Shown: piece by piece, positions 1 to 64,000 of the stretch | Layout: each line of letters starts with the position of its first letter | Numbering within the stretch: the stretch's first letter is position 1 | Assembly: GCF_000243335.1 (NCBI RefSeq) | Contig: NZ_JH597773.1 | Location: 3,990,115-4,054,114 of the forward strand | Length of the DNA stretch: 64,000 bases | Reading direction: 5' to 3' | Origin: Leptonema illini DSM 21528 | GTDB lineage: Bacteria; Spirochaetota; Leptospiria; Leptospirales; Leptonemataceae | Position numbers and translations under genes: made by a program | The notes under the pieces: model-generated | What the model saw: only the letters and a program-made list of their open reading frames with translations | The model's database searches: none | Told to the model about the DNA's origin: nothing

Positions 1-280
1 GGCCTGAAAGGCGAAGCGTCTGTCCTTTATAGAAATCACGGATCATTCGGTCGAGTTTGCCGACGATCGTGTAGACCTTACCATCGGCTGTCGTCAGCCG
101 GGGGATCTTCTTTCCGTCGATGACGACGACCGAGATGTCGCCGCTCAGCTCCGTGCTCTGTAAGTTGGCCGCCTCCAGTTTCTGTTCGGAGGTCGAGCAA
201 CTGAGCAGAGGAAGGGCGCCGATAAAAAGCAGTGCGGAGAGAGTTGCACCGGGCAGGCTTATCAGTTTTTTGCGGCTCAT
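1..280 (-). CDS. Putative lipoprotein, partial (C-terminus outside window)
   Basis: Reading leftward from an ATG at 280, preceded by a GGAAG ribosome-binding site, the frame stays open to the window edge (93 codons). The N-terminus has a basic Lys/Arg stretch, a hydrophobic segment and a lipobox-like LLSC at about residues 27-30, so it is probably exported and lipid-anchored. The mature part contains a beta-rich stretch (DISVVVIDGKKIPRL) but I recognise no family. It lies 44 bases downstream of panE on the same strand and may belong to that transcript. Function unknown. Confidence 0.7.
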   Translation of the reverse strand, partial: MSRKKLISLPGATLSALLFIGALPLLSCSTSEQKLEAANLQSTELSGDISVVVIDGKKIPRLTTADGKVYTIVGKLDRMIRDFYKGQTLRLSG

Positions 281-324
281 CTTCTTCCTTTGACGCTGAT
301 TACGCGAAAAGTTCGTGCAAAAAA

Positions 325-1293
325 TTACGACTTCTTCTTCGAATGAGTCTCTCTGCGGATCGCAGAGCGACGATCGTAGAATTGCAAAAGGTCGTGGGCC
401 ATCTGCAGATGGGGTACCTCTATCTTCCTCTTGCGTGCCATGCGGATGGGTTCGCCAAGAATAATGTCGATCTCCATCGGTCGGCCGGCCTCGTAGTCAA
501 GCAGCATCGACGTTTTATAAGGGCGCATGCGCTTCGTTCTGTCAAGCATATCGCGCAGCGTGGCGTTTGACAGCTTGATGTTCTCGGCCGCGGCAACCGC
601 CTGGATCTCGCGCATGATGCGCAGCGAAAGGTCGGCTGTCTGCGCATTCGAAACGATGGGATCGGTATCGGCCTGAAGCAGCACCGATAGCGTATTATAG
701 GCCGCATTCCAGAGTAACTTCTCATAGCGGGCCCGACGCAGCTTCGGCACAAACTCGCTCTGAATCCCCGCACTCTGAAACAGCTCTGTAACCTGTAGCG
801 CCAGCGGATTCTGCTCCGCATGCAGAGCGCCTATCTTCACCATGCCGTAGTCGATATGATCGATGCGCTTTGCGCTGATGCGATTGATGCAGGTGAAGGC
901 CAGCCCTCCAAGTATTACGGGTCGCAGAGCGGATCGACGGAAGTGGGCAGCGTAACGCTCTTCCTGATTGATACCGTTCTGTAAAAGAAGAAGAATGCCG
1001 TTTTTTTTGAGAACCGGTCTCACAAGGGCAAAGGGATCAAGATCGGGCAGCGCCTTGATCGAAACGATGACGATGTCGGCCGGCTCCATCTGCTGCGAAC
1101 TGGCGAAGCATTGCACGGGAAGCGTGTAGTTAGCCCAGGGACTGCGCACCTCGAGATACTTCGTCTTCGCCATCGTCGCCGACATATAGGCGACCGGCAG
1201 CCCGTAGCGTTGCAGCATCGAACCGTAAAAGGCGCCAACGGCTCCGGCGCCGATGACGGCCACGGACGGAGAATCAGGCAGAAGAGAGCGCAT
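325..1293 (-). CDS. panE: 2-dehydropantoate 2-reductase (ketopantoate reductase)
   Basis: Predicted NADPH-dependent reduction of ketopantoate to pantoate in pantothenate/CoA synthesis (family knowledge). The 322-residue protein opens with a Rossmann motif (AVIGAGAVGAFYG). It continues with the C-terminal helical domain typical of ApbA/PanE, including the KLLWNAAYNTLSVLL segment that carries the catalytic-site Lys/Asn. The open frame extends 60 codons further upstream, but that part lies inside the preceding esterase gene and lacks family similarity, so I chose the ATG at 1293, eight bases after the esterase stop. Length matches the family (about 300-320). ApbA/PanE paralogues with other 2-ketoacid specificities exist, so the substrate is inferred. 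Confidence 0.85.
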   Translation of the reverse strand: MRSLLPDSPSVAVIGAGAVGAFYGSMLQRYGLPVAYMSATMAKTKYLEVRSPWANYTLPVQCFASSQQMEPADIVIVSIKALPDLDPFALVRPVLKKNGILLLLQNGINQEERYAAHFRRSALRPVILGGLAFTCINRISAKRIDHIDYGMVKIGALHAEQNPLALQVTELFQSAGIQSEFVPKLRRARYEKLLWNAAYNTLSVLLQADTDPIVSNAQTADLSLRIMREIQAVAAAENIKLSNATLRDMLDRTKRMRPYKTSMLLDYEAGRPMEIDIILGEPIRMARKRKIEVPHLQMAHDLLQFYDRRSAIRRETHSKKKS

Positions 1294-1301
1294 AAGGCAT
1301 C

Positions 1302-2216
1302 TTAAAGCGGCTCTTCGTTTCCTGTGAAGAAGAATTCGATGCTGCGATCGGCTGCATTCCATTCCTCTGAAAGAGGGCCGACGATCTCGGGTGGAACGGA
1401 GCTCCAGCCGTCGGGCCAGGTGTGCCCTCCGCCATGAATCGTGACGACGTGCAGACGACGACGTGACTGACATCGGTCATAACGTTCTGTCGTTATACTT
1501 GTGCGGTCGTCGCGAAGACGGTTCGTATGAATGACCGTATCGGGCGAATCCGCGCAGCCCAGCCCCATTCTGAGACGTCTCGTCGTTTCCTGAAACGGCA
1601 GTGCATAGCCGAGGCTTTCGCGAACGACGCGCATCTCGCCTCCGTCATAGGGCACGATCGGATCGGCCGTACCATGAGCGATCAAGACCGAAACAGGCTG
1701 CGTGAAGGTGCAGATCTGATCCCTGCGCAGGCCGCCCGAGATAACGGCGGCCGATCTGATGCGGTCCGGCGCTTCGCAGACGAGCTGAAGCGTGAAGAAG
1801 GCACCCTCGTCAAAGCCCGTAGCGTAAATCTGTTTCGGATCAATCGGGTAATTTCGGATCAATTCATCGAGCAGAAGCCTGACGAAGAGCACATCCGCAC
1901 TGCGCCAGCGTCCGTTCAAGGCGACGGGAAAGGCGATAAAGAAACGACGGGCCTCGGCTAACTCCTGAAAGCGGTTGCGACTCAGCCTTACGATCGACTG
2001 CGGATCTCCCTCTCGTTCATGAAAGACAAGCACAAGCGGATACAACCGCGGAGTGCCGCGCTCTATATCGGTCGGAACATAGAGCAGAGACTTACGCGCC
2101 ATGCCCTGCACGCTCGTCTGCTCGGAACGGATACGCTCGGGCGGAAGTCGAGCCTCAGGAGAGAAACAACGAGCAGAGAGCAGTAGCAGGCCTGTGATGA
2201 GGGCCTTTCTTATCAT
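1302..2216 (-). CDS. Secreted LpqC/PHB-depolymerase-like alpha/beta hydrolase with Asp at the nucleophile position
   Basis: A 304-residue protein with an N-terminal signal-peptide-like segment (MIRKALITGLLLLSARC; the Arg before Cys argues against a normal lipobox). The body resembles the polyhydroxybutyrate depolymerase/feruloyl esterase group: a PLVLVFHE strand, the nucleophile elbow, the acid region HGTADPIVPYDGG, and the His loop HGGGHTWPDG. The elbow reads GFDEGA where the family has G-x-S-x-G, so the catalytic Ser is replaced by Asp. The codon is GAC, read directly from the sequence. The acid and His are kept. It is either a pseudo-esterase or an enzyme using an Asp nucleophile, as haloalkane dehalogenases and epoxide hydrolases do. 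It sits between rlmI and panE in one leftward cluster. Confidence 0.75.
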   Translation of the reverse strand: MIRKALITGLLLLSARCFSPEARLPPERIRSEQTSVQGMARKSLLYVPTDIERGTPRLYPLVLVFHEREGDPQSIVRLSRNRFQELAEARRFFIAFPVALNGRWRSADVLFVRLLLDELIRNYPIDPKQIYATGFDEGAFFTLQLVCEAPDRIRSAAVISGGLRRDQICTFTQPVSVLIAHGTADPIVPYDGGEMRVVRESLGYALPFQETTRRLRMGLGCADSPDTVIHTNRLRDDRTSITTERYDRCQSRRRLHVVTIHGGGHTWPDGWSSVPPEIVGPLSEEWNAADRSIEFFFTGNEEPL

Positions 2217-2248
2217 GGTTGCCGGGCATCCTTTTTATGTATGGGGCG

Positions 2249-3388
2249 TTATTCGACGAACAGGGTGCATCCCTTCAAATACTCGCCTTCGGGATGATAG
2301 ATGCTGATCGGATGATCCGGAGCCTGAGTGAGGAAGTCAACGATTTTCACATCCCGTCCGGCATCGGTGGCGGCGGCGAAGAGGATCTTACGAAAGAGGT
2401 CGGTGCTTATGTGCTGAGAGCAGGAGAAGGTGAAAAGCAGTCCGCCCGGTGCGATCTTTTTCATGGCCTGCAGGTTGATGTCTTTGTAGCCGCGCGCCGC
2501 CCTGTCGACGGCCGATCGCGTTTTTGCGAAGGCGGGCGGATCAAGAATGATGGCATCGAAGCGGCCGCCTTCGATTTCGCGCAGATAGTCAAAGCAGTCG
2601 GCCTTGAGAGTTTCGTGCTTCGCGTCGGCAGCGTTCAGTCGGACGTTCTCTTCGCAGAGTAGAAGAGCGGGGTCTGACAGATCGACCGAAAGGACGGACT
2701 TCGCTCCTCCGCGAAGAGCTGCCGCCGAAAAGCCTCCGGTGTAGGCGAAGGCGTTCAGGACGGTGCGGCCCGCGACTCGCTCTTCAACGACCCTGCGATT
2801 CTCGCGTTGATCGAGAAAAAAGCCGGTTTTCTGTCCGCCTTCAAGGTCGGCCTTGAAGCGCAGCCCGCGCTCGACGAACTCGACGAGCTTCACGGGCTCG
2901 CCGCCGTCAACGTGCCAGGCGTCATCGACGCGAAGAGTATGAATGGTCAGCCGTGCTTTGAGAAAGGATGCGGCGATCTGCAGCAAGTTGCGCGCCCCCT
3001 CATGCTGAATCTGCAGAACGGCCGCTCTGTCGTAGATGTCGCAGATCAGCCCCGGAAAGCCATCGGACTCGGAATGAATCAGTCGAAAGCCCGTCGTTTT
3101 CTCGGGAAGCAGCGCCCGTCGTAGCAGCAGCGCCTTTTCAAGTCGCTCCGTCCAGTAGGCCTCATCAAAACCCGATGCAGGCAGCGGACCGAAGTGAAAG
3201 AGCCGGCAGCGGATCTGATGGGCGGGATCGTAGAACCCCGCTCCGAGAACGGCGCCGTCATGCGACTGCACGGTGACGATGGACCCGGCAGGCACGGCAT
3301 CGACACGATGGACGCCTCCGCTGAAGATCCAGGGGTGACGGTGCAGAACGGAACGCTCGCGATCCTTCTTTAAAACAAGGGCTGCCAT
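2249..3388 (-). CDS. rlmI: 23S rRNA m5C methyltransferase, RlmI family
   Basis: A 379-residue class I SAM-dependent methyltransferase of the RlmI/YccW group, which methylates a cytosine in 23S rRNA. It begins with a PUA-like RNA-binding part (residues about 1-75; LHRHPWIFSGGV), followed by an EEHAD-like middle (HSESDGFPGLICD). The Rossmann methyltransferase domain has the SAM loop LNAFAYTGGFSAAAL and catalytic-site ILDPPAFAK, then FSCSQH. The frame is open for 100 more codons upstream, but those run into the divergent promoter region and lack similarity. The ATG at 3388 gives the normal family start MAALVLKKDRERSV. It is divergent from the binding-protein gene at 3504, and the esterase gene starts 32 bases downstream. 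Confidence 0.88.
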   Translation of the reverse strand: MAALVLKKDRERSVLHRHPWIFSGGVHRVDAVPAGSIVTVQSHDGAVLGAGFYDPAHQIRCRLFHFGPLPASGFDEAYWTERLEKALLLRRALLPEKTTGFRLIHSESDGFPGLICDIYDRAAVLQIQHEGARNLLQIAASFLKARLTIHTLRVDDAWHVDGGEPVKLVEFVERGLRFKADLEGGQKTGFFLDQRENRRVVEERVAGRTVLNAFAYTGGFSAAALRGGAKSVLSVDLSDPALLLCEENVRLNAADAKHETLKADCFDYLREIEGGRFDAIILDPPAFAKTRSAVDRAARGYKDINLQAMKKIAPGGLLFTFSCSQHISTDLFRKILFAAATDAGRDVKIVDFLTQAPDHPISIYHPEGEYLKGCTLFVE

Positions 3389-3503
3389 GCTGCCAGTTAT
3401 CCGGCGGATTGTTTGCAAACAAGCCACATCGCTCCCAAAAACCGGCGGATCGGATTTTCTTGTTGTTGCCGGGCCTGTTCTCGTCGATCCTGTAAACAGT
3501 ACT

Positions 3504-4427
3504 ATGTCCTGGCTTCGGAACTCATCCCATCGCGAGTCGGCACCGGTTTCGGTCCGCCTCAGTATCATCCCCCTGCTTTCCCTGCTCGCCTTGATGGCCT
3601 CCATCGGCTGCGGCGGAAACAGCGGAGGGTTTTCGGAGCCTACGTTTGATGAGCGAACAGAAATGCCGAAGGCAGCCGACGACTCCAATGCGCTGCGTTT
3701 TGGAGCCGCCTCTATGGAAAATCCGATCGAGCTGTCGGAGTCCTATTATCCTCTGCTGAAAGAGCTTTCAGAGAAGCTCGGTCGCCCGGTGCGCTTTGTG
3801 CCTCTTAAGAATAACGAGGAACTCATGCAGGCCATCATGCGCGGACAGGTCGATCTGGCCAGGCTCGGTCCGCTTGTTTATTTGAATCTGCGCGACCGCA
3901 CCGATCTTGAGGTGCTTGTACGGCCCGTGAAGAAAGACGGAACGGGAAGCTATGCCGTCATCGCCGTGCGAAATGACACGCCTATGAAAACGCTACAGCA
4001 GCTGCGAGGCAAGAGCATCGCGCTTGGCGATCCGAAATCCACGTATTCAAATATCATGCCCCGTAAGATGTTGCGCGATGCCGGCGTCGGCATGGGCGAA
4101 TTGAGCTCCGTCGGTATGCTCGGCAGTATGGATAACTGCGCACAGAACGTACTGAACGGAGCCTACGTCGCCGGAGCGATGAGCGATTCGATCTACGAAA
4201 AATTCAGGACGCGAGCCATAGGGCTGCGCATCCTGGCTCGCTCCGAGGACCTACCGGGTGAACCCATCGTTGCGCGCAGCGCGCTTGGAGCTGCGACCAT
4301 CGATCAGGTGAGGCGTGCGTTGCTTTCCGTGCGTGACCCCGAGGTTCTGCACGCCATTTCGCCTGGTCAGGAGGCCTATGTGCCGGCGGCGCCAGGAGAC
4401 TACGATCGCTTCAAGGCCTTCGAATGA
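3504..4427 (+). CDS. PhnD-like phosphate/phosphonate-type substrate-binding lipoprotein
   Basis: A 307-residue periplasmic binding protein of the PhnD/phosphite-binding type. It has an unusually long n-region, a hydrophobic segment, and a lipobox SIGC at residue 36, so it is predicted to be lipid-anchored. The body shows the two-lobed fold signatures of the group: ENPIELSESYYPLLKEL, MRGQVDLARLGPLVYLNL, LRGKSIALGDPKSTYS. I chose the ATG at 3504 because the 39 upstream codons have no signal-peptide character; no strong Shine-Dalgarno is visible. No ABC permease or ATPase lies beside it. The next gene, nine bases on, is a chemotaxis receptor, which suggests the protein presents a ligand to that receptor (inference). 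The ligand is unknown. Confidence 0.8.
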   Translation: MSWLRNSSHRESAPVSVRLSIIPLLSLLALMASIGCGGNSGGFSEPTFDERTEMPKAADDSNALRFGAASMENPIELSESYYPLLKELSEKLGRPVRFVPLKNNEELMQAIMRGQVDLARLGPLVYLNLRDRTDLEVLVRPVKKDGTGSYAVIAVRNDTPMKTLQQLRGKSIALGDPKSTYSNIMPRKMLRDAGVGMGELSSVGMLGSMDNCAQNVLNGAYVAGAMSDSIYEKFRTRAIGLRILARSEDLPGEPIVARSALGAATIDQVRRALLSVRDPEVLHAISPGQEAYVPAAPGDYDRFKAFE

Positions 4428-4436
4428 GGAAGTATC

Positions 4437-6125
4437 ATGTTGAATAAGATATGGAAGTTTTTTCTCGGGTTGAAGGTTCCTCTCAGCGTGAAGGTGATTA
4501 TTATGATCGCCTTCCTCGAAGCGGGGGCCGTCATCACGCTCGCCTTCTTTATTATTCTGTATAACTATCAGATTTTGCGCGGCGACGCCGACAGCCGGGC
4601 AAAAGAGATCGCCGTCGCTCTGCGCCGCCCCGTTATCGAGGCCATCATCCATAACGACTACATCAAGCTACAGAAGACGATCGAGCTGCTCGGCAAAGAA
4701 GAATCGATCCGCTATGCGATCATTCAGGACAAGCACGGACGGGCTCTCGTTCACAGCCATCCGCACTATGTGGGGCTCATTTTTAACGATGCGAATTCTC
4801 TGAAAGCATTCTATTCAGAGGGGCCGATCATTCAGGACTATTATGCCTTTGATCGCATTTATACGCGCGACTTCGCCATCCCGCTTGATACGGCGATGGG
4901 ACGTCTCGGCTTTATACGTATCGGTATGAATTTCGATACGCAGGTGCGCAAGCCGCTTATATTTACCGGCGTCGTCACGCTTGTTATGGTTTTCGTATTT
5001 ATCGGCATCGGAGTCTTGATCGCCATACCGGCGACGCGCATGCTGCTTGATCCCGTTCATTCTGTGCAGAGAGCGACCGAAGCGATCGCCGTCGGTGATT
5101 TAACCGTCAGCGTCGATACGATCAGTCGCGACGAGATCGGCGCGATGGCTCAGGCATTTAATCGAATGGTAGAAAGCCAGCGCTCGATGGTTTCATCCAT
5201 TCGGCATATTTCGGGCGACGTTTCGCATGCATCCGAAGAGCTTGCCGCCTCGTCCGAGCAGGTGTCGTCCTCAGCGGTTGAAGTTAACGATACCATTCAG
5301 AAAGTCGCCGACGATTCGGTGATGGGCATGCAGCATACGGCAGAGATCAATCGCATGATCGAATCGTTTACCGATCTCTTGAATCAGGCTCGCGATCAGG
5401 CGGGCAAAACGATGAAGGTGGCCGGCGATTCTTATTCGGCGGCCGATCAGGGCCGCCAGGACGTCATCGTCATGAATGAAACGATGTTTCAGATCAAGAC
5501 GGGATCAGAGGAGAATCTTCAGGCCATTCTGCAGCTCGACGAATTCACACGTCAGATCGAAGGCATCACCGACGCCATCAGCGGCATCGCCGGTCAGATC
5601 AACCTGCTTGCGCTGAACGCCGCCATCGAAGCGGCCCGAGCCGGCGACGTCGGTCGGGGCTTTGCGGTCGTCGCCGATGAGATCGGCAAGCTCGCCGATC
5701 AGTCGACGCGCCAGGCCAAAGACGTGGCTACGATGGTAAACCGCATCATTGAGATCACGCGCAGCTCCGTCGGCGTAACGAAGAAGCAATCCGAATTGAT
5801 TCTGCAAGGCGCAGAGGCCGCCTCGGCGGTAAATGAATCGCTCGGCCGCATTGTCGAGGCCTCCCGTTCGATTTCCTCGCAGGCGCAGACAATCCTTGAA
5901 ATCGCCGAAAAAGAGGTGCGTGAATCCGATGCCGTCCGATCCCGGATTAACGCTCTCAATTCGCTGATCAGCGACACGGCCAACCGTGCCGTCGAGGTCC
6001 GCCAGGCCACCCGGGAAACGACCGGAGCCATGGAAGAGGTGGCCCGGGGATCGCAAACCCTCAGCGCGCTGGCCGTCAACCTCAAGGAGATGGTGGAGCA
6101 GTTCAAGCTCGGAAAGGACGACTGA
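4437..6125 (+). CDS. Methyl-accepting chemotaxis protein
   Basis: A 562-residue transmembrane chemoreceptor. TM1 spans residues about 18-43. An extracytoplasmic sensor of about 130 residues follows (contains [17 protein letters not shown], resembling a small PAS/Cache-like strand pattern). TM2 spans about 175-198, then HAMP to about 252 and a long coiled-coil signalling domain. The CheA/CheW-contacting hairpin tip is clear ([16 protein letters not shown], then [18 protein letters not shown]). It has no C-terminal CheR pentapeptide. A GAGG Shine-Dalgarno precedes the ATG. It is nine bases after the PhnD-like lipoprotein, and its stop overlaps the next start by one base, so the three genes are probably co-translated. 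Confidence 0.93.
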
Positions 6126-6745
6126 TGATCACTCTTATCGCGGGGACGGTGCTGTTAAGCGTCATCCACGCCGCCATCCCCAATCACTGGATGCCCTTTG
6201 TCGTGCTTTCGCGCACCGAACGCTGGTCGTTATCCGAAACGCTTGGCATCACGCTGATGGCCGGTCTGGCTCACAGCGCAAGCACCGTCGCCCTCGGCGT
6301 GCTCATCGGCGGCATCGGTTATTCGCTCGCACAGGAATATCTCTTTGTCGGGACGATCCTGGCGCCGCTCATTCTGATCTTCATGGGCATCCTGTATTTC
6401 AGCCTGGATCTGAGGCATTCGCATCATGAGCATATCCCTGGAAAGAAAGAGGTGCAGGGCCGTCCGCGCTGGATGATGATCGCCATACTCAGCGGCGCCA
6501 TGTTCTTCTCGCCCTGCCTTGAGATAGAATCGTATTTCTTCACGGCCGGCTCGCACGGCTGGAGCGGCATCTGGTTAGTCGCCGGTCTGTATCCCGTGCT
6601 CTCCGTCGGAACGATGGTGCTGCTTGTGCTGCTCGGCCGAAAAAGCCTGCTTCACTGGAGCGGAACCTTCCTCGAACGGCATGAGAAGAAGATTACCGGT
6701 TTCACGCTCATTCTGCTCGGTATCGTAGCGTATTTCTGGAAATAA
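6125..6745 (+). CDS. Polytopic membrane protein, metal/sulfur transporter-like
   Basis: A 206-residue protein with about six hydrophobic segments. Its N-terminus carries HAAIPNHWMPF, and a second His-containing helix follows (MAGLAHSASTVALGVLIGG). This pattern recalls NicO/RcnA-type nickel-cobalt exporters and UreH/DsbD-related membrane families. A cytoplasmic His-rich loop (LRHSHHEHIPGKK) and FFSPCLEIESYFF would fit metal handling. The start codon overlaps the chemoreceptor stop (TGATG), which implies translational coupling. I do not assign a substrate. Confidence 0.65.
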   Translation: MITLIAGTVLLSVIHAAIPNHWMPFVVLSRTERWSLSETLGITLMAGLAHSASTVALGVLIGGIGYSLAQEYLFVGTILAPLILIFMGILYFSLDLRHSHHEHIPGKKEVQGRPRWMMIAILSGAMFFSPCLEIESYFFTAGSHGWSGIWLVAGLYPVLSVGTMVLLVLLGRKSLLHWSGTFLERHEKKITGFTLILLGIVAYFWK

Positions 6746-6746
6746 G

Positions 6747-6843
6747 GCCCGCTGCTCCACCCTTCGCCCGGACATGAAACATCCTGTTTCAAGTCCGGGA
6801 CGCCCGCCGTCCGTGGCTCCGCTCTCAGGGCGGCGCAGCGGGC
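6747..6843. repeat. Nested palindromic intergenic element
   Basis: This 290-base gap (6746-7035) contains a nested inverted repeat. The outer arms are GCCCGCTG (6747-6754) and CAGCGGGC (6836-6843). Inside is a 14-bp stem with one mismatch: CCCGGACATGAAAC (6767-6780) pairs with GTTTCAAGTCCGGG (6786-6799) around a 5-base loop. No T-tract follows, so it is not a standard terminator. It may be an mRNA-stability hairpin or a member of a dispersed repeat family. The rest of the gap to 7035 shows no gene. Confidence 0.55.
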
Positions 6844-7035
6844 TGGCTTCGGAGGAGTGGAATACAGATGAGGCAAGGGGAGATCGTGCGCCAGGCGCCG
6901 TCGCTTTCCTATCCTTTTTTGGGGTCGCTTCAGTCAGAGTGCAAAAGGGCTGGAATTGGGGCGAAGGGAATTGCTGACAAACTTCCGGCAGCAAATTGTC
7001 TTGCAACTATTCAGATCCGTAAACTGATGATCTGA

Positions 7036-7557
7036 GTGAAAGCTCTATCTGTGTTCTTATTCTGCCTGTTGCTACCCGGCGTAATGATCGCTGCGCCTGA
7101 GCCCTCCAACCAGTGTAAGGTCTACGTTGCAGTGCTTGATGAAGACCCTGCTGGCCTTAACGTCCGCAAGTCGCCAGGGGGCGCCATTATCGGTACGTTA
7201 CCAGAGCAGAGTTCTTTCACAGTGGTTGAAATCCGCGGAAAGTGGGCCCGGGTGACGGACTTTGAACTGCCTGCTGGCGCTGAACGAAAGGACTGGCCTG
7301 CGTATCCGAAGCAGGACTGGGGATGGGTTCATACGTCACTTCTCGGAACTTTTACAAGAGATCTTCGCACATCGTTTTATTCAGGACCGTCTGAACAATC
7401 GAAGCAAATCGTCATCGAAGAAGAATATGAGCTTAAAATCCTTTTCCTGGGATGTCGTGGATCATGGCTGAACGTCAGAGTGCCAGGAAAGCATAAGGGC
7501 CCACTCTGGGTTAAGCAGGAAGATACCTGCCCTCTGGCCTGGACTACGTGTCCCTGA
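7036..7557 (+). CDS. Secreted SH3b-domain protein
   Basis: A 173-residue protein with a clear signal peptide (KALSVFLFCLLLPGVMIAA). It is followed by a bacterial SH3 (SH3b) domain: GLNVRKSPGGAIIGTLP, then FTVVEIRGKWARV, then WGWVHTSLLGTF. The C-terminal half (residues about 110-170) looks like a second, degenerate SH3b copy with WLNVRVPGKHKGPLWVK. SH3b domains commonly bind peptidoglycan or envelope partners. The start is a GTG at 7036; no ATG gives an intact signal peptide. It stands alone, convergent with the next gene. The precise role is unknown. Confidence 0.75.
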   Translation: MKALSVFLFCLLLPGVMIAAPEPSNQCKVYVAVLDEDPAGLNVRKSPGGAIIGTLPEQSSFTVVEIRGKWARVTDFELPAGAERKDWPAYPKQDWGWVHTSLLGTFTRDLRTSFYSGPSEQSKQIVIEEEYELKILFLGCRGSWLNVRVPGKHKGPLWVKQEDTCPLAWTTCP

Positions 7558-7667
7558 AATAAGAGATAAAGCAGTCTGTATCGATCAAATCCCGGTTCAT
7601 TCCCTATCGAATCGATCAGCTATCCTCTGTCTTACTTGTATGAGATCGGCGATGACGTCCCCTTCCT

Positions 7668-9842
7668 TCACACGGCCTCCGGCTGGACGACGCCCGTCTG
7701 ATCAATGCTCTTCAACTCACGCATGCGTTTCGTCATGATCTCACGCATGCTGAAGTGAAAGATGGGCGCCGATTCGACGATCTTGCGGATCTCTCCCCGT
7801 GCGATGCGGATAACGATGCTGTCTTTAAGCGCACGGACGGTGGCATTGCGAACGGTGTTGGCCAGCGAGCCGTATTCGCCGAACATATCGCCGCCTCGTA
7901 TGACGTTCACCTCGACTCCGTTGCGGGTAACGCTGAACTCCCCTGAGAGGATAATATAAAAATCGGCGTCGGTTTTTCCCTGTTCGACGAGCGTCTCGCC
8001 TTCGGCGACGCGCAGGCGCACACAGTTGCGGGCGATGCGATCGTTGACGTTATCGGCAAAATCGGCGAAAGGCCAGTAGCGCTCGATTTCGGATCGCACC
8101 TTCCACAGATGCTGCATCTCTTCGACGCGATTTTCATCGATCAGAAATTCGTGAAAGAGTTTCTCGTCGATGGCACAGAGGGCAACGGGTGTACGTGCGA
8201 CGATGGAGGCCGAACGCACCTTGTTCTCGTCCAGCACGGCCATCTCCCCCACGAAGTCGCCGGCCTCTTTGCGCGTGCGTTCTGTGAGTTTGCGTCCGTC
8301 GTGCACCATGACGCTGACGGTGCCGGCCAGGATAATGTAGATCAGACCGCGAGATGTTTCGCCCTGCTTGAAGATGACATCCCCTGAATTGAAGGTCTGG
8401 ATCTGGAAGCTGTTCATCAGAGCGGTGCTCCAGCCATGCGACATGTTCCGAAAGGAGTCGCCGAGGATCTGCATAGTGCGGATCAGATAGGAATCGTGGC
8501 TTCCCGGAATAATCGGATAACGCTTTCCCGCCACCGCATGCGAGAATGTGGCGTCGAATTCTGTGGGCAGGCTTTCCAGATGCATGAAGACGATACGATC
8601 GGATTGCGAATGCAGGGCGTCGCGCGGATCACCGTGCAGAATTCCCTGTCCGCCGTCGGCAAAGAGGATGTCGTGTCGATCCGTGTACAGGCTCTTTAAT
8701 GCGTCGAACTTCTCTTTGCGCACGATTCCCTGCGCTACCATGCCTTCGATGTCTTTGAAGGCTTTGTTGTCGCCGATAAATACGACGCTTCGCGTGGTCG
8801 TGCCGTCTTTCATACGAAAGGTGGCGCCGATCGTCGGTATCGAATGCACCGTATAATGCGGCGTGATGGACATACCGTAGAATTCGGTCACCTCATAGGG
8901 CTTCACTTCTACGAAATCAAACATGGCCGAAAGATGCTCGACGGGCATCAGGGTCTGAAGCGATAGCTTCATCATCGCCATCCAGAAGATCTCTTTGGTG
9001 GCGAGCAGCTGTACCTTGTTTGATAGCCTCAGAAGCGGATAGATGTTGCAGTGATCGTCGTGAATATGCGTCAGGTAAATGGATCGAATCTCTGAGAAAG
9101 AGACTCCGCGCGCATTGAGCGCCTGCTCCAGATAGGGTGGACAGTCGACGAGCATATACTCTGAGTTATACTGTAAGAGAATCGACGAGCAGGGCTTGTC
9201 GGCGATAAAGCCCGAGGCCCCGCCGAGCACCGTTACGCCGAGCCGCATGGGTATCGGCGTGATGAAGTCGCTGCGCAGATCGTAAGGAGGCTGCTGCGGT
9301 TCGTCGAAGTTTACGTCGATCTCTTCGCCGGCAAGGCGATACCGATCCTTTCCCGTATGCTCGATTTTTGTACCGTCTGCGAGGGTCGCGATTCCATCGA
9401 CGAAGGGAACGAAATCCACGAAGTCGTCTATAATGAACTCGCGGCCTGACGGATCTTTAACGGCCATGGCGCGCGATTCGCGGTAGAGTTCGTCAAACCA
9501 GTGCGAATCGCCTAGCTCGGCATACTCCTTTCGGGTCGGCCCGAGCAGCGTCAGTCGCAGCAGTTTGCGGTTGGCCTTGATGTGAAGCGGCGTGCCGACG
9601 ATGGTCAGCTTCTTGCCGCTGCGAAAGTTACCCTCGACAAATAGGAAAGAATAGAGCGGGAACTCGGTGCAGTTCTGTAAGACGTCGAAGCGATACGGAG
9701 TATCGGGCAGCACGATCACATCGGGGCTCTTGATGCCTTTAAGCATGAGATGTTTGATCACCTCGGGAGGACATCCGAAGAGTACGTTTCGTTCAGCCGT
9801 CTGGCATACGGTTACGCCAGGAGCCACTTCAATCACTGCCAT
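7668..9842 (-). CDS. Metallo-beta-lactamase-fold protein fused to two cyclic-nucleotide-binding domains
   Basis: A 724-residue cytoplasmic-looking protein. Residues 1 to about 195 are an N-terminal region I cannot assign. Residues about 200-460 form a metallo-beta-lactamase/RNase Z-like domain with SSILLQYNSEYMLVDCPP, the metal motif THIHDDH (259-264, HxHxDH) and VVFIGDNK as the likely later Asp ligand. Two cNMP-binding (CRP-type) domains follow, each with the beta-barrel and phosphate-cassette pattern. The first contains GDVIFKQGETSRGLIYIILAG and GDFVGEMAVL. The second contains GETLVEQGKTDADFYIILSG and GDMFGEYGSL. No helix-turn-helix is seen. Most likely it is a hydrolase (phosphodiesterase or nuclease) gated by a cyclic nucleotide. 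It is a single gene with its own divergent upstream region. Confidence 0.85.
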   Translation of the reverse strand: MAVIEVAPGVTVCQTAERNVLFGCPPEVIKHLMLKGIKSPDVIVLPDTPYRFDVLQNCTEFPLYSFLFVEGNFRSGKKLTIVGTPLHIKANRKLLRLTLLGPTRKEYAELGDSHWFDELYRESRAMAVKDPSGREFIIDDFVDFVPFVDGIATLADGTKIEHTGKDRYRLAGEEIDVNFDEPQQPPYDLRSDFITPIPMRLGVTVLGGASGFIADKPCSSILLQYNSEYMLVDCPPYLEQALNARGVSFSEIRSIYLTHIHDDHCNIYPLLRLSNKVQLLATKEIFWMAMMKLSLQTLMPVEHLSAMFDFVEVKPYEVTEFYGMSITPHYTVHSIPTIGATFRMKDGTTTRSVVFIGDNKAFKDIEGMVAQGIVRKEKFDALKSLYTDRHDILFADGGQGILHGDPRDALHSQSDRIVFMHLESLPTEFDATFSHAVAGKRYPIIPGSHDSYLIRTMQILGDSFRNMSHGWSTALMNSFQIQTFNSGDVIFKQGETSRGLIYIILAGTVSVMVHDGRKLTERTRKEAGDFVGEMAVLDENKVRSASIVARTPVALCAIDEKLFHEFLIDENRVEEMQHLWKVRSEIERYWPFADFADNVNDRIARNCVRLRVAEGETLVEQGKTDADFYIILSGEFSVTRNGVEVNVIRGGDMFGEYGSLANTVRNATVRALKDSIVIRIARGEIRKIVESAPIFHFSMREIMTKRMRELKSIDQTGVVQPEAV

Positions 9843-10124
9843 GACGAATTAGCCTGTAGAGGCCAATCTTTCGCAAGCCATTTTTTGTCTGGCTTTGCAT
9901 GATCCGGCCGGTCGAGGCCTGATGTTATCGGAAGTGGGGCCCGCCGGGAATGGAGTGGGTAATCTGAGTTCATTGCTTAATAAAGACGGATTCTTCGCAT
10001 TTTTCCCATTTAATAAATTCCTGTAAAAATACTTGCCTTCTATGTTTGAAAATGCGCGTATGAGTAACGCCCGGGTATGCTTAGAAATACAGTGGAATTC
10101 GCTATTATTAAGAGGTACTCCGAA
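9843..10124. other. Divergent intergenic region
   Basis: A 282-base gap between the leftward metallo-hydrolase fusion and the rightward secreted protein. The part at about 9975-10050 is AT-rich (TTAATAAA occurs twice, near 9977 and 10009) and is the likely site of both promoters. I cannot place a convincing -35/-10 pair. An in-frame ATG at 10077 for the right-hand gene is judged too early, because it would precede the signal peptide with unrelated residues. Confidence 0.5.
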
Positions 10125-11000
10125 ATGAAAAGAATCATCACAGCCCTTCTTCTGCTGCCGGCAGCCTTACTCTCACAGGAATTCACCGGATATTCAAACG
10201 ATGCCATCGAGGTCACGGCCATCGGTCCGGCCATGCAGGAAGACGGCCTCTACTGGACGATTACGTATCACACAAAAGCGGATAACATCGACCGCCTTAC
10301 GTTTGCCGATGTCTCTGACAATGGTAATCAGTCTGTACTCAGTCTGACGGGAAAAGAAATCTACGCGACAAATACCCACATGAGCGCGAAGATGGAGCCC
10401 TCGCAGTATCAGTGGGTTTATGAAACGGGGCAAACGCATCGACTCTTCGCCGTTACGGCCACCATCAAAGGAAAGGCGACTGTACTGTATGCTCCGCTGC
10501 GATTTACCGAGCCGGCGAAGCAGAGCTTTCGCATGCTGCTGAAAATGCGAACGGGACACGATCAGCCGACGGTCGATGTGTTTCCCTATCACTATCTTGA
10601 CGGCCGCAAATGGATCGCCCGCAATTCGGGCGAGGATCAGAACCAGAGGCTGATCGAGTGCACCCTGGCCGATGAAAAGATCACATCATGGACGGAGCTT
10701 TTCACTCAATCGATTCTTCTGCGTGCGATAGAGCCCGAGCGGTTTCTTGAGATCATCCAGAGCAATCTGGCGAAAGACTGTGACTCCCTCAAATTCGAGA
10801 AAACTCAGATTGGCGAAGGAAAGTATTTCTATGAATGGCGGCATAGCGGTTGTGGCGGTTATCCGGCGCAACATGAGATTGCGGTCGTGAATTCTGTTCC
10901 CGAAGGAGTCGTGAACGTGCGCTACACCTTTAAGGGCCCGCAGATGCCGAAGAAAAACTACGAAATCTGGAAGTCTCTGCTGACCGGGAATTCCCGGTGA
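10125..11000 (+). CDS. Secreted protein of unknown function
   Basis: A 291-residue protein starting at the ATG at 10125, which has an AGAGGT Shine-Dalgarno eight bases upstream and directly begins a signal peptide (MKRIITALLLLPAALLSQEF). The mature part is predicted to be largely beta-strand, with FRMLLKMRTGHDQPTVDVFPY in the middle and a short Cys-Gly segment (HSGCGGYPAQHEIAV) near residues 245-260. Two other Cys residues (in IECTL and KDCDS) could make disulfides. I recognise no domain. The C-terminal GGYPAQHEIAVVNSVPEGVVNVRYTFKG is beta-rich. It is monocistronic as far as can be seen. Confidence 0.7.
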   Translation: MKRIITALLLLPAALLSQEFTGYSNDAIEVTAIGPAMQEDGLYWTITYHTKADNIDRLTFADVSDNGNQSVLSLTGKEIYATNTHMSAKMEPSQYQWVYETGQTHRLFAVTATIKGKATVLYAPLRFTEPAKQSFRMLLKMRTGHDQPTVDVFPYHYLDGRKWIARNSGEDQNQRLIECTLADEKITSWTELFTQSILLRAIEPERFLEIIQSNLAKDCDSLKFEKTQIGEGKYFYEWRHSGCGGYPAQHEIAVVNSVPEGVVNVRYTFKGPQMPKKNYEIWKSLLTGNSR

Positions 11001-11126
11001 TGTTCCAGAGTCTTACAAAATCGAATTCCCTTCTGAGAGGCGTATGCTGAACTGGACGGGCGGCTTCTGATCGACGGCAGACGTCGGCAGAGGCATGCCA
11101 ATTCAGGTGCTCTTGAGGAGTAAGAG

Positions 11127-12164
11127 ATGTCCCTTGTTTCCATGCGTTTGCTGCTCGATCATGCAGCGGAGAATAATTACGGCGTTCCCGCCTTCAACGT
11201 GAATAATCTCGAACAGGTGCTTTCGATTATGAAAGCGGCTGAAGAGACCGAAAGCCCCGTCATCCTTCAGGTCTCCCGTGGAGCGCGCAGCTATGCAGGC
11301 GAGAATTTCGTCCGGCATCTGATCCTGGCCGCCACCGAAACCTGGCCGCAGATTCCGGTCTGCCTTCACCAGGACCACGGCAACTCGCCGGCCACATGCT
11401 ATTCAGCCATACGTTTCGGCTTCACAAGCGTGATGATGGACGGATCGCTTCGCGAAGATGCAAAGACACCCGCCGACTTTGATTACAACGCAGGCGTCAC
11501 CCGCGAGGTCGTGCGCGTCGCTCATAAAATCGGCGTCAGCGTCGAAGGCGAACTCGGATGTCTCGGCTCTCTCGAAACGGGTAAAGGCGACAAAGAAGAC
11601 GGCCACGGCTTCGAAGGAACGCTCAGTCGTGAACAACTGTTAACCGACCCTTCTGAGGCCGAAGCCTTCGTACATGCGACGCGCGTCGATGCCCTGGCCG
11701 TCGCCATCGGCACAAGCCACGGCGCCTACAAATTCAAACAGAAGCCTACGGGCGACGTGCTGGTTATCTCCCGTATTAAAGAGATCCATGATAAGATCCC
11801 GAACACTCATATCGTCATGCACGGTTCTTCTTCGGTTCCTGAAGATCTGCGTTTGAAGATCAATCAATTCGGAGGAGAGATCCCCGAAACCTACGGCGTA
11901 CCCGTCGAAGAGATTCAGAAAGGCATCAAAAACGGCGTGCGCAAGATCAACATCGATACCGACCTGCGACTTGCCTGGACGGCGGCGGTGCGCGAAGTCA
12001 TGGGCACAAAGCCTTCGGAGTTTGATCCGCGCACCTTCCTCAAGCCGGCGATGAAGGCCATGCAGGATGTCTGCCGCGATCGCTTCGTCTCGTTCGGCAC
12101 GGCCGGTCATGCGACGAAGATCAAACAGATTCCGGTCGAGCTATTCGCCGCGAAATATCAATAA
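11127..12164 (+). CDS. fba: Class II fructose-bisphosphate aldolase
   Basis: A 345-residue Zn-dependent aldolase of glycolysis/gluconeogenesis that cleaves fructose-1,6-bisphosphate to glyceraldehyde-3-phosphate and dihydroxyacetone phosphate. Visible signatures: [14 protein letters not shown] (Zn-binding His and catalytic Asp region), [31 protein letters not shown] (Zn His), HGSSSVPE (Zn His) and [12 protein letters not shown] (phosphate binding). Length and motifs fit the longer class IIB-like FbaA/CbbA group. A GAGGAG Shine-Dalgarno lies seven bases before the ATG. It is preceded by 126 bases without a gene and appears to be transcribed alone. Confidence 0.95.
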
Positions 12165-12173
12165 TCGCACTCT

Positions 12174-12714
12174 GTGCAGATGATCCGTCTTATTGGCGAC
12201 AGGGAAGCGATGACGGGTCATCTCATAGAGGTTATCATAGCGCTGTCACAGCGCGATGTGCGTTTCATCATGCGGCGGATGGGCCGTCGTGATGCAGGGC
12301 GTTCGGCGTATGACGATGGATCTCGATCTTTCCGTCGATATGGATCCCGACAACCTCCGGCGATTTCTTGATGCGCTGAAAGAGCTTAATCTGACTCCAG
12401 GGGCGCCCATTCCGGCCGAATCCCTTCTTGATGAAAAGCTGCGACAGTACATTGTGCGGGAAAAGAACGCCGCCGTATTCTCCTTTATCGATTCCGACAA
12501 TCCCTACAGGCAGGTCGATGTGATGCTGACCGACGAAGGGTCGTATGACAGGCTGATTCTTGAAAGTGATGTCGTTCGGATTGGCGGCTATCCGGTCCGG
12601 ATCGTCTCAAAAAAGGGTCTCATCCATATGAAAGAGCAGCTCCGGCATCCGCGGGAAAAGGATTTGCAGGACATCCGGGAACTCCGAAAGCTGTCATCGT
12701 CGGACAACGGGTAG
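12174..12714 (+). pseudogene. Frameshifted nucleotidyltransferase (AbiEii/DUF6036-like)
   Basis: The frame open from 12256 starts abruptly in the middle of a nucleotidyltransferase motif (CGGWAVVMQG, then RMTMDLDL with the DxD metal pair). The missing upstream part is found in the other frame: from ATG 12174 or 12210 it reads LIEVIIALSQRDVRFI, the usual helix and strand before GG. Joining the two at about 12270 needs a one-base shift and restores a protein of about 160-180 residues with normal spacing. The C-terminus (GYPVRIVSKKGLIHMKEQL, EKDLQDIREL) is typical of the family, some members of which are antitoxin/toxin-type nucleotidyltransferases. It is likely an inactivated gene; a sequencing error or a recoding event remains possible. 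Confidence 0.6.
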
Positions 12715-12827
12715 GCCGAACACACAGAGAAAGCATCCCGGAATGGTACATCAGGCAGACACAAAAACCGCTTGATAGCCTTGCGTTCGACGGCCATAAT
12801 GAATCCGGCCGATTGAGCGCAACGCAG

Positions 12828-13496
12828 ATGATTCAAACCTTCTACATAGAAACGCTCGATTCCCCCTCACGCGATAGCATTCATCTGTTCTGCCTGAACC
12901 TTGAAACGCGTTTCGAAAAAGAGGGTATGGGCGATACGATCTACAACGTCGTCCAGGAGCTGATTAATAACGCCGTAAAGGCGAATCTGAAGCGAAGCTT
13001 CTTTAATGCGAACGACTATTCGTTTGAAGACGAGCACAGCTACGCCGCCGGTCTTGCCGCCTTCAAAACGTCCCTTCGCACGATCTCCGAAGAAGAATGG
13101 AAGAAGGCCGTGCGAGATCTCGGGTTGCGTGTTACGGTCGAGGTGGACGCCGACGAAGAGCGTATTCTCATCTACGTTGAGAACAATGCCATCATGATTC
13201 CCGAGGAAGAGCGTCGCCTGCGCAGCCATCTGGCACGGGCTATGGAAGTCCGTAACCTGGTCCAGTTCTCTGAGGCCTACGGCGACGATACCGAAGGCGC
13301 CGGATTGGGCCTGGCCCTTGTGATCATGCTCATCAAAGATATGGGATTCGATCCCGATTACTTTCGTGTTTTCACAAGAGGCGATAGCACGGTCGCCCGG
13401 TTGGAATTTCCGCTGAAAAAGGATTATGTTCCCATTCGCAAGAAGTGGCTCGATTTGAAGCAAGGCCGTCCGATTGCAGACGGAGAATACGATTGA
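12828..13496 (+). CDS. Stand-alone histidine-kinase-like ATPase
   Basis: A 222-residue protein with the GHKL/HATPase_c fold and no sensor or phospho-acceptor domain. It has an N-box (YNVVQELINNAVKAN, residues about 30-45), a G1-like ENNAIMIPEEE, and a G2 box GAGLGLALVIMLIKDMG near residue 160. An insertion between the N-box and G1 contains an Asp/Glu-rich stretch. An in-frame TTG at 12813 would add five residues; ATG 12828 is preferred, though neither has a clear Shine-Dalgarno. It is followed after 30 bases by an MlaD-family gene and may share its transcript. It could act as an anti-sigma-type or signalling ATPase; the partner is unknown. Confidence 0.75.
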   Translation: MIQTFYIETLDSPSRDSIHLFCLNLETRFEKEGMGDTIYNVVQELINNAVKANLKRSFFNANDYSFEDEHSYAAGLAAFKTSLRTISEEEWKKAVRDLGLRVTVEVDADEERILIYVENNAIMIPEEERRLRSHLARAMEVRNLVQFSEAYGDDTEGAGLGLALVIMLIKDMGFDPDYFRVFTRGDSTVARLEFPLKKDYVPIRKKWLDLKQGRPIADGEYD

Positions 13497-13526
13497 CAGA
13501 GACAGGGATCGATTGAGGGTGCAGGC

Positions 13527-14351
13527 GTGAAGCTGTTCCAGAACTTTGTCGTCGGCATCCTTTTCGCCGGATCGCTTGCTCTTGTCGGTTACTTTACCGT
13601 ACTGTCCGATAGCGGTCCCTTTGCGCGTCAGGGGCAGCAGCTTGTTCTGTATTTTGATCATGCCGAAGGAGTGAAGGCAGGCACCCGGGTAACCGTGCTC
13701 GGCGTTCCGGCAGGCACCGTAATCGACATCGAGCTTGTTTCCATCGACGACAGAGGCCAGCCGGTTCCCGACGACTCCGAGCTGCGTTCGAGGCAGATCG
13801 TCGGCATCACCGTCGAGCTGAAGAAGCCCGTCGTCTTTTACAGCAACTATCGTATCAGCCTGAAAAACGAATCGATTCTGTCGGGCAAAGTGGTCGCTAT
13901 CGATCCTGGAACGGCGCGGGTAACGACAGGCCTTGCGCCGGAGCGTCTGCAGGTCGTCTGGGTCGATCCTCGTGAGGCGGCGCAGAGCGGAAAATCCGCC
14001 TCACAGTATTCGCTTGAAAAGCTGATGGCTGATCGCGAATCCGCAAAGACCATGACGGCGCTTCAGGGACAGAACGCAGGCGATCCGGTTGCCGGCCTTG
14101 CCGAGATGATCTCTGAGAACCGGGATGATGTGCGTCGCACGATTCAAAACGTCGCCGAGATCACCGATAAGATCAATAACGGACGGGGCACGATCGGTCT
14201 TCTTATTAACGATAACCAGCTCCATGAGAATGCGACGACGCTTGTCACCGATGCCCGTCTTGTCGTGCGCGAGATGCGAGAAAGCCTTGAAGATACGCGA
14301 GAACAGGCCCCTGTAACCAGCTTCCTGCGTGCGGCTCTAACGGCCTTCTGA
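13527..14351 (+). CDS. MlaD/MCE-family lipid-transport protein
   Basis: A 274-residue protein with one N-terminal membrane anchor (residues about 5-24) and an MCE/MlaD domain, recognisable from LVLYFDHAEGVKAGTRVTVLGVPAGTV. MCE proteins form periplasmic hexameric rings that move phospholipids between inner and outer membranes, with MlaE/MlaF ABC partners. The C-terminal part (SENRDDVRRTIQNVAEI, INNGRGTIGLLIND) matches the helical tail seen in spirochaetal and proteobacterial MlaD proteins. The start is GTG 13527 with GAGGGTG upstream. No MlaE or MlaF gene is present in the window; the neighbour is the HATPase. Confidence 0.85.
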   Translation: MKLFQNFVVGILFAGSLALVGYFTVLSDSGPFARQGQQLVLYFDHAEGVKAGTRVTVLGVPAGTVIDIELVSIDDRGQPVPDDSELRSRQIVGITVELKKPVVFYSNYRISLKNESILSGKVVAIDPGTARVTTGLAPERLQVVWVDPREAAQSGKSASQYSLEKLMADRESAKTMTALQGQNAGDPVAGLAEMISENRDDVRRTIQNVAEITDKINNGRGTIGLLINDNQLHENATTLVTDARLVVREMRESLEDTREQAPVTSFLRAALTAF

Positions 14352-14383
14352 ATACTGAGCGTAGATTGCGGAGTGAGATTTCG

Positions 14384-14400
14384 TCTCGTTTTTAACGAGA
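14384..14400 (+). other. Short hairpin in the mlaD-lipoprotein gap
   Basis: TCTCGTT and AACGAGA form a perfect 7-bp stem with a TTT loop, 33 bases after the MlaD stop. No run of T follows, so a terminator role is doubtful. It could be a processing site or chance. Confidence 0.3.
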
Positions 14401-14468
14401 GACCGTTCCAGCGCGAATCTGCTCTGCTTTTCGGATGACGGCATAGAGGCCGCTCAAAAGGTGAGGTC

Positions 14469-14897
14469 ATGCAGCGAATCCCTTTACTCTTCATACTCAT
14501 AGCGACGCTCGTCGCCTGCGAAAAGACAGCCGAGCAGGAAGCTCCACAGATCCCGCTCTGCGATATTCATAGCGGCCTCTGTGAGGGGCGCCTTGACGAC
14601 GGGACGGTCGTGCGTTTTGATATCACGCCTAAACCTGTAAAGGCACTCGAAGCCCTGCAGTTCTCTGTCTATGTGGACGGCGTCAGTGATGCAAAGGTAA
14701 GCGTTGATCTTGCCATGCCGGCCATGTATATGGGCGAGAATAAGGTGGCGCTTGTTCCGACCGGCGATGGGAACTACAGCGGTAAAGGAAGCGTCGTGAA
14801 ATGCACAAGCGGCGACCGATTATGGGATGCTGCCGTAACGATTGAGCGAGCGGGGAAGCCCTCGACGATTCACTTTCGCTTCGAAACGGCGCCCTGA
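14469..14897 (+). CDS. Small lipoprotein, YtkA/FixH-like
   Basis: A 142-residue protein with a signal peptide and lipobox LVAC at residues 14-17. The mature region has a short disulfide-possible pair (CDIHSGLC) followed by a beta-sandwich: FDITPKPVKALEALQFSV, then VDLAMPAMYMGENKVALVP, GDGNYSGKGSVVKC. The AMPAMYMG segment and strand pattern resemble YtkA/FixH-like domains found near copper and cytochrome oxidase assembly genes. A GTGAGG Shine-Dalgarno precedes the ATG. The next gene, 71 bases on, encodes a GHCxGMCGP membrane protein, which is consistent with a metal or redox assembly context (inference). Confidence 0.65.
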   Translation: MQRIPLLFILIATLVACEKTAEQEAPQIPLCDIHSGLCEGRLDDGTVVRFDITPKPVKALEALQFSVYVDGVSDAKVSVDLAMPAMYMGENKVALVPTGDGNYSGKGSVVKCTSGDRLWDAAVTIERAGKPSTIHFRFETAP

Positions 14898-14968
14898 CCG
14901 GCTGCCTGATCAAAGCGTCGAGAGAGCATGCGACACGCTGGAATTGCCTTCGCTATACCTGAGTTTAC

Positions 14969-15661
14969 ATGGATCTACAGAGTCAGCTTACGGTTATCCT
15001 GGGCGCCCTGACGGCAGGGCTGCTTGCCGGCTTCGGTCACTGCATCGGCATGTGCGGACCGCTTGTCAGCACGACCGTGCTTGATGCAAGCCGCCGCACG
15101 TTCTGGCAGAAAACGCTGGCACAGCTTCTCTATCATACGGGGCGTATAACGACCTACGGATGGGTCGGCGCCCTGATGGGATGGACGGGCTCCTTTGTAA
15201 ATGTCGCCGGGAACATGGTCGGCATGCAAAACGCCGTCGCCCTTTTTGCCGGCGTCTTTATGGCCGTGCGCGGCCTGGAGGTTCTCGGGCTTCTGCGCTG
15301 GAAGCTGATCGAGCGCATAGAAAGTCGCATCGGCTTTCTCTTGAAAGGGGTGCGTCCGCTGCAGACGGTCGATTCTGTCTGGCGTTATTATCTGCTCGGC
15401 CTCTTTCTCGGCCTGCTGCCGTGCGGCCTGTCATACTCCGCCTTTCTTGGAGCAGCGGGCACGGGCGGTGCAGGCTGGGGCTTTCTCTTTACCTTCGCCT
15501 TCGGGCTGGGAACGATCCCCGCGCTTTTCCTGCTCGGGTCGATGGTTAGCGCCTTATCCGTGAAGCTGCGCGGATGGCTTTATCGAGCCGGCGGGCTGTC
15601 GCTCTTTCTGCTCGGGCTGCTTTTCCTGTACAGAGCTCTGTCGGGTATGATCTCTCTCTAA
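14969..15661 (+). CDS. DsbD_2/TauE-like membrane protein with GHCxGMCGP motif
   Basis: A 230-residue protein with about six membrane segments. The first half carries LLAGFGHCIGMCGPLVS (residues about 20-36), the hallmark of the UreH/DsbD_2 family often found with cbb3 cytochrome oxidase maturation or heavy-metal genes. The second half has the mirrored LGLFLGLLPCGLSYSAFLG. Paired Cys in the two half-repeats suggests thiol or metal chemistry in the membrane, as in CcdA/DsbD. No oxidase genes lie in the window. It follows the small lipoprotein and is convergent with the MFS gene. Confidence 0.8.
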   Translation: MDLQSQLTVILGALTAGLLAGFGHCIGMCGPLVSTTVLDASRRTFWQKTLAQLLYHTGRITTYGWVGALMGWTGSFVNVAGNMVGMQNAVALFAGVFMAVRGLEVLGLLRWKLIERIESRIGFLLKGVRPLQTVDSVWRYYLLGLFLGLLPCGLSYSAFLGAAGTGGAGWGFLFTFAFGLGTIPALFLLGSMVSALSVKLRGWLYRAGGLSLFLLGLLFLYRALSGMISL

Positions 15662-15754
15662 TCTTCCGTCTTCGAAGTAGAGCAGGGCTCCCTTTTGTGC
15701 AAATATCATGCAGAGTCGGTCGGCGCTCATGGATGCTCCCATTATTATTATGAA

Positions 15755-15773
15755 ATTGAGACTCAGTATCAAT
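15755..15773. promoter_or_regulatory. Fur-like 19-bp palindrome, orphan
   Basis: The sequence ATTGAGACTCAGTATCAAT is an inverted repeat about its central C: 16 of the 18 flanking positions pair, with one mismatched pair of positions (G60/A68). The inner TGAGACT-C-AGTATCA has the 7-1-7 layout of Fur-family operators. It lies between two convergent genes, where no promoter is expected. It may mark an unannotated small transcript or a relic of a lost iron-regulated gene. Confidence 0.35.
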
Positions 15774-15813
15774 ACGTCATCGCCGCAACTCTGTCAAACA
15801 AAAAAAGGTCTGA

Positions 15814-17109
15814 TTACCGCCTTTCTCGCAGGATCGAGAAAAGCAGCAGTAACAGGCTCATGGCCGTCGCTGCGAAGAAGATAAGAAACCCGTATTCGTA
15901 ACCGGATGCCTCAAATACAGGACGGCCCTGTGTCGTGAGTGCGCCCGTTTTATGGCTCTCCAGGAGTTTCCCAAACAGTGCCGGCACGATGGCGCCACCA
16001 AGGAATCCGCCCATGTTCGAGAAACCGGTGGCGCTGCCTGCCGCTTGAGGATCGTTCTGCGCGCGGGCCATCGGCCACGTGAGTATAAACACAGAGGCGG
16101 AGAGTCCGAGTGAGAAAAGAAGCAGCCACAGGGCAGGCCGTGAAACAGGCACTGTACTGCCCGGAAGCCATTCAAGCAGAACAAGCAGGGTCAGGAATAG
16201 GGCCACTCCGACGGTGAAGACGATCGTTAACCGCCCCGTGCGATCGGTAAGCCAGCCTACGGCCGGACAGCCGATGAGCATACCGAGGCCCATCGCAAAG
16301 AGCAGAGTCGAAGCGTCGACGGGCGGCAGACCGTACACATCCTGTAAAAAGGCCGAGCCCCAGGCGCCCTGAAAGCCCATGATCGTGCCATATAGCCCGG
16401 CGAAGATCAAAAACGGAACCCAGTTCACCGGACGGCGCATCACGCCCAGCATGCCAAGCGTGGCGGAACGAAAGGTCGCCTTCTGCACTGTCGGCGCTCC
16501 GGCAGGTGTTTCCAGACCGGCAGCGGTTGGCGAGTCTTTGATCAGCAGGGCGGCAATGAGAGCGGCCAGCAATCCGACGGCGCCGGTAATAAAGAAAGCG
16601 GATCGCCATCCGGCGAATGCGCTGAGCGTGGCCAGAGGATACGAGGCAAGCAGGGCGCCCGTGTTACCGACCAGGAGCGTTAGCCCCGACAGCGTGGCAA
16701 AGTGCCGGGGCTCAAACCACGTCGTATGCAGACGCAGGATGGGAACGAAGATAAACGATACACCGACGCCGACGGCAAAACGTCCGACGAACGCCCACTC
16801 GATGGTCGGAGCAAATCCGAAGAGTAACGAGCCGAGGGCGGCAAAGGCCGTGCCCGCGCTGATCGTCATGCGGGGCCCCAGCCAGTCCGACAGGATGCCG
16901 GCCGGAACCTGCAAGAATGTATACACAAGAAAATAGAGTGAGGCAAGCAATCCGACGGTGGAGGCGTCGATGGCGAAGTCCTTCATGATCGGATCGACGA
17001 CGACGGCCGGCGCAACGCGATGAAAGTAGACGAGAATATAAGGAAGGATGACTGCCGAAAGAACGATGATACTGCGGCGCAGGCGATCCGATGTTTGCTT
17101 GTGAGTCAC
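15814..17109 (-). CDS. MFS transporter
   Basis: A 431-residue permease with about 12 hydrophobic segments of the major facilitator superfamily. The 2-3 loop motif A appears as LSDWLGPRMTISAG and its counterpart in the second half as GWLTDRTGRLTIVFT. The N-terminus (IIVLSAVILPYILVYFHRVAPAVV) is like the ACS/NNP-type or 'MFS_1' permeases. The frame is open a further 114 codons upstream, but these run across the divergent gene. The GTG at 17109 has an AGGAG Shine-Dalgarno at the right distance. Substrate unknown. It is divergent from the nucleosidase-like gene with only 41 bases between starts. Confidence 0.85.
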   Translation of the reverse strand: MTHKQTSDRLRRSIIVLSAVILPYILVYFHRVAPAVVVDPIMKDFAIDASTVGLLASLYFLVYTFLQVPAGILSDWLGPRMTISAGTAFAALGSLLFGFAPTIEWAFVGRFAVGVGVSFIFVPILRLHTTWFEPRHFATLSGLTLLVGNTGALLASYPLATLSAFAGWRSAFFITGAVGLLAALIAALLIKDSPTAAGLETPAGAPTVQKATFRSATLGMLGVMRRPVNWVPFLIFAGLYGTIMGFQGAWGSAFLQDVYGLPPVDASTLLFAMGLGMLIGCPAVGWLTDRTGRLTIVFTVGVALFLTLLVLLEWLPGSTVPVSRPALWLLLFSLGLSASVFILTWPMARAQNDPQAAGSATGFSNMGGFLGGAIVPALFGKLLESHKTGALTTQGRPVFEASGYEYGFLIFFAATAMSLLLLLFSILRERR

Positions 17110-17150
17110 GGGTTGCTCCTGAACCTGGACGGTACGAGGGACGGAAGAGC

Positions 17151-17828
17151 ATGTCAAGTCGCACACTGATTCTCTGCGGGGCCTTTTCGGGCGAGCTGGA
17201 GCCGTTCCGGGCGCTTGAAGGGGCGACTGTAGACACCGTCGGAGTTCCGACCAGAATCTGCCTTCGTGAATCGGGCATCGGCAATGTAGCAGCGGCCATC
17301 TCGGTGATGCGCTGGCAGAACGAGGCCAGCGCATCTGGCAGCAGGATCGAGGAAATCCTCTTTCTCGGTTCCTGTGGAATCTACGACGCCGACGCCGTCT
17401 CTGTTCCGGGCGCCGTCTTTGCCCGAACGTTCTGCGCCTACGAGCTCTCAACGCTCAGTGATCCGCCTCGTGCAAAAGCGTTGCCCGCCGTGAGCGGCCC
17501 GGTGACGACACAATGCGGATGGGCCGGACAGCTTCTTTCACAGCATGCGCCCGAGTTTGCCGTCAACGCCCCCGATGCCCTTTCTCTCGTAGAAATAGGA
17601 TCTGCCGCGTTGCAGCATCGCACCGGATCAAGCCTGCCCTTTGCCGAGAACCTTGAGTTGTTCGGAATGGCCAGGGCCGCCCTTGAGTGCGGTCTGAATT
17701 TTTCGGCCCTTCTGGGCGTTACAAACGTCGTCGATGCAAACGGATCGGCGGCCTGGCAGAGGAACTACGGGGCCGCCGCTCGTATGCTGGCCGATCTTGT
17801 GCACGGTATTCTTTTCCCGAAAAAGTGA
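17151..17828 (+). CDS. Purine phosphorylase/nucleosidase-like protein
   Basis: A 225-residue protein with the nucleoside-phosphorylase fold pattern: TLILCGAFSGELEPF at the N-terminus, EILFLGSCGIYD in the phosphate/ribose region, PGAVFAR, and a C-terminal ALLGVTNVVDANGSAAWQRNY followed by an amphipathic helix. The last segment aligns with the terminal region of MTA/SAH nucleosidases and futalosine hydrolases, but the usual SDxA-type catalytic sequence is altered to TNVVDANG. The start at 17151 has GGAAG upstream; the 20 codons before it lie in the divergent promoter. The exact substrate cannot be told. Confidence 0.6.
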   Translation: MSSRTLILCGAFSGELEPFRALEGATVDTVGVPTRICLRESGIGNVAAAISVMRWQNEASASGSRIEEILFLGSCGIYDADAVSVPGAVFARTFCAYELSTLSDPPRAKALPAVSGPVTTQCGWAGQLLSQHAPEFAVNAPDALSLVEIGSAALQHRTGSSLPFAENLELFGMARAALECGLNFSALLGVTNVVDANGSAAWQRNYGAAARMLADLVHGILFPKK

Positions 17829-17878
17829 TCGGCCCCTTTCAGTACGTCTTCGCGCGAAGTCGATAGTACTTCTGGACC

Positions 17879-18208
17879 ATGAAACCCGAAGAAACACAGG
17901 AACAGGCCGTACTGTCGACGCAGACAGGACGGGAGGTCTATTTCCGCATCCAGTTGACGGTGGCCGTCTACCGCGAGAAGAAACTCGCCTATCGAAACGA
18001 GATGGTCGTGCCGACCTGGTATACGCGGCGGTCAGAGGTCCGGGCCCATATAAAGAAAGAGATACAGAAGCGTTTGAAAGAGTCCGACTTCTTTCTGTCG
18101 CCGCGCGTCGATTATGACCTCGTGCGCTATACGAACGAGGCGACATGCAATACCTATATTCGATACCGCATCGTTGAAGAAGAGGGCGATATCTTACAGG
18201 CAGGCTGA
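17879..18208 (+). CDS. Small conserved-looking protein of unknown function
   Basis: A 109-residue soluble protein rich in charged residues, predicted alpha/beta: VYFRIQLTVAVYREKKLAY, then RRSEVRAHIKKEIQKRLKESDFF (helix), and YIRYRIVEEEGDI. No signal peptide, TM segment or known motif is visible. The ATG at 17879 has only a weak CTGG upstream. It sits 36 bases before the larger unknown gene at 18245, so the two may be co-transcribed. Confidence 0.55.
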   Translation: MKPEETQEQAVLSTQTGREVYFRIQLTVAVYREKKLAYRNEMVVPTWYTRRSEVRAHIKKEIQKRLKESDFFLSPRVDYDLVRYTNEATCNTYIRYRIVEEEGDILQAG

Positions 18209-18244
18209 CGTATCGCAGTTGACCGATCGCTTCTCTCTGCATGC

Positions 18245-19654
18245 ATGAACACAATGGTGGCGACCGATAACAAACAGGCCGAAGAGCTCGAAAGGCATCG
18301 CGAGGCCTACGTTCTGTTATTTGAGTCGCTCTTAAAGAACCGCATCGCCGATACCGGGCAGATGCAGGCACGGCAGGCCGAGCTAAGAAAGATCATCGAT
18401 GGCATTCAGGATACGGACGGCTTTATTGACCGTCTCGGTGACTTCGGTCGTATCCTACAGCTGCGCGAAGATCAGCTCGGTGGGTATATCGGGCAGAACT
18501 TCTTAAAAGCGCTTTCCGTCGTTCAGGAGCGGCAGAAGCAGGCTCCTCGCAAGAATATATCGTCTGACGCCTTCGCTCAGGATGGGCCGCTGATTGAGGC
18601 CTTGCTTTCCACATTCGGACCGATGGTTACAGCGCCCGACCGTTTCGAGATGATCGATACGGGAGCCGTGAAGCTGATCCGTGGTGGGCGAGAAATTCTA
18701 CCGAAAAGTGCCCTTGGTTCGGCAGGCGATGCCGCTGATTTTGCCGCCGTCGGCTCGCCTGTAGATGCGCCGGCTTCGGGTGCGAATCAAGCCGAAGAGC
18801 CGACGTCCACAGCGTCTGATCCGGCAGCAGCGTTGAAGCTGCGTGAAGAGAAATCGGTCATTGCAGAAATTCTCGAACGATTTGGGAACATCCTCGATAT
18901 CCAGGGCGTTCTGACGCCGAAAGACTTCTCAGGAGATGAAGAGGCCTTCGTTGTTGAAGAGGCGGTGTCGTCCGATGAGCCTGTGGCCCATGCGGAGCTT
19001 TCGATTATCGAAGAGATCGTGCAGCGCTTCGGTAATGATCTGGCAGTGCACGAGAAGCTGGAGCCGAAGGAATACTCGGGCGACGATGACGGCTTTTTCG
19101 ATGCAACACAATCTGAGGCGACCGATTCCGAAGAAGAATCATATTCGAGCTTTGAACCGATTGCGGTCGCTCTGACGGCCTTTGCGGGCATACGCTCGCG
19201 TATCGCAGAGTTCCAGAAGAATCAGGATCGAGTGGGCTACCAGGACTACCTGAGCACGGCATCAGACGATATCAAGGCTGTAGTCGCTCTGCTCAATCTT
19301 TCGGCGAAGGCGAAGCGACAGGCTGTCGATATGAGCGACGAGCTGTACCGGCTCAGTATGAGCCTGCCTTACTCTCAGGAGCAGCTTGAAGAGCTTTTCG
19401 GTCGCATGGATCGATACGCGAAGGCGACGGCTCTTGTGAATGAGTTCATGGCGAAGGTGAAACAGGCCAGTGCTCCGGTGCAGATGGAGATGCGTAAGGT
19501 CTGGAAACAGATCCTTGATCTTCTGGATGAAGACCCTGGCGAGGCCGTTGTGAAGCAGCGAACGAAGATATTGCTTCTGGCCGTTAACCCGGCGGTGAAA
19601 CCGACCATCGAATCCGGAATTATGTCGCTTATCAGCAAGATCTATTCTCTGTAA
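18245..19654 (+). CDS. Unknown 469-residue protein with an internal repeat
   Basis: A soluble acidic protein without signal peptide. An N-terminal helical domain (residues 1 to about 100) is followed by a low-complexity Ala/Ser/Asp linker (about 155-195). A 32-residue repeat then occurs at residues 204-235 and 253-284, 16 of 32 positions identical. Each copy reads S-x-I-x-E-I..RFGN and ends PK-x-x-SGD. A third weak copy may begin at 115 (PLIEALLSTFGPMV). The C-terminal part (about 300-469) is predicted all-helical. I recognise no family. It ends 100 bases before a tRNA gene and has no visible terminator. Confidence 0.65.
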   Translation: MNTMVATDNKQAEELERHREAYVLLFESLLKNRIADTGQMQARQAELRKIIDGIQDTDGFIDRLGDFGRILQLREDQLGGYIGQNFLKALSVVQERQKQAPRKNISSDAFAQDGPLIEALLSTFGPMVTAPDRFEMIDTGAVKLIRGGREILPKSALGSAGDAADFAAVGSPVDAPASGANQAEEPTSTASDPAAALKLREEKSVIAEILERFGNILDIQGVLTPKDFSGDEEAFVVEEAVSSDEPVAHAELSIIEEIVQRFGNDLAVHEKLEPKEYSGDDDGFFDATQSEATDSEEESYSSFEPIAVALTAFAGIRSRIAEFQKNQDRVGYQDYLSTASDDIKAVVALLNLSAKAKRQAVDMSDELYRLSMSLPYSQEQLEELFGRMDRYAKATALVNEFMAKVKQASAPVQMEMRKVWKQILDLLDEDPGEAVVKQRTKILLLAVNPAVKPTIESGIMSLISKIYSL

Positions 19655-19697
19655 ACAAAAAGACATGGCATGGATGGGTCATTCCGGCCGTTTTTGA

Positions 19698-19727
19698 TTG
19701 ACGATCCCCCTTTGTTCAAAATATAGG
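19698..19727 (+). promoter_or_regulatory. Sigma-70 promoter for tRNA-Thr/tRNA-Trp/secE operon
   Basis: TTGACG (19698-19703) and TATAGG (19722-19727) are separated by 18 bases in an AT-rich stretch, 28 bases before tRNA-Thr. This is the best -35/-10 pair seen in the window and probably drives the tRNAs, secE and nusG onward. Confidence 0.7.
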
Positions 19728-19754
19728 TCTTTCCTGTCCTTTTAGCAGGAAAAC

Positions 19755-19827
19755 GCCCTCTTAGCTCAGTTGGTAGAGCGCATCCATGGTAAGGATGAGG
19801 TCACCAGTTCAAGCCTGGTAGAGGGCT
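19755..19827 (+). tRNA. tRNA-Thr (GGT)
   Basis: A 73-nt cloverleaf. The 7-bp acceptor stem is GCCCTCT/AGAGGGC. The D-arm is AGCTCAGTTGGTAGAGC. The anticodon stem CATCC/GGATG carries loop ATGGTAA (anticodon GGT), and the T-loop is GTTCAAGC. The discriminator is T and CCA is not encoded. Confidence 0.93.
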
Positions 19828-19853
19828 CGGCTGCGGGGCGTGGCCCTTGATTT

Positions 19854-19925
19854 AGGTCGGTAGTTCAATGGTCAGAATAGGGGTCTCCAAAACCTCTGAT
19901 GGGAGTTCGATCCTCCCCCGACCTG
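19854..19925 (+). tRNA. tRNA-Trp (CCA)
   Basis: A 72-nt cloverleaf with acceptor AGGTCGG/CCGACCT, anticodon loop CTCCAAA (anticodon CCA) and T-loop GTTCGAT. The discriminator G at 19925 is followed directly by CCA (19926-19928), so the 3' end may be encoded. tRNA-Trp just before secE-nusG is a widely conserved arrangement. Confidence 0.95.
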
Positions 19926-19943
19926 CCAGCGGTGGTCTATTAT

Positions 19944-20129
19944 ATGTGGAAGTTTTTAAAAGAGACCAGAGAAGAAATGCGGCACGTTGTGTGGCCGGCA
20001 AGAGAAGAAGTCGTGAACTCGACCATCGTCGTTATGGTGTCGGTCGTCGTGATCTCTCTTTTCCTGTACTCCACCGACTTCGTATTCGAAAAGATTTTCG
20101 AATTCTTCGTCGGCCTGGGCTCGGGTTGA
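19944..20129 (+). CDS. secE: Preprotein translocase subunit SecE
   Basis: A 61-residue single-span form of SecE, which clamps SecY in the Sec translocon. The amphipathic N-terminal helix contains the family signature EMRHVVWPAREEVVNSTIVV, followed by one membrane span (VVMVSVVVISLFLY). The ATG at 19944 is the only start giving the normal SecE N-terminus; the frame upstream is tRNA sequence. It lies between tRNA-Trp and nusG as in most bacteria. SecY is encoded about 24 kb downstream in the same cluster. Confidence 0.93.
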   Translation: MWKFLKETREEMRHVVWPAREEVVNSTIVVMVSVVVISLFLYSTDFVFEKIFEFFVGLGSG

Positions 20130-20147
20130 GTCCGCGGTGCTCATTTT

Positions 20148-20681
20148 ATGAAGCAGTGGTATGTAATTAAGACGTATGCCGGCCATGAGAAGAAGGCCAA
20201 GACGAACATCGAGAAGATGGTGGAAAGCCGCGGCCTTCTTGCGCGAGTAGGGCAGATCAGTGTTCCTACTATTAAGATGGCTGAGATGAAAGGCGGGAAG
20301 AAGCGCATCGTCGAGAAGAAGTTTATGCCCGGCTATGTTATCGCCGAGCTGGATCTTGATGATAACCTTCAGGCGCTGATCCGCAGGCTTCCTTCTATTT
20401 CGGGCTTTGTCGGGAATCCTGACCCTCAGCCGCTTACGGCGGACGAGGTGAAGAATCTTCTGAACGTACAGAGTCAGGAAGAAGAAGAGGCGAATGTAAC
20501 GAGCATGCTCTTTCGTGTTGGTGAGACGGTCAAAATCATTGATGGACCGTTTGCCAACTTTGCAGGCGTCGTAGATGAAATTATGCCCGAAAAAGGGCGA
20601 TTGCGAGTTCGTGTGGAGATCTTCGGGCAGGCCACTCCGGTGGAGTTGGATTACCTGCAGGTCGCCTCGAACGTCGGATGA
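20148..20681 (+). CDS. nusG: Transcription termination/antitermination factor NusG
   Basis: A 177-residue factor that binds RNA polymerase and couples transcription to Rho or ribosomes. The NGN domain starts with KQWYVIKTYAGHEKKAK and includes the KKFMPGYVIAELDL polymerase-binding strand. The C-terminal KOW domain starts at about residue 122 (FRVGETVKIIDGPFANFAGVVDEI). Length is typical. It starts 18 bases after secE. Confidence 0.97.
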   Translation: MKQWYVIKTYAGHEKKAKTNIEKMVESRGLLARVGQISVPTIKMAEMKGGKKRIVEKKFMPGYVIAELDLDDNLQALIRRLPSISGFVGNPDPQPLTADEVKNLLNVQSQEEEEANVTSMLFRVGETVKIIDGPFANFAGVVDEIMPEKGRLRVRVEIFGQATPVELDYLQVASNVG

Positions 20682-20704
20682 GAATTCAGTACAGGTCATA
20701 GGAA

Positions 20705-21133
20705 ATGGCACAGAAGAAAATCGTCACTCAGATCAAACTCCAGGTGCAAGCCGGTAAGGCGACACCCGCTCCTCCGGTAGGTCCGGCTCTCGGTCAGCAC
20801 GGCCTGAACATTATGGAGTTCTGCAAGCAGTTTAATGAACGCACAAAGAACGACGTGGGCATCAAAATCCCCGTTGTGATCACGGCATACTCTGATCGTA
20901 GTTTTACATTTATTACGAAGTCACCGCCGGCTCCTCTTCTTATTAAGAAAGAGCTCGGGCTTGAGGCGGCGGCTGCCACTCCCGGCAAGACGATCGTAGG
21001 AAAGATCAAAAGATCACAGCTTGAGAAAATCGCTGAGATCAAGAAAGAAGACCTGAACTGTTATGATACGGCAGCAGCCGTCCGCATCCTTGCCGGATCC
21101 TGCCGTTCGATGGGTATTGAGGTGGAGGACTGA
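20705..21133 (+). CDS. rplK: 50S ribosomal protein L11
   Basis: 142 residues, the standard length. L11 forms part of the GTPase-associated centre with 23S rRNA helices 43-44. The N-terminal proline motif [18 protein letters not shown] and the C-terminal RNA-binding domain ([11 protein letters not shown]-like region, [12 protein letters not shown] end) are clear. It follows nusG by 23 bases; rplA begins one base after its stop. Confidence 0.97.
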
Positions 21134-21134
21134 G

Positions 21135-21818
21135 ATGAATCGCGGTAAGAAATGGAAAGCGGCCTACGAAAAAATTAATCCGGGCGAGCTGCTCTCGGTA
21201 GAAGAAGCTGCCTCGAAAATCGGCGAGCTGTCGACGACGAAATTTGACGGGTCGGTAGATGCCTCCCTCAAAATCGGCTACAAATCGCTACAGAATGTGC
21301 GCGGTATCGTGCGCCTGCCGCATGGCACGGGTAAAAACATCCGTGTATGCGTCATCGCCAAGGCCGACAAGCATGCTGCGGCGAAAGAAGCCGGCGCTGA
21401 GTTTGTCGGCGCAGAAGACATCATTGAAAAGATTCAGACTGAAAAGTGGACGGATTTCGATGCTTGCATCGCTACTCCTGACATGATGCCGAAAATCGGT
21501 AAACTCGGTCAGATCCTCGGTCGTAAGGGCCTCATGCCCAAGCCGAAGGCCGGAACGGTCACCGATGATGTCGCTACGGCGATCAAGAACGTGAAGGCCG
21601 GTCAGGTTGAGTACAAGGCCGATAAAACCGGCGTTGTAGCCGTCCCCGTCGGGCGTGTCTCGTTTGGCCAGGAGAAGCTGGCAGAGAACATCCGTCATCT
21701 TTATCAATCGATCATCAGAGATAAGCCCTCTGATGCGAAGGGCGAGTATGTGAAAACCCTTCATATCTCTCCGACCATGGGCCCTGCTCTTAAGATCAAT
21801 GCCCGAAATCTTATCTGA
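21135..21818 (+). CDS. rplA: 50S ribosomal protein L1
   Basis: 227 residues, typical length for the L1 stalk protein, which also can repress its own operon by binding mRNA. Signatures include VRLPHGTGKNIRVCV, the ATPDMMPKIGKLGQILGRKG segment and MPKPKAGTVT. The ATG at 21135 has GAGG seven bases upstream; 24 earlier in-frame codons overlap rplK and lack similarity. Confidence 0.97.
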   Translation: MNRGKKWKAAYEKINPGELLSVEEAASKIGELSTTKFDGSVDASLKIGYKSLQNVRGIVRLPHGTGKNIRVCVIAKADKHAAAKEAGAEFVGAEDIIEKIQTEKWTDFDACIATPDMMPKIGKLGQILGRKGLMPKPKAGTVTDDVATAIKNVKAGQVEYKADKTGVVAVPVGRVSFGQEKLAENIRHLYQSIIRDKPSDAKGEYVKTLHISPTMGPALKINARNLI

Positions 21819-21826
21819 GGTGAACC

Positions 21827-22357
21827 ATGCCCTCCGTAGAAAACAAAGATAAAATCGAAACCATTTCTGCCATACTGAAAGAGAAGCCGAATTTCGTCGT
21901 CACGACGTACTCGGGCCTCGATGTGGAGAAGCTTACAAAGCTGCGCGGACAGATCCGTCAGGCCAACGGGACGATGAAGGTTCTTAAGAACACTCTCTTC
22001 CACCTTGCCCTGTCTCAGTCCGAAGCCCATAAAGAGGCGGCCGACGGACTGAAAGACGTTCTGAAAGGACCCTGTGCCGTAATCTTCGTAACAGACGACG
22101 TTCCGACTGTTGCGAAGATCGTGGTGAACGAGGGGAAGACCGAGGATAAGCTCGCCCTGAAAGGCGGCTACTTTGAGGGGCGCTTTCTTCCGAAGAGCGA
22201 GGTTCAGGCCATTGCCGATCTGCCTTCGAGAGGCGAGCTGCTTGCCATCATCGGTCGCGGCCTGAATACGCCGGCTACGAAAATCGCAACCGGCATCAAT
22301 CAGATTATGGCCGCACTCGCTCGGGGTATCAAGGCCGTTGCGGAAAAAAATAGTTAA
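21827..22357 (+). CDS. rplJ: 50S ribosomal protein L10
   Basis: 176 residues. L10 anchors L7/L12 dimers to L11 on the stalk base. The N-terminal rRNA-binding domain has VVTTYSGLDVEKLTKLRGQ and MKVLKNTLFHLAL. The C-terminal helix that binds L7/L12 (ATKIATGINQIMAALARGIKAV) is present. It begins only eight bases after rplA, so there is no room for a separate L10-binding leader as in E. coli. Confidence 0.95.
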   Translation: MPSVENKDKIETISAILKEKPNFVVTTYSGLDVEKLTKLRGQIRQANGTMKVLKNTLFHLALSQSEAHKEAADGLKDVLKGPCAVIFVTDDVPTVAKIVVNEGKTEDKLALKGGYFEGRFLPKSEVQAIADLPSRGELLAIIGRGLNTPATKIATGINQIMAALARGIKAVAEKNS

Positions 22358-22399
22358 TCGAGCACAACAAGGAATACAATTAGGGATAAGGAGAAAACA

Positions 22400-22777
22400 A
22401 TGTCAGTAGATGCATTGCTTGAGCAGATTGGTTCGCTCACTCTCGTTGAGGCAGCTGAACTCGTAAAAAAGATGGAAGACAAATTCGGCATCTCCACAGC
22501 CGCTCCGGTGGCTATGGCTGCAGTTGCTGCACCTGGTGCTGGCGCTGCTTCCGATGAAGACGCAAGCTTCAACGTAGTTCTGAAGGGCTTCGGTGACAAA
22601 AAGATCGACGTAATCAAAGTCGTTCGTGAAGAAACCGGTCTGGGCCTCAAAGAAGCGAAGGATCTTGTTGAGAAGGGCGGTCAGACTGTGAAAGAAGGTC
22701 TTTCTAAGGCTGATTCCGACACTCTCAAGAAAAAGCTGGAAGACGTTGGAGCTCAAGTCGAGCTTGTCAAGGTCTGA
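22400..22777 (+). CDS. rplL: 50S ribosomal protein L7/L12
   Basis: 125 residues. It has an N-terminal dimerisation domain ([20 protein letters not shown]), an Ala-rich hinge (about residues 35-52), and a C-terminal factor-binding domain with [19 protein letters not shown]. It has a very strong Shine-Dalgarno (AAGGAG at 22387-22392), fitting the need for four or more copies per ribosome. A terminator-like hairpin follows its stop. Confidence 0.97.
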
Positions 22778-22796
22778 GATTTTCAGCGATAGGAAT

Positions 22797-22836
22797 GCCC
22801 GGCTTAACAGGTCCGGGCTTTCCTTTTCTTTTTTCT
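22797..22836 (+). terminator. Attenuator/terminator between rplL and rpoB
   Basis: GCCCGG (22797-22802) and CCGGGC (22813-22818) form a 6-bp GC stem with a 10-base loop, followed by a T-rich tract (22819-22836). Its place suggests partial termination, lowering rpoBC output relative to the ribosomal proteins. Confidence 0.7.
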
Positions 22837-22897
22837 TAGCCTGCAAAACAGGCTGCGCTCGCGCGCATACACTCATCGAACCGGTTCGGCACCTCCT

Positions 22898-26572
<3,675 letters not shown>

Positions 26573-26587
26573 GGCAGGTAATATTTC

Positions 26588-29500
26588 ATGAGTATGAATC
26601 GACCCACCGATTTTGATTCGATCAAGATCATGCTGGCCAGCCCGGAGCGCATCCGGGAGTGGTCATTCGGCGAAGTAAAGAAGCCCGAAACGATCAACTA
26701 CCGAACCCTGCGTCCGGAACGCGAAGGCCTTTTCTGCGAAAAGATCTTCGGTACGATGAAGGACTGGGAATGCTACTGCGGTAAGTTCAAGTCCATCCGC
26801 TACAAAGGCGTGATCTGCGACCGTTGCGGCGTTGAAGTGACCCACTCAAAAGTGCGTCGCGAGCGTATGGGACACGTGGAACTGGCCACGCCCGTCGCCC
26901 ACATCTGGTATTATCGTTCGGTGCCCAGTCGTATCGGTCTGCTTTTGAACATGACCGTTAACGAGCTGAAGAGCATCCTCTATTACGAGAAATACGTCAT
27001 TATCGATCCGGCCGATTCCAACCGCGAGATCGGCGAGCTCATCGACGACGACGAGTACTTCGAATACCTCGACCTCTATGGCAACAAGTTCGTAGCCATG
27101 ATGGGCGGCGAGGCTATCAAAGAGATGCTCAGTCGCATCGATATGGACGCCGAGATCCATGCCATCCGCGACAAAATCGCCGACGGTATCAAGGCATCTG
27201 ACAAGCGCATCCTGAAGCGCCTCGAGATCCTCGAAGCCCTGCGTGAGTCGGGCAACCGTCCCGAGTGGATGATGCTTGATGTCGTGCCTGTCATTCCGCC
27301 CGAGCTGCGTCCTATGGTGCAGCTTGACGGTGGTCGCTTCGCCACGTCTGACCTGAACGACCTCTATCGTCGTGTCATTAACCGCAATAACCGTCTGCGG
27401 CGTCTGCAGCAGCTGCGTGCGCCCGATATCATCGTGCGTAACGAAAAGCGCATGTTGCAGGAGGCCGTTGATGCGCTGTTTGATAACAGCCGCCGTGCCA
27501 AGTCCGTTAAAGGAAAGGGCAACCGACCTCTGAAGTCGCTCTCTGACATGCTGAAAGGAAAAACGGGACGTTTCCGTCAGAACCTTCTCGGCAAGCGCGT
27601 CGACTATTCGGGCCGTTCGGTCATCGTCATCGGGCCGGAACTGAAGATCCATCAGATGGGCCTTCCGAAGAAGATGGCGCTTGAGCTTTTCAAGCCGTTC
27701 ATCATGAAGCGCCTTGTCGATCTTGACCTTGCTCCGAACATCAAGACGGCGAAGAAACGCATTGAGGCCGAAGAGAAAGAGGTTTTCGAGGCCCTTGACG
27801 AAGTAATCAAAGAACATCCGGTGATGCTGAACCGTGCGCCCACGCTGCACCGTCTCGGTATCCAGGCCTTCCTGCCGACCCTGGTTGAAGGAAAAGCGAT
27901 TAAGCTGCATCCGCTTGTCTGTCGTGCGTTTAACGCCGACTTCGACGGTGACCAGATGGCCATCCACGTTCCGCTCTCGCCGAAGGCGCAGATCGAAGCT
28001 TGGATGCTGATGCTCTCTCCGCACAACTTGCTGAACCCCGCGAACGGTAACCCGATCGTATCGCCGACGCAGGATATGGTGCTCGGGCTTTATCTGCTCA
28101 CCTCGCAGCTGGACGGCGATATCGGTGAAGGAAAGACCTTCGCCGGTCTGGATGAGATCCGCTATGCCGTCGATGCAAAGGCCGTTGGTCTGCGTGCGAA
28201 GATCTCCGTGCTCTATGAGGGCCGTCTGCTTCAGACGACTCCGGGGCGTATCATCTTCAACTCCATTCTTCCGAAAGGCTATACCTTTGTAAACCGTGCC
28301 GTCTCTGATAAAGAGGCGACACGTATCATTGCCGAGGCCTATGATAAATTCGGCGCTCCGGCTACGGCTGAGATGCTCGACCGTTTCAAGGAGCTCGGAT
28401 TCCGTTATTCGACGATGTTTGCTCCGTCGATCGCCCTCTCTGACATCAAGACCTCTTCGAAGAAGAAGGAACTGATCGCGAAGGCGAACGGAGAGGTCGA
28501 AGAGGTGACCCGCGCTCATAAAAACGGCGTGATCACGAACGAAGAACGCTATAAAAAGGTCATCGAGATCTGGACGCGAACCAACGACCTCGTAACGGAG
28601 TCGATGTTCGCCGAGCTCGAAAAAGACCAGCGCGGATTCAACCCCGTATATGCCATGGCGGCATCCGGAGCTCGCGGTTCGCGGGCGCAGATCCGTCAGC
28701 TGGCCGGTATGCGCGGCCTGATGGCCCGCCCCTCGGGCGAGATTATCGAGCTGGCCATCCGCTCGAACTTCCGTGAGGGCCTCGGTGTTCTTGAATTCTT
28801 CATCTCTACATCGGGAGCGCGGAAGGGTCTGGCCGATACGGCTCTGAAAACGGCCGATGCCGGCTATCTGACCCGTCGTCTTGTCGACATCTCTCAGGAT
28901 GTGATCATCACCGAGCACGATTGCGGCACGACGGGCGGCGTCTGGATGAAGGCGGTGCGTGAAGGCGAGAAAACCGTCGTCACACTTGGCGATCGCTGCT
29001 TCGGTCGCGTTCTTGCCGCCGACCTGGTGGACCCGGTTTCAGGCGAGGTCGTATTCCCGGCCAACACGATGATAAACAAAGAGGCTTCGAAGAAGATCGA
29101 TAGTCTCGGCATTGAAAAAGTATTCATTCGGTCCGCTCTGACCTGCGAAACGCGCTACGGTCTTTGCGGAACATGCTACGGCATGGACCTTGCCCGCCTG
29201 AAAACGGTGGAGCAGGGCGAGGCGGTCGGTATCATTGCCGCTCAGTCCATCGGTGAGCCCGGTACTCAGCTGACGATGCGTACGTTCCACGTCGGCGGCG
29301 TGGCGACCAACCTTCAGGTTAAAGACAATACCATCAAGATTCCGGCCGATGCTTTCGTGACAGCCGTTTCTGGCGGCATCGTGCAGCGTGAGAACGGCGA
29401 CCGTGTGTTTGTTACTCGTGGTAACGTCGAATTCCAGCGCGTCTACCAGATGATGAAGGAAACCGATCTGAAAGGCCTTCGCGTCGAGAACGGCCAATCC

Positions 29501-30793
29501 GTGACTCCGGGCGAGATCCTTGCGAACTCCTTCGTGAACTCTCAGGGCCAGGAGACGAACAACCTCGTTGCCGAAGCCCAGGGCGTGGTCGCACTGGTTG
29601 ACGGGCAGTTCTATCTCAAAGGTGAAACACAGAACATTCCTGTGAAGATCGGAACGGCGATTACCGTAACGACCGGGGAATTTGTTAAGGCTGGAACCGT
29701 AATCGGAACCTTTGATCCTTACAACGACGTCGTTCTTACCGATTCAACGGGCAAGATCGTATTCGAAGATATTGAGAAAGATAAGAACCTCAAGAAAGAC
29801 GACGAAGGCAACTTCCGTATTTATGAATACCGACGTGAGAAGCTGAACCCGCGCATGCGCATCGGCTCCTCGGAGTATACCGTGCCGCTCAACGCCATTC
29901 TTTCCGTGAAAGAAGGGCAGGAGGTCACGGCGGGTGACATTCTCTTCAAGCTGGTTGCTGCGGCCGAGAAAACACGGGATATTACCGGCGGTCTTCCGCG
30001 AGTAGAAGAGCTTTTCGAAGCACGTCGTCCGCGAGATGCCTCCACGCTCGCAGAGATCGACGGTATGATCGAAGATCGCAACGAGGTCGTAAAGGACAAG
30101 CGTGTGCTCTACATCGTACCGGAAAGCGAAGAGCGCGAGAAGGTGAAGATCACCATCCCGACAGGCAAGCGCATCCTCGTGCGTAACGGCGACTACGTGC
30201 GAGCCGGCGACCAGATCGACGAAGGTACGCTTGATCCGCACGACATTCTGCGCATTCTCGGCGTTGAGGCACTGCACCAGTTCCTGATCCAGGAAGTGCA
30301 GGAGGTCTACCGTCTTCAGGGCGTATTTATCAACGATAAGCACATCGAGATCATCGTGCGGCAGATGCTGCGCAAGATGGAGATCTCTGATCCGGGCGAT
30401 ACGGGCTTTGTCATGCGTCAGCAGGTCGACCAGTATGCCTTCCGCGACGAGAACGAGCGTGTTGTGGCCGAGGGTGGTGTGCAGGCGACGGGACGTCAGA
30501 TCCTGCTCGGTATCACGAAGGCCTCGCTGAACACGGATTCGTTCATCTCGGCCGCATCCTTTCAGGAGACGACGCGTGTTCTTACCGATGCGGCGATCAA
30601 AGGCAAGCAGGATAGTCTGCTCGGCCTGAAAGAGAACGTGATTATCGGTCATCTGATCCCGGCCGGATCGGGACTGAAGTCTTACAAGAATATCGAGATC
30701 TTCTACAAGGAATATGGAGATATTCAGACCCTGTATCGGGAACGCAAAGACGAAGAGCGTCGTCAGATCGCTCTTGAGTCAGAGAGAGAATAA
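26588..30793 (+). CDS. rpoC: DNA-directed RNA polymerase subunit beta'
   Basis: 1401 residues. The N-terminal zinc site is [20 protein letters not shown], the catalytic Mg-binding loop is [14 protein letters not shown], and the second zinc site includes [16 protein letters not shown]. The trigger-loop region ([10 protein letters not shown]) and C-terminal segments are intact. The length is normal for spirochaetes. It is translated from an AGGCAGG-preceded ATG and ends before two tandem hairpins. Confidence 0.98.
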
Positions 30794-30799
30794 GATCGT

Positions 30800-30854
30800 G
30801 TCAGACCTCTTTTCATGTCGGTCTGACCGGGCGGCCTCCGAACAGGCAGGCCGC
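30800..30854 (+). terminator. Tandem hairpins after rpoC
   Basis: Two adjacent stems follow the rpoC stop: GTCAGACC/GGTCTGAC (30800-30827) and GCGGCCT/AGGCCGC (30831-30854). A pyrimidine-rich stretch (TTGCTCTCTTCTG) rather than a pure T-run comes next, so it may be a leaky terminator or an RNA processing site. The remaining 156 bases to rpsL hold no gene and could contain a promoter (TATCAT near 30938 is a weak -10 candidate). Confidence 0.5.
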
Positions 30855-31010
30855 TTGCTCTCTTCTGAAAAACGGTTGCTCCGGCAGGGGCTCTGCATTT
30901 CGTGGTACTCCTTCCGGGCTGAAATGCTCGGGGTGGTATCATTTGTTTTGATCCCGCCCTCGATCTGAGGTCGGTTAATAGAACTTAAAGGAACAGGTTG
31001 GATTTGAGGT

Positions 31011-31385
31011 ATGCCTACCATTAACCAGTTGATTCGTAAAGGTCGTAAAAAGCAGAAGCGTAAGACGAAATCGCCTGCACTGAAGGCCTGCCCCCAGCGT
31101 CGGGGCGTCTGCACTCGTGTGATGACCTTTACTCCGAAAAAACCGAACTCTGCCCTTCGTAAGGTGGCAAGGGTTCGTCTGACTACGGGTATTGAAGTAA
31201 CGGCCTATATTCCGGGCGAAGGACATAACCTGCAGGAACACAACGTTGTACTCGTTCGTGGCGGCAGGGTGAAGGACCTTCCGGGTGTTCGTTATCACAT
31301 CATCCGTGGTACGCTCGACTCGCTGGGTGTGGAAAAGCGCCGTCAGGGTCGTTCCAAATATGGTGCGAAGCGGCCGAAGGCATAA
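31011..31385 (+). CDS. rpsL: 30S ribosomal protein S12
   Basis: 124 residues. S12 sits at the decoding centre. The two streptomycin-relevant loops are wild type: [18 protein letters not shown] (Lys42 of E. coli numbering) and [13 protein letters not shown] (Lys87). This predicts no rpsL-mediated streptomycin resistance. A GAGG precedes the ATG. rpsG starts 13 bases after its stop. Confidence 0.98.
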
Positions 31386-31398
31386 GGGAGTTTAGAAG

Positions 31399-31872
31399 AT
31401 GTCAAGACGTACAACAGCAGTTAAAAAGCGTCCGCTGCAACCCGATGCGGTTTACAGCGATACGATGGTAACAGCTTTCATCAACTACATGATGCGCGAT
31501 GGTAAAAAGACCACCGCAGAGCGCGTGTTCTATGACGCTATGGAAATCATCAAAAGCAAGACCGGCGACGAAGGCATCGAAGTGATGCGAGCTGCCATGG
31601 AAAACGTGAAGCCCGCCCTTGAAGTGAAATCACGACGGGTCGGCGGTGTGACGTATCAGGTGCCTATTGAGGTCTCTGTGGAGCGCCGTCAGACTCTGGC
31701 GATCCGCTGGCTCGTTCGCTACGCACGTGAGCGTAAAGGTCGTTCCATGGCCGAGAAGCTCGCAGCAGAGTTCATGGATGCGAAAAACGACACAGGCGGA
31801 TCTGTGAAGAAACGCGAAGACACGCGCAAGATGGCCGAAGCGAACCGCGCTTTCAGTCACTATCGCTGGTGA
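31399..31872 (+). CDS. rpsG: 30S ribosomal protein S7
   Basis: 157 residues. S7 nucleates assembly of the 30S head and contacts the E-site tRNA. The sequence has [25 protein letters not shown] near the N-terminus and the conserved [18 protein letters not shown] strand pair, and ends NRAFSHYRW. It lies between rpsL and fusA, the classic str order. Confidence 0.98.
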
Positions 31873-31899
31873 TTCAGGGAATAAGGAACAGGAAATTAT

Positions 31900-34002
<2,103 letters not shown>

Positions 34003-34039
34003 TCGCAGCTTTTTGAAAAATTGGGGCCACTGTTCGGAT

Positions 34040-34068
34040 TTGCACTGGACAGGGTACCCTTTTTTAAA
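34040..34068 (+). promoter_or_regulatory. Possible promoter before tuf
   Basis: The 119-base fusA-tuf gap is the largest between 31011 and 49165. TTGCAC (34040) and TTTAAA (34063) are 17 bases apart in an AT-rich region. The match to sigma-70 consensus is weak, but a separate promoter for the highly expressed tuf gene is common. Confidence 0.3.
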
Positions 34069-34121
34069 AATGTAGCAATCTCACGATTTTCGGTTCTAAA
34101 AATTTAAGAAGGTATAAGGTT

Positions 34122-35324
34122 ATGGCTAAGGAAAAATTCGATCGTTCGAAGCCGCACGTGAACGTCGGGACTATCGGTCACGTCGACCACGGCAAGACGA
34201 CTCTGACGGCCGCCATCACCACCGTTCTGGCCAAAGCCAAGGGCGGTAAGAACAAGGCTGTTAAATATGACGAAATCGATAACGCTCCGGAAGAGAGAGA
34301 GCGTGGTATTACCATTGCAACGTCTCACCAGGAATACGAATCTGATAACCGTCACTACGCACACGTAGACTGCCCCGGTCACGCTGACTATGTAAAAAAC
34401 ATGATCACCGGCGCCGCTCAGATGGATGCAGCGATTCTCGTTTGCTCCGCTGTTGACGGTCCGATGCCGCAGACTCGTGAGCATATCCTGCTCGCCCGTC
34501 AGGTCGGTGTTCCGTACATCGTTGTCTTCCTGAACAAAGTTGACGTTCTGAAGCCGGACGAGCGCGAAGAAATGACCGAGCTGGTTGCTGAAGAAATTCG
34601 TGACCTTCTCGAGAAGTATGGCTTCCCGCGTGAGACTCCGTTCGTTCAGGGTTCTGCACTGAAGGCCCTTGAAGGCGATCAGTCCGAACTTGGTGAGCCT
34701 GCCATCATGAAGCTGGTTGAAACTCTCGATACGTATGTTCCCGAGCCGAAGCGCGACGTTGACAAAGCATTCCTCATGCCGGTCGAAGACGTGTTCTCGA
34801 TCACCGGTCGTGGAACGGTTGCTACGGGCCGTGTTGAAACCGGCAAGCTGAACGTATCTGACGAAGTTGAAATCGTCGGTGTTCGCGATACGGCGAAAAG
34901 CGTTGTGACTGGAATTGAAATGTTCCGCAAGCAACTCGACTTCGCTCAGGCTGGCGACAATATCGGCGCCCTGCTTCGTGGAACGAAGAAAGAAGAGATT
35001 GAGCGTGGTCAGGTTCTTGCCAAGCCGGGGACGATTACTCCGCACCGCAAGTTCAAGGCCGAGGTCTATGTTCTGAAAAAAGAAGAGGGTGGCCGCCACA
35101 CTCCGTTCCAGAACAACTACCGTCCTCAGTTCTACTTCCGCACAACGGACGTTACCGGCACTATCATGCTGCCGGCTGGCAAAGAAGTTGTGATCCCGGG
35201 CGACAACGTCACTGTTGACGTTGAGCTTATCACTCCCATCGCTATGGACAAAGGTCTGAAGTTCGCCATCCGTGAAGGTGGTCGTACCGTAGGGTCCGGC
35301 GTCGTTGCTGAGATTGTAGAGTAA
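34122..35324 (+). CDS. tuf: Elongation factor Tu
   Basis: 400 residues. GTPase motifs are [26 protein letters not shown] and NKVDVL. Domain 2 has [13 protein letters not shown], and domain 3 ends with [18 protein letters not shown]. It delivers aminoacyl-tRNA to the ribosome. It is the only tuf in the window, and rpsJ starts 18 bases later. Confidence 0.98.
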
Positions 35325-35342
35325 GGAATCGAGGTTTGAGGA

Positions 35343-35648
35343 ATGGTCCAGCGTATCAGGGTTAAGCTGAAGGCTTTCGATCACAAGTTGATCGATCGAT
35401 CCACGGCTGAGATTGTGGCCACTGCAAAGAGAACCGGCGCCAGGATTTCTGGGCCGATTCCTCTGCCCACGTCCATTGAGAAGTTTACGATTCTTCGTTC
35501 TGTTCACGTGAATAAAAAGTCACGTGAACAGTTCGAACTCCGAACTCATAAGCGTTTGATAGATATTATGGATACGAATCCGGATACGGTAGAGGCGCTG
35601 ATGAAGCTGCAACTGCCTGCCGGTGTCAGTGTGGATATCAGGAGCTGA
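35343..35648 (+). CDS. rpsJ: 30S ribosomal protein S10
   Basis: 101 residues. S10 is a 30S head protein and, as NusE, partner of NusB in antitermination; nusB is also in this window at 57105. The central [14 protein letters not shown] loop and the C-terminal [11 protein letters not shown] end are typical. It opens the S10-type cluster but follows tuf by only 18 bases, so no S10 leader of the E. coli kind exists. Confidence 0.97.
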
Positions 35649-35651
35649 TCC

Positions 35652-36272
35652 ATGTCGAAAGGAATGCTGGCCCAGAAGCTCGGTATGACCCGAGTGTTCG
35701 ATGAAAACGGAAAGCAGGTTCCGGTAACGGTGCTTTCCTGTGGCCCATGTTATGTGGCTGCCGTTAAGACGGCGGATAAAGACGGCTATAGCGCCGTTCA
35801 GATAGCCTTCGGTGAAACACGGGAGAAACTCCTGTCGAAGGCAGAGCTGAATCATCTGAAGAAATCGGGGCTTGGTGCCTTCAAGCACCTGAAAGAGTAC
35901 CGTGAATTCTCGGGTGAAGTGCAGCCGGGCCAGCAGCTGTCCGTGTCCATCTTTCAAGCCGGAGAGATCGTAAAGGTTGTCGGGCAGAGTAAAGGAAAGG
36001 GATTTCAGGGCGTTGTGAAGCGCCACGGCTTCGGCGGTGGACGTATGACTCACGGCTCGAAATTCCACCGTGCTCCGGGCTCTATGGGGCCGGGCACCGA
36101 TCCTGGAAAGGTTATTAAAGGGAAGAAGCTGCCCGGTCAAACGGGTGCGAAGCAGATTACTGTGCGTAATCTGAAGATCGTCGGAATCGACGAAGCAAAT
36201 CAGCTTCTGTTCGTGAATGGCGCCGTGCCAGGTCCTCGAAAGTCTGTGCTGAGCATCGAGGTGCTGAAATGA
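35652..36272 (+). CDS. rplC: 50S ribosomal protein L3
   Basis: 206 residues. L3 is an early-assembly protein reaching the peptidyl transferase centre. The N-terminal MLAQKLGMTRVFDENG and the central GFQGVVKRHGFGGGRMTHGS, with FHRAPGSMG, are conserved. It starts three bases after rpsJ and overlaps rplD by four. Confidence 0.97.
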   Translation: MSKGMLAQKLGMTRVFDENGKQVPVTVLSCGPCYVAAVKTADKDGYSAVQIAFGETREKLLSKAELNHLKKSGLGAFKHLKEYREFSGEVQPGQQLSVSIFQAGEIVKVVGQSKGKGFQGVVKRHGFGGGRMTHGSKFHRAPGSMGPGTDPGKVIKGKKLPGQTGAKQITVRNLKIVGIDEANQLLFVNGAVPGPRKSVLSIEVLK

Positions 36273-36895
36273 AATATATTGTAATCGATAAAAGCGGAGC
36301 TCGTGGTGCTGAAAAAGACCTGCCCGCAGAGCTTGCCGTAAAGGAAATCTCTTTCCCTCTGATTCACGAGGTGGTAGAGATCGAGCGAAACAACCGTCGT
36401 CAGGGAACGCATTCCACGAAAACCAAGGCTATGGTCTCCGGTGGTGGAAAAAAGCCGTGGCGTCAGAAGGGAACAGGCTCGGCCCGCCAGGGATCAACGC
36501 GGAACCCTCAGTTTCGTGGTGGTGGAGTCGCTCATGGACCGCAGCCGCGAGACTACTCGAAAGAGATTCCGCGTGCGAAACGCAAGAACGGCCTCAAGCA
36601 TATCCTCGCTCATAAAGCGAACCTGAATTCTCTTTTCGTCATCGATGGACTGAAGCTGGAGGATTACTCCACAAAGGTAGCATACGAGATCTTGAAGAAG
36701 GCGAACATTCTACCGTCCGAGACGGTGTGCTTTGTATTCGCTGATGGGGATCAGTTCGTAGAGCCGTCGGTGAGGAATATTCAACTGGTTCAGGCGATGA
36801 ACGCAAAGCGCCTTCAGGCCCCTGAACTGTATCATAATTCGGCACTGGTAATGACCAGTGAAGCGTTCGATGCCGTTTCGGCTTCGTTCAAATGA
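36269..36895 (+). CDS. rplD: 50S ribosomal protein L4
   Basis: 208 residues. The exit-tunnel loop is visible as KPWRQKGTGSARQGSTRNPQ, followed by GGVAHGPQPRDYS. Translation is coupled to rplC through an ATGA overlap. L4 is the autoregulator of the S10 operon in E. coli, but whether it regulates here cannot be read from the sequence. Confidence 0.97.
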   Translation: MKYIVIDKSGARGAEKDLPAELAVKEISFPLIHEVVEIERNNRRQGTHSTKTKAMVSGGGKKPWRQKGTGSARQGSTRNPQFRGGGVAHGPQPRDYSKEIPRAKRKNGLKHILAHKANLNSLFVIDGLKLEDYSTKVAYEILKKANILPSETVCFVFADGDQFVEPSVRNIQLVQAMNAKRLQAPELYHNSALVMTSEAFDAVSASFK

Positions 36896-36902
36896 GGGAA
36901 CC

Positions 36903-37193
36903 ATGGATTTGAATCAGGTACTCATCATGCCATACGTCACTGAGAAGACTGAGGCGTTGAAGGCACAGAGCAAAGCCGGACAGGTGATCGTGTTCAAGAT
37001 CCGCAAGGATGCGAACAAGGAGCTTGTGAAGCAGGCCATTCACAAGATTTATAACGTGAGTGTTCTGAAAGTGAATATTATCAATACGGCGTCGAAGTTG
37101 CGACGTTTCCGGAATTCGCATACCCGAAAGTCGGGATTTAAGAAGGCCATCGTTACGCTCGAACCGGGTAAAACGATTGATCTTACGAAATAA
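36903..37193 (+). CDS. rplW: 50S ribosomal protein L23
   Basis: 96 residues. L23 forms the docking site for trigger factor and SRP at the tunnel exit. YVTEKTEALKAQ, then VFKIRKDANKELVKQAI and a basic SHTRKSGFKKAIVTL are typical. The ATG at 36903 has GAGGGA upstream; earlier in-frame codons overlap rplD. Confidence 0.95.
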   Translation: MDLNQVLIMPYVTEKTEALKAQSKAGQVIVFKIRKDANKELVKQAIHKIYNVSVLKVNIINTASKLRRFRNSHTRKSGFKKAIVTLEPGKTIDLTK

Positions 37194-37207
37194 GACGGTA
37201 AAAAACC

Positions 37208-38047
37208 ATGCCCGTTAGAAAACTGAAGCCCTATACCAGCACTACTCGCTACCAGAGTCTGATGATCAATACCGATCTCGACAAAGTGGAGCCGAGAAAG
37301 AGTTTGCTCGATACGCTGAACTACAAAGCGGGTCGCAACAACTCGGGTCGTATTTCCGTCCGTCGGAAAGGTGGTCGTCATAAGCGCAAGTATCGCATTA
37401 TCGATTTTAAACGAGATAAGCGTGATATTCCGGCCGTTGTCGACTCAATCCAGTATGACCCTAATCGCACGGCGAATATCGCGCTGCTCAAGTATGCTGA
37501 CGGGGAATATAGGTATATTCTTGCTCCGAATACCCTGAAAAAGGGAGATTCCGTGCTTGCTGGCGAAAAGGCTCCGATTCGAGCAGGCAATTCTCTGCCG
37601 CTCCGACAGATTCCCCCCGGATCAACGGTGCATAACGTCGAGATGTCGCCGGGCAAAGGTGCACAGATCTGTCGCTCGGCCGGTGCCGCTGCGGTGATCG
37701 CAGGTAGCGATGGCAATTATATTCTCGTGAAGCTGCCCTCAGGTGAACTTCGCAAGATTTTCAAAGAGTGCTATGCGACGGTCGGTGAAGTTGGCGCCAA
37801 GGATCACATCCTTGTAAGCAGCGGCAAAGCCGGTCGTAGTCGCTGGAAGGGGATTCGCCCCCACGTACGTGGTGTTGTGATGAACCCGGTTGACCACCCT
37901 CATGGTGGTGGTGAAGGTAAGACCTCGGGTGGTCGTCACCCGTGCACTCCGTGGGGACAGCCGACCAAAGGCTACAAAACACGGAAGAAGAAGAACCCGA
38001 CGAGCAAGTTCATCGTGCAGCGTCGTGTGAATAAGCGGATTAAGTAA
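37208..38047 (+). CDS. rplB: 50S ribosomal protein L2
   Basis: 279 residues. L2 is essential for subunit association and peptidyl transfer. [18 protein letters not shown] and the diagnostic [23 protein letters not shown] loop region (shown in part; includes the conserved His) are present. It ends with a basic tail RRVNKRIK. Confidence 0.98.
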
Positions 38048-38060
38048 GCGGAAGTAGTAT

Positions 38061-38339
38061 ATGGCAAGATCGATTAAAAAGGGCCCTTATGTACAGGAAT
38101 CGCTCATGTCCCGTGTTCTGAAAATGAACACGGAAGGTGCGAAGAAGCCTATCAAGACATGGTCGCGGCGGTCGACGATTTTTCCTGATATGATCGGGCA
38201 CACCATGCTCGTGCATAACGGGAAAGCGTTTATCCCGGTATATGTGAACGAGAATATGGTAGGTCACAAGCTGGGTGAATTCGCCCCTACGAGACATTTT
38301 CGAGGCCACACGAGCCTGGACAAAAAGGTCAAGAAGTAA
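38061..38339 (+). CDS. rpsS: 30S ribosomal protein S19
   Basis: 92 residues. It starts [15 protein letters not shown], and the core [16 protein letters not shown], with [16 protein letters not shown], is canonical. S19 pairs with S13 at the head bridge to the 50S subunit. It is followed by rplV after nine bases. Confidence 0.97.
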
Positions 38340-38348
38340 GGCAGGATA

Positions 38349-38687
38349 ATGATGGAAGCAAAAGCTGTTAGCCGATTTCTCATGATCAGTCCTCGCAAGG
38401 TTAGACTGGTGGCCGATGAAGTCCGCGGTTTTCCTGTGGATGAAGCCCTCAATATCTTGCAGTTCATGCCGAAGAAAGGCGCTCGTTTCCTCGAGAAGGC
38501 CATCCAGTCGGCGAAGGCCAATCTTCTGAATAACTCTACCGGGGTTAAGGAAGATCGGATGTTCGTGAAGAAGGTATATGTAGACCAGGGGCCGACGTTG
38601 AAGCGGTTCCGACCGAGAGCAAGAGGCCGCGCTATGCGTCGGTTGAAGAAAACCAGCAACATTACCGTTGTGATTGGTGACGAATAA
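38349..38687 (+). CDS. rplV: 50S ribosomal protein L22
   Basis: 112 residues. The tunnel-lining beta-hairpin [20 protein letters not shown]-like region is clear ([13 protein letters not shown]), with [18 protein letters not shown] near the start. The gene begins with ATGATG; the second ATG at 38352 has better spacing from the AGG upstream and may be the true start. Confidence 0.96.
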
Positions 38688-38709
38688 GCGTAGGCGGGAA
38701 TAGAGAACA

Positions 38710-39387
38710 ATGGGTCAAAAAGTCAATCCGATCGGCCTGCGGTTGGGCATTAACAGAACCTGGGATTCCATCTGGTTTGCCAGTGAGAAATATCGTGCCT
38801 TCCTGCATGAAGATATCAAAATTAAAGAGATGCTGAAGAAGCGATACAAGAAGGCCGGTATCGTTCGCATCAATGTGCACCGTTATCCTGAGAAAATCAA
38901 CGTCGTTATCGAAACCGTTCGTCCTGGTATGGTCATCGGTCCGAAAGGGGCGACGATTGAAGAAGTAAAGGCACAGCTGAAGGGCATGGTTTCCGCGCCG
39001 ATTAATCTCTCGATCGTAGAGATCAAAAAGCCCGAAACCGTTGCGAAAACGATCGCTGACAGCATTGCGCAGCAGCTCGAGCAGCGTATGCCTTTTCGAC
39101 GTGCGATGAAGCAGGCTCTTCGAGGCGCTATGCGAGGCGGCGTTGAAGGCGTTAAAATCGCCGTGTCGGGTCGTCTGAACGGAGCCGACATGTCCCGTCG
39201 TGAGCAGTACAAAGAAGGGCGGATTCCGCTGCATACGCTTCGTGGTCGAATTGATTTCGCTCTGAGCGAAGCAAAGACTACTTATGGAATCATCGGTGTT
39301 AAAGTCTGGGTTTATAACGGCGACGCCATTGTTACCGAAGAAGAGACGCAGCAAGGACAGCGCGATAATCGGAGAAAGTCGAGGTAA
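38710..39387 (+). CDS. rpsC: 30S ribosomal protein S3
   Basis: 225 residues. It starts [20 protein letters not shown]. The KH domain carries [14 protein letters not shown], and the C-terminal domain has [17 protein letters not shown] and [10 protein letters not shown]. It helps form the mRNA entry channel helicase with S4 and S5. rplP begins three bases after its stop. Confidence 0.97.
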
Positions 39388-39390
39388 GTC

Positions 39391-39804
39391 ATGCTCAGCC
39401 CAAAACGCGTAAAATTTCGTAAGCGTCAGCGTGGTCGTCTGAAGGGTCTTTCCCAGCGGGGAAGCAAGGTATCCTTTGGCGAATACGGACTGAAAGCAAT
39501 AACATCGGGCCGACTGACTGCCCGTCAGATCGAGTCCGCTCGTCGTACGATGACACGGCATATTAAACGTGGTGGAAAGATGTGGATTCGCATCTTCCCG
39601 GATCAGCCGATCACCAAGAAGCCTGCGGAAACTCGAATGGGTTCCGGTAAAGGTTCGCCTGAATACTGGGTAGCAGTGATTCGTCCGGGCCGTGTACTGT
39701 TCGAGCTCAGCGGCATCCCCGAAGAGCTGGCGAAGGAAGCGTTCCGACTGGCAGCTCATAAACTTCCGCTTCATACCGTGATGGTGAAGAAGGAGCTGAT
39801 CTAA
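39391..39804 (+). CDS. rplP: 50S ribosomal protein L16
   Basis: 137 residues. L16 organises the A-site region of the 50S. It starts [16 protein letters not shown], with [20 protein letters not shown] and [15 protein letters not shown] as conserved segments. rpmC starts immediately after its stop. Confidence 0.97.
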
Positions 39805-39805
39805 G

Positions 39806-40012
39806 ATGGCAACGAAAGTAAAAATGAAAGATCTTTCCAGCGCAGATCTGCAGAATCAGCTGGAGTCCCTGAGAACGGAGCTGCGAGAGGCGCGATTTCA
39901 ATTCGGAATCACACGCACGATCACAAATCCGGCCCGGGTGAGAAAGGCAAAGAAAGATATTTCGAGAATTCTGACCCTTCTGCATGAACGTAACCGGAAG
40001 GGGAGTAATTGA
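39806..40012 (+). CDS. rpmC: 50S ribosomal protein L29
   Basis: 68 residues, two helices: [25 protein letters not shown] and [17 protein letters not shown]29 lies near the tunnel exit beside L23. Start one base after the rplP stop. Standard length. Confidence 0.94.
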
Positions 40013-40014
40013 GT

Positions 40015-40278
40015 ATGAAAGAGCGCAATAAAAACCTGAGAATTGTACAGGGGCGAGTCGTATCGGATGCCATGGATAAAACCAGAGTCATCCTGCTTGA
40101 GACCTTCTATACGCATCCGAAGTTCCGGAAGATTGTAAAGGTATCTCGCCGTCTGAAAATTCACGACGAAAGAAACGAATCGAAGAAGGACGACATCGTG
40201 CAGGCCGTCGAAACCCGGCCTCTGTCCCGGCAGAAGCGTCATCGTCTCTTTAAGATTATCCAGAGAGGACAGATATGA
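40015..40278 (+). CDS. rpsQ: 30S ribosomal protein S17
   Basis: 87 residues with the OB fold: [25 protein letters not shown] and [16 protein letters not shown]. An in-frame TTG at 40009 overlaps the rpmC stop. I chose ATG 40015 because GGGGAG lies about nine bases upstream of it and the family starts here. It overlaps rplN by four bases (ATGA). Confidence 0.95.
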
Positions 40279-40667
40279 TTCAGGTACAGACCATGCTTCA
40301 GGTCGCCGATAATACGGGCGCCCGCAAGGTCATGTGTATTCGGGTGCTGGGTGGAACTCGCAAGCGGTATGCTTCCGTTGGCGACATCATCGTTGTGGCG
40401 GTGAAGGATTCCGTCCCCGAATACGGCCTTAAGGATAATCGGGGCAAGAAAGTGCATAACAAAGCGGTTCAGAAGGCCGTCGTTGTGCGCACGAAGAAAG
40501 AGATCAAGCGACCCGATGGCAGCACGATCAAATTCGACGAGAATGCCTGTGCTATTATTGATGAAAAGATGAATCCGCGAGGAACGCGTATCTTTGGACC
40601 GGTCGCCCGTGAATTGCGCGATCGTGATTTCAAAAAGATCGTCTCGCTGGCTCCTGAGGTTCTGTGA
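40275..40667 (+). CDS. rplN: 50S ribosomal protein L14
   Basis: 130 residues, about eight longer than the usual 122 because of an insertion ([14 protein letters not shown]) in the central loop. It starts [20 protein letters not shown], and RRP-type [16 protein letters not shown], with [16 protein letters not shown], is canonical. L14 contributes to bridge B8 with the 30S. Confidence 0.96.
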
Positions 40668-41035
40668 TGGACAAGAAACAGATCAGCAAGCTCTCACATA
40701 CTGAGTTTAATCGCAAGCGCTACAGCCGTACAGCGCTGAAGGCCGAAGACGAGGTAATCGTCATCGCCGGCAAAGAAAAAGGTAAGCGCGGCAAGATCCT
40801 GTACATCGATCGCCTGCGCGATAGAGTATATGTTCAGGGTGTTAACAAGCTGAAACGCTATGTTCGTCCTTCTCAGGAAAACCCTCAGGGCGGACAGGTT
40901 GAGATCGAAGCTCCGATGCATATTTCGAACGTCATGTTCTATGACGCGAAGGCGAAGAAAGGCGTGCGCATCGGATACGAGATGAAAGGCGGCAAGAAGG
41001 TGCGGGTGACGCGTCCGGGCGGCAAGGAAATCTGA
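40667..41035 (+). CDS. rplX: 50S ribosomal protein L24
   Basis: 122 residues with a KOW motif near the N-terminus ([18 protein letters not shown]) and the conserved [21 protein letters not shown]. The ATG at 40667 overlaps the rplN stop by one base; an in-frame GTG just before it is less likely. L24 is an assembly initiator. Confidence 0.95.
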
Positions 41036-41047
41036 CGGTAGAACGCT

Positions 41048-41590
41048 ATGGTAGCATTGAAAGAAGTTTATCAGAAGGATTGTGTTCCGGCGCTGAAAGA
41101 GAAGTTTCAGTACAAGTCGGCCATGCAGATTCCGCGCATTGAGAAAGTTGTTCTCAATATTGGAATCGGCGAAGCACCTACAAACCCGAAGGCCCTTGAA
41201 TCGGCACTTGAAGAGATCGCCCTGGTTACAGGTCAGCGTCCGGTAAAAACTCTGGCGCGCAAGTCGATCGCTAACTTCAAGATCCGCCAGGGGATGAGCC
41301 TCGGCTGCATGGTAACGCTTCGTAATGAGCGTATGTGGGAATTCTTATACAAGCTCACCAGAATCGCTCTTCCTCGCGTGCGTGACTTTCGCGGGATCAA
41401 GCCTTCTGGATTTGATGGACGGGGTAACTATAACTTCTCCATTAAAGAGCAAATCATCTTCCCGGAGATCGATGTCGATAAAGTCGACCGGTATCACGGC
41501 ATGAATATCACCGTCACAACGACGGCTAAGACGAACGAAGAAGCGAGACTGCTTCTGGAAACCCTCGGTTTTCCGTTCAGAAAGGACTGA
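41048..41590 (+). CDS. rplE: 50S ribosomal protein L5
   Basis: 180 residues, canonical length. L5 binds 5S rRNA and contacts S13 and P-site t[59 protein letters not shown] and a [18 protein letters not shown]-terminus are all family signatures. Confidence 0.97.
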
Positions 41591-41602
41591 TTGGAGTAGA
41601 AA

Positions 41603-41788
41603 ATGGCCAGAAAAGCTTCGCTGGAGAAGGCAAATCGCAAGCCTAAATTCGCTGTACGGGCGCATAACCGATGCCCGCTTTGTGGTAGACCCCGGGGATA
41701 CCTCCGGAGATTTGGTATGTGCCGTATTTGCTTCCGCAAACGCGCCGGACTGGGTGAGATTCCCGGTGTGTTTAAGTCTTCCTGGTAA
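41603..41788 (+). CDS. rpsN: 30S ribosomal protein S14, zinc-binding type
   Basis: 61 residues, the short type Z form. It has [20 protein letters not shown], giving two CxxC pairs that bind zinc. It follows rplE by 12 bases in the usual spc order. Confidence 0.97.
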
Positions 41789-41805
41789 GCTTCGGAGTTA
41801 ATGTT

Positions 41806-42198
41806 ATGATCAATGATCCTATAGCAGATATGCTGACTCGTATTCGGAATGCCTCGCGTGCAAAACATGCAACGGTAGGTTTCCAGTACTCCAAGATTAA
41901 AGAAGAGATTCTCGCCATTCTGAAGCGTGAAGGATTCGTCGCCGATTTCGAAGTCAAGAAAGAAGGCAACAAAAGCGATATCGCCGTAACGCTGAAGTAC
42001 TTCGAGAAGAAGCCGGTCATCCGTTCGATTGAGCGTGTGTCCACTCCGGGTCGTCGTATCTATGTCACCAGAGACGATCTGCGTGCGACCAAAAACAACA
42101 TGGGTATTTCTATTGTATCGACCTCCAGAGGGGTTACGACCGGTCGTCAGGCGAAGCGCCTCGGTGTCGGCGGCGAGATCCTGCTCAGAGTATGGTGA
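41806..42198 (+). CDS. rpsH: 30S ribosomal protein S8
   Basis: 130 residues. It starts [17 protein letters not shown]. The C-terminal region [26 protein letters not shown] is the RNA-binding signature (in part here). S8 binds central-domain 16S rRNA and in E. coli represses the spc operon. Confidence 0.97.
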
Positions 42199-42222
42199 TA
42201 CGGTAAGGTAGAGGAAGAGAAG

Positions 42223-42777
42223 ATGTCCAGAATTGGTAATGCTCCCGTCCAGATGCCTGCAAAGGTGGAGCTGGAAGTGAAAGGCGCTGAGGCGCTGGTC
42301 AAAGGGCCGCTCGGTCAGATCAGTTTCCCGGTGCCTGCCGGTATCTCTATTGAGAGAGAAGGCGACACTGTGCAGGTAAAGCGCTCCGATGATTCGAAGG
42401 AGCAGCGTGCGCTGCACGGACTGACGAGAGCGCTTCTGAACAATCATGTCAAAGGCGTCAGCGCCGGCTGGGTAAAGAATCTTGAGCTGGTTGGTGTCGG
42501 TTATCGTGTAGCTCTGAAGGGTAAGCAGCTCGTGCTGTCGCTCGGATACTCGCATGATGTAAATTATGACCTGCCTTCTGACATTGAAGCGAAGGTGGAG
42601 CAGACCAAAATCGAGCTCAAGAGCATCGACAAGCAGCGCCTCGGTCAGGTTGCCTCAGAGATTCGTTCGTTCCGTCCGCCCGAGCCCTACAAAGGTAAAG
42701 GTGTACGTTACGCCGATGAAGTAGTTCGTCGTAAGGCCGGTAAAGCCGGCAAGTCCGGAAAGGGCGGCAAAAAGTAA
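42223..42777 (+). CDS. rplF: 50S ribosomal protein L6
   Basis: 184 residues. [18 protein letters not shown] starts the first of two related domains. [25 protein letters not shown] and the signature [18 protein letters not shown] are in the second. The C-terminus is Lys/Gly-rich ([11 protein letters not shown]). It sits near the sarcin-ricin loop. Confidence 0.97.
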
Positions 42778-42788
42778 GGGTATAATAT

Positions 42789-43160
42789 ATGGATCGTCTA
42801 TCGCTGAAACGACACAGGCTGGAGCGACGTATGCGTCGGGTGAAGTTTGCACTTCGCTCCGATGGCGAGCGCAAGCGCCTGCTGCTTAAGAAAACCAATC
42901 GCTACCTGATGGCGCAGATCGTCGATGATGCGACGGGAAAAACGCTCTGCCAGGCAAGCACCTTCGAAAAGTCCTTCGCTGCTGAAGTGAAAGGTAGCGC
43001 GAAGAACCGAGAAGCTGCTCGTAAGTTGGGCGAGGTCATCGCCGCTCGTGCAAAAGAGAAGGGCATTACAAAGGTGCTCTTTGACCGTCGAGGGCGTCTG
43101 TATCACGGTAAGGTCGCTGATTTTGCCGACAAAGCCCGCGAGGCGGGATTGGAGTTTTAA
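42789..43160 (+). CDS. rplR: 50S ribosomal protein L18
   Basis: 123 residues, a 5S rRNA-binding protein. The basic N-terminus [20 protein letters not shown], then [16 protein letters not shown] and a C-terminal [19 protein letters not shown] are typical. Confidence 0.97.
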
Positions 43161-43162
43161 TT

Positions 43163-43684
43163 ATGAGAAAGCCTTCAGTTGAGCAGCAGAAAACCGATCT
43201 CTCCGTTGAGAGGGTCGTAAAGATCAATCGTGTTTCAAAGGTTGTAAAGGGTGGCCGTCGCTTCTCTTTTAACACGCTTGCCGTAGTAGGAAATCTGAAC
43301 GGTAAGGTCGGAGTTGGCCTCGGCAAGGCCAATGAAGTTCCCGACGCCATTCGTAAGGCAATGGATTCGGCACGAGCAAATCTCGAAACCGTTCCCCTGA
43401 CTCGTAGAAATACTATCCCGCACGACGTAGAAGGTCGGTTCAAGGCGACCCGTGTGATCCTTCGCCCGGCCACTGCCGGTACCGGAGTGATCGCCGGTGA
43501 GTCCGTGAAAGCGGTGCTCGAAACTGCAGGCGTTCACGACGTTCTGACGAAGGTTGTGGGCTCCAAGAACCCGCTGAACGTAGTGCGTGCAACGATTGAA
43601 GCTCTGAAGCAGCTGGAAACGCCGCTGCATTCAACAAGAAAGCGTGGCATCCCCCTTGCCCAGCTCTTTGGCAAGATGGACTGA
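43163..43684 (+). CDS. rpsE: 30S ribosomal protein S5
   Basis: 173 residues. The dsRBD-like N-terminal domain has [20 protein letters not shown] and [17 protein letters not shown]. The C-terminal domain has [21 protein letters not shown]5 is involved in translational fidelity and mRNA entry. It starts two bases after rplR. Confidence 0.97.
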
Positions 43685-43701
43685 CCGCTGAGGTAGCGAA
43701 G

Positions 43702-43893
43702 ATGGCCGGTAAAGTAAAAGTAACATTAATCGAAAGCCCGATCGGCAAAAAGCCTGATCATCGGGCAACCGTGCGAGCACTGGGACTGCGCAAGATGTGG
43801 AGAACGAACATTCTCGACGCATCGAATCCGGCAGTCGCAGGTATGATCCGCAAGGTATCTTACATGTTGAAAGTCGAGGAAGTCAATGGCTGA
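43702..43893 (+). CDS. rpmD: 50S ribosomal protein L30
   Basis: 63 residues: [20 protein letters not shown] and LGLRKMW, then a MLKVEEV end. It matches short bacterial L30. Its stop overlaps the proposed rplO start by eight bases. Confidence 0.95.
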
Positions 43894-44401
43894 TTCATTA
43901 GATCTTACCAGCGTAATGCCCGAGAAAAAGCGTAGTGTAAAGAAGCGTCGTGTCGAACATACGCAGCTTTCTCCGGTTCCGGGCACCAAAAAGAAGCGCA
44001 AGCGAGTTGGTCGGGGTCATGCTACCGGGTCGGGAAAGACATCGGGACGTGGACATAAGGGTCAGAAGGCCCGTACCGGCTACAGCCACAAAGCAGGCTT
44101 TGAAGGTGGTCAGAATCCACTGTATAAGCGTGTTCCGAAGCGTGGTTTTACGAATATCTTCAAGCAGGAGTTCCAGCTTGTCAACCTCTGGTTGCTGGCC
44201 AAGCACGGAATTTCCGGCGAGGTGACGCTTGAGCAGCTCAAAGAGAAGAAGATTATCCGTCGCACGGATGTGCCTGTAAAGGTTCTCGGCCATGGTGAAA
44301 TCTCGAGCAAGGTCGTCCTGACCGTACATGCTGCTTCATCCGAGGCCATCGAAAAGATCAAGAAGGCCGGCGGTGAAGTGAAGCTCATCGGCGCCGAGTA
44401 A
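43886..44401 (+). CDS. rplO: 50S ribosomal protein L15 with N-terminal extension
   Basis: 171 residues against about 145 for most bacteria. The canonical part begins at about residue 35 ([20 protein letters not shown]) and continues with [20 protein letters not shown]. The first 30 or so residues ([21 protein letters not shown]) are an extra basic extension. Starting at the overlap with rpmD gives the extension; no better Shine-Dalgarno-linked ATG lies at the canonical start. Confidence 0.93.
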
Positions 44402-44438
44402 TTTACCGAGTCATTTACACAGAGAAACTGGAAAGACC

Positions 44439-45812
44439 ATGAGTGCAGTCGCGAATATTTTACGCATCCCGGAATTAAGAAAGAAGCTCCTATTCACAGT
44501 AGCAGTTCTGCTGCTGTTTCGACTTGGATCCTTTATCACAATTCCGGGCGTGAACCCGATCGCGGTGGCAGAAGCGAAGCCCCAGGGTCAGTCCATCCTT
44601 GACGTAGTGGATGTGTTCTCGGGCGGAGCGCTTTTCAAACTTTCCATATTTTCTCTGGGCATCATGCCCTATATCTCTTCGTCGATCATTATGAGCCTTC
44701 TTACGGTAATCATTCCGCAGATGGCTCGTCTGCAGCGTGAAGGGGAGGCGGGTCGGCGCAAGATCAACCAGTATACTCGAATGGGCACGGTCGTGCTCTG
44801 CGCCGTTCAGGCGATGTTCATTTTGATATGGGCAGTCGAGCAAACGAGTAGAACTGGAAAACCGCTTGTATCCGCGGAAATGAGTCGCGCCCTATTTTAT
44901 TCGACCGGCGTGGTCACGATTACTACGGGCACATTGATACTTATGTGGCTGGGCGAACAGATTACGGAACGAGGAATCGGTAATGGGGCCTCGTTGATCA
45001 TCTTTGCCGGTATTATTGCGCGGCTTCCGAAGAACATAATGGATATGATTCGGGATGATTCAATTAAGCCGTTTGATATTCTGATTCTGGGAATTGTCTT
45101 TATACTTCTGATAGCGCTGACCGTGATACTGACGCAGGGTGTGCGCAAAATCCCTCTGCAATACGGCAAAAAGATGCAGGGCCGGCGTATGGTGCAGGCC
45201 CAGAGCCAGAGCCTTTCCTTTAAGTTGAATTCAGCGAGTGTAATGCCCATTATCTTCGCCTCGTCGTTATTGCTCTTTCCTCAGACCGTTCTTGGCATGC
45301 TTGCCGGCGACGGGTCGGGGCAAACGACGGTAAGCTGGCTCGCGCAGCAGATGCAGGTATGGCTCGATCCGTTCGCTCCGTCTTTTGTGAAGCAGCTTCC
45401 GTATTATTTTATCTACACGGTTCTCATCATCTTCTTCGCATATTTCTATACTGCGATTTACATCAATCCAAGCGAGCTCGCAGAAAACCTCAAAAAGTAT
45501 GGCGGATTCATCCCTGGAATTCGTCCAGGCGCCAATACGAAAGAGTATGTTGAGAAGACCTTGAATCGCATCATTCTGCCGGGAGCGGTCTTCCTGGCGG
45601 GCCTTGCACTGGCTCCCTACTTTATCATCAATCTGATGGATTTGAAGGCCAATCAGAACATCCAGGGCCTTGCGTACACCTTCGGCGGAACTTCGCTGAT
45701 GATTATTGTTGGTGTGGCGCTGGATACTCTGAAACAGATTGAGGCTCAGCTTATCATGCGAAACTATCAGGGTTTCATGAAAAAGGGTAAGCTGAAAGGT
45801 AGGGTCAAGTGA
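44439..45812 (+). CDS. secY: Preprotein translocase subunit SecY
   Basis: 457 residues with ten predicted membrane segments, the protein-conducting channel of the Sec system. Signatures include [13 protein letters not shown] in TM1/plug, [15 protein letters not shown], and [20 protein letters not shown] in the large cytoplasmic loop. Its partner SecE is at 19944. The stop overlaps adk by four bases (GTGA). Confidence 0.97.
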
Positions 45813-46372
45813 ATTTAATCTTTATGGGCCCGCCCGGAGCGGGCAAAGGCACGCAGGCGAAGATCCTGATTGAGAAATTCGGGATTCCGCAGATCTCAAC
45901 AGGCGATATTCTGCGAGCGGCCATTAAAGGCGGAACCTCTCTCGGGCTCGAAGCCAAGAAGTTCATCGATGCCGGAGAGCTGGTTCCTGATTCTGTTGTG
46001 ATCGGTATCGTCGAAGAGCGCATCAGGGAAGCGGATTGCGAGAAAGGATTTCTGCTTGATGGGTTCCCGAGAACGACTCCTCAGGCCGAGGCGCTTGATG
46101 CGATGCTGCAGAAAATGGGACGTAAGATCGATCATGCGGTGAATCTGGCCGTTCCCGATGAAGAGGTGATTCAGCGTCTTCTCGATCGAGCGGTGAAAGA
46201 AGGGCGATCGGATGATACGGAGCCGGTGATCCGCAATCGGATTAAAAACTACAATGATCAGACGAAGCCGCTGATTGATTTTTACCGGAACAAAGGCCTT
46301 TTGAAAGAAGTAAACGGGCTGGGTGAGCTATCGGCGATTACTGAGAGAATCCTCGGAGCACTGAATGTCTGA
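45809..46372 (+). CDS. adk: Adenylate kinase
   Basis: 187 residues, the short-lid form: there is no Cys-rich zinc LID between REGRSDD and the rest. The P-loop is [15 protein letters not shown], with [25 protein letters not shown] and [11 protein letters not shown] following. It catalyses AMP + ATP to two ADP. It starts with GTG at 45809, translationally coupled to secY, as in many secY-adk-infA clusters. Confidence 0.96.
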
Positions 46373-46433
46373 AGACTTGACGGTGTCGATGGTACTTTTT
46401 TCTTGGTAACTCCCTTGAGGAGTGCGGGCGAAT

Positions 46434-46652
46434 ATGGCGAAAGAAGAGGCGATAGAAGTCGAAGGTAAGGTGATAGAGCCCCTTCCGAACGCGATGTTTC
46501 GTGTGGAGCTGGACAATGGGCATAAGGTTCTCGCCCATATTTCAGGAAAGATGAGAATGCATTATATCAGGATCCTGCCTGGAGATCGTGTGACGGTGGA
46601 ATTATCACCCTACGATCTGACCCGGGGTAGGATTACGTATAGAAAAAAATAA
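46434..46652 (+). CDS. infA: Translation initiation factor IF-1
   Basis: 72 residues, a single OB fold: [19 protein letters not shown], then [20 protein letters not shown] and [22 protein letters not shown]-1 blocks the A site during initiation. ATG 46434 gives the normal start; an ATG four codons earlier (46422) lies inside the GGAGTGCGGGCG leader. Confidence 0.96.
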
Positions 46653-46667
46653 CGACGGATTGAAATT

Positions 46668-46781
46668 ATGAAAGTGCGTGTGTCCGTAAAGAAGATTTGC
46701 AGCGAGTGCCGGCTGATTCGCCGAAAGGGCGTAGTGCGGGTCATCTGCAAGAATCCGAAACACAAACAGCGGCAGCGGTGA
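46668..46781 (+). CDS. rpmJ: 50S ribosomal protein L36
   Basis: 37 residues, [20 protein letters not shown], then [16 protein letters not shown]. Three Cys and one His in the standard pattern bind zinc (C+ form). It lies between infA and rpsM, where L36 is usually found. Confidence 0.95.
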
Positions 46782-46799
46782 TAGTTCAGGAGTATTGAG

Positions 46800-47177
46800 A
46801 TGGCAAGGATTTCGGGCGTAGACTTACCCAAAGACAAAAGGATCGTAATCGGTCTGACATATATTTACGGCATTGGCGACACGCGTGCACGTGAGATTTT
46901 GAAGGCAGCCGGAATAGAAGAATCGATTCGTGTGCGAGATCTTGATGATCAGCAGGTCGGACAGATTCGTAACTACATTTCTGAAAACTTTCGTGTAGAG
47001 GGCGATCTTCGAACCGAAGTCAACCTTAACGTTAAGCGTCTGATGGATATCGGATGCTACCGAGGCCTGCGTCATCGTATGGGCCTGCCGGTTCGCGGTC
47101 AGCGAACCAAGACGAATTCGCGCACACGCAAAGGTGGACGCAAAACCGTTCCGAACAAGAAAAAGGCAACGAAATAA
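46800..47177 (+). CDS. rpsM: 30S ribosomal protein S13
   Basis: 125 residues. It starts [45 protein letters not shown] and a basic tail with [13 protein letters not shown] follow. S13 contacts the 50S and P-site tRNA. Confidence 0.97.
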
Positions 47178-47193
47178 TACGGGTAGATGAGAT

Positions 47194-47577
47194 ATGGCGA
47201 AGGCACCGGTCAGAAAAAAAGAAAAACGCAGCGTTCCGAGTGGACGTGTTTACATTAACGCTACATTCAACAATACTATTATTACGGTAACCGACGATAC
47301 CGGCAACGTGATTGCATGGTCGAGCGCCGGACATCTGAACTTCAAGGGATCGCGTAAGTCGACTCCTTACGCTGCGCAGATGGCGGCCCGTGATGCGGCC
47401 GAGAAAACGCGAGACTTCGGTCTGCGTGAGGTTGATGTTCTTGTTAAGGGCCCTGGAATCGGGCGTGAATCGGCGATTCGTGCCATAGCCAACGAAGGAA
47501 TTCGGATTCGTCAGATTCGCGATATCACTCCGCTTCCTCACAACGGATGTCGTCCGCGCAAGCGTCGACGAGTTTGA
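47194..47577 (+). CDS. rpsK: 30S ribosomal protein S11
   Basis: 127 residues. [40 protein letters not shown] and the C-terminal [12 protein letters not shown] are canonical. It is followed after 28 bases directly by rpoA; rpsD, which often sits here, is absent. Confidence 0.97.
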
Positions 47578-47605
47578 TATATCCTGTTAGCCTAAAGAGG
47601 GAATC

Positions 47606-48595
47606 ATGAAGAGCCTGTTAAAAGGATTCAAGCGACCGAAGCAGGTCGAATACCAGACTCTGGCAAACGAGCCGGGATATGGAAAATTCATCGCTGAGCC
47701 CTTTGAGCGCGGCTTCGGAACTACGATCGGAAACTCGCTGCGTCGTACGCTCATGTCGTCGATCGAAGGTACGGCGATCACGGCAGTTCGAATCGAAGGC
47801 GTTGAGCATGAATTCGCCACTATCGAAGGCGTCGTTGAAGACGTTACCCGAATCATTCTGAACCTCAAGCAGGTGCGTGCGAGCTATGATGCCGAGGTTC
47901 GCGACGAGCCTCGTATTATTCATATTGAGAAAAAAGGCGCCGGAGTCCTCAAGGCATCTGATCTGGCTGTGGATTCGTCGATTCAAATCCTCAATCCGGA
48001 ATTGCAGATCGCCACTCTCAATGAAGACGCAAATCTTGTGATGGATATTCAGTTCGAGCGGGGTCGGGGCTACCTTGCAGCTGAGATCTTGAAAAAGAGC
48101 ATTGATGAAATCGGCACCATTGCCGTCGATGCGCTGTTCTCGCCTGTCAAGCGTGTGAACTTTCAGGTGACGGAAACTCGAGTCGGTCAGCGCACGGACT
48201 ACGAGAAACTGACGATGGAGATCTGGACTGACGGAAGTATTACTCCCGAAGACGCTCTGTCGCAGGCCGCAAAGATTCTGAAAGATCACCTTTCTGTATT
48301 TATTAATTTTGAAGAGCTTCCCGAAGAGGAAGAAGACGAACAGCCCGAGATGGAAGACACTCTCAAGACCAATCTTGAGAAGAACGTTGAAGAGCTTGAG
48401 CTTTCGGTAAGATCGCTTTCTATGCTGAAAAGCCTGGAGATCGAGTTCGTCATGGACCTTGTTCGTAAGAACGAAGAAGAGTTCCAGAAATCACGGCATT
48501 ATTCTGAAGAGTGTCTTGCCGAAATCAAGCAAAAGCTGGCTGAAATGAGCCTTGAGTTTGGAATGCGTGAGCTTTTCATGCAGCGTGACTATTGA
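47606..48595 (+). CDS. rpoA: DNA-directed RNA polymerase subunit alpha
   Basis: 329 residues. The N-terminal dimerisation domain has [22 protein letters not shown] and [20 protein letters not shown] glutamate-rich linker ([15 protein letters not shown]) leads to the alpha-CTD with the helix [19 protein letters not shown]. Length is standard. Confidence 0.97.
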
Positions 48596-48619
48596 TCAGG
48601 AACGATCGGAACGGGTTTT

Positions 48620-49165
48620 ATGAAGAAGGGAAATACAACAAAGAAACTGAATCGACTGCATTCGCACAGAAAGGCTATGGTGAACAACATGCTCACGTCG
48701 CTTTTCCAGCATGAGCAGATCGTAACCACGCGCGCCAAAGCGAAATACATCCGGCCGTTTGCCGAAAAGATGATTACGCGTGCGAAGAAGAACCTTGTAG
48801 AAGGAATCACGCCCGAGCAAGTGCTGCATAATAAACGTGAAGTTCTTCGTTCGATCAAAGAGCGCGATATCGTAGTAAAGCTGTTTTCTGACATTGCACC
48901 GCGGTTTCGCGAGCGAAATGGCGGGTATCTGCGGATTATTCACCTGCCTGAGCGTAACAGTGACGCCGCACCTATGGCGATCGTCGAGCTGGTGGATCGT
49001 AGAACTGAACGCCGCACTCCGCGGAAGCTACTGAAGGCGCAGGCAAATCCGGATGCAGGAAGCTCCGAAGGCCGCGAAAGAAAGAGCTCAGGCTCCAAGA
49101 GTCGTGACGAGAAATGGTATCATCGCTTCAAACTTGGTAAAAAAGAAGAAGAAGCGAAGGGTTGA
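48620..49165 (+). CDS. rplQ: 50S ribosomal protein L17 with C-terminal extension
   Basis: 181 residues against about 120-130 usually. The core (KKLNRLHSHRKAMVNNMLTSLF, then TRAKAKYIRPFAEKMITRAK) is canonical to about residue 130. A charged tail of about 50 residues (SEGRERKSSGSKSRDEKW to EEEAKG) follows. It is the last gene of the supercluster, ahead of a strong terminator. Confidence 0.95.
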   Translation: MKKGNTTKKLNRLHSHRKAMVNNMLTSLFQHEQIVTTRAKAKYIRPFAEKMITRAKKNLVEGITPEQVLHNKREVLRSIKERDIVVKLFSDIAPRFRERNGGYLRIIHLPERNSDAAPMAIVELVDRRTERRTPRKLLKAQANPDAGSSEGRERKSSGSKSRDEKWYHRFKLGKKEEEAKG

Positions 49166-49211
49166 ACCGGATTCGAACATACCCGGGCGATAAAGCATCC
49201 TTCATGGAAAC

Positions 49212-49244
49212 GGAAAAAGAGCGGCGTTAAGCCGCTTTTTTTTT
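49212..49244. terminator. Bidirectional Rho-independent terminator
   Basis: AGCGGC (49220-49225) and GCCGCT (49231-49236) flank loop GTTAA. They are followed by nine T (49236-49244) and preceded by an A-run (AAAAAG), so the hairpin can end both rplQ and the convergent Rrf2 gene, whose stop is at 49247. Confidence 0.9.
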
Positions 49245-49246
49245 AC

Positions 49247-49666
49247 TCAGATGTAGTACATGAGTGAATCCTGGATGGATCGACTCTGGTTTAAGAAATC
49301 CAGAAGATTGATATCGAGCATTTCTTTGATTCGATTATCGATATCGGTCCAGAAAAGCGCTCGATAGCCCTCGTTCAGGTCCGAGTTCTTATCAAGGATG
49401 GAAAGATCCCCCTCAAGGGCGGTGAGGATCTGGAAGACGGTAATCTCCTGCGGGTCGCGCGCAATTCTATAGCCGCCTTCAGCACCGCGCACGCTGATGA
49501 CAAGGCCGCGTTTTTTCAGAATGTTGATAATCTGCTCAAGGTATTTAAGCGGAATATTCTGATTCTCTGCAATTTCACGGCTTTTCAGTAATCTGCTGCG
49601 AGCTTCAGGCGCTGAAAGCTCGAGCATTATTTTGAGGCCATATCGTCCTTTACTGGTAATCTTCAT
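49247..49666 (-). CDS. Rrf2-family transcriptional regulator (no cysteines)
   Basis: 139 residues with the winged-helix of Rrf2 proteins: MKITSKGRYGLKIMLELS, REIAENQNIPLKYLEQIINILK (recognition helix region) and the wing VRGAEGGYRIAR. The C-terminal half lacks the three Cys that hold an iron-sulfur cluster in IscR/NsrR/RsrR, and the protein contains no Cys at all. It is therefore closer to CymR-type regulators, although no cysteine-metabolism gene is adjacent. A small CCCTG/CAGGG hairpin (49689-49703) lies in its leader. Confidence 0.85.
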   Translation of the reverse strand: MKITSKGRYGLKIMLELSAPEARSRLLKSREIAENQNIPLKYLEQIINILKKRGLVISVRGAEGGYRIARDPQEITVFQILTALEGDLSILDKNSDLNEGYRALFWTDIDNRIKEMLDINLLDFLNQSRSIQDSLMYYI

Positions 49667-49728
49667 CTTTTTTACAGGTGTTAGTTTTCCCTGTTCGGCA
49701 GGGTTTCAACAATAATTAGACGGCCTAA

Positions 49729-50070
49729 ATGAGAACGATCAGAAAGAAAAAAAACGTCCTGGCCACCCCTGAGATCATCCGAATGCTGCCGGAGCTGAAA
49801 GGAGCGCAGCCTGATAGGCATGAAAATAGCGCTGCTGATCTTCTTCGAACTGGATCACTGTTCGAAATACCTGTTCGTTCTCCCTTTCTGGTCGGAAAGC
49901 GATTTAGATTTTTGCCGCGCATAGTTCGTCAAATGGTCAGATTTATTTACGGATTGCTCGTCTTTCTGCACGAAAAGTTCGACGCCAATCGTAAGACGGC
50001 ATATTTTCTGCTTCTGGAGCAAATCTGGATGGAGAGAACCGGCCAGAGCGGAGAGAAACGAGTACGATGA
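49729..50070 (+). CDS. Small unknown protein upstream of a glycosyltransferase
   Basis: 113 residues, strongly basic (many Arg/Lys in RTIRKKKNVL and GKRFRFLPRIVRQMVRFIYGLL). One hydrophobic/amphipathic helix near residues 66-80 may associate with membrane. It overlaps the start of the glycosyltransferase by four bases (ATGA), which favours a real gene in that operon. No family recognised; no clear Shine-Dalgarno. Confidence 0.5.
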   Translation: MRTIRKKKNVLATPEIIRMLPELKGAQPDRHENSAADLLRTGSLFEIPVRSPFLVGKRFRFLPRIVRQMVRFIYGLLVFLHEKFDANRKTAYFLLLEQIWMERTGQSGEKRVR

Positions 50071-51176
50071 GGCTGGTGCAGATAACGGCAGGCGTGGCTC
50101 ACGGGGACGCCGTCACAAACTACGTGTTTTCTCTGAATCGCTACTTAAAGGATACGGGTATCTTTCGGTCTACTCGGGTTTACGCCGAAACGATTTCGGG
50201 GATTCATCGTGTAGGGCATCTTTCGACTTATACGCCCGACCCTGACGACTTCATCATCTATCATCACAGTGTCGGCCTGCTTTATCTTGAGAACTTTCTA
50301 ATGCCAGGCGTGCGGCCGCTGCTGATTTACCATAATATAACTCCGCCGGGCTATTATCTTCCCTGGGATTTTCGTGCTGCCTCGCGCATGCAGCTCGGTC
50401 GTGATCAGTTGCATCGCCTTGCCGGCCTGAAACTGCGTTCTGTTGCGCTCTCTGAATTCAGTGCGGCCGAACTTCGAACCGTTGGATTTGCGAACGTAAC
50501 CGTGCTGCCGTATCCCCTGTCCAGGGAGCGAAGCTCCGCCCCTTTGATCAAGCCGCCGGCGGGCGACGGGAAATGGAAGGGATGGTTAGCCGAAGACACT
50601 CCAATCGTGCTTTTTGTGGGTCGGATCGCTCCAAACAAAGGAATCGATCGGTTGCTGGAAGCCTTCGCTGCTTTGCGTAAGTCCGTGCGTAGCAGGCTGA
50701 TCGTTGCCGGGTCCTTTCGCTCCGAGACCGATCGCTATGGTCAGTATTTACAGAAGCTATCGGCTGATCTGCAGCTTGGCGAGCATGTTAGCTGGGCCGG
50801 TTTCGTAAGCGATCAGGAGCTGGCTGCAATTTATAGCCGAGCCTCGCTTTATATGAGCCTCTCGCAGCATGAGGGATTTGGTGTGCCGCTTGTTGAGGCG
50901 ATGGCTTCTGATGTTCCCGTGCTTGCTTACTGTTCGGCCGATAGCTCGGTTGCCGAGGTGCTCGGTGGAGCGGGGATCGGGTTTACCGTTCCGGATGTGA
51001 AGTGGGTGGCGCAGGTGGCGGGGCGGATACTGACCGATCAGCGTCTCAGATCGCTCATGATTGACGGGCAGAGACGCCGTGTCGCCGAGTTGAAATCCAT
51101 TGATGTGCTTGCCGGATTGAGGCGAATCATAGAAGAAGAGATTCATGGCCGACGAAATCCTGAATCTGATTTCTGA
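50067..51176 (+). CDS. GT4-family glycosyltransferase
   Basis: 369 residues, GT-B fold. The C-terminal Rossmann half has VLFVGRIAPNKGIDRLLEAF and the GT4 E-x7-E motif in HEGFGVPLVEAMASDVP, followed by SSVAEVLGGAGI. The N-terminal half begins RLVQITAGVAHGDAVTNYV. It transfers a nucleotide-activated sugar to an unknown acceptor, possibly in envelope polysaccharide synthesis. Translationally coupled to its upstream neighbour, and its 3' end overlaps the DedA gene by 32 bases. Confidence 0.88.
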   Translation: MRLVQITAGVAHGDAVTNYVFSLNRYLKDTGIFRSTRVYAETISGIHRVGHLSTYTPDPDDFIIYHHSVGLLYLENFLMPGVRPLLIYHNITPPGYYLPWDFRAASRMQLGRDQLHRLAGLKLRSVALSEFSAAELRTVGFANVTVLPYPLSRERSSAPLIKPPAGDGKWKGWLAEDTPIVLFVGRIAPNKGIDRLLEAFAALRKSVRSRLIVAGSFRSETDRYGQYLQKLSADLQLGEHVSWAGFVSDQELAAIYSRASLYMSLSQHEGFGVPLVEAMASDVPVLAYCSADSSVAEVLGGAGIGFTVPDVKWVAQVAGRILTDQRLRSLMIDGQRRRVAELKSIDVLAGLRRIIEEEIHGRRNPESDF

Positions 51177-51780
51177 CCTTCCTGCTGCCGGTCTGCATGC
51201 CTTTTTTTTCTTCGCCGCCCTTCTTGAGAATTTATTTCCGCCGTGGCCGGGCGATACCTTCATCGTCTTCGCAGGCTTTCTTTCAGCGCACGGTGCCGTC
51301 AGTTTGCCAGCAGCTCTGCTGAGCACGGGAACTGGTAGTCTTGCCGGTGCATGGATCATGTATCTTGCCGGGGAAAAGGTTCTGCATCTGGCTCGATCCC
51401 TTCATGCTCGGTTAAAGCCGGGCATCATGCAGCGCATGCTCTCTGACTTCGTCTCAGAAGAACACATGCAGCGGACGCAGCAATGGTTTCTGAAGTGGGG
51501 CGCCTGGTTTGTCGTCGTTTCGCGGTTTTCGGCGGGCATTCGTTTTTTTGTGAGCATCGTCGCCGGCCTTTCGAAGATGAATCCACTTCTATTCACCGTA
51601 TGCTTCTCGCTTGGCGTCTTGATCTGGAACACGCTTCTGTTAACCGGCGGGCGTCTGCTTGCCGAAAACTGGCGCAAAATGCTGGAGTGGCTTCAGCTTT
51701 ATAACGTCGCCGTTGGATCGTTGATCGTACTTGTCGTTGCCTTTTTTATAATGCGCTGGTGGCGACGGAGGTCTGCATGA
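51145..51780 (+). CDS. DedA-family membrane protein
   Basis: 211 residues with four to six membrane segments. DedA signatures: [28 protein letters not shown] near the N-terminus, [16 protein letters not shown], and [18 protein letters not shown] (the conserved R-x-x-x-x-x-G arm). DedA proteins include undecaprenyl-phosphate and phospholipid flippases. The start lies 32 bases inside the glycosyltransferase gene and the stop overlaps the sirtuin start (ATGA). Confidence 0.9.
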
Positions 51781-52031
51781 TAGTGCCTCTTCCAGAGCGC
51801 TTCGCAGAATTTCGGCATGTCGTCGTGATCACGGGAGCGGGCATCTCGGCCGAGAGCGGCATCCCCACTTTTCGCGGAGAAGGAGGCCTCTGGCGCAACT
51901 ACAGGGCTGAAGATCTGGCCACTCCTTCGGCCTTTCGCAAGGACCCGCAGCTTGTATGGGAATGGTATGAGATGCGACGCGAGATATGTCGGCAGGCTGA
52001 GCCTAACGCCGCGCATCAAACGCTGGTCGAG

Positions 52032-52040
52032 ATGGAACGG
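52032..52040. repeat. Target-site duplication, left copy
   Basis: ATGGAACGG directly precedes the element and is repeated exactly at 53421-53429. A 9-bp duplication is typical of IS256-family insertion. Confidence 0.93.
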
Positions 52041-52131
52041 GATTATGTCCCGAATTTAGTTAGAGTTTGAAAAGGCGGAACCCTGGCCCAAAATGGGCCG
52101 AACAACCACATTCCCTTACGGAGGGTTCCAA

Positions 52132-53368
52132 GTGAAGAAGAACGAACGGGCAGAAAACAGTCAAACACAAAGCCTGGCGGCCGATGAGTTTCGGGATTAT
52201 ATTCGAACCAGCCTCGATTCCCGTGTGCGCGAATTTGCACTCGGCTACGTAGGAGCTTTGATTCTCGAAGAAATCGAAACGTTATGCGGCAAGACAGGGG
52301 AGCATAAGAGAGGCCGTGGATTTGCTCATCGAGGCGGCAGCCAGCGAGGTTCCATTGTGCTCGATGGAGAAAGGGTGGCCATCCAGAAGCCCAGAGCTCG
52401 ACGTAACGGCAAGGAGGTGAAGCTGGAGCGATATGAGATCCTTCAGGATCGCTCTGATCTTCGCGAGCATGTTGAGCGCCTGATGGCTGGCGGGCATCAG
52501 CACCCGGAACTATGAAAAGACGCTGAGAAAGACAGAAGCCTCTCTCGGCCTTTCGCGGAGTGCGGTTTCGCGGGAGTTTGTGAAGTCCAGCCGTGAGTCG
52601 CTCAATCATTTGAATTCACGCAGGTTTCCTGATCAGACATTCTGGTGTATTGTTCTTGATGGCATCGTATTCGGCGGCTCTGTCGTAATCGTTGCTCTCG
52701 GGGTCGATACGGCCGGAAACAAGCATTTTCTGGGCATTTCTGAGGGGTCTACAGAGAATGCTGATAGCGCACTCAGTGTCCTTCAATCAATCGAGAGCCG
52801 TGATATCCGCTTCACAGATCGTGTGCTTGTCGTCATGGATGGATCAAAGGCTCTTGAAAAAGCGGCCAGAGAGTTCTTCGGAAAGAAGGCAGAGATCCAA
52901 CTCTGCTACCTTCATAAACAGAGAAATGTTCTTGCCAAGCTCCCACGGAAGTATCATGCAGAATTCTGCAAGAGATACAAGCAGGCATTCAGCGCTAACA
53001 GTTACGAAGATGTCGCAAGCGAGATGCGGTCCGTTCTATCATGGCTCGAATCCATCAGCTACAGTGCCTCTCAGAGTCTTCAGGAGGGTTTAGAGGCACT
53101 GTTAACGCTGCATCGCATCAATATGCCGCCGAAATTGAGAACATCCTTTTACACAACCAATCTGATCGATTCGGCATTCTCGAATCCCAGATCTCAGCTT
53201 AACCGGGTTAAACGGTCAAGGCCTCAGACAGACCAGGTGCTCCGATGGGTCGGCAGTCTCCTGCTATCACAGGAGGAACAATTCCGTAAGGTGCGGTCAT
53301 ACACTCATATCCATGAGTTCTTAAACAGCTTCCTGGATAAAAAGATTGACGAGCGGATCTCGGCATAG
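52132..53368 (+). pseudogene. IS256-family (mutator-type) transposase, frameshifted
   Basis: The reading frame starts at GTG 52132, with GGAGGG seven bases upstream, and stops at 52515 after LMAGGHQHPEL. From 52493 the next frame reads GISTRNYEKTLRKTEASLGL and continues to 53368. One extra G in GGGC (52492-52494) explains the shift. Joined, the protein is about 411 residues, normal for the family. It has GVDTAGNKHFLGISEGSTEN, the Asp motif VVMDGSKALEKA, LCYLHKQRNVLAKLP and FYTTNLIDSAFS, all hallmarks of mutator-type DDE transposases. It could be inactive or depend on frameshifting. Confidence 0.85.
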
Positions 53369-53390
53369 GATGCATTCAGTGGGTCCCGCC

Positions 53391-53420
53391 TCAAAGTCTA
53401 ACTATCACTGGGACATAGTC
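53391..53420 (-). repeat. Right terminal inverted repeat of the IS element
   Basis: Reverse complement begins GACTATGTCC and matches the left end at 52041-52070 in 23 of 30 positions; the outermost 10 and innermost 10 bases are best conserved. Confidence 0.88.
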
Positions 53421-53429
53421 ATGGAACGG
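53421..53429. repeat. Target-site duplication, right copy
   Basis: ATGGAACGG, identical to 52032-52040. Its reading frame resumes the sirtuin sequence (MER then HFREIGSFLL). Confidence 0.93.
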
Positions 53430-53915
53430 CATTTTCGTGAAATCGGCAGTTTTTTACTGGTCACACAGAACGTCGACGGGCTGCATCGTCGTGCCGGCAA
53501 CGAGAACATCGTCGAGATACACGGCTCGATCTGGCGCGTAAGGTGCACAGAATGCGGTAGAGAATGCGAACGTCTGCATCTTGATACGGTGCCTCCGCAC
53601 TGTTCATGCGGTGGAGTGGAACGACCGGCCGTTCTCTGGTTCGGCGAAAGCTACGATAGTATTGTTTTAGAGACCGTGCGTGCCGCACTTGAGAAGGCCG
53701 ACGTCTGCCTTGTGATCGGCAGCTCGGGTCAGGTGAGCCTTCCCGTTGCGCTTGCCCGCGAGGCCCGGCGTTCCGGGGCGATGGTCGTCGAGGTGAATCT
53801 GGAACGCTCAGAATTCAGCGACGTCGCCGACTTCAGCTTTTTTGATAAAGCCGGATCGGCGCTGCCGGAGCTATGGGCGTCCTGGCGTAAGCTTATTCGT
53901 TAACAGGAGAGAGAA

Positions 53916-55148
53916 ATGCTGCGAATCCCTTATCTGCTTCGAATCCTGTATCTTCCTGTGGGCATCGTGCTTGGCCTGATTGCCGGCATAATCGTCGGCC
54001 TTCATGCGCCGGCCGTTGCAGAGGCAACGGGATGGATGGGAACGTTCTTTATGAACTCCCTGAAAATGGTTATCCTCCCTCTGATAATCACGTCGGTTAT
54101 CGCCGGCGTGGGCCGCATCGGCGACGTAAAAAAACTCGGCCGCAAGGGATTCTGGACGTTGCTTTATTTCGGAACGACGACCGCTATCGCCGTCGGCCTG
54201 GGCATATTGATCAGTGACACGCTGGGATTCGGCGAACGAGCGATTGACACAACATCGGTGCAGGCTCCGGAGGGGAAGGCCTATTCGCGTGGCTATTCTG
54301 ATCTCATATTGTCGCTTGTAACGCCGAACCTCTTTCGCTCGCTTTCTGAGATGGACATCCTGCCCGTGCTGCTCTTCTGTCTTCTGCTTGGCGGAACCCT
54401 TGCCATGCAGGGTGAACGAGCGGCTTCGATCTTTCGTACAATGGAAGTGCTTGAGAAAGCCGTCATCACGATCGTGCATCTGATCCTTGTGTTTGCTCCG
54501 ATCGGCGTCTATGGCCTGATTGCCGCCCGCACCGCATCGCTGGGCGAAGGCTTCTTTGATGAAGTTTTAGCGCTGCGTTATTATGTGCGCAATGTTCTGC
54601 TGGGACTGGGCATACACGGTTTTGTTATTCTTCCGCTTATCTACTGGGTCTTCGCGAGAAAGAATCCGTTTCGATTTCTCTGGAATCTTTTTCCCGTGCT
54701 CGGCACGGCCTTCTCAACGGCATCGTCTTCGGCCACTCTGCCGCTGACGATGAGCGTGCTTGAAGAAAAGGAAAAGATCAGCCCCGAGACGACGGGCTTT
54801 GTTCTGCCGCTTGGCGCCACCGTGAATATGGATGGAACGGCGCTTTATGAAGCGATGGCGGCCATGTTTATCGCCCATCTTTTCGGGGTACAGCTCGATC
54901 TCTCGGCACAGATCGTCATCTTTCTTACCGCGACGCTTGCCGCAATAGGCGCTGCCGGTATTCCCGAGGCAGGTCTGGTGACGATGGCCATAGTTTTGCG
55001 CGCCGTCGGTCTGCCACTTGAGGGCATCGCTCTGATCCTGTCGATCGACTGGTTCCTCGATCGATGCCGTACGGCCGTAAACGTTCTTGGCGACACGGTC
55101 GGAGCGAGCATCCTTGACCGGTTTACAGGCGATGTGAAGAACGATTGA
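53916..55148 (+). CDS. Dicarboxylate/amino acid:cation symporter (DAACS/GltP family)
   Basis: 410 residues, EAAT-like fold. Family marks: SLKMVILPLIITSVIAGVG in TM3, the HP1 serine-rich tip TAFSTASSSATLPLTM, the TM7 sodium-site motif GATVNMDGTALYEAM, IGAAGIPEAGLVTMAIVL (HP2), and DWFLDRCRTAVNVLGD in TM8. The DRCRT Arg position resembles glutamate/aspartate and dicarboxylate carriers. A clear AGGAGAG precedes the ATG, 12 bases after the sirtuin stop, so it may belong to the same operon disturbed by the IS. Confidence 0.93.
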   Translation: MLRIPYLLRILYLPVGIVLGLIAGIIVGLHAPAVAEATGWMGTFFMNSLKMVILPLIITSVIAGVGRIGDVKKLGRKGFWTLLYFGTTTAIAVGLGILISDTLGFGERAIDTTSVQAPEGKAYSRGYSDLILSLVTPNLFRSLSEMDILPVLLFCLLLGGTLAMQGERAASIFRTMEVLEKAVITIVHLILVFAPIGVYGLIAARTASLGEGFFDEVLALRYYVRNVLLGLGIHGFVILPLIYWVFARKNPFRFLWNLFPVLGTAFSTASSSATLPLTMSVLEEKEKISPETTGFVLPLGATVNMDGTALYEAMAAMFIAHLFGVQLDLSAQIVIFLTATLAAIGAAGIPEAGLVTMAIVLRAVGLPLEGIALILSIDWFLDRCRTAVNVLGDTVGASILDRFTGDVKND

Positions 55149-55181
55149 CACGATGGTCCGCAGACGAACACTGGCCGCATC

Positions 55182-55255
<74 letters not shown>

Positions 55256-55321
55256 CATCTCCTCCCTTTCAGCCCCCCGTAAATTGCTTTTCAGGATCTC
55301 TTCCCGTCGTTTTGGTGTCGT

Positions 55322-56575
55322 ATGGCCGATCAAAAATCCAATCCGCTGATTCTTTATACCGGCGTCGCCGTCTCCGTTGTCGGAGTGGTGCTTTCCACGC
55401 TGCTGCTCTGCAAACATGGCTTCTCGGATCTGTGCACCTCGTCGCTCGGATGTAGCATCGACGGTGTGGACGGATGCAAAGAGCTCGGTCAGAGCTCTCT
55501 GTCCAAGGTCGGGCCGTTTCCGATTGCGATTTTCGGGCTTCTTTACTATGCCTTCTTAACGGCCGCCTTTCTGCTTCAGAGCATCAGGCCACGCGGCGAA
55601 CTCGCAGCGCTTCTCCTGTATACGACGATCGTCGGTCTGGTCGTCGATGCCGTTCTCGGTTACATCAACTTCACGCAGATCCTTGTTCCGTGTATCCTCT
55701 GTGCTTATACCTACCTGATCACACTTGCGCTTTTCGTTCTTGCTCTTACGCATAAACTGCAGAGCTTTCGCAGTAATTCGCCAATGGCAGATGTCGTAAA
55801 AGAAAGCGGAACTCCGGCCGTCGCAGGCGCCCTGCTTACGTTTATCCTTGCAGGAATTCTTTATCTGATGGGAGCTCCGCAGAAATCGAAGGCGGTCGAC
55901 GGACCGATCGATGAGGCTCTTGTTCCAGGGATGCTGGCCGACTTTGCCGCTTTGAAATCGGTTGAATTCAATGAGCAGGGCTTGAAGTCACGCGAGGGTT
56001 CTGAGAACGGATATATCGTCGTGCATAAGTTCGCAGATTTTCTGTGTCCGCATTGCCTGCATGCATCGGAGCTTCTGCAAGAAGCCATGAAGCGCTGGCC
56101 CGGTCGCATTCAGGTTTACTATCGCCATTTTCCTCTTGATTCGACCTGCAATCCGCTTCTCACAGGCGCACCACAGAAGCCCTATGGAGACTGGCGTTGT
56201 AACGGAGCGCAGGCGGCGATCTGTGCAGGAGATCATCCCGGCTTTGCAGGCTTTTATCATGGCGTTTTCGATTTGCAGAACCAGCGTTTGCCGATCACGC
56301 TTGAGCATCTGGAGCGCCTCAGCGTAAATGCGGGCATCCCGTGGAATCAGTTGCGCACCTGCATGGCTTCACAGGCCACACAGCAGAAGCTGATGCGCGA
56401 TATCGATGATGCGAAGAAGATCGATATCCACTCGACACCGACGCTGATCGTAAACGGCAAGCTTCTCTCACCGGGCGTTCCCGATCGCAAGTGGTTCTTT
56501 CAGCTTCTGGACTCGCTCGTATATGAGAAAGAAGGCAACGCTGCCTTTGACGAGTACCGGGCACGGAAGAAATAA
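55322..56575 (+). CDS. VKOR-DsbA fusion, disulfide-bond forming protein
   Basis: 417 residues. Residues 1 to about 175 form a vitamin K epoxide reductase domain with four to five membrane spans. It has Cys44 and Cys52 in the extracytoplasmic loop before KVGPFPIAIFGLLYYAF, and the active CILC (124-127). After a further span (about 165-182) comes a periplasmic thioredoxin/DsbA domain with CPHC in FADFLCPHCLHASEL and the cis-Pro segment STPTLIVNGKLL. The fusion links quinone reduction to substrate oxidation in one protein, replacing DsbB plus DsbA. It is preceded by tRNA-Val. Confidence 0.92.
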   Translation: MADQKSNPLILYTGVAVSVVGVVLSTLLLCKHGFSDLCTSSLGCSIDGVDGCKELGQSSLSKVGPFPIAIFGLLYYAFLTAAFLLQSIRPRGELAALLLYTTIVGLVVDAVLGYINFTQILVPCILCAYTYLITLALFVLALTHKLQSFRSNSPMADVVKESGTPAVAGALLTFILAGILYLMGAPQKSKAVDGPIDEALVPGMLADFAALKSVEFNEQGLKSREGSENGYIVVHKFADFLCPHCLHASELLQEAMKRWPGRIQVYYRHFPLDSTCNPLLTGAPQKPYGDWRCNGAQAAICAGDHPGFAGFYHGVFDLQNQRLPITLEHLERLSVNAGIPWNQLRTCMASQATQQKLMRDIDDAKKIDIHSTPTLIVNGKLLSPGVPDRKWFFQLLDSLVYEKEGNAAFDEYRARKK

Positions 56576-56586
56576 CGGAGAAGACG

Positions 56587-57102
56587 ATGCAGGATTCCAG
56601 TCAGGATTCATTCAGTAGCGGACCGGTCGGAGTTCCGACCTCTCTGGAAGGCGGCGTTTCGGGCGCCGGTCAGAGGCATGCCGTCGTCGTCTCGAAGTGG
56701 AACGAGTTCATCACGTTCCGCCTGCGTGACGGAGCCGTCGCCGCCCTGCAGCGCCACGGCGTCCCGGCTGAGAGTATTACCGTCGTCTATGTTCCCGGCG
56801 CCTTTGAATTGGGATCGACGGCCCGCGAGCTGGCTGACACGGGCCGTTTTGACGCCGTTATCTGCATCGGCTGCGTGATCCGCGGAGCGACCGACCATTA
56901 TGACTACGTCGCCGGTCAGGCAGCCCGACTTGTGTCGCAGGCCGCCTATGATTCGGGCAAGCCCGTCATCTTCGGAGTGCTGACGACCGATACGATCGAG
57001 CAGGCCATCGAACGGGCGGGAACTAAGGCCGGCAACAAGGGCTACGAAGCGGCCCTGACGGCCATCGAGATGGTAGATCTTTACAAGAAGATCCGTGCCT
57101 GA
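56587..57102 (+). CDS. ribH: 6,7-dimethyl-8-ribityllumazine synthase
   Basis: 171 residues, the penultimate enzyme of riboflavin synthesis. VVVSKWNEFITFRLRDGAV, VPGAFELGSTARELA, IGCVIRGATDHYDYVAGQ (catalytic His) and FGVLTTDTIEQAIERAGTKAGNKGYEAAL are signatures. The first 35 or so residues are an N-terminal extension rich in Ser/Gly. The pairing with nusB two bases downstream is a common bacterial arrangement. Confidence 0.96.
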   Translation: MQDSSQDSFSSGPVGVPTSLEGGVSGAGQRHAVVVSKWNEFITFRLRDGAVAALQRHGVPAESITVVYVPGAFELGSTARELADTGRFDAVICIGCVIRGATDHYDYVAGQAARLVSQAAYDSGKPVIFGVLTTDTIEQAIERAGTKAGNKGYEAALTAIEMVDLYKKIRA

Positions 57103-57104
57103 TC

Positions 57105-57599
57105 ATGAAAAAGATCCGCATCAAGAAGAAGCCTTCTCAGCCGCGCAAGCCTTTGAATCGCCATCCGAACTCCCATGCCCGGGAGGTCGCCCTTCAGGCA
57201 CTATACCAGCTGGAGGTCGTGCATCATCCGATGCCCGAGGTGATGGAGTTTCGCTGGCTGAACAATCCGCTTACAGACGAGGAGCATGCGCTCACCCTGC
57301 AGCTCATCGAAGGCGTGGCCGAGCTTGAAGGAAAAATCGACGGCGTAATTGACGCCTACATTCATAAGGATGCTTCACAGATTTCCACAATCGTCCGATC
57401 TATACTGAGAATGGGTACGTTCGAAATCCTCAAAGGAGCGTTTGACATCCGCATCCTTATCGATGATTACTGTACCCTGACCCGTCGTTATGACGGGGAC
57501 CCCTCGGTCGGCTTCGTTCACGGTACCCTGGACCATATCTACCAGGATCACCGAGCGATCCGGGAAGGCGAAGATGGCGAAAAATCGACTGATGTTTGA
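57105..57599 (+). CDS. nusB: Transcription antitermination factor NusB
   Basis: 164 residues, all-helical. NSHAREVALQALYQLEV is the N-terminal helix with the Arg-rich RNA-binding face; SILRMGTFEILKGAFDIRILIDDY and DPSVGFVHGTLDHI are conserved C-terminal elements. It works with NusE (S10, 35343) in rRNA antitermination. A basic N-terminal tail (KKIRIKKKPSQPRKP) is added. The 3' end overlaps the TPR gene by 26 bases. Confidence 0.93.
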   Translation: MKKIRIKKKPSQPRKPLNRHPNSHAREVALQALYQLEVVHHPMPEVMEFRWLNNPLTDEEHALTLQLIEGVAELEGKIDGVIDAYIHKDASQISTIVRSILRMGTFEILKGAFDIRILIDDYCTLTRRYDGDPSVGFVHGTLDHIYQDHRAIREGEDGEKSTDV

Positions 57600-59652
57600 G
57601 CCGGATGGTCCTGAGACGATCCGACCGGCACCTGAAAAAGAGAACGAAACAATCGAATACGGCGACCCCGTATATCTGGATGGCACGGCTCGCTCCGTGC
57701 GCAGCTTCCGCACGCTCATAATCTCTGGCGTCATTCTGATCCTTCTGCTGGTGATCGGCGCCGGCGCCTTCTACTTGTGGCGCTCTGCTCCAGAAGGCTC
57801 GCCTGAAGGGCGCATCTCCCTTGATGGCGCTCGGGATCGCTACTATATTCCTGAAAGCGACCTGACCGATGCTCTGAAAAAGGGACGGCAGCAGTATCTA
57901 CAGCTGGCTCGCGACGATGCGCGACGCACCTTTCAGAAGATTCTCGATGAATCGACGAGTGATAAAGAGCGTTCTATCGCCCATATCTTTCTCGGCGTGA
58001 TGGCCCTTGAAGAGGATCGACCGGGACAGGCAAAGCATCATTTTCTTTCAGCCCTCAAGCTCGACGAATCCTCTGTCGGAGCGTTGATCAACCTGGCCAT
58101 CGTCGAACGCAAGCTCGGCAACCGCGAAGAGGCGCAACGATACGCCGAGCAGGCAAAAGAGCTGGCTCCGAATGATCCGGCCGTTGCCATGATTCTTGCA
58201 AATCTGCTTCTTGAGTCGAGCGATCCCGAGAAGGCCGAAGAGATCTATCGTGAGGGCATGTCGCGCTCGCCCGACGATACGATCATGCGTTATAACCTCG
58301 GCCTTGCTTTAATACGACAGAACAAGCTCGACGAGGCCGAGCTGGAGTTTAACCGCCTGGTTGAGATGTTCCCATCGGACCCGCTTGCCGTGCGTGCGCT
58401 TGCCTATCTCGGTCAGATCGCCTTCTTGAAGAACCGTCCCGAACAGGCCGTGCAGTATTATCGCCGTGCTATCGGCCTTGCTCCCGATGAGGCTCGCTAT
58501 CATTACAATCTCGGCGTCGTCTTGCTGCGTATGCGCGACAATCAAGGCGCCCTTGAGGCCTTTGATAACGCTCTGAAGGCGGGCGGAAGCGACGCCGACG
58601 TTTTCCAGAATCTTGCGCTTGCCTATGAACGACTGAACGAGCCGACGCTTGCGGCAAAGGCGTTGGAACGGGCCCTTCTTATCAATCCGCAGAGTGTCGA
58701 AGGATTGTTCCAGCTCGGAGATCTTTATCACAGACAGAAAGATCTGCTTCGGGCCGCCGAGAACTACAGAAAGATCGTCAATATCACTCCGGGCGATACG
58801 AATACAAAAGAGGCGTTGATCCGTCTGGGACGCGTCTATCGTGAGATGGAGCGATATCAGGATTCGGCCGATGTGCTCGGTCGGGCTGTTACGCTTTCGC
58901 CGAACGAAGGCCAGGTCCTCTATGAGCTCGGGTTAACCTATCGCATGGGCAATCGTTTCGATGACGCCGTCGCCGTGTGGAGGAAGGCTCTACAGAACGG
59001 GGTCAAACTCGAACGGGCCGATGAAAGGACGATCCGGCTGGCGCTGGGCGATTCGTACAGGGCAAAAGGCGCTTATGATCTCGCCATCAATGAATACAGA
59101 CAGGTAGAGGGCCGCAATCGTGAAGCCCCCGTTGTCGAAGACGACGCCGAGCTCCATCTGCGTCTTGGCGCCCTCTACCGTGATCTGAAAGACGCCGGCA
59201 AAGCGTCGGAGTACTATCGTCGCGTGTATGAAGGCGCTTCTTCAAGTCCGGCGCAGAGACGGGATGCGGCGAAAGATATGGCCTCTCTCTATTTGAAAGA
59301 CGCCGATCGGGCTTCGCTCGATGAGGCCGGCTCCTGGGCCTACAAGGCCGCCCGGCTCGACCAGAGCGATGCAGAGACGCAACTTCTTCGCGCCGAGATC
59401 CTGCTCCGCAACGAATCGGGAGTCGATCGCGAGAAGGCCATCGAGATCCTGATGGCCGTCGCGCATTCAAGGCTGCCGTCGGGCCTTGAGGCGAAGACCT
59501 ATCTGCTTCTTGGCGACGCTTATTACAAAAACGGCGAATATCGAAGAGCCGTTGAAGCGCTTGAAACGGCTTCGGAATACGATCCGGGGAATTCCGAGAT
59601 ACTCAAGAAAAAGCGGTTAGCCGTATCGGCGCTGCGATCTGAGGGGCGATGA
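57574..59652 (+). CDS. Membrane-anchored TPR-repeat protein
   Basis: 692 residues. A cytoplasmic N-terminal stretch is followed by a single span (about residues 48-68) and then a long array of roughly 14-15 TPR-like helix pairs, such as ALINLAIVERKLGNREEAQRYAEQA, YNLGVVLLRMRDNQGALEAFDNAL and LGDLYHRQKDLLRAAENYRKI. TPR arrays assemble protein complexes. The ATG at 57574 lies inside nusB and gives the MAKNRLMFEPDG start; the 28 codons before it are nusB sequence. Its stop overlaps the HEAT-repeat gene (ATGA), so the pair is co-translated. Confidence 0.88.
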   Translation: MAKNRLMFEPDGPETIRPAPEKENETIEYGDPVYLDGTARSVRSFRTLIISGVILILLLVIGAGAFYLWRSAPEGSPEGRISLDGARDRYYIPESDLTDALKKGRQQYLQLARDDARRTFQKILDESTSDKERSIAHIFLGVMALEEDRPGQAKHHFLSALKLDESSVGALINLAIVERKLGNREEAQRYAEQAKELAPNDPAVAMILANLLLESSDPEKAEEIYREGMSRSPDDTIMRYNLGLALIRQNKLDEAELEFNRLVEMFPSDPLAVRALAYLGQIAFLKNRPEQAVQYYRRAIGLAPDEARYHYNLGVVLLRMRDNQGALEAFDNALKAGGSDADVFQNLALAYERLNEPTLAAKALERALLINPQSVEGLFQLGDLYHRQKDLLRAAENYRKIVNITPGDTNTKEALIRLGRVYREMERYQDSADVLGRAVTLSPNEGQVLYELGLTYRMGNRFDDAVAVWRKALQNGVKLERADERTIRLALGDSYRAKGAYDLAINEYRQVEGRNREAPVVEDDAELHLRLGALYRDLKDAGKASEYYRRVYEGASSSPAQRRDAAKDMASLYLKDADRASLDEAGSWAYKAARLDQSDAETQLLRAEILLRNESGVDREKAIEILMAVAHSRLPSGLEAKTYLLLGDAYYKNGEYRRAVEALETASEYDPGNSEILKKKRLAVSALRSEGR

Positions 59653-60953
59653 GACGCCTGATTCTCGTTGTTGCGCTTCTGGCGCTTGCCGCGCCGACGC
59701 TGGATGCCGCCGGCGATGATCCGGCACGCCTGATCTATATGATGGAGAAGGGCGGCCTGGAACGCCGGCAGGCCTTCTGGTTCGCCTATCAGTCGAAGCA
59801 ATATTTCTTACTGCGCCGCGCCGTACGCTATCTGCTTGAATCCGACGACTATGAAGACCATCGTATGATTCTTCGCGTCATGGAAGTGCTCGGCCCATCG
59901 CTTGATACGCACATTCCCGGCTGGTACGATATTCTTGACCGGTACATGACGCCCTCCGTTCCCGATGATCTGCTCGTGCGTTGCATGAAGCTTTCGGTGC
60001 AGTTCAAAGAGCACCGCATGGTCTTTGCGGTAACGCGCATGATGGAGCATCCGATCTATGCGGTGCGGCTGGAGGCCATTCGGTCGCTTGTGGCGATGGA
60101 GAACGATAACGTCGTTCCCGTATTGATTCGCTACATGAAGTCCGATGATCCGGTGCTGCTTATCTACGGATTGCAGGGGGCCCGCGTTCTCGGCGATTCA
60201 AGGTTTTTGCCGTTTATTCGCGATCTGCTCGAACATCGCAATAAATCGGTGCGCATCTATGCGCTGCGAGCCGTCTCGGAATCAAGAGGCGAAGGCGATC
60301 TCAGCTATCTGATCACGGGGCGCTTTTCGCGCGAGAACAACGCCGAAGTGAGACGCACGATCGTACAGCTGATCGGCGAACGTATGATGGGCGGACAGCA
60401 ATATACGGTGACGCGGGCGATGCAGGATTCTTCTGCTCTTGTACGAGAAGCGGCCTATAATACTGCCGTGCATCTGCGCTCTGCACTCTTCGCGCGAGAG
60501 CTTTCACTGCGTCTCACTCAGGAAGACGATGTGAGATTGAAGGGCGTCGTTATCGATGCCCTGACCCGGCTCAATATGGGAGACCCCCTTTCAGGCTTGA
60601 GCCGCATTGCACGATCGGATGTCGATCCCACTCTGCGCTCCCTTGCTGTGCGCGCCATCGGTCGTATCAAGGATCGGACGCAGAACGATGCCCTTTTTCA
60701 GGTAGCGACGACCGATACCGATGCTTCTGTGCGGCGTGAGGCGGCGCAATCGCTTGCTCTTCTTGCCGACTTAAGTCAGGGACAACGACTTGCCTCGGCC
60801 GTCGAAAATAACGATCTTGATACAGAGGTGCGCTTCCTCTTATTCAGAGCCCTTGTAAAAAGCGGCAACAGAGAGGCGGTGCGTCAGCTGAAAGAACGGG
60901 CCCGTCACATCAAAGATCCCGTTCTTCGCAGCGCTGTCGAGAACGACGCGTAA
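59649..60953 (+). CDS. Secreted HEAT-repeat protein
   Basis: 434 residues with a signal peptide (RRLILVVALLALAAPTLDAA). The rest is a series of HEAT/PBS-lyase-type helical repeats, for example YAVRLEAIRSLVAMENDNVVPVLIRYMKS, KSVRIYALRAVSESRGEGDLSYL, and PTLRSLAVRAIGRIKDRTQND. Such solenoids are scaffolds. Coupled start with the TPR gene suggests the periplasmic TPR and HEAT proteins act in one envelope complex (inference). Confidence 0.85.
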   Translation: MRRLILVVALLALAAPTLDAAGDDPARLIYMMEKGGLERRQAFWFAYQSKQYFLLRRAVRYLLESDDYEDHRMILRVMEVLGPSLDTHIPGWYDILDRYMTPSVPDDLLVRCMKLSVQFKEHRMVFAVTRMMEHPIYAVRLEAIRSLVAMENDNVVPVLIRYMKSDDPVLLIYGLQGARVLGDSRFLPFIRDLLEHRNKSVRIYALRAVSESRGEGDLSYLITGRFSRENNAEVRRTIVQLIGERMMGGQQYTVTRAMQDSSALVREAAYNTAVHLRSALFARELSLRLTQEDDVRLKGVVIDALTRLNMGDPLSGLSRIARSDVDPTLRSLAVRAIGRIKDRTQNDALFQVATTDTDASVRREAAQSLALLADLSQGQRLASAVENNDLDTEVRFLLFRALVKSGNREAVRQLKERARHIKDPVLRSAVENDA

Positions 60954-60965
60954 TAGAGGTGATCC

Positions 60966-61853
60966 GTGGCAGACGAGGGCATTGTCGACATAGAGCTGCC
61001 CGGCCCGTTTGAGGAGCCGGATCAACCGCGCCGCAAGAAGCGCGATCCTTTTTCAAAGGAGCATATCTCGTCTGACGAGGTGCTGCATCAGCGCCGTGAA
61101 CTGGCCACAAGAGGCGATCTCAAGCGAATCCAGAAGGCCGGAGTCCGCCATGAGGGAAAGAAGGTCGTCACGGACGACGTTAAAAAGCTGAAGTCGCTTT
61201 CCGTCGATCCGGGTATTCCTGATCTCGATCGCATCCACTATTATATCGAGCCCGTGCGCATCGAGTACTATGTGCCTAAAGATTCGCGATTTGTCGTCGA
61301 GACGAGGTATCTTTTTATTCCGCTCATAGATCCGGAGCCGTCAGAGCGTTATCCAGTTCTTAGCTCTTACATGGAAAGAGAGAAGTTTTTCGATATCATC
61401 GAAGTCGTCGGCGAGCATTCGCGTTATACGACGATGATTCTCGAAGCGTATCATGAGACATTTACGATGCTTGAGAACATATCGAGAGCCGTGAAGGATG
61501 GGCGTTTCAATCAGGAGTCTTACAGGAAGGCCTTTTATCTGACAGAGACGATGATGAAATTCGAGCCGACGGTGGCCTCTCTCGAAGTTCTCGGTGATTA
61601 TATCTCGTACAATATAAACTGGCTGATCCGTCGCATGAACAGCCTTGATATGGAATTCGCCGCCTCTGACGATACGATCGCTTATCTGATCAAACGGCGC
61701 AACGTGCGCTGGGAGGAAAAAGGCCTTCCTGAAGACGAGCGCTTTGAGATCCTGGCCGCGCTTTTTTACGATCAGGCCTTCCCCAACCGCGGTCTTGAGT
61801 TTGAAGAGGAAGATTACTTCTTTGACATCTTCGATAAAAAGTCGAGATACTGA
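60966..61853 (+). CDS. Unknown protein downstream of TPR/HEAT genes
   Basis: 295 residues, soluble and acidic with no signal peptide. A polar N-terminus (about 1-75) contains a Lys-rich RRKKRDPFSKEH. The centre has YIEPVRIEYYVPKDSRFVVETRYLF, and the C-terminal half is helical (NISRAVKDGRFNQESYRKAFYLT, SYNINWLIRRMNSLDMEF). The end EEEDYFFDIFDKKSRY is very acidic. The start is GTG 60966 with AGAGGTG upstream, 12 bases after the HEAT gene stop. No known family recognised. Confidence 0.72.
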   Translation: MADEGIVDIELPGPFEEPDQPRRKKRDPFSKEHISSDEVLHQRRELATRGDLKRIQKAGVRHEGKKVVTDDVKKLKSLSVDPGIPDLDRIHYYIEPVRIEYYVPKDSRFVVETRYLFIPLIDPEPSERYPVLSSYMEREKFFDIIEVVGEHSRYTTMILEAYHETFTMLENISRAVKDGRFNQESYRKAFYLTETMMKFEPTVASLEVLGDYISYNINWLIRRMNSLDMEFAASDDTIAYLIKRRNVRWEEKGLPEDERFEILAALFYDQAFPNRGLEFEEEDYFFDIFDKKSRY

Positions 61854-61863
61854 CGCCGTTTCG

Positions 61864-63210
61864 GTGATCCTTTTCTGCAAGGCGCCCATTCCCGGTCGGG
61901 TGAAGACCCGGCTGGCGGCGGATTTTGCGGGCGCCGTCGATCTCTATGCCTCTCTTCTCGATTCTGTAATATGGCGGCTTGAGGCCGATGCCGGCATAGA
62001 GCTGTATCTTTTCGCCGATTCTGAGAGCATACCGTATTTCGAGGAGCGTTATCCGAATCTGTCGATCTCTGAGCAGCAGGGCCATGATCTTGGCGAGCGC
62101 ATGCAGAATGCCTTCGCTCACCTCTTTTCGATCGATGACGCTTCGTCCGTTGTTCTTGCGGGTTCCGATGTGCCGGATTTTACGGCGGAGACGGCACGAC
62201 AGATGGCTGAACTCTGTAAAGAGAGCGATGCCGTCCTTCTGCCTTCTCTGGACGGCGGGTACTCGGCCATCTGCCTTAACAGAAGAGTGCTGGCAGATCT
62301 GCATCGCCTGTTTCATGACATTGTCTGGTCTACGTCTCTGGTACTCGAAACACAGATGCGACGTCTCGTCGATGCCGGCTTTAAGGCAATTGTGATGTCT
62401 GAGGCGATGGACGACATTGACGTTCTTGAAGATCTGCTTGCATATCGAAGGGGAGCAAAGAGGCGACCTCTGCCGAATGCGGACCTGTCTTTTCTGGAAC
62501 ATCTTCCGCGTGTGGTGGCGATTCTTCCCGTTCTGAACGAAGCCGAAAGCCTTCCTTTCATTCTGCCTTCGCTTCTTGAATCCATCTGGATCGACGAGGT
62601 GATCTGCGTCGATAACGGCAGTACGGACGACTCGTCCGCGATTATTGAGACAAACGGAGCGACTCTTCTTTATTGTAAGGAGCGAGGATACGGGGCGGCG
62701 ATGCTGACGGGCATCGAGTATGCGTCGCGAAAAGCGCCCGATGCCATACTGCTTTTTATGGATGCGGACGGCTCTGACGACCGAACCCATCTCGGTGATC
62801 TTCTGAGGCCGATTCTGGCGGGCAGGGCGGATTTCGTTCTCGGCGCCCGACAGGGTGGATTGCTTCTTCATCAGAGGGCCGGCAACATCCTAACCGTCTG
62901 GCTGATCCGCCTGCTATGGAGACATTCGTTTGCCGATCTCGGCCCGTTTCGAGCCATCCGACTAAAAGCCCTTCAATCGCTCCAAATGGACGATCGCAAC
63001 TTCGGCTGGACGATTCAGATGCAGATCCGCGCTGTGCAGCAAGGACTGGTGACGATGGAGATTCCCGTACCGTCTCTTCGTCGTCTCGGCGGAAAAAGCA
63101 AGGTGAGCGGAACGGTGCGCGGCACGGTGCTTGCGGGAACGATCATCCTGCGCACGGTCTTCAGAGAATGGCAGCGCCAGCGAAAAGGCTTTACATCGCA
63201 TCGCCGATGA
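61864..63210 (+). CDS. Two-domain glycosyltransferase: DUF2064 (TIGR04282-like) fused to GT2
   Basis: 448 residues from the GTG at 61864. Residues 1 to about 205 are a TIGR04282/DUF2064-type nucleotidyl-/glycosyltransferase (LFCKAPIPGRVKTRLAA, VVLAGSDVPDFTAETARQMAEL, LLPSLDGGYSAIC). Residues about 215-440 are a GT2 domain of the polyprenyl-phosphate glycosyltransferase type: AILPVLNEAESLPFILPSL, DEVICVDNGSTDDSS, LLFMDADGSDD (DxD-like), LGPFRAIRLKAL, FGWTIQMQIRAV and GGKSKVSGTVRG. An upstream TTG at 61822 with AGAGGA is an alternative start inside the previous gene. The two domains are normally separate genes or paired in arsenosugar-type loci. Product unknown. Confidence 0.82.
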   Translation: MILFCKAPIPGRVKTRLAADFAGAVDLYASLLDSVIWRLEADAGIELYLFADSESIPYFEERYPNLSISEQQGHDLGERMQNAFAHLFSIDDASSVVLAGSDVPDFTAETARQMAELCKESDAVLLPSLDGGYSAICLNRRVLADLHRLFHDIVWSTSLVLETQMRRLVDAGFKAIVMSEAMDDIDVLEDLLAYRRGAKRRPLPNADLSFLEHLPRVVAILPVLNEAESLPFILPSLLESIWIDEVICVDNGSTDDSSAIIETNGATLLYCKERGYGAAMLTGIEYASRKAPDAILLFMDADGSDDRTHLGDLLRPILAGRADFVLGARQGGLLLHQRAGNILTVWLIRLLWRHSFADLGPFRAIRLKALQSLQMDDRNFGWTIQMQIRAVQQGLVTMEIPVPSLRRLGGKSKVSGTVRGTVLAGTIILRTVFREWQRQRKGFTSHRR

Positions 63211-63223
63211 TCCAGTATGGGGC

Positions 63224-63415
63224 ATGGCCGCGGAACAGGATGATCGATCCTCTGAGAAGAAAGCTGAAAAGAAGGCTGCGAACAAAGCTGAGAGCTTGAA
63301 AGGCGAGAAGCCGACCGATCGCCCTTTTGAAGAGCACATCGATATCGACGTTTATGATGAGACTCCTTCGGGCCCGTCCGTGACGGTCCGCAACGCAAAC
63401 CGTGAATCTTCGTGA
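63224..63415 (+). CDS. Small highly charged protein of unknown function
   Basis: 63 residues from ATG 63224: an Ala/Lys/Glu-rich start (AAEQDDRSSEKKAEKKAANK) likely to be disordered or helical, then HIDIDVYDETPSGPSVTVRN. The frame is open from 63131, but that part overlaps the glycosyltransferase. It overlaps the next gene by 14 bases. No family recognised. Confidence 0.5.
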   Translation: MAAEQDDRSSEKKAEKKAANKAESLKGEKPTDRPFEEHIDIDVYDETPSGPSVTVRNANRESS

Positions 63416-63758
63416 ATACTACATTACGCCGGAATACCTGAAGCTGATGGCGTCGCGAGCCCGTCAGTGGAGCGAGCGGTTTATTGCAGAACAGATGGAA
63501 CAGTTCCGGCGTACGATTCCCGATTATCCCGAGGTGGTCGATCTTCTTGAAGGCGAGCTGCACAGGCGTCGTCTGAACGCTCTGCGCAAAGAGCTGCGCT
63601 TATTGAATAAAGACGAGCTGCAAGGACGGCTTCAGTTGATGCAGCGGGATTTCGCAGCAAAGGCGATTACACAGGACGAGCTGGAAGTCGCAGAAACGGA
63701 GTGGAGGATTCGCAACAGGAAGCGGTTGCCCGAGGATTACAGGCCAGGCATGAGTTGA
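63402..63758 (+). CDS. Unknown helical protein
   Basis: 118 residues from GTG 63402, basic and probably all-helical with heptad-like patterns (EGELHRRRLNALRKELRLLNKDELQGRLQL). It ends NRKRLPEDYRPGMS. No Shine-Dalgarno is obvious; translation may be coupled to the small gene it overlaps. No known family recognised. Confidence 0.6.
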   Translation: MNLREYYITPEYLKLMASRARQWSERFIAEQMEQFRRTIPDYPEVVDLLEGELHRRRLNALRKELRLLNKDELQGRLQLMQRDFAAKAITQDELEVAETEWRIRNRKRLPEDYRPGMS

Positions 63759-63834
63759 GCAGCTTTGCGAGCAGACTCTCGCACTGTGTGCGAACCCGCT
63801 ACTCCTTCATCTGCTCCTCTATTCGCCTGTTCTT

Positions 63835-64000
63835 TTATTCTTCTTCGCGCTCCATGTATTTGCCTTTGCCCCGTGCGACGATCTTGCCGATCTCGTTCTC
63901 GATTTCGGCACGGTTCTCGACGACGCGACGGTTCTTTTTGACGAACCATCCGCGAAGATAAAGGCTTTCACCGGCGCGGGCGGGCATGAGGTAGCGAATC
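63835..64000 (-). CDS. Hotdog-fold thioesterase, partial (C-terminus only)
   Basis: Reading leftward from the window edge, 55 codons end at a TAA (63835-63837). The sequence [23 protein letters not shown], continuing [26 protein letters not shown], matches the last strands of PaaI/YbgC-type hotdog acyl-CoA thioesterases (normal end: R-x-L-x-P-x-x-x-G-x-x-L, G-x-Y). Start and active site lie outside. It is convergent with the unknown gene at 63402. Confidence 0.65.

Follow-up and report, generated by a model that had tools for sequence, protein, structure and literature searches.

A metallo-beta-lactamase protein with two cyclic nucleotide-binding domains from Leptonema illini, a probable cyclic-nucleotide-controlled phosphodiesterase

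Described enzymes and the layout of the protein

In Dictyostelium, GbpA and GbpB consist of a metallo-beta-lactamase (MBL) domain followed by two cyclic nucleotide-binding (CNB) domains; cGMP or cAMP activates them and both nucleotides are hydrolysed (PMC11988041). Apyc1 and YhfI are cyclic-NMP phosphodiesterases that form homodimers, and Apyc1 needs residues from the opposing protomer (PMC9117128). The motif [T/S]HxHxDH is the signature of the 'atypical class II' phosphodiesterases (PMC9293780). Bd1971 of Bdellovibrio is described as a c-di-GMP phosphodiesterase that senses cAMP directly (PMC6717892).

We analysed a window of 64,000 nucleotides from L. illini DSM 21528 (genome of 4.52 Mb in 3 contigs; about 54% G+C in the window), in which an ORF with an ATG start encodes a protein of 724 aa. 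The domain order along the chain is N-terminal domain, MBL domain, CNB1 and CNB2, and the features lie in the window as follows.

7668..9842, minus strand: complete gene; an ORF with orthologues 50-84% identical over the full length and a pN/pS of 0.17
9258..9842, minus strand: N-terminal domain, aa 1-195; predicted structure, weak profile match to the MBL domain, ELAC2 aligned along the N half
8505..9248, minus strand: catalytic MBL domain, aa 199-446; profile matches to Apyc1 and BA1088, Foldseek matches to 1zkp, YhfI and Apyc1
9051..9068, minus strand: HxHxDH metal motif, H259, H261, D263 and H264; invariant in 75/75 relatives
8844..8846, minus strand: metal ligand H333; invariant in 75/75 relatives
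8769..8771, minus strand: bridging metal ligand D358; invariant in 75/75 relatives
8634..8636, minus strand: H403, which corresponds to the HT-motif His of Apyc1; 75/75 relatives, aligned to HTTLQEL of Apyc1
8580..8582, minus strand: metal ligand H421; 74/75 relatives and one undetermined letter X
8142..8399, minus strand: CNB1, aa 482-567; PF00027
8208..8249, minus strand: CNB1 phosphate-binding cassette, G532 E533 ... R543 S544 A545; Glu/Asp and Arg in most relatives
7770..8012, minus strand: CNB2, about aa 611-691; PF00027
7842..7880, minus strand: CNB2 phosphate-binding cassette, G655 E656 ... R665 N666 A667; intact in 15/15 tree rows of the clade of the window protein

In a Pfam search with the whole protein, cNMP_binding (PF00027) matched two stretches (E 1.1e-34, 118.7 bits against a gathering cut-off of 27.5). 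The MBL matches, from aa 199 on, were all below threshold (Lactamase_B_2 8e-5, Lactamase_B 7e-4, Apyc1 6e-4). Neither a DNA-binding domain nor the class I (PF00233) or classical class II (PF02112) phosphodiesterase family was among the Pfam matches of the protein. The AlphaFold2 model of the whole protein, built from 24 relatives, showed a pLDDT of 88 and a pTM of 0.89, and that of aa 1-460 alone (32 relatives) reached 92 and 0.92; Foldseek led from the whole model to tandem-CNB proteins and from aa 1-460 to MBL hydrolases. The gene is under purifying selection, with a pN/pS of 0.17 against an orthologue of 83% identity and 0.14-0.21 across every domain. The original prediction of an HxHxDH hydrolase of MBL type, joined to two cNMP-binding domains and free of a DNA-binding domain, agrees with these results: the motif was correctly placed at H259/H261, it is accompanied by H333, D358 and H421, all conserved in the 75 relatives, and the proposed MBL-CNB-CNB architecture was recovered both by Pfam and in the model and recurs in full-length relatives from many phyla. 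The N-terminal domain had been overlooked.

The window protein has the same MBL-CNB-CNB order as GbpA and GbpB of Dictyostelium discoideum (class IIb MBL phosphodiesterases), but those are eukaryotic, tested enzymes. Apyc1, the anti-Pycsar enzyme (PDB 7u2r, 7u2s and 7t28), is the best PDB profile match to the MBL domain and has HxHxDH in common with it, yet it is a homodimer of 245-257 aa chains without CNB domains that is also phage-borne, whereas here a single chain carries the sensors. YhfI of B. subtilis, Rv1339 of M. tuberculosis and CpdA of C. glutamicum likewise share [T/S]HxHxDH, the MBL fold and the domain size, but differ from the window protein in lacking CNB domains and the putative N-terminal half-MBL. 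Bd1971 is comparable as a bacterial messenger hydrolase directly controlled by cAMP, although its catalytic domain is an EAL domain and its messenger another one.

The N-terminal domain

The N-terminal domain (aa 1-195) showed no match in Pfam and none among PDB sequences. In the AlphaFold2 models, where its pLDDT exceeds 90 in most blocks, the predicted order is strand 10-14, strand 19-22, helix 28-34, strand 42-44, helix 60-69, strand 79-83, helix 85-100 and helix 104-110, followed by one extra helix (114-125) and by strands 142-146, 151-153 and 159-164. The MBL domain shows the same order over its first half in these models, with predicted strands 220-225 and 228-232, helix 238-243, strand 252-256, helix 268-272, strand 277-281, helices 283-297 and 301-306, and strands 308-312, 319-321 and 324-330. 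An hhalign comparison of the two halves gave a weak match, but in the expected register, with 'LFGCPPEVIKHL' on 'LVDCPPYLEQAL'. Since its E-value is just 0.04-0.05, we base the internal MBL duplication on the predicted structure. When aa 1-460 were searched with Foldseek, the tandem-MBL protein ELAC2 aligned along both halves, over 656 columns and with a TMq of 0.55, compared with about 0.40 for single MBL proteins. As is probable for the window protein, this long-form tRNase Z combines a degenerate N-terminal MBL half with an active C-terminal MBL; however, the window protein has no exosite-sized insertion, has added CNB domains and shows no detectable sequence match in the N half. Within the family, G23, P25, K30, E60, F61 and G101 of the N-terminal domain are invariant, and GxPPExIK is its motif.

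Considering the models, the N-terminal domain is probably a degenerate half-MBL without metal ligands, which would make the protein a tandem MBL. This half may take the place of the opposing protomer of the YhfI/Apyc1 homodimer within a single chain. Proteins of 436-438 aa consisting of the N-terminal domain and the MBL domain without CNB domains occur in two loci (L123 2485-3798 and L124 2534-3841); accordingly, the two domains form one evolutionary unit.

The catalytic domain and its substrate

Among 75 aligned relatives from several phyla, H259, H261, D263, H264, H333, D358 and H403 are invariant; the only deviation at H421 is a single undetermined letter. THIHDDH at 258-264 agrees with the [T/S]HxHxDH signature and, together with H333, D358 and H421, completes the set of dinuclear metal ligands. 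Against solved chains, the MBL profile of the family matched Apyc1 (2.3e-11), BA1088 (a Bacillus anthracis relative among the nearest MBL matches; 2.6e-11), two more Apyc1 structures and YhfI, all ahead of RNase Z, and these leading matches to Apyc1 and its relatives ranged from 2.3e-11 to 2e-9. The Foldseek ranking for aa 1-460 was headed by 1zkp, YhfI and Apyc1, again ahead of RNase Z, with TM-scores to the target of 0.69-0.72. The subfamily of a second paralogue resembles Apyc1 further in its HE...HT...LP.EIQ tail, which it shares with Paenibacillus Apyc1 as HE..HT....L..LP.EIQ..I...H; the tail alignment scored 57, a value reached by 0/2000 shuffles, of which the best scored 45. H333 and D358 lie 25 residues apart (21-25 across the family), and in the same genome the spacing between the third and fourth ligands is 22 in a stand-alone phosphodiesterase-like MBL protein and 52 in an RNase-Z-like one. 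The invariant ligands, the nearest profiles and folds, the signature, the tail motif and the short gap together favour a cyclic-nucleotide phosphodiesterase.

Several observations count against a phosphodiesterase. Besides the matches to RNase Z models described below, we saw no obvious counterpart of the Apyc1 catalytic residues E74 and Y112 when the alignments were read by eye, the clade of the window protein has DGG in place of the HEAG-type motif of the paralogue, and the genome holds further MBL proteins that could be phosphodiesterases. The curated models were also not reached: NF041851, the NCBIfam model of a cyclic-nucleotide-degrading phosphodiesterase, gave 2.5e-6 and 27 bits against a cut-off of 400, and the Pfam Apyc1 model gave 19.8 bits against 50. 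Therefore, the protein resembles these enzymes and probably works alike, but is no member by the definition of those models.

It is unlikely that the substrate of the MBL domain is a lactone or another phosphoester and that the CNB domains sense cAMP to regulate an unrelated metabolic step in feed-forward fashion. MBL enzymes switch substrates easily within the superfamily, the DGG motif departs from the HEAG form, and weaker NCBIfam matches include PhnP, AidB and others; however, cyclic-nucleotide phosphodiesterases give the best matches in both fold and profile, and the neighbouring genes are not metabolic.

We regard as decidedly unlikely a ribonuclease in which the MBL domain acts on RNA like RNase Z and is switched by nucleotide binding to the CNB domains. 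The strongest matches to curated families are indeed those to RNase Z (aa 202-348, 2.4e-12; TIGR02651 at 38 bits, below its cut-off of 292.95), and over 32 members of the family the RNase Z models match 31, and more strongly, whereas the phosphodiesterase model matches 9. The tandem MBL arrangement, as in ELAC2, points the same way. The RNase Z alignment, however, ends at aa 348-349, short of D358, whereas the phosphodiesterase model extends through this ligand. In RNase Z, the tRNA-binding exosite arm sits between the His of motif 3 and the Asp of motif 4, and the gap of 21-25 residues between H333 and D358 leaves no room for it. Moreover, the nearest folds are YhfI and Apyc1, the tail motif is Apyc1-like, and a separate RNase-Z-like gene is present elsewhere in the genome. 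The original prediction had left open both second-messenger turnover and an RNA- or nucleotide-based response. With the phosphodiesterase-like fold, the intact cassettes and the precedent of GbpA and GbpB, messenger turnover under cyclic-nucleotide control gains, and the RNA branch recedes with the missing exosite insertion and with YhfI and Apyc1 as the nearest folds.

The sensor domains, the family and the genome

Both CNB domains keep the phosphate-binding Glu and Arg, namely E533 and R543 in CNB1 (spacing 10) and E656 and R665 in CNB2 (spacing 9). A spacing of 10 is that of CRP, and 9 is that of the regulatory subunits of PKA. Among the 75 relatives, the CNB1 cassette has Glu in 68, Asp in 5 and Arg in 68. 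A quick tree of 63 members, in which some branches are long, showed both cassettes intact in every member of the clade of the window protein (15/15). The second cassette is lost in related gammaproteobacterial and verrucomicrobial proteins and in the paralogue clade, and both are lost in an alphaproteobacterial/Bacteroidota clade that keeps the MBL ligands. Accordingly, the clade of the window protein is the one most fully equipped for sensing, and regulation by cyclic nucleotides is not constant across the family. PADLOC matches to PycTIR and PycC fall only in the CNB domains, and the similarity to PycTIR sensors makes cyclic pyrimidines possible as a ligand. It is highly improbable that the CNB domains are structural or interaction modules without ligand sensing in a constitutive phosphodiesterase: the CNB2 cassette is gone in most relatives, that of CNB1 as well in alphaproteobacterial, Bacteroidota and other members, and forms without CNB domains exist, but in all 15 clade members both cassettes are intact and show the Glu-Arg spacing of true receptors (9-10), and the gene is under purifying selection.

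The genome (contigs C1 and C3) encodes 27 cyclase domains of class III as well as 26 CNB domains. PDEase_II (PF02112) found no match in this genome, nor did class I phosphodiesterases, for which control genomes gave no match either. To our knowledge, the removal of cyclic nucleotides in this spirochaete group, whose genomes can hold dozens of class III cyclases, is largely unstudied, and the family is a direct candidate for this role with built-in feedback. The Glu and Arg of both cassettes, a genome rich in cyclases and CNB domains with no PDEase_II match, and the precedent of GbpA and GbpB favour a phosphodiesterase regulated by cyclic nucleotides.

We consider it probable that the window protein is an MBL-type cyclic-nucleotide phosphodiesterase under allosteric control by cyclic nucleotides. 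It would be a soluble, stand-alone enzyme that holds two metal ions, probably zinc, in its MBL domain (aa 199-446) and there converts a 3',5'-cyclic mononucleotide to the 5'-NMP by opening the cyclic phosphate. The substrate would most likely be cAMP, with cGMP or cyclic pyrimidines possible. Cyclic nucleotide bound at the two intact cassettes would control the hydrolase, most likely by activating it, and rising levels of the messenger would then speed up the removal of the same messenger.

The MBL-CNB-CNB architecture is a real and old family. Orthologues are present in part of the same class, and nearly all of its genomes carry a second paralogue with about 25% identity over the full length; nearly all genomes of the class that were searched hold one or both, and the window genome carries both. 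At 1e-15, a profile of the N-terminal and MBL domains matched 110/296 Spirochaetota genomes. In a scan of GTDB genome contigs, full-length relatives were found in at least seven phyla, with record titles naming Spirochaetota, Gammaproteobacteria, Alphaproteobacteria, Verrucomicrobiota, Bacteroidota, Planctomycetota, Myxococcota and Thermodesulfobacteriota; many of these source records are MAGs, so single phylum assignments may be wrong. This bacterial family of many phyla appears uncharacterised. New here are the family and its breadth, the probable half-MBL N-terminal domain, the two intact sensor sites in the clade of the window protein, and the hemerythrin fusion and CNB loss elsewhere.

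More tentatively, these proteins could form a widespread family of allosteric phosphodiesterases in bacteria, in which a dead half-MBL pairs with a live MBL inside one chain as a pseudo-dimer, with one or two cyclic-nucleotide receptors as its gate and, in other lineages, a fused hemerythrin domain, possibly of common origin with the Dictyostelium enzymes. If this is true, the two intact receptor sites of the clade would make cAMP pulses cooperative and self-limiting in spirochaetes that possess dozens of cyclases. The family, as a candidate for cyclic-nucleotide removal, would also carry a regulatory design proven in a slime mould over to bacteria of many phyla, and would tie catalytic domains of the Apyc1 type to house-keeping control of second messengers.

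Relatives of 849-884 aa in Alphaproteobacteria and Spirochaetota have a C-terminal hemerythrin domain after the MBL and CNB part (L076; L120 2648-5227; L121 703-3318; L122 2574-5120), which suggests an oxygen- or iron-sensing variant; CNB cassettes are degenerate in L076, L091 and L105. For the window protein itself, an O2-sensing di-iron role was set aside, as it has no hemerythrin and carries HxHxDH rather than HxExDH, the motif of flavodiiron proteins.

A comparison of orthologue loci found no conserved neighbours, which fits a free-standing enzyme. The N-terminal and MBL part had no match in the plasmid or the phage collection. With the PADLOC matches confined to the CNB domains and nothing pointing to defence, an origin in mobile elements or defence was set aside. 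In the same genome, the paralogue lies directly upstream of an ORF for an Lhr-type helicase on the same strand (L130 1-2988 and 2989-5160; C1:1845600-1853800); a link to DNA or RNA repair was dropped, as this adjacency occurs in none of the other loci compared.

The divergent neighbour of the gene in the window (10077-11000) encodes 307 aa with no Pfam match. At 3387-6125, an ORF for a PhnD-like substrate-binding lipoprotein is followed on the same strand by one for a methyl-accepting chemotaxis protein, a pair that, judged from the translations, reads like a ligand-binding protein with its chemoreceptor.
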